Below are positions 1 to 29,894 of a stretch of DNA of 29,894 bases, piece after piece. The notes under the pieces were generated by a model. That model was not told the DNA's origin. It saw only the letters and a program-made list of their open reading frames with translations, and made no database searches. This DNA comes from a virus. The stretch lies in IMG/VR virus record IMGVR_UViG_3300008450_000304, positions 1 to 29,894 of that record; one strand, given 5' to 3'. Both the position numbers and the translations under genes were made by a program. How positions within the stretch are numbered: position 1 is the stretch's first letter; the number at the start of each line of letters is the position of its first letter.

Positions 1-1
1 C

Positions 2-286
2 CCGGCGTGGGCCGACGATCTTGGCAGAGAGATCGCCTGCTACCTCTGGGGCATATCCGCGTTGCGGCACGGACTGACAATGCCGGGAGACTTCATCCCG
101 TGCGTGTCGGCCGCGCTGCGGGCTGGGTTCGCCAGCGGGCAGATTCGGCTCATCACCGCCGCGGAGCGCGAGGACATGGAGTGCGCCTCGAGCCGATTGG
201 AGTCTGAAGCGAACGGGCCGCGCGACCTACAGGTCGCCGCCACCCTGCGCGGCCTGCTGGATCGTCTTGGAGGCAAACGTGGGTAG
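2..286 (+). CDS. Unknown protein, 5' end outside the window
   Basis: The reading frame is open from the first bases of the window, so the protein begins upstream; 94 residues are visible, ending GLLDRLGGKRG. A TTG at 62 could be read as a start, but the frame continues in good codon usage (PAWADDLGREIACYLWG) before it. The visible part looks helical and I recognise no domain. It lies just before a small nuclease and the large terminase, where many phages carry replication or small-terminase genes, so either is possible, but nothing in the sequence shows it. The 3' end overlaps the next gene by 8 nt (279-286), which suggests translational coupling. Confidence 0.6.
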   Translation, partial: PAWADDLGREIACYLWGISALRHGLTMPGDFIPCVSAALRAGFASGQIRLITAAEREDMECASSRLESEANGPRDLQVAATLRGLLDRLGGKRG

Positions 287-617
287 AGCATCACGCGAGA
301 AGGGCAAACGAGGCGAGCGCGAGTGTGCCGCCGAGCTGGCGACGCTCTTGGGGGTGGCCGCACGCCGCGGCGTGCAGTTCCACGGCGGGCCCGACTCGCC
401 GGACGTGGTGATCGACGCCGCGATCCACGTCGAGGCCAAGCGGGTCGAATCGTTGCAGCTCTACCCTGCCGTGGAGCAGGCGACCAACGATGCCCCTGCC
501 GGCCGCGTGCCAATCGTCTGGCACCGCCGCAACAACAAGCCGAGCGTGGTGATCGTCGAGACGGCGCGGCTCGTCGACCTGGCCCGTGCCATCGTGGCGG
601 CCGCGGAGCCCCGCTGA
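279..617 (+). CDS. Small PD-(D/E)XK-type nuclease (Holliday junction resolvase-like)
   Basis: 112 residues. The start is the GTG at 279, preceded by GGAGG (269-273) with a 5-nt spacer; a TTG at 267 in the same frame lacks such a site. The N-terminus REKGKRGERECAAEL, then GGPDSPDVVI and HVEAKR, gives the fold order helix, acidic PD, ExK expected of small phage PD-(D/E)XK endonucleases: Asp in PDVV, Glu and Lys in EAK. The C-terminal half (PIVWHRRNNKPSVVIVE) fits the remaining beta strands. Relatives are usually found in head or replication regions of phages, where they process branched DNA before packaging; its position directly before the terminase agrees. The function is inferred from the family. 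The stop overlaps the terminase ATG (TGATG). Confidence 0.8.
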   Translation: MGRASREKGKRGERECAAELATLLGVAARRGVQFHGGPDSPDVVIDAAIHVEAKRVESLQLYPAVEQATNDAPAGRVPIVWHRRNNKPSVVIVETARLVDLARAIVAAAEPR

Positions 618-2725
618 TGGCCGCCAAGAGCAAGGAAGCACTGGAGAATCGCCGCAAGGCGACGCTGGAGCGTGGCCGGGCCACGACGCGGCTTGGAGCC
701 GACATTGGGGCGATCGGGAAGCCGCTGGACCAGGAGCGACGCGACTCCTGCCGGCTCGACCTGGCGAAGTTCCTCGTCACCTACTTTCCAAACAGCACTG
801 GCCTATCTCCGTTCTCGGCAGACCATGAGCGCGTGATCGGCCGCATCCAGGACTGCATCCTCCGCGGCGGGCGATTCGTCAATGCGGTCTACCGTGGCTT
901 CGCGAAATCGACGATCAGCGAAAACTCGCTCATATGGGCGATCCTCTACGGGCACCGCCGATTCGGTGCCATCTTCGCGGCCGAGGCCGACCTGGCCGCC
1001 AAGGCGATCACGAGCGTCAAGCTGGAGCTGGCGGAAAACGACCTGCTCGCCGAGGACTTCCCCGAGGTCTGCGTGCCGGTGCGGGCCCTGGAGGGCAAGC
1101 CGCAGCGGTGCCTCTCCCAGACATTTGGCGGCGAGCACACCCATATCCGATGGAACGCCGATTCGATCGTCTTGCCGTCGATCGCAGGCTCGGCCTGCGG
1201 CGGCTCGATCATCATGTCGCGCGGCCTCACCGGCTCGATCCTTGGCCTGCGGCACAAGGCCGCCGACGGCACGCAGCTCCGACCAGACTTCGCGATCGTC
1301 GATGATCCGCAGACCCGCGAGAGCGCGGCTTCGGCCGTCCAGGTTTCGAAACGGCTAGAGATTCTCACGAAATCAGTGATGAAGCTCGCCGGGCATACCA
1401 AGAGCATCGCGTGCGTAATCAACGCCACCGTCATCGAGCGTGAGGACATGGTCGACCAGCTGCTCGACCAGCGGAAGTTTCCTGCCTACCAGGGCGAGCG
1501 GATTCCGATGGTGCGGGCGTGGGCGACCTCCCACGAGGAGTTGTGGCTGGGCAAGTACCGCGAGATCCGCAACACCTTCGACAAGGACACCGTCGGCGAC
1601 CAGGCCCGCGCTCACCGCGACGCCAATGCGTTTTACCTGGCGAACCGTCAAGCGATGGATGACGGTTGCATCGTGTCGTGGCAGAGCTGCTTCGACCCCG
1701 ATGCGGAACACTCGGCGATCCAGCACGCCTACAACGCTTTGATCGACGACGGCGAGGACGTATTCGCCAGCGAGTTCCAGCAGCAACCGCTCGCCAATGA
1801 GGCCAAGTCGGCAGCCCTGGCGAGCGACGACATTCGCAGCCGTATCGTCAACGTGCCGCGGTGGATCGTGCCCGGCGGCCTCGATACCCTGACGTGCTTC
1901 TGTGACGTGCAAGAAAAGCTCCTCTACTGGGCGGTCGTGGCCTGGGGGCACCAGCTTCGCGGCCACTTGGTCGCCTACGGTTCGTATCCAGAGCAGGGCC
2001 GCAGCTACTACACACTCCGCGACGCCAGGCGGACGCTCGTGAAGGCGGCCGGCAACACCGGCCTGGAGGCGGCGATCCATGCCGGGCTAGAGCGGGTGGC
2101 GATCGAAATACTCGACCGGGAGTTTGCCCGCGAAACCGACGACGCGGTGCTTCGCGTGTCGCAGATGTTCGTCGATGCCAACTGGGCACAGACGGCCGGC
2201 GTGGTGCGAGACTTCGCAAGGCGGTCCAAGTGGGGGCCCCGCATCCTGCCGACGCACGGCCGATTCGTCGGAGCGAGCGGCTCGACCATGAGCGACCGCC
2301 GGCCCGACAAGGGCGAGCGAGTGGGAGCGAATTGGCGGACCAGCACGATCCTCAAGCAGCGGCACGTCCTCTACGACACAAACTCATGGAAAACCTTTTT
2401 CGCCGCCAGGTGCAAGCTGCCGGCCGGCGACGCCCAAGCCTTCACGATTCACTCGGGCACGCACGAAATGCTCGGCGAGCATCTGACGAGCGAGTACCCG
2501 ACGCGGGTCGAGGCCCGCGGCCGCGTGGTCGACGAATGGCGGCTGACGCCAGGCCGGGATAACCACTGGCTTGACTGCGTAGTGGGATCGGCCGTCGCGG
2601 CCTCGTTCACTGGCATCTCGGCGGTCGGCGCGGACGCCAAGCCGCTCGCCACGGTAAGGCGGGCAATCTCCAAGGACGAAATGGCCGCGAAGCGGCAGGA
2701 ATTGCTCGCCCGCATGGGGCGGTAA
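617..2725 (+). CDS. Terminase large subunit (packaging ATPase/nuclease)
   Basis: 702 residues, starting at the ATG that overlaps the previous stop; the open frame extends further upstream but that part is out-of-frame shadow of the nuclease gene. Residues 92-99 (YRGFAKST) are the Walker A loop and 225-230 (FAIVDD) the Walker B strand, with DD instead of the common DE. The C-terminal half begins with a strand carrying an acidic residue (TCFCDVQEKLLYW), as in RNase-H-like terminase nucleases, and ends with RDNHWLDCVVGSA, a motif typical of the last catalytic acid. It would power DNA packaging into the prohead through the portal and cut concatemers. No small terminase gene is recognisable here; it may be the truncated upstream gene or lie outside. 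Confidence 0.95.
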   Translation: MAAKSKEALENRRKATLERGRATTRLGADIGAIGKPLDQERRDSCRLDLAKFLVTYFPNSTGLSPFSADHERVIGRIQDCILRGGRFVNAVYRGFAKSTISENSLIWAILYGHRRFGAIFAAEADLAAKAITSVKLELAENDLLAEDFPEVCVPVRALEGKPQRCLSQTFGGEHTHIRWNADSIVLPSIAGSACGGSIIMSRGLTGSILGLRHKAADGTQLRPDFAIVDDPQTRESAASAVQVSKRLEILTKSVMKLAGHTKSIACVINATVIEREDMVDQLLDQRKFPAYQGERIPMVRAWATSHEELWLGKYREIRNTFDKDTVGDQARAHRDANAFYLANRQAMDDGCIVSWQSCFDPDAEHSAIQHAYNALIDDGEDVFASEFQQQPLANEAKSAALASDDIRSRIVNVPRWIVPGGLDTLTCFCDVQEKLLYWAVVAWGHQLRGHLVAYGSYPEQGRSYYTLRDARRTLVKAAGNTGLEAAIHAGLERVAIEILDREFARETDDAVLRVSQMFVDANWAQTAGVVRDFARRSKWGPRILPTHGRFVGASGSTMSDRRPDKGERVGANWRTSTILKQRHVLYDTNSWKTFFAARCKLPAGDAQAFTIHSGTHEMLGEHLTSEYPTRVEARGRVVDEWRLTPGRDNHWLDCVVGSAVAASFTGISAVGADAKPLATVRRAISKDEMAAKRQELLARMGR

Positions 2726-2730
2726 TCGGG

Positions 2731-2748
2731 GTTGACGCCCGTACACTA
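2731..2748 (+). promoter_or_regulatory. Late promoter-like element, site 1
   Basis: GTTGAC-GCCC-GTACACTA, in the gap after the terminase gene, ends 44 nt before the ATG at 2793. It shares the pattern GTNNAC-N4-GTACANTA with sites at 3091 and 25009 and in part at 15109. TACACT resembles a -10 hexamer, but no -35 hexamer lies 16-18 bp upstream, so this may be a phage-specific promoter or activator site. The role is inferred from position and recurrence. Confidence 0.5.
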
Positions 2749-2761
2749 CATGGCACGCTGG

Positions 2762-2785
2762 CCTCCTGGTCCCATTCCCAGGAGG
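2762..2785 (+). promoter_or_regulatory. Hairpin that occludes the ribosome binding site
   Basis: CCTCCTGG (2762-2769) pairs perfectly with CCAGGAGG (2778-2785) across an 8-nt loop. The right arm contains the Shine-Dalgarno core GGAGG (2781-2785) of the gene that starts at 2793 (7-nt spacer), so the folded leader hides the ribosome binding site. This suggests regulated or delayed translation. It could also be read as a terminator, but no U-run follows. Confidence 0.6.
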
Positions 2786-2792
2786 TATTTCG

Positions 2793-3077
2793 ATGCGTTC
2801 CATCGTGCTCGCGATTCTGCTGTCGTTCGTCGCCGCGGCCTGTGAGGCCGCCCGGCCCGTGGTCGTGGTGCAGACCGCCCAAGACGCGGCGATCGTCATG
2901 GCCCGCCGCGGCGTGCTCGTTCATTCCGGCTGCGGATGCTACGAGGGCATCGGCTTCTCGACGACGAGCCCCGACGATGCGATCCGCCGCTCGTGCTACT
3001 GGGGGCAGCGTCGCCCCAAGGAGATCGCAACCGCCCGCGGGCCGCGCGGCTGGTACGCAGTCGTGCGCTACTGGTGA
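2793..3077 (+). CDS. Small exported Cys-containing protein, unknown function
   Basis: 94 residues. An N-terminal signal-like segment (MRSIVLAILLSFVAAAC) is followed by a short mature domain with a Cys cluster (SGCGCYEG, then RRSCYWGQRR) and an aromatic C-terminus (GWYAVVRYW). The AAAC could be a weak lipobox or part of an ordinary signal cleavage region. The start is fixed by GGAGG at 2781-2785, which lies inside a hairpin. It is unusual to find an exported protein between terminase and portal; together with its own promoter-like site and hidden ribosome site it looks like a separately controlled accessory gene, perhaps acting on the host envelope. I do not recognise the family. Confidence 0.75.
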   Translation: MRSIVLAILLSFVAAACEAARPVVVVQTAQDAAIVMARRGVLVHSGCGCYEGIGFSTTSPDDAIRRSCYWGQRRPKEIATARGPRGWYAVVRYW

Positions 3078-3090
3078 GCCGGGGCGGTCG

Positions 3091-3108
3091 GTGGACAATG
3101 GTACACTA
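3091..3108 (+). promoter_or_regulatory. Late promoter-like element, site 2
   Basis: GTGGAC-AATG-GTACACTA, aligned without gaps to site 1 (GTTGAC-GCCC-GTACACTA). It ends 40 nt before the TTG start at 3149 of the portal operon. Its right half is also the left arm of a long hairpin (3100-3145), so DNA binding and RNA folding signals overlap here. Confidence 0.5.
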
Positions 3109-3145
3109 GCGGGTAGGGATCGACCCCCTGCCCGCTAGGTGTACC
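3100..3145 (+). promoter_or_regulatory. Long hairpin in the leader of the head operon
   Basis: GGTACACTAGCGGG (3100-3113) pairs with CCCGCTA-G-GTGTACC (3131-3145) with one bulged G at 3138. The inner TAGGG (3114-3118) continues against CCCTG (3126-3130), giving about 19 pairs around a 7-nt loop ATCGACC. It ends 3 nt before the TTG start at 3149. No U-run follows, so a leader control element, a processing site or an operator is more likely than a simple terminator. Confidence 0.6.
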
Positions 3146-3148
3146 GCC

Positions 3149-3367
3149 TTGGCCGACAACACCGACGTTCTGGATGCGATCGCGAGCAATCTGGCGCAGC
3201 CGCGCCGCGCTCGCACCGACGCCGGCGAGGTCGAGCAACACGAGCTGCACCGCCAGGTCGAGGCGGCCAAGTTCGTGATTGAGCAGCGAGCCAACGCAAA
3301 CGCGACGAAAAGCCCGTGGCTTTCCATGCGTTTTGCCAGGCAGGAATCTCCTGGGGCGATCGGCTAA
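3149..3367 (+). CDS. Small head-joining protein in the gpW position
   Basis: 72 residues, beginning at a TTG that directly follows the 3100-3145 hairpin; only AGGTG (3137-3141) could serve as ribosome site and it lies inside the hairpin arm. The protein has a helical N-terminus (DVLDAIASNLAQPRRAR), a central EQHELHRQVEAAKFVIEQ helix and the C-terminal pattern SMRFARQESPGAIG. Phages with lambda-type portals often carry such a 60-75 residue protein between terminase and portal, in the place of lambda gpW, which closes the filled head. The assignment rests on position, length and general pattern, not on a diagnostic motif. The stop overlaps the portal ATG (TAATG). Confidence 0.6.
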   Translation: MADNTDVLDAIASNLAQPRRARTDAGEVEQHELHRQVEAAKFVIEQRANANATKSPWLSMRFARQESPGAIG

Positions 3368-5127
3368 TGCCACGAGCGAAAGTCGAAACCAAGGCGGAGC
3401 TGAAAGCGACGGTCGCCAAGCAGGCGGCCGCGTTGCAGACGCTCGTCCGCGCTCGCTATGACGCCGCCCAAACGACCAATCTGAACCAGCGGCATTGGTC
3501 GATGGCCGACTACTACTCGGCCGATGCGTCGCTGTCGCCCGAGGTCCGCCGCAAGCTGCGGGCCCGTGCCCGCTACGAGATCGCCAACAACTCCTACGCG
3601 GCCGGCATGGCGAGCACCTGGGCCAACGACTTGATCGGCACCGGGCCGCGGCTGCAACTCGACCTGGGCCCCGACGCCGACCCGTCGGCGACGCGGCGGG
3701 TGGAGCTGGCCGTCTACGATTGGATGGTCAACGTCGACCTGGCCCGCAAGCTGCGGATCGCCAAGATTGCCAAGTTCGGCGACGGCGAAGCCTTCGCCCT
3801 GCTGACGACCAACCGCCGGCTCCGCGGGGTGCAGCTCGACGTGCGGCTCGTCGAGGCCGAGCAAATCTGTGACCCGAGCGGCTTCCCGAATGCCGGCGAG
3901 GTCGACGGCCTGCGATTCGACGAGGACGGCAACCCAACCGACTACTGGGTGAGCCGGCATCATCCCGGAAGCCTTCTCCCCGGCTGGTCGCTGGATGGCC
4001 GCTGGGTGAGCGCCGACGACCTGCTGCATTGGTATCACGCCACCCGGCCCGGCCAGCACCGCGGCGTCGGCGAGATCGTGCCGGCCCTGGAGCTGTTCGC
4101 GATGCTCCGGCGGTACACGCTCGCCGTCGTCACGGCAGCGGAGACGGCGGCCGACTTCGCGGCGATCCTCAAGACCACCATGCCGGCCGACGGTGCCGGT
4201 GCCGCCGGCATCGACGCCTGGGAAACCATGCCCATCATGCGGGGCATGATGATGAGCGCCCCCGAGGGGTGGGAGCCCTACCAGCTCAAGCCCGAGCAAC
4301 CGACGGGCACCTACGACTCGTTCGTGCGGCGGATTCTCAATGAAATCGCCCGTGCGGTGAATATGCCGTACATCGTGGCGGCCATGGACTCCAGCACGGC
4401 GAATTACTCGTCGATGCGGGGCGACTACCTCGTGTACCGCAAGCACCAGGCCACCGAGCGCGGCGACGTGGAGCGGGTGATGCTCGACCCGCTGCTCAAC
4501 AAGTGGCTGGACGAGGCCGCCCTGGTGCCCGGCATGATCCCCGACGGCCTGCCGCCGGTCGCTGCCTGGAATTGGACGTGGACGTGGGACGGCCACGAGC
4601 ACGTCGACCCGACGAAAGAGTCGGAGGCCGAGGCCATGCAGCTCCAGGCCAACACGGCCACGCTCGCCGAAATCTGTGCCAAGCGCGGCCGCGATTGGCG
4701 GGTTGTGCTGCGGCAGCGGGCGGTCGAGCAGCAAATGGCACGCGACCTTGGCCTGGCGGCGGAGCCGGCTCCTGTCGAGGCCGAGGCCGAGCACGACCTG
4801 GAGGCGGCCGACGGTTATCGCCCGCCGCAGGCGGCCCGTGCTGCCGCGCGTCGCGGGCTGGAATTGCGAAGCGAGTACGGCCGGGGCGGGACCGCCGTCG
4901 GCATCGCACGGGCTCGCGACATTGCTAACGGCCGTTCGCTGTCGCTCGACACGATCGGGCGGATGGTGTCGTTTTTCGCACGGCACGCGGCCTACAAGGC
5001 GAACCACCAGAAAGACCCGCCGAGCAACTCCTACATCTCCTGGCTCCTGTGGGGTGGCGACGCCGGCCGCGCATGGGCCGAAGGCGTGTGGAAGCGTGAG
5101 CAGGAATCCGCGGAGGCCCAAGCATGA
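3367..5127 (+). CDS. Portal protein, lambda family, with an added C-terminal domain
   Basis: 586 residues starting at the ATG overlapping the previous stop; the frame upstream (from 3316) is shadow. The segment RRKLRARARYEIANNSYAAGMASTWANDLIGTG (residues about 60-92) is characteristic of lambda-type portals (Phage_portal_2). The body continues with DGEAFALL, the GVGEIVPALELF stretch and an NYSSMRGDYLVYRKHQ segment near the C-terminal stem. The protein forms the dodecameric DNA channel at one head vertex. The last about 100 residues (from YRPPQAARAAARRGLEL to GGDAGRAWAEGVW) look like a separate small domain that I associate with phage head or protease proteins, not with portals. The end overlaps the next gene by 4 nt (ATGA). 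Confidence 0.93.
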   Translation: MPRAKVETKAELKATVAKQAAALQTLVRARYDAAQTTNLNQRHWSMADYYSADASLSPEVRRKLRARARYEIANNSYAAGMASTWANDLIGTGPRLQLDLGPDADPSATRRVELAVYDWMVNVDLARKLRIAKIAKFGDGEAFALLTTNRRLRGVQLDVRLVEAEQICDPSGFPNAGEVDGLRFDEDGNPTDYWVSRHHPGSLLPGWSLDGRWVSADDLLHWYHATRPGQHRGVGEIVPALELFAMLRRYTLAVVTAAETAADFAAILKTTMPADGAGAAGIDAWETMPIMRGMMMSAPEGWEPYQLKPEQPTGTYDSFVRRILNEIARAVNMPYIVAAMDSSTANYSSMRGDYLVYRKHQATERGDVERVMLDPLLNKWLDEAALVPGMIPDGLPPVAAWNWTWTWDGHEHVDPTKESEAEAMQLQANTATLAEICAKRGRDWRVVLRQRAVEQQMARDLGLAAEPAPVEAEAEHDLEAADGYRPPQAARAAARRGLELRSEYGRGGTAVGIARARDIANGRSLSLDTIGRMVSFFARHAAYKANHQKDPPSNSYISWLLWGGDAGRAWAEGVWKREQESAEAQA

Positions 5128-6935
5128 ACCCGATGCAACTGACCGCCGACTTCACGCTCAAGGCCGCGGAAGGCGACGCCCCCGCGAACCCGTCGTTTGA
5201 GATCGTGGCCTATACCGGCCGCGCCATCCGGCAGTCGTGGAGCCGCAACCCGCTCGTCGTCGACCTGGCCGGCATGGACACGAGCCGCCAGGCCATCCCG
5301 ATCCTGTGGGGCCACGAGGCCAGCCTGGACGCCGTCCTTGGACAGTCGACGATCGTCGCCAACGACGGCGAGCAAATCACGCTCGCCGGCGAGTTGATCG
5401 GCGAGGGCCAGGTGGCCGATCGCGTCATCAGTCTCGCCAAGAAGGGGCTCCGCCTCCAGGCGTCGATCGGTGCGGACACGGGCCGTATCGAGAACGTCGC
5501 GCCGGGCGAGGTCGTGACCGTCAACGGCCGCGAGTTCACCGGCCCAATTTCGGTAGTGCGGGCGAGTTCGCTCCGCGAGGTTTCGATCGTGCTTTTTGGT
5601 GCGGACGCCAATACGTCCGCCGCTATCGCCGCGGAGGCGAATGAGGTGCTTTCCATGAGCGACCAGCTCAACGAGATGCCCGTCGAGGCCGCCGTGCCGC
5701 AGACGGAAGCCCCGGCGATCGTCGCCGTGGAGTCGCAGCCCGCCCCCGTCGCGGACGACACGGCCAAGATCAAGGCGGACCTGCTCCGCGAGATCAAGGC
5801 CGAGCTGCTCGCCGACGTGCGTGCGGCCCGCCCGGCGGCCCCCGCCGTGCATGTGATCGAGAAGGTCGACGGCCCCGCGGTCGTCGAGGCGAGCCTGTGC
5901 CTCGCCGGTGGCCTTCCCGACGTGGAGCGGCATTTCGACGGTCGCACGCTGGAAGCCGCCAACAAGCGGCGCGGCGTGAGCCTCGGCGAAACGCTGCTCC
6001 AGGCGGCTCGTGCCAACGGCTACAACGGCGAAGGCCACCGGATCAGCAACGGGAACCTGCGGACCATCATGGCCGCGGCGTTCGCGACGCACAGCATCAG
6101 CAACGTGCTGGCGGCCACCTACGCGAAGTTCCTGCTCGCCGGCTTCAACGCCGTCGAGGCGACGTGGGACCGGATCGCCATGATTCGCTCCGTCGCGGAC
6201 TTCAAGACCGTGACCGGGGTGCGTCTCAACGGCGGTTTCGAGTTCGAGGAGGTCGGCAACGGCGGCGAGCTGAAGTCGGCCGATGCGAGCGACGAAACGC
6301 GGACCATCAAGGCCAGGACCTACGGCCGGCTCACGAGCGTGACCCGTCAGGACATCATCAACGATGACCTGGGGGCCCTCTCGGCCGTTCCGCAGCGTCT
6401 CGGCCGTGGTGCCGCGATCAAGCTCAACAAGGTTTTCTGGAGCGAGTTCGAATCGTCCAACTCCAGCTACTACGCCAAGGAATCGGCCGCCGCAGGTAAC
6501 GCCCTGTCGCTGTCGAGCCTCAAGACTGCGGCGGCTTCCTACCGGAAGCTGCAGGACCCCGATGGCAACCCGCTGGGGATCGCCCCGTCGATCCTGCTCG
6601 TCTCCCCCGAGAACGAGATCGCCGCGGCCGAGCTGATGGCCGGTTCGCTCCTCATCACCGGCGAGAACGCCACTCGCACCAACGCGAACGTCCTCGCCGG
6701 CCGCTACCAGGTGGTCAGCTCGTCCTATCTGACGAGTGCGTCGACCTGGTGGCTCTGCGCCAACCCCGGCGACCTGCCGGCGATGGAGGTGGCTTTCCTC
6801 AACGGTCAGCGTCAGCCGACCGTGGAGCAGGCCGAGGCCGATTTCTCGACGCTCGGCATCCAGATGCGGGGCTACTTCGATTTCGGCGTCGCCAAGGGCG
6901 AGTCGAAGGGTGCCTACCGGATGGCGACCGCCTGA
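5124..6935 (+). CDS. Prohead protease / major capsid protein fusion (gpT-like)
   Basis: 603 residues. The N-terminal about 165 residues are an HK97-type prohead protease: His64 in LWGHEASLDAVLG and Ser114 in LQASIGADTG fit the catalytic pair. A charged, helix-rich linker follows (about 175-240, DDTAKIKADLLREIKAELL), in the place of a scaffold or delta domain. From about residue 255 (EASLCLAGGLPDVERHF) the protein is a Mu gpT-like major capsid subunit ending GYFDFGVAKGESKGAYRMATA. Fused protease-capsid proteins are known in several bacterial phyla. The protease would release the capsid domain during maturation. An internal ATG at 5655 with its own ribosome site may give a protease-free form. 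The start overlaps the portal stop by ATGA. Confidence 0.93.
   Translation: MNPMQLTADFTLKAAEGDAPANPSFEIVAYTGRAIRQSWSRNPLVVDLAGMDTSRQAIPILWGHEASLDAVLGQSTIVANDGEQITLAGELIGEGQVADRVISLAKKGLRLQASIGADTGRIENVAPGEVVTVNGREFTGPISVVRASSLREVSIVLFGADANTSAAIAAEANEVLSMSDQLNEMPVEAAVPQTEAPAIVAVESQPAPVADDTAKIKADLLREIKAELLADVRAARPAAPAVHVIEKVDGPAVVEASLCLAGGLPDVERHFDGRTLEAANKRRGVSLGETLLQAARANGYNGEGHRISNGNLRTIMAAAFATHSISNVLAATYAKFLLAGFNAVEATWDRIAMIRSVADFKTVTGVRLNGGFEFEEVGNGGELKSADASDETRTIKARTYGRLTSVTRQDIINDDLGALSAVPQRLGRGAAIKLNKVFWSEFESSNSSYYAKESAAAGNALSLSSLKTAAASYRKLQDPDGNPLGIAPSILLVSPENEIAAAELMAGSLLITGENATRTNANVLAGRYQVVSSSYLTSASTWWLCANPGDLPAMEVAFLNGQRQPTVEQAEADFSTLGIQMRGYFDFGVAKGESKGAYRMATA
5643..5657 (+). promoter_or_regulatory. 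Internal translation start for a scaffold-capsid product
   Basis: GAGGTG (5643-5648), 6-nt spacer, ATG at 5655, in frame with the fusion gene (Met178, MSDQLNEMPVEA). Initiation here would give a 426-residue scaffold-plus-capsid protein lacking the protease, like the nested scaffold start in the lambda C/Nu3 gene. The site is seen directly; its use is inferred. Confidence 0.5.
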
Positions 6936-6953
6936 CGTGTTGTGATCTTCGTG

Positions 6954-6986
6954 CCCGCCGGGCCGGACGCGATCCGGCCCGGCGGG
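6954..6986 (+). terminator. Perfect 14-bp hairpin after the capsid gene
   Basis: CCCGCCGGGCCGGA (6954-6967) pairs perfectly with TCCGGCCCGGCGGG (6973-6986) around a CGCGA loop. There is no U-run, only GTTCC. It may attenuate transcription or protect the 3' end of the capsid message, which is needed in the largest amount. It sits between capsid and decoration genes. Confidence 0.6.
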
Positions 6987-7029
6987 GTTCCAAATCTCGG
7001 TTTCCAAGTTTCAGAAAGTGGGTATTTCG

Positions 7030-7356
7030 ATGGCTTCGACTCGTGCCGATGGGGATGTGATCGACTACACGCCGACGACCGGCGTGGCCGCCGGCGAGGC
7101 GGTGGTGGTGGGCTCGATCGTCGGGATCGCCTCGCGGCCGATCGCGGCGAACGAGCTGGGTGCCCTCAACGTCGAGGGTGTGTTTTCGGTCGCCAAGCCG
7201 ACGGGTGCCGGTACGGCCATCGCGCAGGGCGCGAAGGTGTACCTGTATCAGTCGCAGGCCGTGACCGGTGCCACTGGCACCGTCATGGGATTCGCGGCCA
7301 AGGCCGCGGCGACGACCGACACCTCGGTCGACGTGCTGCTGGTTCCCGGCGCCTGA
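7030..7356 (+). CDS. DUF2190-family capsid decoration (cement) protein
   Basis: 108 residues. The ATG at 7030 is chosen over the GTG at 7018 because a G-rich site and the leader GGTATTTCG precede it exactly as at 2793 and 27849. The sequence GDVIDYTPTTGVAAGEAVVVGSIVGIASRPIAANELGALNVEGVF and the tail end TDTSVDVLLVPGA match the DUF2190 pattern: small beta-rich proteins encoded next to the capsid gene which decorate and stabilise the phage head. It lies between two strong GC hairpins, so its message may be handled as a separate unit. The identification relies on family pattern and position. Confidence 0.85.
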   Translation: MASTRADGDVIDYTPTTGVAAGEAVVVGSIVGIASRPIAANELGALNVEGVFSVAKPTGAGTAIAQGAKVYLYQSQAVTGATGTVMGFAAKAAATTDTSVDVLLVPGA

Positions 7357-7364
7357 CGCCGAGC

Positions 7365-7404
7365 GGGCCGCGCGGCCGGGTGGCCCAAGCCCGCCGCGCG
7401 GCCC
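7365..7404 (+). terminator. 12-bp GC hairpin after the decoration gene
   Basis: GGGCCGCGCGGC (7365-7376) pairs perfectly with GCCGCGCGGCCC (7393-7404); the loop can add three more G-C pairs. No U-run follows. With the 6954-6986 hairpin it brackets the decoration gene, suggesting RNA stabilisation or attenuation steps in the head operon. Confidence 0.55.
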
Positions 7405-7419
7405 TGTGGCGGACCGACT

Positions 7420-7794
7420 ATGCAGGACATGATCGCCAAGGGTGCGGCCTGGTTCGACCAGCAACGGAAGGAACACCTTTCCGTGATGGTCGACTACCAA
7501 CCGACCGGGGCGATGTTCGCCAAGAGCGTCCACGCGACGATCGGTATGACGCGATGGGATTCGATGGATTCTGCCGGACAGATGATTCGGTTTGAGACGC
7601 GCGACTACTTCGTGAGTGTCGACGAGATGCGAGACAACCCGAAACGCGGCGACCGCATCCACGAGACCGACGCCGCCGGCACGCGGCGGACCTACGAGGT
7701 GATGGTGCCGGGCGGGGCAAACAACCCGTGGAGCTGGGCCGACCGCGGCCAGCGGATTCGCCGGATTCACACGCAGCTAGTGGAGAGTGACTGA
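7420..7794 (+). CDS. Head completion / head-tail joining protein
   Basis: 124 residues with a conserved layout seen in phages with gpT-like capsids: a start helix ([20 protein letters not shown]), then beta-rich [38 protein letters not shown], and the C-terminal [17 protein letters not shown]...RIHTQLV. Such proteins sit just after the capsid and decoration genes and are thought to close the head or join it to the tail (a neck role like lambda FII). No enzyme motif is present. Start ATG 7420; a second in-frame ATG lies at 7429 and the ribosome site is weak for both. The stop overlaps the next ATG (TGATG). Confidence 0.7.
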
Positions 7795-8690
7795 TGCCGT
7801 TTTTCTCCATCAGCTCGCCGTCGAGCGGCAACGCGACGCAGCTCCAGGGCCAGCCGATCGCGGCGACCGCGCCGGCCACCGGAACGGTCCTCACCTACTC
7901 GGGCTCCGCCTGGGTGGCCTCGACCGGCGTCACCGGGCCGACCGGGCCTCACGGTGCCGACGGGCCGAAAATCTACAACGGCAGCGGCGCACCGTCATCC
8001 GCCCTCGGCGTGAGCGGCGACTTCTACCTCGACACCGGCAACTCCTACCTCTACGGCCCAAAGGCATCCGGCTCGTGGGGCGGCGGTATTTCGATCCAGG
8101 GCGGCCCGACGGGCCCGGCGGGCATGACCGGCCCGACGGGCAGCACCGGCCCGCAGTCCACCGTCACGGGGCCGACTGGTAGCACAGGCCCGACGGGATC
8201 AACCGGACCGCAGTCAACTATCACCGGGCCGACGGGGATCACTGGACCGACAGGCTCCACGGGGCCGCAGTCAACCGTTACCGGGCCGACCGGCCCGCAG
8301 TCGACCGTCACGGGCCCGACGGGCGTCACGGGGGCGACGGGCCCAAGCGGCGGCCCGACAGGCCCGACCGGATCGACCGGTCCAACGGGACCAGCGGCCA
8401 GGTCCGGTGCGAATGTCGAAACGCTCTCCGGCACAAAGACGCTGACCAGCACGAGCGACCGCTATCAGTTTCTCAACCCTAACGGAGTGGCCCGCGACGT
8501 AGTCCTGCCGACAGGCGTGTCCGCAGGATTCGACTTCGTGATCGCGGAAACGGAGAAAGTCGGCTGGGAACTGAACGTCAAAACCAACACGAGCACAGGC
8601 GTCGTGACGCTCGGTATTTACGAAGTAGCCAGACAGGCCCTCGTGGTCTACGACGGCACTAACTGGCGATCATTCACGCTCGCGGAATAA
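7794..8690 (+). CDS. Collagen-like virion fibre protein, copy 1
   Basis: 298 residues. The N-terminal 19 residues [19 protein letters not shown] are identical to those of the next gene and probably dock the fibre to the virion. A GDFYLDT...[10 protein letters not shown] module follows (residues about 63-97), then a collagen-like Gly-X-Y region (about 104-200) built from GPTG, GSTG and QSTVTGPTG units, and a globular C-terminal tip (about 205-298, ending [12 protein letters not shown]). The Gly-X-Y region should form a trimeric triple helix. Many threonines occupy the Y position. Likely role: head or tail fibre binding the host surface. GAGAGTG precedes the start. Confidence 0.82.
8104..8400 (+). 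repeat. Collagen-like [13 protein letters not shown] coding repeats (fibre 1)
   Basis: Short tandem repeats of GGCCCGACGGGC-like units encode Gly-Pro-Thr and Gly-Ser-Thr triplets, interrupted by recurring CAGTC(A/G/C)AC(C/T) units that code QST. Codons vary between units, so the array is maintained at protein level and is not a recent expansion. Confidence 0.85.
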
Positions 8691-8695
8691 ATCAA

Positions 8696-9565
8696 ATGCC
8701 GTTCTTCTCGATCTCCAGCCCGTCGTCCGGCAACGCCACGCAGCTCCAGGGCCGCAACGTGTCGGCCACCGCACCGGCCACCGGGGCCGGGTTGTTCTGG
8801 AACGGCACGGCATGGGCACCGGGCAACGGGACGACCGGCCCGACCGGAGCACCAGGCCAGGACGGGGCCAAGTTCTATTCGGGATCGAGCGGGCCGACCG
8901 GCACCTTTGGGGCCAGCGGCGACTTCTGGCTCGACGTGAACGGCGGCGTGCTCTACGGGCCAAAGGCGAGCGGCTCGTGGGGAGCCGGCATCCAGCTGCA
9001 GGGCGGGCCGCAGGGGCCGACGGGAGCACAGTCGACAGTACCAGGCCCGACCGGGCCGACGGGGATTTCGAACGTCACCGGTCCGAGCGGCGTGACGGGT
9101 GCGACCGGGCCGACCGGCGCGACGGGCGTGACGGGGAGCCGTGGGGCGACGCTCCTGGCCGGCGAAGGGGCACCGCTGTCGGCCTATGGCGAAAACGGCG
9201 ATTGGTACATCGACACGGCGGCCGCGGACTTCTACGGGCCAAAGTCTGGCGGCACCTGGGGCACGCCGACGATCGACCTGCTGGCGATCACGGGGCCGAC
9301 GGGGGCCGCGTCGAGCGTGACCGGGCCGACTGGGCCTGTGTCGAGCGTCGCTGGGCCCACGGGAACCACTGGCCCTGCCAGCACTGTTACCGGTCCAACC
9401 GGATCCACTGGATCAAACGGACCAACTGGGGCAACTGGACCACAGTCTACGGTCACTGGGCCAACTGGCGCTACTGGCTCTACGGGAGCGACTGGAGCGA
9501 CCGGCGTGCTGCCCACGAACGCTAACTCGGCACTGAATCTGTACCTCTGGAGCACGTTTCGCTAA
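8696..9565 (+). CDS. Collagen-like virion fibre protein, copy 2
   Basis: 289 residues, a paralogue of the preceding gene with the same first 19 residues and a similar stretch to about residue 100. It carries two GD(F/W)(Y/W)xD...YGPK..G.WG modules (about 63-97 and 156-189), separated by a first Gly-X-Y block (about 104-150) and followed by a second (about 199-270). The C-terminus is short (VLPTNANSALNLYLWSTFR), unlike the larger tip of copy 1. It may form a second fibre type, or assemble together with copy 1. The stop overlaps the next start (TAATG). Confidence 0.82.
   Translation: MPFFSISSPSSGNATQLQGRNVSATAPATGAGLFWNGTAWAPGNGTTGPTGAPGQDGAKFYSGSSGPTGTFGASGDFWLDVNGGVLYGPKASGSWGAGIQLQGGPQGPTGAQSTVPGPTGPTGISNVTGPSGVTGATGPTGATGVTGSRGATLLAGEGAPLSAYGENGDWYIDTAAADFYGPKSGGTWGTPTIDLLAITGPTGAASSVTGPTGPVSSVAGPTGTTGPASTVTGPTGSTGSNGPTGATGPQSTVTGPTGATGSTGATGATGVLPTNANSALNLYLWSTFR
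9004..9513 (+). repeat. Collagen-like coding repeats (fibre 2, two blocks)
   Basis: Two Gly-X-Y coding blocks, about 9004-9145 and 9289-9513, flank a globular module. Units are GPTG, GATG, GSTG and SSVTGPTG. The second block becomes visibly less GC-rich towards its 3' end (ACTGGATCAACTGG-type units), the first sign of the composition change that continues into the next two genes. Confidence 0.8.
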
Positions 9566-9948
9566 TGGCTACCTCACCATCATTTGCCGTCACTCCGCGC
9601 ATTGGTTCCGCGTCGATCTCAACGGCTGAAACCAGCCTTACAGCACCAACTTCAGTCGGCACGCTTATGACTGGCGTAAGTGCCGGAACCCGTGTCGCGG
9701 AAATCGTTGTCAAGTGCGCTGCGACTTCGGCGGCCGCGCTCGTGCGCGTTTTTCTTTACGACGGCACGACGTATTTCCTGTTCGATGAAATTACGGTCGC
9801 AGCCGCAACGAGCAGCAGCACCGCAGCGACGACGCGAGTTAGCTCGCGATACGACAACCTGATCCTGCCCTCATCGTCGTGGTCGGTGTGCGTTGCAACG
9901 ACGATCGCGCAGGCAACTCACGTCACGGCGCTGGCGGCTGACCTGTGA
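9565..9948 (+). CDS. Small virion-associated protein, beta-rich
   Basis: 127 residues, dominated by Ala, Ser, Thr and Val, with alternating strands (RVAEIVVKCAATSAAALVRVFLYDGTTYFLFDEITVAAAT) that suggest a beta sandwich. Similar small proteins occur beside fibre genes in many phages and are presumably fibre-associated, but no function is established from sequence. It overlaps the fibre stop (TAATG) and the following gene (GTGA), so the genes are co-translated. A role as a capping or adaptor protein for the collagen fibres is a guess. Confidence 0.6.
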   Translation: MATSPSFAVTPRIGSASISTAETSLTAPTSVGTLMTGVSAGTRVAEIVVKCAATSAAALVRVFLYDGTTYFLFDEITVAAATSSSTAATTRVSSRYDNLILPSSSWSVCVATTIAQATHVTALAADL

Positions 9949-10862
9949 ACGACGGCGTACTTCCGCAAGGCAAATTGCCTGCATCGCTTCCGGGTGCGTT
10001 GCTTGGGAGCCCAGATCCGGTTCCGATGCCGGATGACTACTGGCACTACGAGGCCGCGGATTGGCGTCGTCGCGTGCGCGAAAACGGTGGCACTGTCAGC
10101 CGGCAAACAATGGCGGCCGTCTCCAGGCTTTGCGTCGCCATTGAATCGGCCGGCATTCGCGACCGTTTTTACCGCGTGAATCTCTTCTGCGGAAACTCGG
10201 ATGCGTCATTGGCAGCCGTGCGGACCCCACTTTTCAGAGGGCCGTCGCTGACGGGGACGCAGTACGGGAACGCGACGGATACGAACGTCAACTTCGTCGC
10301 AGGCGACTACGCAGAGACGGGGGCTAGCGGGGGGTTAACTGCAAACGGCTCTAAATGGCTTGCTACAGGCGTGTCACCGGCGAACATGCCTAGCGTCGCA
10401 ACAGGTCATCTTGCCGCGTATTCGCGGCCAGCCGTCATTGGTCCCGGCGTACGATACTTTTTAGGTACGTACGATAATGCAAGTAACATTTACGGTATTC
10501 GTGCGATTGAAGATGCTGGAAATCGATCTGTACAAGGATTTTGGAGTGCGTTTGCGGGCGCAAGTGTAGTTACTGGATCGCCGCAACCGGGCGGATTTTG
10601 GTTAACGAATCGTGCGTCAAGTACGCTTCTAACTTTAAGCAGAAACGCAAATATTGTTGCGACAACTACCGCGCCTGTAACACCGGCTGTTTTTTCACAA
10701 GATTTTTATGTTTTTGCTTTAGGTCAAAACAACACCGGCACAGGCCGCTTAAATCATACTTTACGTGGGTACTCCATTGGTGCCGCGATGACTGACACAC
10801 AAACCCTCGCCTACAACACGGCCATGCAGACCTTCCAAACCGCTCTTGGGAGGCAAGCATGA
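9945..10862 (+). CDS. Adhesin-like fibre/tip protein with an AT-rich 3' half
   Basis: 305 residues, starting at a GTG that overlaps the previous stop (GTGA). The N-terminal about 60 residues (PDPVPMPDDYWHYEAADWRRRVRENGGTVS) look like a docking part common to phage structural proteins. The rest is Gly, Ser, Thr and Asn rich (GGFWLTNRASSTLLTLSRN, GYSIGAAMTD) like a jelly-roll or lectin-like receptor-binding domain. Hand count over 10441-10800 gives 166 G+C of 360 (46%), against about 65% in neighbours, with codons such as TTT, TTA and GTA that are rare elsewhere. Recent acquisition of the tip domain is the likely explanation. Confidence 0.7.
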   Translation: MNDGVLPQGKLPASLPGALLGSPDPVPMPDDYWHYEAADWRRRVRENGGTVSRQTMAAVSRLCVAIESAGIRDRFYRVNLFCGNSDASLAAVRTPLFRGPSLTGTQYGNATDTNVNFVAGDYAETGASGGLTANGSKWLATGVSPANMPSVATGHLAAYSRPAVIGPGVRYFLGTYDNASNIYGIRAIEDAGNRSVQGFWSAFAGASVVTGSPQPGGFWLTNRASSTLLTLSRNANIVATTTAPVTPAVFSQDFYVFALGQNNTGTGRLNHTLRGYSIGAAMTDTQTLAYNTAMQTFQTALGRQA

Positions 10863-11173
10863 CCCTCCAAGACATCACACTGCCTGTGACCTACGAATGG
10901 GGACAGCAGCACGCCCTGCTGTTCTCGCCGCAGTTGGCGCAGCGGCTCGCGGAACTGCACGCCGAGTTCGGCCGACCCGATTGCATCGCCATGCCGACGC
11001 GACTTACCGATGGGCGTCTCATGCTCTCTGCCGACATCCTCACGGCCGTCGAACCCGGCGGCTGGCTGCATGAGATGTGGGAGGCGGCGGACAAGTCGGT
11101 TCTGTTGCCAAACGTCGAGGTGATCCCGTGGGCCGATGCCGTGGCCTTGCTGCCGCCCGGCGACGCCGAATAG
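10859..11173 (+). CDS. Small protein, unknown function
   Basis: 104 residues, ATGA overlap with the preceding gene. GC content returns to the high level of the phage here. It begins MTLQDITLPVTYEWGQQHALLFSPQLAQRLAELHAEFG and ends in a Pro/Ala tail; no transmembrane segment, signal or catalytic motif is visible. I do not recognise the family. Because it is coupled to the adhesin-like gene and followed by the glycan cassette, it may be a fibre assembly factor, but the sequence does not show it. Confidence 0.65.
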   Translation: MTLQDITLPVTYEWGQQHALLFSPQLAQRLAELHAEFGRPDCIAMPTRLTDGRLMLSADILTAVEPGGWLHEMWEAADKSVLLPNVEVIPWADAVALLPPGDAE

Positions 11174-11213
11174 CCATCTTGCCGCCCATTCCGGTTGGTG
11201 TACGAATGTCCCT

Positions 11214-12248
11214 ATGATCCACCACCTGCACGCCATCGCTGCACACGCCTTCTACTGCGGGGAGCTGGAGGCCGGCAGGCGGGCGTGCGAAGCCCTCCTG
11301 CGGCACGAGCTGCCGCCGGGCCTGGAGCCGCTCGTGCGACGAAACCGGACTTGGTACACGCACCGCCTCGACGAGCTGGCGAGCACGCGATTCGTGCGGC
11401 TCGACATTGAGCCGGCATACCCAGGTTGGTCGCTGTTCAACCCGTCGATCCTGGCCGCCGATGCCGGCTGGATCGTCAGCGTGCGATCCAGCAACTACGC
11501 GATCGTCAACGGGTCCTATGAGATGCCGGCCGCCGACAACGGCGTGATCCGCACCGAAAACGTCCTGCTCGCACTCGACGACGACCTCGTGCCCGGCCAG
11601 GCCGAGCAGATTCCGGCCAACTACGAGCGGACCGACTTCCCGGTCGACGGCCTGGAGGACGTGCGGCTCAACCGCATCGACGGCACGCTCGCCATTTCGG
11701 CCACGATTCGCAACATGGCACCGCATGACGGGACGTGCCGGATCGCCACCGGGTATTTCGATAGCCTGACCTGCCGGGCAACGCCGAGCGGCCGGCACGA
11801 AAAGAACTGGATGCCGCTCGTCGGCCGCCGCCGCTGGCTCTACTCGTGCCACGACGAGGGGCACGTCGCCACCGTCGAGGCCGACGGCGACTCATGGCAG
11901 GTGACGCGGCACGCGGCATCCCCGCGGATCGCCGCGGGCTTCCGCGGCGGCTCGCAGCTCGTGCCGATCGACGGCGGCCGGTGGCTCGCCATCGTCCATG
12001 AGGTCGCCGAGGACGAAGGCCGCCGCATCTACGAGCACCGATTCGTGGCGTTCGACGAGGCCGCCGATTGGGCGATATGCGGCATTTCCCTGCCGTTCGC
12101 GTTTCGTGAATTGCGGGCGATCGAGTTCGCCGCCGGCCTGGCCCGCAAGGGCGACCGGCTCGTGGCCTCGTTTGGCGTCCGCGACGCCGAGGCGTGGCTG
12201 GTGGAAATGACGCTGCCCGAGGTCCGCAACCTGCTGGTGAAACCGTGA
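11214..12248 (+). CDS. Five-bladed beta-propeller protein, glycan-acting (GH130/GH43-like fold)
   Basis: 344 residues from the ATG at 11214; the longer frame to 11136 overlaps the previous gene and is less convincing. Motifs recur at blade spacing: SLFNPSILA, RTENVLLALDDDL, EDVRLNRIDGTLAISATI, EKNWMPLVGRRRWLYS and GFRGGSQLVPIDGGRWLAIVHEV, followed by YEHRFVAFD. This pattern is typical of the propellers of GH130-type phosphorylases and related sugar-processing proteins, often found beside glycosyltransferases. A short N-terminal helical part (HAIAAHAFYCGELEAGRRACEALL) resembles a TPR. The next two genes, coupled by GTGA and ATGA, are a methyltransferase and a glycosyltransferase. The substrate is unknown. 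Confidence 0.65.
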   Translation: MIHHLHAIAAHAFYCGELEAGRRACEALLRHELPPGLEPLVRRNRTWYTHRLDELASTRFVRLDIEPAYPGWSLFNPSILAADAGWIVSVRSSNYAIVNGSYEMPAADNGVIRTENVLLALDDDLVPGQAEQIPANYERTDFPVDGLEDVRLNRIDGTLAISATIRNMAPHDGTCRIATGYFDSLTCRATPSGRHEKNWMPLVGRRRWLYSCHDEGHVATVEADGDSWQVTRHAASPRIAAGFRGGSQLVPIDGGRWLAIVHEVAEDEGRRIYEHRFVAFDEAADWAICGISLPFAFRELRAIEFAAGLARKGDRLVASFGVRDAEAWLVEMTLPEVRNLLVKP

Positions 12249-12802
12249 CGACCATGACGCTCCGCACCTACGACCAGGCCAAGGCCCTGCTGGAGGCAAA
12301 CTGGCGGGAGCACGACTGGTTCTACTGCGACACGCGCGTGATCGGGCATTACGCGATGAAGGCGGCGATTTGCCAGCGGTACAACCCGCGCCGCGTCATA
12401 GAGATCGGCACCCGCTGCGGCTACTCGCTGCTCGTGTTCAACGCGGTCGCCCCGCGGGCCAGCTTCTTGTGCATCGACGGGTGCATGGATGCCGACTCCC
12501 TTGATTGCCTGGCTCATGCCAAACACTTGATCCAGCGGCACCAAATCGAGGCCGACCTGGTGGTGGTCGACTCGCACGCGATCAAGAGCCTGCCGCGGGC
12601 GTGCTTTGCTCATGTCGACGGCGACCATAGCTTCGCCGGGGCCCTGGCCGACCTACGGCTCGTGGCCCACTGCCGGGCGATCCTCGCTGACGATTGCTGC
12701 AATCCAGAAGTGGCGCGGGCGGTCGACGTGTTCAGCCGCGAGGCCAACCGCCAGGTCGAATACATCAACGACGGCCTCCGCCGCGTGGCGGTGCTGACAT
12801 GA
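12245..12802 (+). CDS. Class I SAM-dependent methyltransferase
   Basis: 185 residues from a GTG overlapping the previous stop (GTGA); an ATG at 12254 is an alternative. RVIEIGTRCGYSLLVFNAVAP is the SAM-binding glycine loop, FLCIDGCMD the acidic second strand, and FAHVDGDHSFAGALADLRLV the motif typical of the Methyltransf_24 group, many members of which act on sugars or small molecules beside glycosyltransferases. The C-terminus ends VEYINDGLRRVAVLT. In this operon it probably methylates a glycan made or transferred by the neighbouring enzymes. It overlaps the glycosyltransferase start by ATGA. Confidence 0.75.
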   Translation: MTTMTLRTYDQAKALLEANWREHDWFYCDTRVIGHYAMKAAICQRYNPRRVIEIGTRCGYSLLVFNAVAPRASFLCIDGCMDADSLDCLAHAKHLIQRHQIEADLVVVDSHAIKSLPRACFAHVDGDHSFAGALADLRLVAHCRAILADDCCNPEVARAVDVFSREANRQVEYINDGLRRVAVLT

Positions 12803-13854
12803 AAATCGGCATCTACGCTCTCGCCAAGAATGAGGCCGCCAACGTCGCCGCCTGGGAGGCGTCCTGCCGCGACGCCGACGTGCGGGTCGTCACCGATACC
12901 GGCTCGACCGACGATACCGTCGAGCTGCTCCAGGCGGCCGGCGTGACCGTGGCTCGCGGGTCGCCGGTGCCGTGGCGGTGGGACGATGCCCACAACCTTT
13001 CGCTCTACCATCTGCCGGCCGACCTGGACGTGGCGATCCGGCTCGACATGGATGAAGTGCTCGATCCCGGCTGGCGGGCGGCCCTGGAGGCCGCTTGGAC
13101 GCCGGCCACGACGAAAGGCCGGTATTTCTACCAGTGGAGCGACGCCGTCCGGTTCCTCTCGGACCGCGTCCACCGGCGGGCCGGCTATCGCTGGGTGGGG
13201 GCGACGCACGAGGGCCTGTCGTGCTGGTCCGGCGACGAGGTCCAGACGCAGCTCGACGGGTTCACGATCCGGCACTTTCGCCAGCCCGGCAAGGCCCACA
13301 AGAGCGACCTGACGCTGCTCCGCCAGGCGGTCCGCGAGAATCCCCTGGACGTGCGGATGCACTGGTATCTCGCCCGCGAGCTGGACTATGCCAGCGACCC
13401 CGAGGCCATCGAGGCTTTCGACCGCTACCTGCGGCTCCCCGGCGGGGCGGCCACCGAGCGGGCGTATGCCTATCGCGTCCTCGCCAGGCTCCAGCCCGAG
13501 CAGCTCAAGCCCCGGCTCCTGGAGGCGATCATGGCCGCCCCCCGCGAGCCCGAGGCGTATCTGGCACTCGCGGAGATGGCGGAGCAGATGGGCGATTGGG
13601 TGTCGTGCCTTTACTACGCCCGCCATGCGTCGTTCTGTCCTGCGGATAGCCAGACGCACGCCAGCGACCCGCGGGCCTACGGGCCGCGAGCCCCTGACCT
13701 GGCGTGCATCGCGGCATCGAAACTCGACCTTTACCGCGAGGCCCTCCAGCACGCCCGCGAGGCTTTCCGCCGGGATCATGCCGACCGCCGGCTCGCCGGG
13801 AATCTCGCCCTCCTTGAACAGCTGACCCAGGAGAAAGGCCCCAAGGCCGCCTAG
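12799..13854 (+). CDS. Glycosyltransferase family 2 with a C-terminal TPR-like region
   Basis: 351 residues from the ATG overlapping the previous stop; the longer frame from 12694 is shadow. The N-terminal GT-A domain has AKNEAANV (9-16), DTGSTDDT (33-40) for nucleotide-sugar binding, and RLDMDEVLD (81-89) with the metal-binding acidic motif. The segment FTIRHFRQPGKAHKSD probably carries the catalytic-base region. From about residue 165 the protein is helical repeats (MHWYLARELDYASDPEAIEAFDRYLRLPG, YLALAEMAEQMGDWVSCLYYARHA) like TPRs, which often present protein substrates. Together with the neighbouring fibre genes this suggests glycosylation of a phage or host surface protein. Confidence 0.85.
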   Translation: MKIGIYALAKNEAANVAAWEASCRDADVRVVTDTGSTDDTVELLQAAGVTVARGSPVPWRWDDAHNLSLYHLPADLDVAIRLDMDEVLDPGWRAALEAAWTPATTKGRYFYQWSDAVRFLSDRVHRRAGYRWVGATHEGLSCWSGDEVQTQLDGFTIRHFRQPGKAHKSDLTLLRQAVRENPLDVRMHWYLARELDYASDPEAIEAFDRYLRLPGGAATERAYAYRVLARLQPEQLKPRLLEAIMAAPREPEAYLALAEMAEQMGDWVSCLYYARHASFCPADSQTHASDPRAYGPRAPDLACIAASKLDLYREALQHAREAFRRDHADRRLAGNLALLEQLTQEKGPKAA

Positions 13855-13856
13855 CC

Positions 13857-14330
13857 ATGCCCGATTCCATCGCCGTGCAAATTGCCGACTCCCTGGCTGA
13901 CGGCCTGACCGCCTACGCGTTCTCGGCACCTTACGAGTCCCTCGTCGCCAGGCGGCTCTATGTTCCCGACTACGATGGGCCGGACCTGCGGACGCTCAAG
14001 GTGAGCGTCGTGCCGGGCACGATCGAGAGCGAGCGGTCTGCGCGCGGGCAGGATTTGTTCACGCACGAGGTCGTCGTCGTGATCGGCAAGCTCGTGGACG
14101 GCAGCAACGCCGAGGTCGACCAGCTGGCGAATCTCGCCGAGGAGATCATGGACGCGATCCGCAGCGAGTTGCTGACGATGCCGGGGATGCCAGAAAACGC
14201 CCGGTATTTCGGTGCGACAATGGAGACGACGTTTGATCGCGACGCCCTAACGGATCGCCGCGTGTTCCTGGCACAGATCGGCGTGACGTATCGCGTGCCG
14301 CGGGACCATCTAACTCCAACGGGGCCGTAG
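13857..14330 (+). CDS. Tail terminator / neck-like protein
   Basis: 157 residues beginning two bases after the glycosyltransferase stop. An N-terminal helix (SIAVQIADSLADGLTAYAF) is followed by beta strands (LKVSVVPGTIESERSARG, HEVVVVIGKLV), a long helix (EVDQLANLAEEIMDAIRSELL) and a final strand pair (VFLAQIGVTYRVP). This alpha/beta arrangement and its place before the tail-tube genes fit tail terminator or neck proteins that join the tail to the head in siphoviruses. No diagnostic motif supports it, so it remains a position-based call. Confidence 0.6.
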   Translation: MPDSIAVQIADSLADGLTAYAFSAPYESLVARRLYVPDYDGPDLRTLKVSVVPGTIESERSARGQDLFTHEVVVVIGKLVDGSNAEVDQLANLAEEIMDAIRSELLTMPGMPENARYFGATMETTFDRDALTDRRVFLAQIGVTYRVPRDHLTPTGP

Positions 14331-14332
14331 TC

Positions 14333-15103
14333 ATGGCGATTTTCCCGACGGGCCAGCTAATGCCGAGCATGGGGGGCGGGTTCCGCATCCCCGGCGTCGC
14401 CATGCGGGCGACGGTCAATAACTTTTTCGATCGAGCGGCCGTAAAAAACGCTTTGTCGAACATGGAGTACCGTGCGCTAAGCAAGGGCTCCATGCGGATC
14501 AAGGACTACGCGAAGCGGTCGATCAAGAAGATGGGCATGGCAAAGCCCAAGCTCAAGATCATGCGGGCCGACCCCAACATGACGCTCCGCGACGCCGCTC
14601 GGGTTCCGGGGCTACGAAAGAACACCAGGGACGCGATTATCCAACGGGTTCGCGAGATCAAGACCAGGCCGCCGTCCGCTCCAGGCACGCCGCCGCATAC
14701 GCACGTTCCATACGGCCATATGCTCGGCTTCCGCCGCAATCTGTGGAACTTCTACGACCCAGTGACGCACTCGGCGGTCGTTGGGCCGTCGCAAAAGGGA
14801 AAGATGCTGCCCTACCTGCACGAGTTCGGCGGGAGCCAGATGCTTGAGCGGTGGGACTACGTCCCCCAGTTTCCTCGTGCCTACAACAATCCGATCGTCT
14901 GGCGGCTACCCGTCGGCCAGCAACCCCGCAACACGGCCAAGTGGGCTCACAGCGGGCGATCGCCAAAACGCTTTACCTACCCCGCACGCCCATTCATGCA
15001 GCCCGCTCTGCGGAAGGCGATCAGCAGGGGCGACCTGGCAAAACCGTTTTTCGGGCAGTTCAAGGCTGCGATCGGACCGCGGGCCGGGCTCGGCAACATC
15101 TAA
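14333..15103 (+). CDS. Neck / virion morphogenesis protein, HK97 gp10-like
   Basis: 256 residues. The basic N-terminal helical region (NMEYRALSKGSMRIKDYAKRSIKKMG) is followed by PPSAPGTPPHTHVPYG, VVGPSQKGKMLPYLHEFGG and YPARPFMQPALRKAI. The combination of a P-G-x-P-P segment, HEFGG and the R-P-F-M-x-P-A-L ending is characteristic of phage tail completion proteins such as HK97 gp10 and phage virion morphogenesis proteins, which complete the connector or tail. A single codon gap separates it from the previous gene. The next intergenic space holds promoter-like site 3. Confidence 0.75.
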   Translation: MAIFPTGQLMPSMGGGFRIPGVAMRATVNNFFDRAAVKNALSNMEYRALSKGSMRIKDYAKRSIKKMGMAKPKLKIMRADPNMTLRDAARVPGLRKNTRDAIIQRVREIKTRPPSAPGTPPHTHVPYGHMLGFRRNLWNFYDPVTHSAVVGPSQKGKMLPYLHEFGGSQMLERWDYVPQFPRAYNNPIVWRLPVGQQPRNTAKWAHSGRSPKRFTYPARPFMQPALRKAISRGDLAKPFFGQFKAAIGPRAGLGNI

Positions 15104-15108
15104 TTGCG

Positions 15109-15126
15109 GTATACTGACGTACAGGT
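15109..15126 (+). promoter_or_regulatory. Late promoter-like element, site 3 (degenerate)
   Basis: GTATAC-TGAC-GTACAGGT: it keeps GTNNAC-N4-GTACA but not the final NTA of sites 1, 2 and 4. The overlapping TATACT (15110-15115) also resembles a -10 hexamer. It ends 39 nt before the tail-tube ATG at 15166, the same distance as sites 1 and 2. Confidence 0.4.
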
Positions 15127-15165
15127 AGGCGATTTCCGCCCCGACGCACAGGAGCAACCGCACAG

Positions 15166-15543
15166 ATGGCCGCAGTCGCGCACAAATACTACTTGGGGAA
15201 AGATGCGTCTTTCACGTTCGCCAGCTCGATCGCGAACAAGGACGTGAAAAGCGTCACGGTCAACCGTGAGACGGCGGCCGAGGCCGACGTGACCACCCGC
15301 GGCTCTGACGACGAACAGGAGTTTGCGTTCGTTCGCACCAACACGACGATCGAGGTCGTGTGCCTGGATCACTCGGCAACCATCGGTGCGACCGGCGCTG
15401 TCACCATGACGCTGTCGCCGTCTGGCCCCGCGCAGCCGAGCGGCACCTTCCAGGTGATGAGCATTTCGGAGCCGCAAGAGCTGGACGGTGCGATCGAGTG
15501 GACGATCTCCCTCCGTAAGACCCCGTCAGTGACCGGCGCCTAA
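15166..15543 (+). CDS. Tail tube-like protein 1
   Basis: 125 residues, beta-rich: KYYLGKDASFTF, VKSVTVNRETAAEADVTTRG, TTIEVVCLDH, a Gly-Pro-rich loop and LDGAIEWTISLRKT. The pattern is repeated in the following gene, so the two are paralogues. Position between neck proteins and the tail chaperone fits the siphovirus tail tube. AGGAG at 15149-15153 lies rather far (12 nt) from the ATG, but no closer start exists. It has its own leader with a promoter-like element, as expected for a protein needed in many copies. The assignment is by position and fold pattern. Confidence 0.65.
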   Translation: MAAVAHKYYLGKDASFTFASSIANKDVKSVTVNRETAAEADVTTRGSDDEQEFAFVRTNTTIEVVCLDHSATIGATGAVTMTLSPSGPAQPSGTFQVMSISEPQELDGAIEWTISLRKTPSVTGA

Positions 15544-15556
15544 CGTGAGGTGAGGC

Positions 15557-15928
15557 GTGCCGAACGAAAAGTATCGCCTTGGGCGTGAGTGCGTATTCAC
15601 GCTCGACGGGCAGATTCTTTCGGGCGTGCGTGAAGTGAACGTGTCGCGTCGCACCACAGAGGTCGACGCGACGGGGTACGGGCACGCCGCGCAGTCGACG
15701 GCCGTCATTCATCGCACCTACGAAATCAACGTCGCGGTGCTCAAGCCATCCGATGCGGCAAAACTGCGTGCAGCCGAGGTTGACGGTAGGGCGGTGACTA
15801 TTACAACGACGAACGGCCTCCGTGAAGTGAGCGCCGACTTCGTCGTTTCGGACTCCACGGACGACGAGCCGCTTGACGACGCGGTGATTGCCACGTTCAC
15901 ACTCAAACAGTGGATGCACGGCAAATGA
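15557..15928 (+). CDS. Tail tube-like protein 2
   Basis: 123 residues from a GTG at 15557 preceded by GTGAGGTGAGG. Layout matches the previous protein: KYRLGRECVFTL, VREVNVSRRTTEVDATGYG, TYEINVAVLKP, and LDDAVIATFTLKQW. Conserved pattern KYxLGxxxxFT...VxxVxVxRxTxExDxTxxG. One copy is probably the main tube subunit and the other may form the first or last ring or an initiator. The stop overlaps the following chaperone gene by ATGA, and chaperones usually follow the tube gene, which favours this one as the main tube or the pair as co-subunits. Confidence 0.65.
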   Translation: MPNEKYRLGRECVFTLDGQILSGVREVNVSRRTTEVDATGYGHAAQSTAVIHRTYEINVAVLKPSDAAKLRAAEVDGRAVTITTTNGLREVSADFVVSDSTDDEPLDDAVIATFTLKQWMHGK

Positions 15929-16482
15929 AAACCTTCACCGACACCGAAGGGCGGCACTGGAATCTCAAGGGAAGCCTAGGGGCATTTGAGAGAGTCAAAA
16001 CGTCGTGCGACGTGGACCTGCTCGACCTGCCGACGACGCAGGAGTGCCTCAAGAAAATCTCCGACGTGTTCACGCTCGGCAAGGTGCTCTACGTCATGTG
16101 CGAGGACCAGGCGGAGGCCCGCGGCGTGACGCCCGAGCAATTCGCCGACGGGTTCAATGCCGACGTGCTGCACGAGGCAAGTGAATCGCTGATCGAGGAA
16201 GTGATTTTTTTTTGCCGGAAAGACCTGCGGCCGGCGCTAGAGATGGCCTTCGCGAAGGCGAAGGCGGCGGATCGGAAGGCCGCGGAGACAATGCGGACGC
16301 GGATTCACTCGCTAGAGAGGGAGATGGACGCGGCAATGGAAAGCCTACTGACATCTACCGACTCTGCTACGAGCTTGCCGGCATCGTCGGAGTCCACCCC
16401 GGCCAATGGACGCTCCGCGGCCTCGTCTGGGCGGCCGAGGGCGCCCAAAAAGAGCGGTGGAACCATACGAGCAGCGTCGTAG
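15925..16482 (+). CDS. Tail assembly chaperone, short form (G-like)
   Basis: 185 residues from the ATG that overlaps the tube stop. Begins MKTFTDTEGRHWNLKGSLGAFERVKTSCDVDLLDLPTTQECLKKI, largely helical, typical of chaperones that coat the tape measure protein before tube assembly. It contains a run of nine T (16205-16213; Ile94-Phe95-Phe96) and overlaps a second, -1 frame. Good zero-frame codon usage (G/C third bases) continues to about 16345; after that the tail is a low-complexity Ser/Pro/Arg stretch (SLPASSESTPANGRSAASSG), while the -1 frame becomes protein-like. Lambda G and GT are the model. Confidence 0.75.
   Translation: MKTFTDTEGRHWNLKGSLGAFERVKTSCDVDLLDLPTTQECLKKISDVFTLGKVLYVMCEDQAEARGVTPEQFADGFNADVLHEASESLIEEVIFFCRKDLRPALEMAFAKAKAADRKAAETMRTRIHSLEREMDAAMESLLTSTDSATSLPASSESTPANGRSAASSGRPRAPKKSGGTIRAAS
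16206..16212 (+). other. Slippery T TTT TTT heptamer for -1 frameshifting
   Basis: Inside a run of nine T (16205-16213), read ATT TTT TTT TGC in the zero frame. A one-base backward slip leads to TTG CCG at 16212, the frame that stays open to 16625. A ribosomal slip or transcriptional insertion of one U would both give the same product. Confidence 0.55.
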
Positions 16483-16625
16483 CCCAACAGTATTCGATTC
16501 ACCGCGACCCCAAGAAACGCCAGAAGCCGTACCAACCGCACGAGTTCAATCCGTTCTACGAGCCTCCCAAGGTCAAGCCGCGGATCATCACGCCCGAGCT
16601 ATTCGACGAGATATTCAAGGACTGA
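16212..16625 (+). CDS. -1 frame extension of the tail chaperone (GT-like)
   Basis: Open -1 frame of 137 codons. Its first part is Arg/Gly-rich (out-of-frame reading of the chaperone), but from about 16345 it is a real-looking domain: TDIYRLCYELAGIVGVHPGQWTLRGLVWAAEGAQKERW and then IHRDPKKRQKPYQPHEFNPF, ending PELFDEIFKD. The Trp, then Trp-Ala-Ala pattern resembles T-type extensions of tail chaperones. No ATG or GTG start occurs in this frame near the domain, so a shift from the upstream frame (233-residue product) is more likely than independent initiation; the TTG at 16212 is the only start-like codon. The extension would recruit tube subunits to the tape measure. Confidence 0.6.
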   Translation: MPERPAAGARDGLREGEGGGSEGRGDNADADSLAREGDGRGNGKPTDIYRLCYELAGIVGVHPGQWTLRGLVWAAEGAQKERWNHTSSVVAQQYSIHRDPKKRQKPYQPHEFNPFYEPPKVKPRIITPELFDEIFKD

Positions 16626-16628
16626 CGT

Positions 16629-18992
16629 ATGTCATCGGCTGGAGGCGTGCGAGCCGGAAAAACCTTCGTTGAGATTTTCGCGAAGGACACAGAGTTTCAG
16701 CGCGGCATGAACCGCGTGCAGACGCGGCTCAATAACATCGGCTCTGCCATGCAGAGCTTCGGCACAAAGATGATGCTGGCCGGCACGGCCGTTGGCCTGC
16801 CGCTTTTGCTGGCCGCCAGGCAAGCGGCAGGGTTTGAGGATGCTTTGCTCGGCATGAGCGCCGCGGCCGGCCTCGCTGGCGACCAGGTCGCGCAGATGGA
16901 AGCCGAGGCCATGCGGCTCTCAAAAACCATGGGCGTGAGCCCCTCCAAGATCGCCAACGCGATGCTGGAGCTGGCGAAGGCCGGCATGGATGTGGAGGAC
17001 GTGCTGGGCGGGGCGGCCGAGGCGGCCGTGCAGTTCGCTCGCGTGTCGGGCGTGGAGATGGCCGATGCGGCGGTATTCATGAAAACCGCCATGAACAGCT
17101 TTGGCGTATCGGCAACCGAGGCCGTCGATACGCTGTCGGCCGCGGCGGACGCATCCGAAACTTCGATCCTGGCAATGGTCGAATCGTTCGCCCTCGTCGG
17201 CTCCGCCGGGGCTCTGTTCAATCAGTCGCTATTCGACGTGTCGCAGGGGCTCGCCCTGCTTGCCAGGTTCGGCATCCGCGGCGAGGAGGCCGGCACGGGC
17301 ATCAAAACCATGCTCGTGCGGCTCACGTCGCCGAGCAAGGAGGCCCGCGACGCCCTGGAGCGTATCGGCCTCACCATGGGCGACTTCCGCGACCAGGCCG
17401 GGAAGTTGCTGCCAATCGCCCAAATCGTCGGCGTCCTCGAGCGTGCCCTAAAGGGCGTCGACAAGATGGCCCAGGACGAAATCCTTACGACCGTGTTCGG
17501 CGATCGCGGCATCCGCGTTATCGGCGGTTTCCTGCAGGTCGGCACCCATGGCTTCGACACCATGGCGGATGCCATGGAAAGCAACCTGCCAGTGGCCGCA
17601 AAGTTTGCGATCCTCATGTCTGGCCTGTCGGGAGCATTCGAGAAACTCCGCGGAGCCGCGGAGCGTATGGCGATCGCCTTTGCGAAAACGCTCGGCGACG
17701 GAGCCGCCCGAGCTGCCGCTGCTATCGCCTGGATGATGGATGCGATTTCCGCGTTGATGATTCAGTTCCCCCGCATATCGCAGGCCGTGGTCGGCGTGAC
17801 GGCGGCCTTGCTGGCAGTCGGCGCGGCGGCGATCGTCGTGGGAATCGCTTTCAAGGTGCTTGCCGCTGCCGTTGCTGTGCTGGCGTTTGCGTTCACGCCC
17901 GTCGGCTCCGCGGTAATCGCAGCCACGGCAACGCTCGCGGTGTTTGCTCAAAAGATGTACGCGCTATCGCCGGCGTTCCGCGGCGAAGTTGACGCGATCC
18001 TGGCTGCGGCGCAGCGGCTTGATTTCTCCAGCGCGTGGGAAATTATGAACCTAAACCTCGCCATCGCGCTAACGCAGATGGATCAGTATTTCGGCGGGTT
18101 CTTCTTGAGCATCCAAAACGCGGCGACTGGTGCGGGGTTTGCGATCTACGACGCGATCGCTGGCCCGATAGATAGATTGCTCGTTTACGCAACAAATCTC
18201 GCAGACAGGATGGCGGGCATTTTTAGTGCCACGCAGGAAGCTTTTAGCGGCGGCGGCCTCGGGTATACGGGCCTTGCCGGCGCCATGGCCGCGGGCCTTG
18301 CCCAAACGTTCGGCAGGTCGGACGAGGATGTGCAGCGAAGCATGGAAGAAACACAGGCCGACATACAGGCAACATTTGATCGCGAGAAAAAGAGAAATGC
18401 CGACCTCGCAGAGCGCGAGCAAGCACGGAAAAACCGAGCCGGCCAGCGGCAGGCCCAGGGCGACGGCACGCTAGAGGACTTGCGGCGTAGGCTGGATGAA
18501 GCAAAAAAGGCCGCCGCACGCGAGGCGGACGGGAGCACGGCCGCCAAGCGATCCGAGAAGCGTAAAGAAGGCTTCCCGATGCCTCCAGAGCCGCCAGAGG
18601 ACCCAAAGGAGCCAAAGGCCGGCAAGGAGCCGAAGCCGCCGACGCCGTCAACGCTATCCACGTTTGCGGCGGAGATTGCAGGGCAGATTGGCGTCGGGCC
18701 GGAACTGGATTACGCCCAGCAGACCGCCAACAACACGGCCCGCGCGGCCGACGCCCTCGACAGAATCTTGAACGTCGGCGACTTCGGCAAGGGCGGAATA
18801 AAAGCGTTCGACCCAGCTGGCATCCAGCAGGCGCTTGCGTCCGCACAGCGGGACGTGTCCGCCCCGGTCGCTGGCGGCGACAAAGACCTCCTTTCGGCCA
18901 ACGAGAAAACTGCCGCCGCGTCCGAGCGGATGGCGGCCACCCTTGACCGTATGGCCCGCTCCATGGGCGGCGGCGGCCTGGCCTTCGCGTAA
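16629..18992 (+). CDS. Tail tape measure protein (TP901 type)
   Basis: 787 residues, the longest protein of the window. The N-terminal half carries the TP901 core: FEDALLGMSAAAGL, QMEAEAMRLSKTMGVSPSKIANAMLELAKAGM, FMKTAMNSFGVSATEAVDTLSAA, GTGIKTMLVRLTSPSKEARDALERIGL, and a GDRGIRVIGGF segment. Two strongly hydrophobic stretches follow (about 395-440, AVVGVTAALLAVGAAAIVVGIAFKVL and AVAVLAFAFTPVG), then coiled and charged segments with EAKKAAAREADG and a Pro-rich part (PMPPEPPEDPKEP). It sets tail length, about 118 nm at 1.5 A per residue, and probably passes into the host membrane during DNA entry. Confidence 0.95.
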   Translation: MSSAGGVRAGKTFVEIFAKDTEFQRGMNRVQTRLNNIGSAMQSFGTKMMLAGTAVGLPLLLAARQAAGFEDALLGMSAAAGLAGDQVAQMEAEAMRLSKTMGVSPSKIANAMLELAKAGMDVEDVLGGAAEAAVQFARVSGVEMADAAVFMKTAMNSFGVSATEAVDTLSAAADASETSILAMVESFALVGSAGALFNQSLFDVSQGLALLARFGIRGEEAGTGIKTMLVRLTSPSKEARDALERIGLTMGDFRDQAGKLLPIAQIVGVLERALKGVDKMAQDEILTTVFGDRGIRVIGGFLQVGTHGFDTMADAMESNLPVAAKFAILMSGLSGAFEKLRGAAERMAIAFAKTLGDGAARAAAAIAWMMDAISALMIQFPRISQAVVGVTAALLAVGAAAIVVGIAFKVLAAAVAVLAFAFTPVGSAVIAATATLAVFAQKMYALSPAFRGEVDAILAAAQRLDFSSAWEIMNLNLAIALTQMDQYFGGFFLSIQNAATGAGFAIYDAIAGPIDRLLVYATNLADRMAGIFSATQEAFSGGGLGYTGLAGAMAAGLAQTFGRSDEDVQRSMEETQADIQATFDREKKRNADLAEREQARKNRAGQRQAQGDGTLEDLRRRLDEAKKAAAREADGSTAAKRSEKRKEGFPMPPEPPEDPKEPKAGKEPKPPTPSTLSTFAAEIAGQIGVGPELDYAQQTANNTARAADALDRILNVGDFGKGGIKAFDPAGIQQALASAQRDVSAPVAGGDKDLLSANEKTAAASERMAATLDRMARSMGGGGLAFA

Positions 18993-19001
18993 GAAAAACC
19001 A

Positions 19002-19946
19002 ATGGCATTTCCTGACAAGATCGAGCTATTTGATTCCGGCACTGGCGGCCTGACGACCGAGGAAAACGGCGTCCAGAAGCGCGAAGTCACGCTGCGATGG
19101 CTGGTCCCAAACATGGCGGACTACACGTCCGCCGAGAACAAGGGGCAGGAGATTGCTCCGCTTATCTGGAGCGGCCACAGACGGAGCCGGCTAGAGGTCC
19201 GCAGTCTCGGAAATCTGTGGTACGAAGTAGGGGCGACATACGGCACGGTCCTCCGCGAGGAGGAGGAGGACCCGGAAAACCAAAACGACCCTGTCGCAAA
19301 CACCATTAGTTTCGATACCAGCGGCGGCACCGAGCACGTCACGCAGACCATACAGTTCAACGGCGGCGGCTACACCCAGGTGGTCGGCTCGTGGACTGGC
19401 ATAAAAGGTCAACTTGGGCACGCCGCCCCAGGACTGGGCGCGACGGTGCCGGACCTTGAAGGTGCGATCAACGTCGAAGGCGACCAAGTCAAGGGCGTCG
19501 ACAAGGTCGTGCCGCTATTCAACTTCTCGGAGACATGGGTATTTCGATCCGAGTATCTCGTCACGTCCTACATCGCGACGCTCTACGAATTGACGGGCAC
19601 CATCAACCAAAAGCCTTGGCGCGTGTTTCAAGGTGGAGAGGTCCTGTTTATGGGGGCCCGCGGCGAGATCACCCGCAACGCCGAGGCGGCTTCCGTGACG
19701 TTTTCGTTCCAGGCGCGGCCAAATGCGACCAACTTCAAGGTCGGCAATATCGACGTGGTAGGAAAGTTGGGCTGGGACCAAATGAGTGTCATGTACGAAA
19801 CATCCGCTGGCCCGGCGACCATTATCCGCAAGCCGCAGTTTGTGTTTATCAACTCCGTGTACGACTCCAAGGACTTCGCCAGGCTGTCAATCGGCAACAG
19901 GTTCCCGGCCGTTTATCCGCCAGGGATACCATTCAGGAGACGGTGA
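19002..19946 (+). CDS. Tail protein (distal tail/tip region), unknown family
   Basis: 314 residues, beta-rich with few helices: KREVTLRWLVPNMADYTSAENKGQEIAPLIWSGHRRSRLEVRSLGNLWYEVGATYG, then a repeated G-G loop region (NGGGYTQVVGSW), and the ending VFINSVYDSKDFARLSIGNRFPAVYPPGIPFRRR. It follows the tape measure directly, where distal tail and tip proteins are encoded, so it is probably a tail tip component. No known motif or enzyme signature is visible. Its stop overlaps the next ATG (TGATG). Confidence 0.65.
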   Translation: MAFPDKIELFDSGTGGLTTEENGVQKREVTLRWLVPNMADYTSAENKGQEIAPLIWSGHRRSRLEVRSLGNLWYEVGATYGTVLREEEEDPENQNDPVANTISFDTSGGTEHVTQTIQFNGGGYTQVVGSWTGIKGQLGHAAPGLGATVPDLEGAINVEGDQVKGVDKVVPLFNFSETWVFRSEYLVTSYIATLYELTGTINQKPWRVFQGGEVLFMGARGEITRNAEAASVTFSFQARPNATNFKVGNIDVVGKLGWDQMSVMYETSAGPATIIRKPQFVFINSVYDSKDFARLSIGNRFPAVYPPGIPFRRR

Positions 19947-20533
19947 TGGACCCGTACCAGAAAGTCCAGCCTGGCGAGCGGCTCGTGATCCCGGCGGCCG
20001 CCTGGAACAAGATGCTCGACTCGATCGCGCCAACCGTGCGAACCGGTGGCGAGCTGGGGAGTCTGGAGTCGGCGCCGAATACAGTGTGGATCAAGAACGG
20101 CACCGGGCACGACGTTCCGCGATTCGGAGTGCTGGGCATCGCCGGCGTGGCTGTTGATCCGGCGTCAGGCCCGACGCAGGAGGCCGATTTCTGCCGGCGG
20201 CCAGTGCTGCGTGGCGTCACGCCGACGACTGCGCAGCACGCAGACCGATTTGCTGTCTGCACAGAGCCGATCAAGAACAACGCCATCGGCCGCGCGGCCG
20301 TCGGCGGAATGTTCGCCTGCAAGGTCTTTCTCACCAGTGAGTCGCATAGGTTCGCCGGCGTCCGCAACGAGGACCGCACGCAGCTGCAGTCCTCGTCGTG
20401 CGGGCTTGTCCAGCTCTTATGGGTTCAGTCATCCGGCTCTGCAAATGCCGTCACTGGAGCCACCGGGCCGAGCGGCGTCACTGGGTCGACAGGCCCAACC
20501 GGCGCCTACAAGTGGGCAGTGGGGGTCATGTAG
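19946..20533 (+). CDS. Tail-tip protein with a short collagen-like C-terminus
   Basis: 195 residues from the ATG overlapping the previous stop; the longer upstream frame is shadow. MDPYQKVQPGERLVIPAAAWNKMLDSIAP starts a domain found in several phage tail proteins, followed by beta strands (VWIKNGTGHDVPRFGVLGIAGVAV, FAVCTEPIKNNAIGRAAVGGMFACKVFL). The C-terminus has the Gly-X-Y stretch [17 protein letters not shown] and a short end YKWAVGVM. This is a third collagen-like element in the phage, placed in the tail tip instead of the head-proximal fibre block. The start of the next gene overlaps (TAGTG). Confidence 0.65.
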   Translation: MDPYQKVQPGERLVIPAAAWNKMLDSIAPTVRTGGELGSLESAPNTVWIKNGTGHDVPRFGVLGIAGVAVDPASGPTQEADFCRRPVLRGVTPTTAQHADRFAVCTEPIKNNAIGRAAVGGMFACKVFLTSESHRFAGVRNEDRTQLQSSSCGLVQLLWVQSSGSANAVTGATGPSGVTGSTGPTGAYKWAVGVM

Positions 20534-22314
20534 TGCCGCGCCGCGTGCAACGCTGCCGATGCTGCAAGTGTCTCGGCGACTGCCGGCGGCCGTATCGCGT
20601 CGCAAGGCTTGCGGACGGGAGGCTCGATCCCCCGGAAATACCGTTTGAGTCGCAGCCGGGAGCGTTTGAGCAGAGATTCTCCAGGTACGAGCTATGGCCT
20701 GGCTACAACGAGTCTTGCGTCTGGCAGGTGAAGTCCGGCGCCGTCGAGCCCCTGACGTTCGGGCAGGTGTTCAGAACAACGGCCGAGGCGCGAGCTGCCG
20801 TCGAGGAGCTTGGGCTTGTGTGGAGCACAGTGCTTCAAATGACTGCGATGGACGCGGTGGCCGCGTTCACGGCTGCCATGGGCGGCTACACACAAAAGCA
20901 GAGAGCCGACTGGTATCTGCGCGTCACAGACTTTCTCGGGTCGGTTTACGAGCCTGCGGACGAGTACGTTCCACCAGCGAGCGGTCCATCTGCGATCCGG
21001 CTGACGCAGCCGGGGACGCTCGTGGTTCGCGGTCCGTTCGCCGCGCCGCGGCATATCGTGCATCTGTCAGTGGAAACGCCCGACGTGCGCTATCGGCCGT
21101 TCACGATCGACGTGCTGATTGGGTGCAACGCGGAAGGCCTTTCTCCAGCCGCGACAGTTCGCCTCAAGCTGGAGGTTGGGCCGACGATTTCGGCCGTGCA
21201 GCCGCTAACGTCCCACGTCCTGACGGGCGATAGTTCCGGGTGGGCGGAGTGCGGTCTGGTGATGCAGTTGCTAGACGCGGCCGGGAGCGTTGTTGATTCT
21301 GTGACGATCGCTCATTTCCCTCACCCGTTTTTCGCGGGCGACGCAACGAACAATGCCTGCCGATTGGGGCTTCCATTTCCTCTTAGGCTTGCAATATCAA
21401 GCGACGGCCCGCTTCGCATCGAGGCGATTTTCTCGCATATAGAGCACATAGCAGACGGCCTCGATACCGGGTCGGCTGCGGGCGGGGTCAGCCCGCCGCT
21501 GCGGCACCTGTTACCTCAACTGCCTGGCTACTTCGACGTGAGCCGCATAGCCGTGCGTCTGGCTAGTGCCAGCAACAACTCGGTATCGGTTGTCCATCGA
21601 CCGCTCGGGCAAAATGCTAACGGCACCCCGGAGTGGTTTGGTGTTCAGCAGGGCGCAGGATGCCAGGGCAGCGGCGAAGCCGAGATGGCAACTGCCGCCG
21701 GCACGAAAACGAACTGCACGTCATGGTCGCGATCCTGCCACGTCACTCACTCACAGACAGAAAACTGCCTGCAGGAGCTAGACGTAGATTTAGCGGGCAC
21801 GTTTATCCCGCAGGCCCACGTCAGCCCTATCAACAATGCCGACGTTGCCGCTGTGCTCCAGGGGGCGTTTACGCTGGGTCGCACAAGCGCCGGGTCTGCG
21901 TCGCTGTGGCAAAACTCGTTCTGGTTTGAAGATGACGAGGACCTGGCGGTCGGCGTAGCAACTCGCAAGCGGCTGGAAATCTCTGGTGTGATCGGCGCGC
22001 ACTGGCCTGTTCCCGTCTGCGTCGGCAGCGAGCGGCCGGTCGAGATCGCGTTTTTCTGCCGCGCAATAATCCGCGTCTCTAGCAATTTCGTTTTGCCGTT
22101 TCCGTTTGGGGCAAACACGGATTATCCGATCCACGCGGTCTTGCGGTGCAATGTTTCGCAGCGGATTTTTCAAGGCGAGCGCGTCAGCGCCAGCAACGAC
22201 AGCATGAGTTGGGACCTCGATTTCCCCTGGGGTGCGTCATTTTGGGATAAGGCCGGAAAGCAGCTCAACACGCTGCTTCTCGGCCTCTCTAAGTGTGAGT
22301 TTCAGCTGCGATGA
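20533..22314 (+). CDS. Large tail-tip/baseplate protein with a Cys-rich N-terminus
   Basis: 593 residues from a GTG overlapping the previous TAG; GGGGGT precedes it. The N-terminus MPRRVQRCRCCKCLGDCRR has five closely spaced cysteines, possibly a metal site. The rest is long and beta-rich with no enzyme motif that I recognise: RYELWPGYNESCVWQVKSGAVEPL, IHAVLRCNVSQRIFQGERVSAS and the end KQLNTLLLGLSKCEFQLR. More cysteines follow at about 390-430 (GCQGSG, TNCTSWSRSCHVTHSQTENC). Size and location after the tape measure suggest a receptor-binding or hub protein. GC content is a little lower here than in the head genes. Confidence 0.6.
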   Translation: MPRRVQRCRCCKCLGDCRRPYRVARLADGRLDPPEIPFESQPGAFEQRFSRYELWPGYNESCVWQVKSGAVEPLTFGQVFRTTAEARAAVEELGLVWSTVLQMTAMDAVAAFTAAMGGYTQKQRADWYLRVTDFLGSVYEPADEYVPPASGPSAIRLTQPGTLVVRGPFAAPRHIVHLSVETPDVRYRPFTIDVLIGCNAEGLSPAATVRLKLEVGPTISAVQPLTSHVLTGDSSGWAECGLVMQLLDAAGSVVDSVTIAHFPHPFFAGDATNNACRLGLPFPLRLAISSDGPLRIEAIFSHIEHIADGLDTGSAAGGVSPPLRHLLPQLPGYFDVSRIAVRLASASNNSVSVVHRPLGQNANGTPEWFGVQQGAGCQGSGEAEMATAAGTKTNCTSWSRSCHVTHSQTENCLQELDVDLAGTFIPQAHVSPINNADVAAVLQGAFTLGRTSAGSASLWQNSFWFEDDEDLAVGVATRKRLEISGVIGAHWPVPVCVGSERPVEIAFFCRAIIRVSSNFVLPFPFGANTDYPIHAVLRCNVSQRIFQGERVSASNDSMSWDLDFPWGASFWDKAGKQLNTLLLGLSKCEFQLR

Positions 22315-22607
22315 TGTGCCAATTCCAAGATGGCCGCTGCACGCGCTGCGGCGCTCGCCGCGACCCTCCGTACCCTCGCCGCCGCTGCACGCCTGGCCTG
22401 GGGGACATGGCGGCCTCTGCCTTGTCGGCCGTCGGGATTACCAAAACGCGCGCGGAGCGGCTTGCCAGCTGGGCAGGGTTTCACGGTTGCGGATGCCCCG
22501 AACGGCGGGAGCTGATGAATCGCGTGGGCCGGGAGTATTTCGGTATCGGTGCCGCCGAGGAGCCGGGGTTGACGCCATTTCACAATCAGGCAGAAACGAT
22601 TGAATGA
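22311..22607 (+). CDS. Small Cys-rich, possibly zinc-binding protein
   Basis: 98 residues, ATG at 22311 (a second at 22314), overlapping the preceding stop. The N-terminus MMCQFQDGRCTRCGARR has three Cys; RRCTPGLGD and GFHGCGCPERRELMNRVG supply three more, consistent with a zinc ribbon or paired knuckles. Between them lies GITKTRAERLASWAG, which may be a DNA- or protein-binding helix. No known family is certain. It begins a run of small non-structural genes between the tail tip and the lysis area. Overlap with the next gene by ATGA. Confidence 0.65.
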   Translation: MMCQFQDGRCTRCGARRDPPYPRRRCTPGLGDMAASALSAVGITKTRAERLASWAGFHGCGCPERRELMNRVGREYFGIGAAEEPGLTPFHNQAETIE

Positions 22608-22885
22608 GCCGGCCCAAGCGCGTTCATATCGGCGATCGGTTCTGGCGCGTGCATAAGACGCGCGTGCCGGCAGATCGCGACGGAGATTGCAACTGGGAAC
22701 TGGGCAGGATTCGCGTCCGATCAAGCCTGCGCGGAATCGACCTAATGCGGGTTTTGATCCATGAACTACTGCACGCCCGGCTTTGGGACTTAGACGAATC
22801 AGTCGTTACAGAGTTCGGTGAGGTCGTATCCGCGGTCCTGGACGCCGAAGGGTTCCGCCAAGCTGACGATCACGAGGATTACTGA
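22604..22885 (+). CDS. Putative zinc metallopeptidase (HExxH)
   Basis: 93 residues from the ATG overlapping the previous stop. HELLH at residues 53-57 (RVLIHELLHARLWDLDESVVTEFG) is a zincin motif with acidic residues at 65 and 70 that could supply the third ligand; LRGIDLMRVLIHELLHA is typical of short phage metallopeptidase-like proteins. The 13-mer CGGGGTTGACGCC, also present in promoter-like site 1, lies 28 nt upstream. Substrate unknown; it could process a phage or host protein. The protein is very short, so it may be a minimal catalytic domain or need a partner. Confidence 0.75.
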   Translation: MSRPKRVHIGDRFWRVHKTRVPADRDGDCNWELGRIRVRSSLRGIDLMRVLIHELLHARLWDLDESVVTEFGEVVSAVLDAEGFRQADDHEDY

Positions 22886-23134
22886 ATGGCAAAAGGCAGC
22901 AAGCTCATAGATGCGATCAGGGCCATTGTTCCGCCGCATTCCGGGACTAGGCCATGGTACGAGAGGGTTACGGGCAACCAGGCGGTCGAATTAGCAGAGG
23001 TCTTGGCGGCATACAAGCGCGGCGAGTTCGGGCCAAGGCGGCGGACGGCGGCCAGGGCGATCGCGAAGGGCTTGGCGTCAATCGGAATCACGATCGGGGA
23101 GCAGGCAGTCGAAGCATGGCTAAAACGCAGCTAG
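22886..23134 (+). CDS. Small basic protein, possible helix-turn-helix
   Basis: 82 residues, starting immediately after the metallopeptidase stop. It is basic and helical: SKLIDAIRAIVPPHSGTRPWYERVTGNQAVELAEVLAAYKRGEFGPRRRTAARAIAKGLASIGITIGEQAVEAWLKRS. The ending IGITIGEQAVEAWLKR resembles a short helix-turn-helix with a recognition helix, as in small phage DNA-binding proteins, but no canonical motif is clear. It overlaps the metallophosphoesterase by 19 nt. It might bind DNA and act with that enzyme. Confidence 0.6.
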   Translation: MAKGSKLIDAIRAIVPPHSGTRPWYERVTGNQAVELAEVLAAYKRGEFGPRRRTAARAIAKGLASIGITIGEQAVEAWLKRS

Positions 23135-24192
23135 TCGAATCAGTGGCCGCAGACGTGGCCGCGGACGAAAGGCTCGCCGCCGAGGCGGAGATCGCCAGGC
23201 TGCGGGCCGAGGTCGCGAGCCTCCGCGGCCGCTACAAGACCGCCCTGCGGCAGATTGACCGCGAGCGGGAAAGGGCAGACGCACTTGTCGCACTCAAGGG
23301 CCTTTCGGCGACACGTCCACCGAAACGTGTCGCCAAGAGCGACAAGCACGCCGCGACCATGGTCGTCCTGCTGTCCGACATTCACTGCGAGGAAGTCGTC
23401 CGTCCCGAGACGGTCAACGGGCTCAATGCCTTCGACCTAGAGGTCTGTGAGGCCAGGCTTGCCGAGCTGCAGGAACGGTTTTTCACGATGCTCGATCACG
23501 AGCGGCAGCTGACCCGTATCGACCGCGTCGTGCTCTGGCTCGGCGGCGACCTTATCAGCGGCATGATCCATCCAGAGCTGGCCGAGGAGAACAGCCTGCA
23601 CCCGCTGGCCGCGATTCGATGGATCGGCGAGCGGCTTCGCGGGTTCCTGGACGCGGTGGCGGAAAACGCCAAGGAAGTCGTCGTGGCGACGAGCTGCGGC
23701 AATCACGGCCGCACCACGGAGAAGCTGCGGACGAACGAGGCTGACACGTCCTATGAGCATCACCTGTACCTGACGATGCGTGCGGCCGAGACGCGGCGGA
23801 ACGTCTCGTGGCAGGTAGGCGAGGGGCATTTGAACTACCTCGACCTAGATGGATTCAAGATTCGCTTCTGTCATGGTCATGCCGTCCGCTACCAGGGCGG
23901 TATCGGCGGCATACACGTCCCGCTGAACAAAGCTATCGCCGCATGGGACGTGAGCGAGCGTGCTGACTTGACGTGCATTGGGCACTGGCACCAGTTTTCG
24001 TGGAGCCGCATCGGACGGTACGTCACAAACGGCAGCGTCATTGGCCATTCAGCCTACGCTGTGCGGATCAAGGTTGCCGGTGCCGAGCCACCGTGCCAGG
24101 CGGCCATCGTCATCGACCATGGCCGCCGCGAGGTGACGCAGGCGTATCCGTTGTTCTGTGATCGCGACCTACGGCAACGGAGGCTGGATTGA
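23116..24192 (+). CDS. Metallophosphoesterase (calcineurin-like, SbcD/Mre11-type fold)
   Basis: 358 residues from the ATG at 23116; the frame upstream overlaps the small basic gene. An N-terminal coiled coil (about 15-60, EAEIARLRAEVASLRGRYKTALRQIDRERE) precedes the catalytic domain. The metal-binding motifs are in order: LSDIH (D88, H90), GGDLISG (D145), GNHGR (N196, H197), CHGH (H253, H255), GHWHQ (H290, H292). This gives phosphodiesterase or nuclease chemistry with two metals. Phage versions often sit near recombination or DNA end-processing genes; here it is in a late operon, so it may act on host nucleic acids or during packaging. Overlaps the next gene (TTGA). Confidence 0.88.
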   Translation: MAKTQLVESVAADVAADERLAAEAEIARLRAEVASLRGRYKTALRQIDRERERADALVALKGLSATRPPKRVAKSDKHAATMVVLLSDIHCEEVVRPETVNGLNAFDLEVCEARLAELQERFFTMLDHERQLTRIDRVVLWLGGDLISGMIHPELAEENSLHPLAAIRWIGERLRGFLDAVAENAKEVVVATSCGNHGRTTEKLRTNEADTSYEHHLYLTMRAAETRRNVSWQVGEGHLNYLDLDGFKIRFCHGHAVRYQGGIGGIHVPLNKAIAAWDVSERADLTCIGHWHQFSWSRIGRYVTNGSVIGHSAYAVRIKVAGAEPPCQAAIVIDHGRREVTQAYPLFCDRDLRQRRLD

Positions 24193-24965
24193 GCGACCTG
24201 CTGCCGGCCGACTACCTGGCGGCCGTCGAGCGACGGTGTAGGCGGTTCCAAGGAACGTGGGATCAAGGCACGAGCGGCTCGCTGGCTGCGGATGCGTTTC
24301 GGCTACTACGGGAGAGGAAGCAACTCATGGCGACGATCGCGGACCTGGAGCGGGCCAACGACGAATTGCGGGCGGCTGTCGAGGGGCGGATTGCCGCGGC
24401 GGAGGCGGCTTGCTGCGAGGGCTCGCCGCTGTGTCACGCGATCGACACTCGAGTACCGCTGCCAGACCCTAGTGCCGTGATTGCGGATGGCGACGAGGGC
24501 CTCGACGCGCCCCGCTGTGTCAATGCCACGGACCCCGCGGCGATGGAGCGGGCATGGGCCAGCGTGAAGGCCCGCTACCAGGCTATCCAGCCGGAGCCCG
24601 AGCCGGAGCCAGAGCCGGCCGAGCGGCGGCCGCGGGTGTTCTCGTCCGCCGGGCCCGTCGAGGCCGCTCCGACGCCGGCGGAATCCCTTCTGCGGACGGC
24701 GATCGACACGATCCGCGACCGCCGCGGCACCTACGGGCCGCCGCAGGAACACTTCCGTATCACTGTCGGCCTGCTCAATGCGGCCTTTGCCGACAAGTTC
24801 CGGCGGCGGCTGGATGCCGGCGAGCTGCCGTTTTCTGTGGATGATTGGCCGATCGTCATGGCCCTAGACAAGATCGCCCGAGACATGGGCCCGCGGCCGT
24901 CGCTCGATACGCCGATCGACCTGGCCGGCTACGCGGCGACGCTCGCCGAGTGCCGCCAGCCGTAA
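24189..24965 (+). CDS. DUF6378-like protein with coiled-coil and Pro-Glu linker
   Basis: 258 residues from a TTG overlapping the previous stop. The N-terminus is helical with coiled coil (LRERKQLMATIADLERANDELRAAVEGRIAAAEAA); a PEPEPEPEPAE repeat (about 136-145) forms a linker. The C-terminal about 90 residues (RDRRGTYGPPQEHFRITVGLLNAAF, DDWPIVMALDKIARD, PIDLAGYAATLAEC) have the RGxYGxPxxxF ... KIAR ... DxAGYA layout I associate with the phage DUF6378 family; some of these helical proteins have been compared with nucleotide pyrophosphohydrolases. Activity is unproven here. After the stop a weak GC hairpin region leads to promoter-like site 4. Confidence 0.7.
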   Translation: MSDLLPADYLAAVERRCRRFQGTWDQGTSGSLAADAFRLLRERKQLMATIADLERANDELRAAVEGRIAAAEAACCEGSPLCHAIDTRVPLPDPSAVIADGDEGLDAPRCVNATDPAAMERAWASVKARYQAIQPEPEPEPEPAERRPRVFSSAGPVEAAPTPAESLLRTAIDTIRDRRGTYGPPQEHFRITVGLLNAAFADKFRRRLDAGELPFSVDDWPIVMALDKIARDMGPRPSLDTPIDLAGYAATLAECRQP

Positions 24966-25008
24966 TCCCTCGACCGCTGCCATGGCGGGGCCGCGCGCGA
25001 GAAACGCG

Positions 25009-25026
25009 GTGAACAAACGTACAATA
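25009..25026 (+). promoter_or_regulatory. Late promoter-like element, site 4
   Basis: GTGAAC-AAAC-GTACAATA, matching the GTNNAC-N4-GTACANTA pattern in all defined positions. It ends 18 nt before the ATG at 25045, which has a TAGGAG ribosome site. The gap 24966-25008 also holds two weak GC hairpins (CCGC/GCGG at 24974-24988, and CCGCG/CGCGG at 24991-25009). Confidence 0.5.
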
Positions 25027-25044
25027 GAGCGTAGGAGCCACGCC

Positions 25045-25281
25045 ATGATCGCCCGTAAGACTGCCTACGAAACCAGTTTCCGCACGACCTCAAGCGGCCG
25101 CGTGCCGTTGGCTCCGCCGAGCGGCGAGCACGTTCACTACCAGCCACGGCGGAGTGTTGGGATCGGCTCGATCACAAGTCGGCCGCGGCCGACCTGCACG
25201 TTTTGGGAGCTGCTGGCGTTCAAGCTGCACTGCAACGTCGCAACGGCCAAGCGGCTCTATGAGGAAGGACTGATTTCCTAA
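25045..25281 (+). CDS. Small protein, unknown function
   Basis: 78 residues from the ATG at 25045, chosen for TAGGAG (7-nt spacer); a longer frame from 24982 would run across the promoter-like element. The N-terminus is Thr/Ser-rich and basic (RKTAYETSFRTTSSGRVPLAP), and the C-terminus FWELLAFKLHCNVATAKRLYEEGLIS looks like a helix-turn-helix-type helical pair. The gene opens the last late block and may be a regulator of it, but I do not recognise the family. Its stop overlaps the next start (TAATG). Confidence 0.6.
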   Translation: MIARKTAYETSFRTTSSGRVPLAPPSGEHVHYQPRRSVGIGSITSRPRPTCTFWELLAFKLHCNVATAKRLYEEGLIS

Positions 25282-25790
25282 TGGCAACGTCCCTGGCCGT
25301 CACCGGCAATTCCCGCTGCACCTACTCGTTCTCCGACTCGCCTACGATCGGCAGTCTGGCGGAGAGCGTGGAGCTGAAAACCTCCCGCACGGTCGAGAAC
25401 GGCACCGGGGCCGGCCAGGCCAACGTCGCCTGGAGGGATCGCGTCTCGATCGCCGCCGGCCAGGTGTATTCGCTCGACCTGCTGGACCTGGGTGCGACGG
25501 CGTTCGGGTTCGCGGGCAAGGTCGTCATGTCGACGCTCAAGGAGTTCATGCTGGTCGTGAACACGACGACGGCCAGCCGCTACGTCCTGGTGGGCTGCAT
25601 CGGTCCAAGCGACACGACGGGGTATTCCGCCCGCGTGAACCGCGGCGGCGACTATCGCGTCGCCGACTACCAGGACGGTTGGGCCGTCACCAACGGCGTG
25701 AACAACGTCATCTATATCGCCAACCCGTCAGGCGGTGCCGTGAGCATCGACCTGGTCGTGGTCGGCGTCGGGAGCACGGCCGATACATGA
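25281..25790 (+). CDS. Beta-rich virion-like protein
   Basis: 169 residues. NGTGAGQANVAWRDRVSIAAGQVYSLDLLDLGATAFGFAGKVVMSTLKEFMLVVNTTTAS, then RVNRGGDYRVADYQDGWAVTNGVNNVIYIANPSGGAVSIDLVVVGVGS. The pattern (GxGxGQAxxxWxDxxxxAxxxxxxLDLxxL, later DGWAVTxGxxxxIxIANPSGxAVxxDxVxxG) is common in phage structural proteins located near the end of the late region; a role in the virion surface or fibres is inferred. No enzyme motif. The stop overlaps the next start (ATGA). Confidence 0.65.
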   Translation: MATSLAVTGNSRCTYSFSDSPTIGSLAESVELKTSRTVENGTGAGQANVAWRDRVSIAAGQVYSLDLLDLGATAFGFAGKVVMSTLKEFMLVVNTTTASRYVLVGCIGPSDTTGYSARVNRGGDYRVADYQDGWAVTNGVNNVIYIANPSGGAVSIDLVVVGVGSTADT

Positions 25791-26158
25791 TCCACGAAGC
25801 CCCTGTCTTTGCGTCGAGCGGACTGCCTGGCGTGGCCGAGAAGGTTCGCGCCTTCCTCGCCGCGTCGTCGGCGGCGGCGGCTGGCGGTATTTCGGTCGCC
25901 GAGTTTGGCGAGCTGGCCGTATCGCTGATGCGGGTTGTGATTGCGGCCGCCGAAACGATCCCGGCCGACGGTGCCAGGAAAAAGGAATGGGTCGTCGAGG
26001 CCGTCGGCCTGCTGTTTGACGCGATCGCCGACAAGGCGATCCCGACGCTGGCCTATCCGATCTGGCTCGTGGTTAGGCCGGCCGTGCGATCGCTCGTTCT
26101 CATGGCGGCCGCCGGGGCCGTGGAATCGCTCCTGCCGCTCGTTAGGAAAGCCGCGTGA
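25787..26158 (+). CDS. Hydrophobic small protein (lysis-region)
   Basis: 123 residues from the ATG overlapping the previous stop. Ala-rich helices (GVAEKVRAFLAASSAAAAGG, GELAVSLMRVVIAAAETIP) and a hydrophobic C-terminal part (IPTLAYPIWLVVRPAVRSLVLMAAAGAVESLLPLV) that could insert in or lie on the membrane. Location before two further membrane proteins and a peptidase suggests a holin or accessory lysis protein, but no clear two-transmembrane topology is visible. The end overlaps the next start (GTGA). Confidence 0.6.
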   Translation: MIHEAPVFASSGLPGVAEKVRAFLAASSAAAAGGISVAEFGELAVSLMRVVIAAAETIPADGARKKEWVVEAVGLLFDAIADKAIPTLAYPIWLVVRPAVRSLVLMAAAGAVESLLPLVRKAA

Positions 26159-26721
26159 CGCTCCCCTTAATTCTGGCGATTGCTGCCGTCCTGTTGCTCG
26201 CCGGCCCGTGGCTTGTCGAGCAGCTCACCGCCATCCTGGCCGACGTGGAGCTGCCGGCCCTCGGCAAGCGGCACCTGGCCGCGGCCTTGCTCGTCGTGGC
26301 TGCGGTCGTCGCATGGGTCAGCTCGTCGGCCAGGCCCGACGCGCCGACGCCCGCCCCTGCCCCGGCGGACGCAAAGCTCGATCTCCGCGGGCGGTTCGTC
26401 GGGCCGTCGGCGGCGGTCGATGCCGCGATCACGGCGGCACTCATGGAGGAGGTCGCGGCCGAGCTGGAGTATGACGCCGGCCTTCCCGAGCCCCTTCTCA
26501 AAAGCGGGCAGGCGATGGACCAGCTCCGCCAGCGGGCTCGCCTGCTCATGTGCCGCGGCGTCAGCCTCGGCGACCGGCATCCGATGGCCCGCGACGCCAT
26601 CAAGGACTATCTGGACCAGGCCGCGGGCGTGGCCGGTGGCCCGCTGTCGCCGGCCCAACGGGCCGCGTGGGTGTCGGCCTACCGTGATGTAGCGAGGGCC
26701 GCCGCTGATGCCTGCCGGTGA
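26155..26721 (+). CDS. Membrane protein with two N-terminal transmembrane segments
   Basis: 188 residues from GTG. Two hydrophobic helices (about 3-22, LPLILAIAAVLLLAGPWLV, and about 42-58, AAALLVVAAVVAWVSSS) are followed by a Pro-Ala linker (PDAPTPAPAPADA) and a soluble helical domain (about 80-188). A holin-like or spanin-like role is possible because it is immediately before the peptidase gene and shares 14 nt with it; an export partner is also possible. The family is not recognised. Confidence 0.6.
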   Translation: MTLPLILAIAAVLLLAGPWLVEQLTAILADVELPALGKRHLAAALLVVAAVVAWVSSSARPDAPTPAPAPADAKLDLRGRFVGPSAAVDAAITAALMEEVAAELEYDAGLPEPLLKSGQAMDQLRQRARLLMCRGVSLGDRHPMARDAIKDYLDQAAGVAGGPLSPAQRAAWVSAYRDVARAAADACR

Positions 26722-27838
26722 TCTGTACCGCGACCGTCGCCCCGCTCGTCTGCTCGCCGTGGCCCTGCTGCTGGGGATTGCGGCCGCGGCCGTCGTCCAC
26801 TTCTGGCCGGCGAAGTCTGCCGGCAAAAACTTCGGCTATACGCCGGACCCGGTCGGTGAGCGGGCGTTTCTCGCGAGCCTCGACCAGCCGTTTTTCGCGC
26901 AGGCCGGCGCGGAGTGCATGCGCCAGGCCCGCGGCGTCGACACGTTCTTGTACCGGCCGATGTACCGGGCCCACCTGGCTCGCTACGGCAAGCCGTGGGT
27001 TGTGGGCCGGCAACTCCTCGGCGACTGCGTGGCCTGGGGAGCGGCGCATGCGGTCTTTTGCCAGGAAAGCGTGGCCTGGACGTTGGGGGCGGCGGCCGAG
27101 CCGCCGATGCTGCCGAGCACGGAGGCCATCTATGGCGGGGCCCGATGCCAGGCCCTCAATCGTTCGTTTGCCGGATGGTCCGATGGTGCCACCGGATTCG
27201 GCGCGGCCAAGTGGCTCAAGAATTGGGGGGTGGTCTATCGGCAACCGCTGCCCGATCTCGGGCTCGACCTGACGAAGTACGACCCCAACCTGGCGAAACA
27301 GTGGGGGGCGTACGGTGCTGGCGGCGAGAAGGGGCGGCCTGGCCTGGAGGCGCTCGCCAAGAAAAGCCCCTGCCGGCACGTCGTCGCCGTGCGGACCTGG
27401 GCCGAGCTGGCCGCGTCGCTAGAAGCCGGGTTCCCTGTGACGCTGGCGTCGTCGCAGGGATTCGATTCGCGGCTCGGGCCGTCGGGCATCATGGAAGCCT
27501 CGGGCACCTGGATGCACCAGATGGTGGCGATTGCGATTCGCTACCGGGCCAACGGATCGCCCGACGATTGCGTGCTGGTGCTTAATAGCTGGGGGCCGTC
27601 GTGGTGCGGGCCGCACGAAAACAGATGGCCCGACGATATGCCGGCCGGCTCGTTTTGGGCACGGCGTCGCGTCGTCGAGGGAATGCTGGGCGATGCCTGG
27701 GCGATCGGCGACGTGAAAACGGGTTTCCAGTGGCGCGACCTGCACAACGGCAACTGGCTGCAGCCGGTGCCGCCGGAAGCCAGGCCGGCCGCTCCTGACG
27801 CTCTTTTTGACCCGGCCTCCCTGTCGCTGTCGCTGTGA
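26708..27838 (+). CDS. Membrane-anchored papain-like cysteine peptidase
   Basis: 376 residues. An N-terminal signal-anchor (about 14-31, RLLAVALLLGIAAAAVVHFW) precedes a periplasmic or external domain. The papain-type elements are present in order: QLLGDCVAW with oxyanion Gln102 and nucleophile Cys107, MHQMVAIAI with His270, and LVLNSWGPSWC with Asn293 and the NSWG block. A STEAIYGGARC segment also fits C1-family enzymes. Such a peptidase could cut host cell-envelope proteins or peptide cross-links, taking the place of an endolysin; no separate muramidase or amidase is seen in the window. It could instead be a virion or superinfection factor. Three small membrane or exported proteins follow. 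Confidence 0.82.
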   Translation: MPAGDLYRDRRPARLLAVALLLGIAAAAVVHFWPAKSAGKNFGYTPDPVGERAFLASLDQPFFAQAGAECMRQARGVDTFLYRPMYRAHLARYGKPWVVGRQLLGDCVAWGAAHAVFCQESVAWTLGAAAEPPMLPSTEAIYGGARCQALNRSFAGWSDGATGFGAAKWLKNWGVVYRQPLPDLGLDLTKYDPNLAKQWGAYGAGGEKGRPGLEALAKKSPCRHVVAVRTWAELAASLEAGFPVTLASSQGFDSRLGPSGIMEASGTWMHQMVAIAIRYRANGSPDDCVLVLNSWGPSWCGPHENRWPDDMPAGSFWARRRVVEGMLGDAWAIGDVKTGFQWRDLHNGNWLQPVPPEARPAAPDALFDPASLSLSL

Positions 27839-27848
27839 GGGTATTTCG

Positions 27849-28103
27849 ATGGATCGCAAGACAATGCTGGTGATCGTGGCCGCGTTCGCCGTGGGCTACT
27901 GGTGCTCGGGCTCGGCCGCCAGGCCGTCGCCGTGGGCACCGGCGCACGATCGCCCCGTGTTGCGGTGGATCGCCAAGGCCGCCAAGTCGATGCTCTGGAT
28001 CGCTGTCTTTGCCGAAGGGCCGCCGGCCGAAAATCGCCTGGTTCACTCGCCGCCGGTCGGCGAGGACGGGTTTCCGATGGTCGACCATGGGCAGGGGTGG
28101 TAA
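27849..28103 (+). CDS. Small membrane protein (lysis region)
   Basis: 84 residues from the ATG at 27849 with GAGGG and the recurring leader GGTATTTCGATG. One clear N-terminal transmembrane segment (MLVIVAAFAVGYWCSG), a short basic connector, an amphipathic or second hydrophobic stretch (RWIAKAAKSMLWIAVFAEG) and a polar C-terminus (VGEDGFPMVDHGQGW). A spanin, holin or antiholin role is possible from size and neighbours only. It ends immediately before the next gene. Confidence 0.6.
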   Translation: MDRKTMLVIVAAFAVGYWCSGSAARPSPWAPAHDRPVLRWIAKAAKSMLWIAVFAEGPPAENRLVHSPPVGEDGFPMVDHGQGW

Positions 28104-28403
28104 ATGACACTCTGGCGTTGGCTCGTGTCGTTGCTCGTCTGGTGGTCGGCTGACCCGGCGGAGATCGACCGCCAGGCGCCGCGGGCTGCCGCTGCGGTGG
28201 CCGCCGCGCGTGCCAGCATGACGCCGGACGAACCCCCATCCCCTGCCCCGGCTCCGGCTCCCCAGGAGTGCGTCTGTGGCCGGACGTGCGTCAACGGCTA
28301 CTGGAAGCCGGACGGCCGCATTCTGCAGCCATGCTCGTGCAAGTGCGATCGGTGCCAGAAAAAGCCGGCCGCCTGCCCTGACGGCAAGTGCCCGCCGAGG
28401 TGA
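28104..28403 (+). CDS. Small exported Cys-rich protein
   Basis: 99 residues with an N-terminal hydrophobic segment (MTLWRWLVSLLVWWSAD), an Ala/Pro-rich stretch (about 24-53) and a Cys-rich C-terminus (ECVCGRTCVNGYWKPDGRILQPCSCKCDRCQKKPAACPDGKC, ten cysteines). The Cys pattern suggests disulfides outside the cytoplasm or a metal site. With the preceding membrane protein it could form a spanin-like pair, but there is no lipobox and no family is clear. Overlaps the next gene by GTGA. Confidence 0.6.
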   Translation: MTLWRWLVSLLVWWSADPAEIDRQAPRAAAAVAAARASMTPDEPPSPAPAPAPQECVCGRTCVNGYWKPDGRILQPCSCKCDRCQKKPAACPDGKCPPR

Positions 28404-28780
28404 GCGTGGACGCTCTGGAACAGCTCACCGCGCACCTCCGGCAAGTCTGCGGGAATCGCGCGGCTATATGCCGCGGGCGATTCGACGAGCTGGCCCGCCT
28501 CGTCGTCCGCCACTGGCCGCACAAGCACCTAGAGGCGATCGAGCGGAACGGCGGCCGGAATCACAAGGCCGTCGATCATGCTGTGGCCCTGGTTCGGGCC
28601 CAGGTTCGCGAACAATGGGAGGCCCGGCATGGCGTCGGGCCATTGTGGCCGCTGTTACTGCGTGGCACGGTGGACGCGATCGCTACCGTCCTGCTGGGGC
28701 TCTGGTGGTCGGACCCGCAGATGCGGCTCGTGCTGCGCGCCCTGGCCGCCCGGCTGGCTAACGGCGGACAATCCCGATAG
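28400..28780 (+). CDS. Helical protein with a C-terminal membrane segment
   Basis: 126 residues from the GTG at 28400; GTG at 28388 or at 28406 (with GAGG at 28397-28400) could also be used. The N-terminal half is helical and charged (DALEQLTAHLRQVCGNRAAI, RFDELARLVVRHWPHKHLEAIERNGGRNHKAVDHAV); a hydrophobic stretch near the C-terminus (GPLWPLLLRGTVDAIATVLLGLWW) is probably transmembrane. It is the last + strand gene and overlaps the first - strand gene by 23 nt. Its role is unknown; a holin or lysis regulator is possible. Confidence 0.6.
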   Translation: MSVDALEQLTAHLRQVCGNRAAICRGRFDELARLVVRHWPHKHLEAIERNGGRNHKAVDHAVALVRAQVREQWEARHGVGPLWPLLLRGTVDAIATVLLGLWWSDPQMRLVLRALAARLANGGQSR

Positions 28781-29003
28781 CGGCGTCGGCCAAGTCGAGC
28801 GTCGCACGGCCAAGCCGGCGGAGCGGGCCCGGCTCTGGCGGCATTGGTTGTCCGGCGATGGGTTGTGACATGGGTTGTCCGGCGATCGCCGCCCGATAGG
28901 CCAGGTCGGCGACGTTGAGCTGGTGCCGTGTTTCGACCGCGAGCCCGGCGGCCGCCGCGAGCACGGCGACCGCCAGGGCGGCACGGAAGGCGTCGCGGAT
29001 CAT
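28758..29003 (-). CDS. Small membrane or exported protein, early strand
   Basis: 81 residues from the ATG at 29003 (GGGAG with a 7-nt spacer), not the longer frame to 29192. N-terminal hydrophobic helix (AFRAALAVAVLAAAAGLAVET), then a small internal duplication (IAGQPMSQPIAGQPM, from a 14-bp direct repeat at 28846-28859 and 28873-28886) and a C-terminal helix (RRLGRATLDLADAAIGIVRR). Its start overlaps the stop of the prim-pol gene (ATGA), so the two are co-translated; its end runs 23 nt into the opposite late gene. Function unknown. Confidence 0.6.
   Translation of the reverse strand: MIRDAFRAALAVAVLAAAAGLAVETRHQLNVADLAYRAAIAGQPMSQPIAGQPMPPEPGPLRRLGRATLDLADAAIGIVRR
28846..28886. repeat. Direct repeat of 14 bp, GGTTGTCCGGCGAT
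   Basis: Copies at 28846-28859 and 28873-28886, 13 bp apart, inside the small - strand gene. They give the duplicated peptide IAGQP(M). This may be simple slippage duplication. Confidence 0.7.
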
Positions 29004-29485
29004 GCGTAGGCTCCCGCCAGAAGTTGCGCCGGAAACGCGGCCACCGGCACGCTCGGTGGCACGATCCATTCGTAGGTTGTGCCGTCGGGATGGATCGACG
29101 GCGGGAGCACGGATTGAGCGGCGCGGCCGCCGAGCCGTATTTCGATCGCGTCCAGCTGGATCACGGCGGCCGGCGGCATCCACGGTTCCCAACGGAATAG
29201 GCGGTGCTCGCCGCGGGCCGATCGCCAGGTCGGCGTCACGAGGTCGGTGATCCCGTAGGCGGCGAGCTGGTCGAGCCCTTCCGGCTGGTCGTATTCCACG
29301 TCGACAAGGCCGGAAGCCGGGCCCAGTAAGAGCCCGACGTTGGAGCCCGCCCGCAGCCAGGCGGCCACGTCGGCCGGGTTGTCTGTGCTGCGGGTTTGCC
29401 AGGCCGCGCCGAGCGGTCGCTTTTCACGGCGGGCGAGGCGGACGAAGCGGCCGCCGGCGGCGGCCAGGTGGTCGAGGTCGGTCAT
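29000..29485 (-). CDS. Stand-alone prim-pol (bifunctional primase-polymerase) domain
   Basis: 161 residues, from the ATG at 29485 with GGAG and a 7-nt spacer. Prim-Pol motifs of the AEP superfamily (PF09250-like) are visible: VGLLLGPASGLVDVEYD (about 50-66) with the acidic pair in DVEYD (usually DxD), TPTWRSARGEHRLFRW (about 84-99) with the Ser/His nucleotide-binding motif, and AIEIRLGGRAAQSVLPPSIHPDG (about 113-135) with the last acidic strand. Phage prim-pols are normally fused to a helicase; here the protein ends at the core. The C-terminal helicase part is absent, so it may work with a separate helicase outside the window. Confidence 0.8.
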   Translation of the reverse strand: MTDLDHLAAAGGRFVRLARREKRPLGAAWQTRSTDNPADVAAWLRAGSNVGLLLGPASGLVDVEYDQPEGLDQLAAYGITDLVTPTWRSARGEHRLFRWEPWMPPAAVIQLDAIEIRLGGRAAQSVLPPSIHPDGTTYEWIVPPSVPVAAFPAQLLAGAYA

Positions 29486-29520
29486 GGGTTCGCTCCTTGG
29501 TTGGGGTTGGGGCTGGTGCT

Positions 29521-29712
29521 CTAGCTCAAGGCCGCGTCGAGGTCGTTGCACAGTGCCAGGTATTCGGCGCTCGTCATGCGGCGCTGGAGGCTCCCCATGG
29601 CGGCGCTCCATACGGCATCACACTCTGGCCGCATATCGGCGACCAGCTCACGGGCCACGTCGGCGAGCGTCGAGACGGGCAGGGATTCGATTCGTTCGGC
29701 TAGTGCGTTCAC
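29521..29712 (-). CDS. Small protein, early strand
   Basis: 63 residues from a GTG at 29712 preceded by CCAGGAG; the longer frame to 29892 includes a low-complexity shadow. VNALAERIESLPVSTLADVARELVADMRPECDAVWSAAMGSLQRRMTSAEYLALCNDLDAALS is helical and acidic. Its leader (AACCCAGGAGCCCGAACCC) resembles that of the prim-pol gene (AACCAAGGAGCGAACCC), so both may share a translation signal. No family recognised. Confidence 0.55.
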   Translation of the reverse strand: MNALAERIESLPVSTLADVARELVADMRPECDAVWSAAMGSLQRRMTSAEYLALCNDLDAALS

Positions 29713-29740
29713 GGGTTCGGGCTCCTGGGTTGGGGTGGGG

Positions 29741-29893
29741 TCACGCGGGAATCTTGGAATCAAGCATGGTGAACGTCTGGCGCATGGGGATGCCGGCGGC
29801 CGCAGTGATGCGGCGAACCTCCCGCCGGATGCGCTCGCAGCGGTGCTCCACCTCGGGGGCGCCGATGTCGTAGTAGGTGTCGAGGATGGCAAA
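29741..29893 (-). CDS. Unknown early gene, only its C-terminal 50 residues in the window
   Basis: Reading the - strand from the right window edge gives an open frame FAILDTYYDIGAPEVEHRCERIRREVRRITAAAGIPMRQTFTMLDSKIPA followed by a TGA at 29743-29741. The start lies beyond the window. The segment is helical, basic and polar with no diagnostic motif. It ends just before the leader of the small 63-residue protein, so it belongs to the same - strand early operon. Confidence 0.6.
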   Translation of the reverse strand, partial: FAILDTYYDIGAPEVEHRCERIRREVRRITAAAGIPMRQTFTMLDSKIPA

Positions 29894-29894
29894 C

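Follow-up and report, generated by a model that had tools for sequence, protein, structure and literature searches.

A candidate tail assembly chaperone pair with a conserved putative -1 slip site in the middle of the G gene

The tail gene locus and its predicted proteins

The window, as we call the whole stretch of DNA analyzed here, is the 29,894 nt of virus DNA in IMG/VR record IMGVR_UViG_3300008450_000304 (positions 1-29,894), and it carries terminase, portal, head, tape measure, and exonuclease genes. The genes of interest lie on the plus strand in the order tail-tube-like gene, G, T, and tape measure gene. The first of these (15557-15928) has a weak match to a tail tube family (PHROG 185, E 1.8e-4), and its TGA is overlapped by the ATG at 15925 that opens the frame-0 ORF (15925-16482, 185 aa), a G-like candidate tail assembly chaperone. 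This ATG corresponds to the start codon of the relatives and, on that comparison, is probably the frame-0 start rather than the GTG given in the ORF list. The tape measure protein gene (16629-18992) matches PF10145 (E 3.5e-36) as well as PHROG tape measure families, and a PF10145 gene also comes next in seven of the eight relatives scanned. In 11 loci of the clades with a run of six T (T6 clades), the next ORF, picked by script and judged by eye, was unlike a tape measure protein. Several members of these clades (L087-L103) have small ORFs after T instead of a tape measure gene, some of which begin with an apparent membrane segment.

Other features of the window include a glycosyltransferase-like gene within the structural gene block (12694-13851; PHROG 13126, E 1.3e-65) and two adjacent collagen-like or tail fibre-like proteins between the head and tail genes (7794-9562). 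On the minus strand, a 585-codon open frame lies antisense to the portal gene (3364-5121) and is probably a by-product of GC-rich codon use.

Codons 94-97 of G read ATT TTT TTT TGC, and the resulting run of nine T (T9, 16205-16213) is the only homopolymer of at least 7 bases in the window; among 300 copies of the window simulated with an order-1 Markov model, 5 contained a run of nine A or nine T anywhere. Within the run, the tandem Phe codons 95-96 form a slippery heptamer of the X XXY YYZ type, T TTT TTT (16206-16212). The -1 frame is open from the TTG at 16212 for 137 codons, up to a stop at 16623-16625, so both features that the preliminary description had pointed out, the T9 run with its possible slip and the long open -1 frame, are present at 16205-16625. 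The frame-0 stop lies 270 nt past the slip, and that whole stretch is open in both frames. A shift here would give, beside the predicted G of 185 aa, a predicted GT of 96 + 137 = 233 aa that has 96 residues in common with it. The frame-0 stop is formed by a -1-frame Val codon, GTA, followed by GCC (16479-16484). Since GTA is rare, used for 26 of the 428 Val residues in the genes counted, this stop may itself be selected.

Two alignments (A3 and A4) contain 40 of 56 sequences, near-duplicates having been removed by hand. For G, AlphaFold2 run with 40 sequences predicted a folded domain (residues 1-96), a long C-terminal helix (residues 102-142; 16228-16350), and a disordered tail, the last lying over the T domain (16351-16479). 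The N-domain (codons 1-96; 15925-16212), which would be shared by both predicted products, had pLDDT block means of 88-97, and its final helix covers residues 79-96, codon 96 being the slip codon; in this model, the slip falls at a domain border of G. The -1 frame extension (16212-16625) begins with a linker rich in Arg, Gly, Glu, and Asp (16212-16343, from AlphaFold2 and composition), with residues 12-42 of the extension below a pLDDT of 50 and predicted as disordered, followed by a helical T domain (16344-16622) with helices at residues 48-59 and 68-96. Read in frame 0, the bases of this linker encode most of the long helix of G.

The long Arg/Gly-rich linker noted in the preliminary description is real as a matter of composition, with a Gly plus Arg fraction of 0.41, but a frame-0 protein encoded by randomly chosen synonymous codons would already give 0.36. 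Across 56 loci, the corresponding values were 0.40 observed and 0.37 expected. The Arg/Gly character is therefore mostly a by-product, being largely a GC-rich Ala/Glu/Lys helix read one base back. Hydrophobic residues in the linker were below expectation in 46 of the 56 loci. These expectations, like those for frame openness below, apply the codon usage of the window to all loci.

The window G had no Pfam match above the cut-off and no PHROG match, and the 40 G and 40 T members had no match to any PHROG named tail chaperone. The T profile matched three ordinary phage T proteins of PHROG 337 and 39 (tail or tail assembly protein) with an hhalign probability of 98.5, although these proteins had been fetched by the family motif, so that the E-value of the pairwise comparison does not carry the meaning of one from a database search. 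These ordinary relatives (L107-L109) share with the T domain described here an IHRDPKK...DF.P stretch. When the G model was compared with viral models (BFVD), the best match was a tail assembly chaperone, weak at E 0.011 (probability 1.0), and tail assembly chaperones made up seven of the top 20 matches; no match reached E 0.001 or below. No tail chaperone was among the matches listed in the structure comparison with solved chains (PDB), and neither the T structure search nor a sequence-profile search of solved structures gave anything convincing. Nothing was found in INPHARED by tblastn with the window T domain or with the T domain and G of one relative. One weak genome match (L110) was left out because it does not have this design.

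The candidate slip site and the two open frames among relatives

Together with the window, 76 relatives (L031-L106) have the T domain, for a total of 77 loci. Over the 450 nt compared, 20 of these exactly duplicate another locus, which leaves 57 distinct ones. The distinct set leaves aside L107-L109, which have the ordinary organization and matched by motif only; L030, a 28% G relative whose contig ends before T; and L029, which is cut before the run. Protein identity to the window is as low as 24% among relatives.

An in-phase X XXY YYZ heptamer was found in the same place in 56 of the 57 distinct loci. In the relatives it follows codon 93-101 of G, a spread somewhat narrowed by the rule used to choose their G starts, which favored the window length. 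The heptamer is T TTT TTT in 41 of the 56, always within exactly nine T, and T TTT TTC in 13, of which one has a run of seven T and twelve have six. The remaining two are A AAT TTT (L099) and C CCT TTC (L104). The sole locus without a heptamer, L097, has GAT TTT TGC, with five T, at the corresponding site (about 2350-2370), which reflects either a genuine difference in the signal or a mistake in assembly; its -1 frame is nonetheless open. From slip to frame-0 stop, the distance in relatives is 168-375 nt.

The -1 frame is kept open downstream of the heptamer far more than upstream. From the heptamer to the T domain, it is open in 56/56 loci (all but L097 counted), as compared to 19/56 over an equal length upstream, and the +1 frame downstream is open in 4/56. 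Because the loci are mutually related, the count was also made on 13 cluster representatives (60% identity), in which the -1 frame was open in 13/13 downstream and 6/13 upstream (Fisher P 0.005). When synonymous codons were sampled randomly for an unchanged frame-0 protein, the -1 frame remained open with a probability of 0.07-0.41 per sequence (n = 54 of the 57 loci, T-run heptamers only); the product for 11 of the 13 cluster representatives, worked out by hand, is about 3e-7.

Where coding constraint changes frame was assessed from substitutions in the window and 14 relatives, 15 sequences in all, over the 100 pairs that are less than 92% identical. As far as ORF nt 330, substitutions fell mostly at the third position of frame 0 (46-61%); the pattern was mixed over ORF nt 301-450 or so, and from ORF nt 421 (window 16345) onward substitutions fell at the third position of the -1 frame (51-70%). 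This agrees with the preliminary description, which had placed the take-over by the -1 frame at about 16345. Protein identity follows the same course, with 0.54 in frame 0 versus 0.44 in the -1 frame from the run to the T domain, and 0.75 in the -1 frame versus 0.59 in frame 0 from the T domain onward. Together, these data indicate that a slip would occur at the run while frame 0 goes on encoding its own protein for 130 nt more. Since frame 0 is the better conserved over the linker, the -1 frame there may need only to stay open and soluble. The dual-coding region of about 130 nt proposed earlier thus corresponds to the part in which frame-0 constraint is stronger, and falls short of the 270 nt over which both frames are open.

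The frame-0 tail that continues over the T domain is probably a passenger of selection on the -1 frame. Its openness is expected from the T codons alone with a probability of 0.16-1.0 per sequence, and the tail is shorter in the T6 clades; for these reasons, we make no claim of function for it.

Proposed frameshifting and its alternatives

The best-supported reading of the locus, drawn from sequence comparison, is a G/GT-type tail assembly chaperone pair. The frameshifted tail chaperone suggested in the preliminary description fits the gene order, the heptamer in 56 of 57 loci, and the open -1 frame past it. What the comparison shows is the anatomy, the conservation of the site, and the openness of both frames; the shift itself, the ribosome rather than RNA polymerase as its machinery, its rate, and the roles of the two proteins are inferred. 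That a shift at the run makes the fusion is very likely in our judgment; the fuller statement, in which a tail chaperone pair arises as G and GT by ribosomal -1 slippage on T TTT TTT, is probable.

Under this reading, most ribosomes would stay in frame 0 and make G, with its folded N-domain, long helix, and disordered tail. A minority would move back one base at the two adjacent Phe codons in T TTT TTT (16206-16212) and make GT, with the same 96-residue N-domain, then the disordered linker and the T domain. Because the slip lies at the N-domain boundary, the two products would have the N-domain in common and nothing beyond it, and about 130 nt would be read as a helix in G and as a linker in GT. 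According to the accessible part of PMC5009743, the tape measure protein of lambda is bound by many copies of G but only one of GT, and the partner of T is the tail tube protein. By analogy, the N-domain may bind the tape measure protein here, and T may recruit the tail tube protein.

The heptamer, not the nine-T run, is what the family has in common, which favors ribosomal -1 slippage. The heptamer changes in its letters but still obeys X XXY YYZ, the pattern that slippage of tandem tRNAs requires. Ribosomal slippage would account for all 56 loci in one way and is preferred over slippage of RNA polymerase. Counting against a ribosomal slip on T9, the part of PMC5009743 available to us states that U UUU UUU promoted shifting far less than A AAA AAG did in E. 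coli.

No conserved downstream RNA stimulator was found in the 57 nt past the heptamer in 54 loci (mean z -0.47, versus -0.10 upstream), and the 16180-16320 segment of the window folded no better than most shuffles (z -0.92). Strong hairpins after the slip were seen in L105 (z -6.84) and L088 (z -3.61) alone, that of L105 lying directly 3' of its T TTT TTC within the 57 nt folded. A GAGGA at 16195-16199, 6 nt before the heptamer, was considered as a Shine-Dalgarno-like stimulator and discounted, as relatives vary there (by eye); the same bases also encode Glu-Glu.

Programmed transcriptional slippage, in which some transcripts would gain an extra U as RNA polymerase slips at T9 and ribosomes would then translate the -1 frame with no slip of their own, was among the options raised in the preliminary description, and as the explanation for the family we consider it unlikely. 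The run of exactly nine T in 41 of 56 loci speaks for it, as does the lack of a conserved RNA stimulator, and runs of more than eight T are named for transcriptional slippage in the accessible part of PMC3711429. However, 15 of the 56 loci have the same design without a nine-T run (twelve with T6, one with T7, and those with A AAT TTT and C CCT TTC), and in L062, near the group of the window, the run is broken, yet the heptamer T TTT TTC is kept. In addition, the flanking Ts of the nine are explained by the amino acids encoded (I, V, or L before and C or S after). Of the options put forward earlier, the ribosome is thus backed by the heptamer in 56 of 57 loci, whereas polymerase slippage on T9 leaves these 15 loci aside. 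Both ribosome and polymerase slippage could operate in the T9 clades. Since the junction protein is I-F-F-L-P either way, peptides cannot separate the two.

A further reading, which we likewise consider unlikely, is that lineages differ in machinery, with the ribosome slipping on T TTT TTC and RNA polymerase (or both) on T9. The family would then have in common a switch of C-terminus at a domain border, with the same 130 nt or so serving as an oligomerizing helix in one product and as a flexible tether in the other.

A frameshift at a later, unrecognized signal near 16345, another of the options first raised, seems very improbable. It would explain why frame-0 selection lasts to about ORF nt 420, but such lasting constraint is equally expected if G needs its helix, and this reading gives no reason for a -1 frame that is open from the run onward in 56/56 loci. 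Nor is there a shared heptamer near 16345. Barring overlapping or directly following ones, 53 of the 57 loci have no other in-phase XXXYYYZ heptamer in the shared-open stretch, and the additional heptamers of L073, L075, and L076 (near relatives) and of L100 lie at differing places.

Still less probable is a separate T gene with its own start, coupled to G translation. In its favor, the -1 frame has a TTG at 16212 with a GAGGA 5' of it, and in four relatives (L071, L072, L081, and L084) the T domain opens with a GTG. However, the -1 frame of the window contains no ATG or GTG between slip and T domain, and the TTG is missing in L056, L062, L085, L088, and the T6 loci, so that the independent T start named beforehand as evidence against a frameshift did not emerge. 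Openness, moreover, begins around the run in 56/56 loci, many of which have no start codon there. Finally, homopolymers are error-prone in general, but a sequencing or assembly error or a decayed gene has a negligible chance of being the explanation, as the relatives, on dozens of contigs that were assembled separately, have this site and the two open frames as well.

Comparison with known systems and implications

The proposed G/GT pair resembles that of lambda in having two ORFs before the tape measure gene, the second in the -1 frame, together with an X XXY YYZ slip site and a T domain supplied by the shift only. The slip site of lambda is GGGAAAG, whereas that of the window is T TTT TTT. 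In lambda, the shift occurs near the 3' end of G (PMC5009743, in the part accessible), so that lambda GT is nearly all of G plus T. The shift proposed here, in contrast, would come after 96 of the 185 codons, leaving 270 nt to the frame-0 stop, and the predicted GT would be without the long helix of G and would not contain nearly all of G. A -1 frameshift is likewise a feature of HK97-type and SEA-PHAGES tail assembly chaperones. In the SEA-PHAGES set, slip to frame-0 stop averages 26 nt, according to the available portion of PMC10885494, and the ordinary T relatives L107-L109 have no more than 55-70 nt open in both frames, unlike the 168-375 nt found here.

Because the slip lies 270 nt before the frame-0 stop, C-termini would be swapped, and GT would not be G plus a tail. 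Recoding of dnaX, which yields tau and gamma, offers another point of comparison, as its slip site is also homopolymeric. The dnaX shift shortens the protein, whereas the shift proposed for the window swaps one C-terminus for another. Relatives there may reach the same end by either ribosomal or transcriptional slippage, as the title of Larsen 2000 indicates.

Although frameshifting in tail chaperones is textbook knowledge, the described examples, as far as the accessible parts of the sources go, shift close to the end of G, and we found no account of a mid-gene shift of this kind in those parts of the literature on tail chaperone frameshifting that were searched. The present family, which lacks a Pfam or named PHROG match, would shift halfway along G at the border of a domain, and a single piece of DNA would encode a helix for one product and a linker for the other. 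Predictors that expect a slip near the stop may miss such genes. The family also offers a natural series of slip sites in one gene, namely T9, T7, T6, A AAT TTT, and C CCT TTC. The question of why G and GT would need to share only the N-domain also becomes testable.
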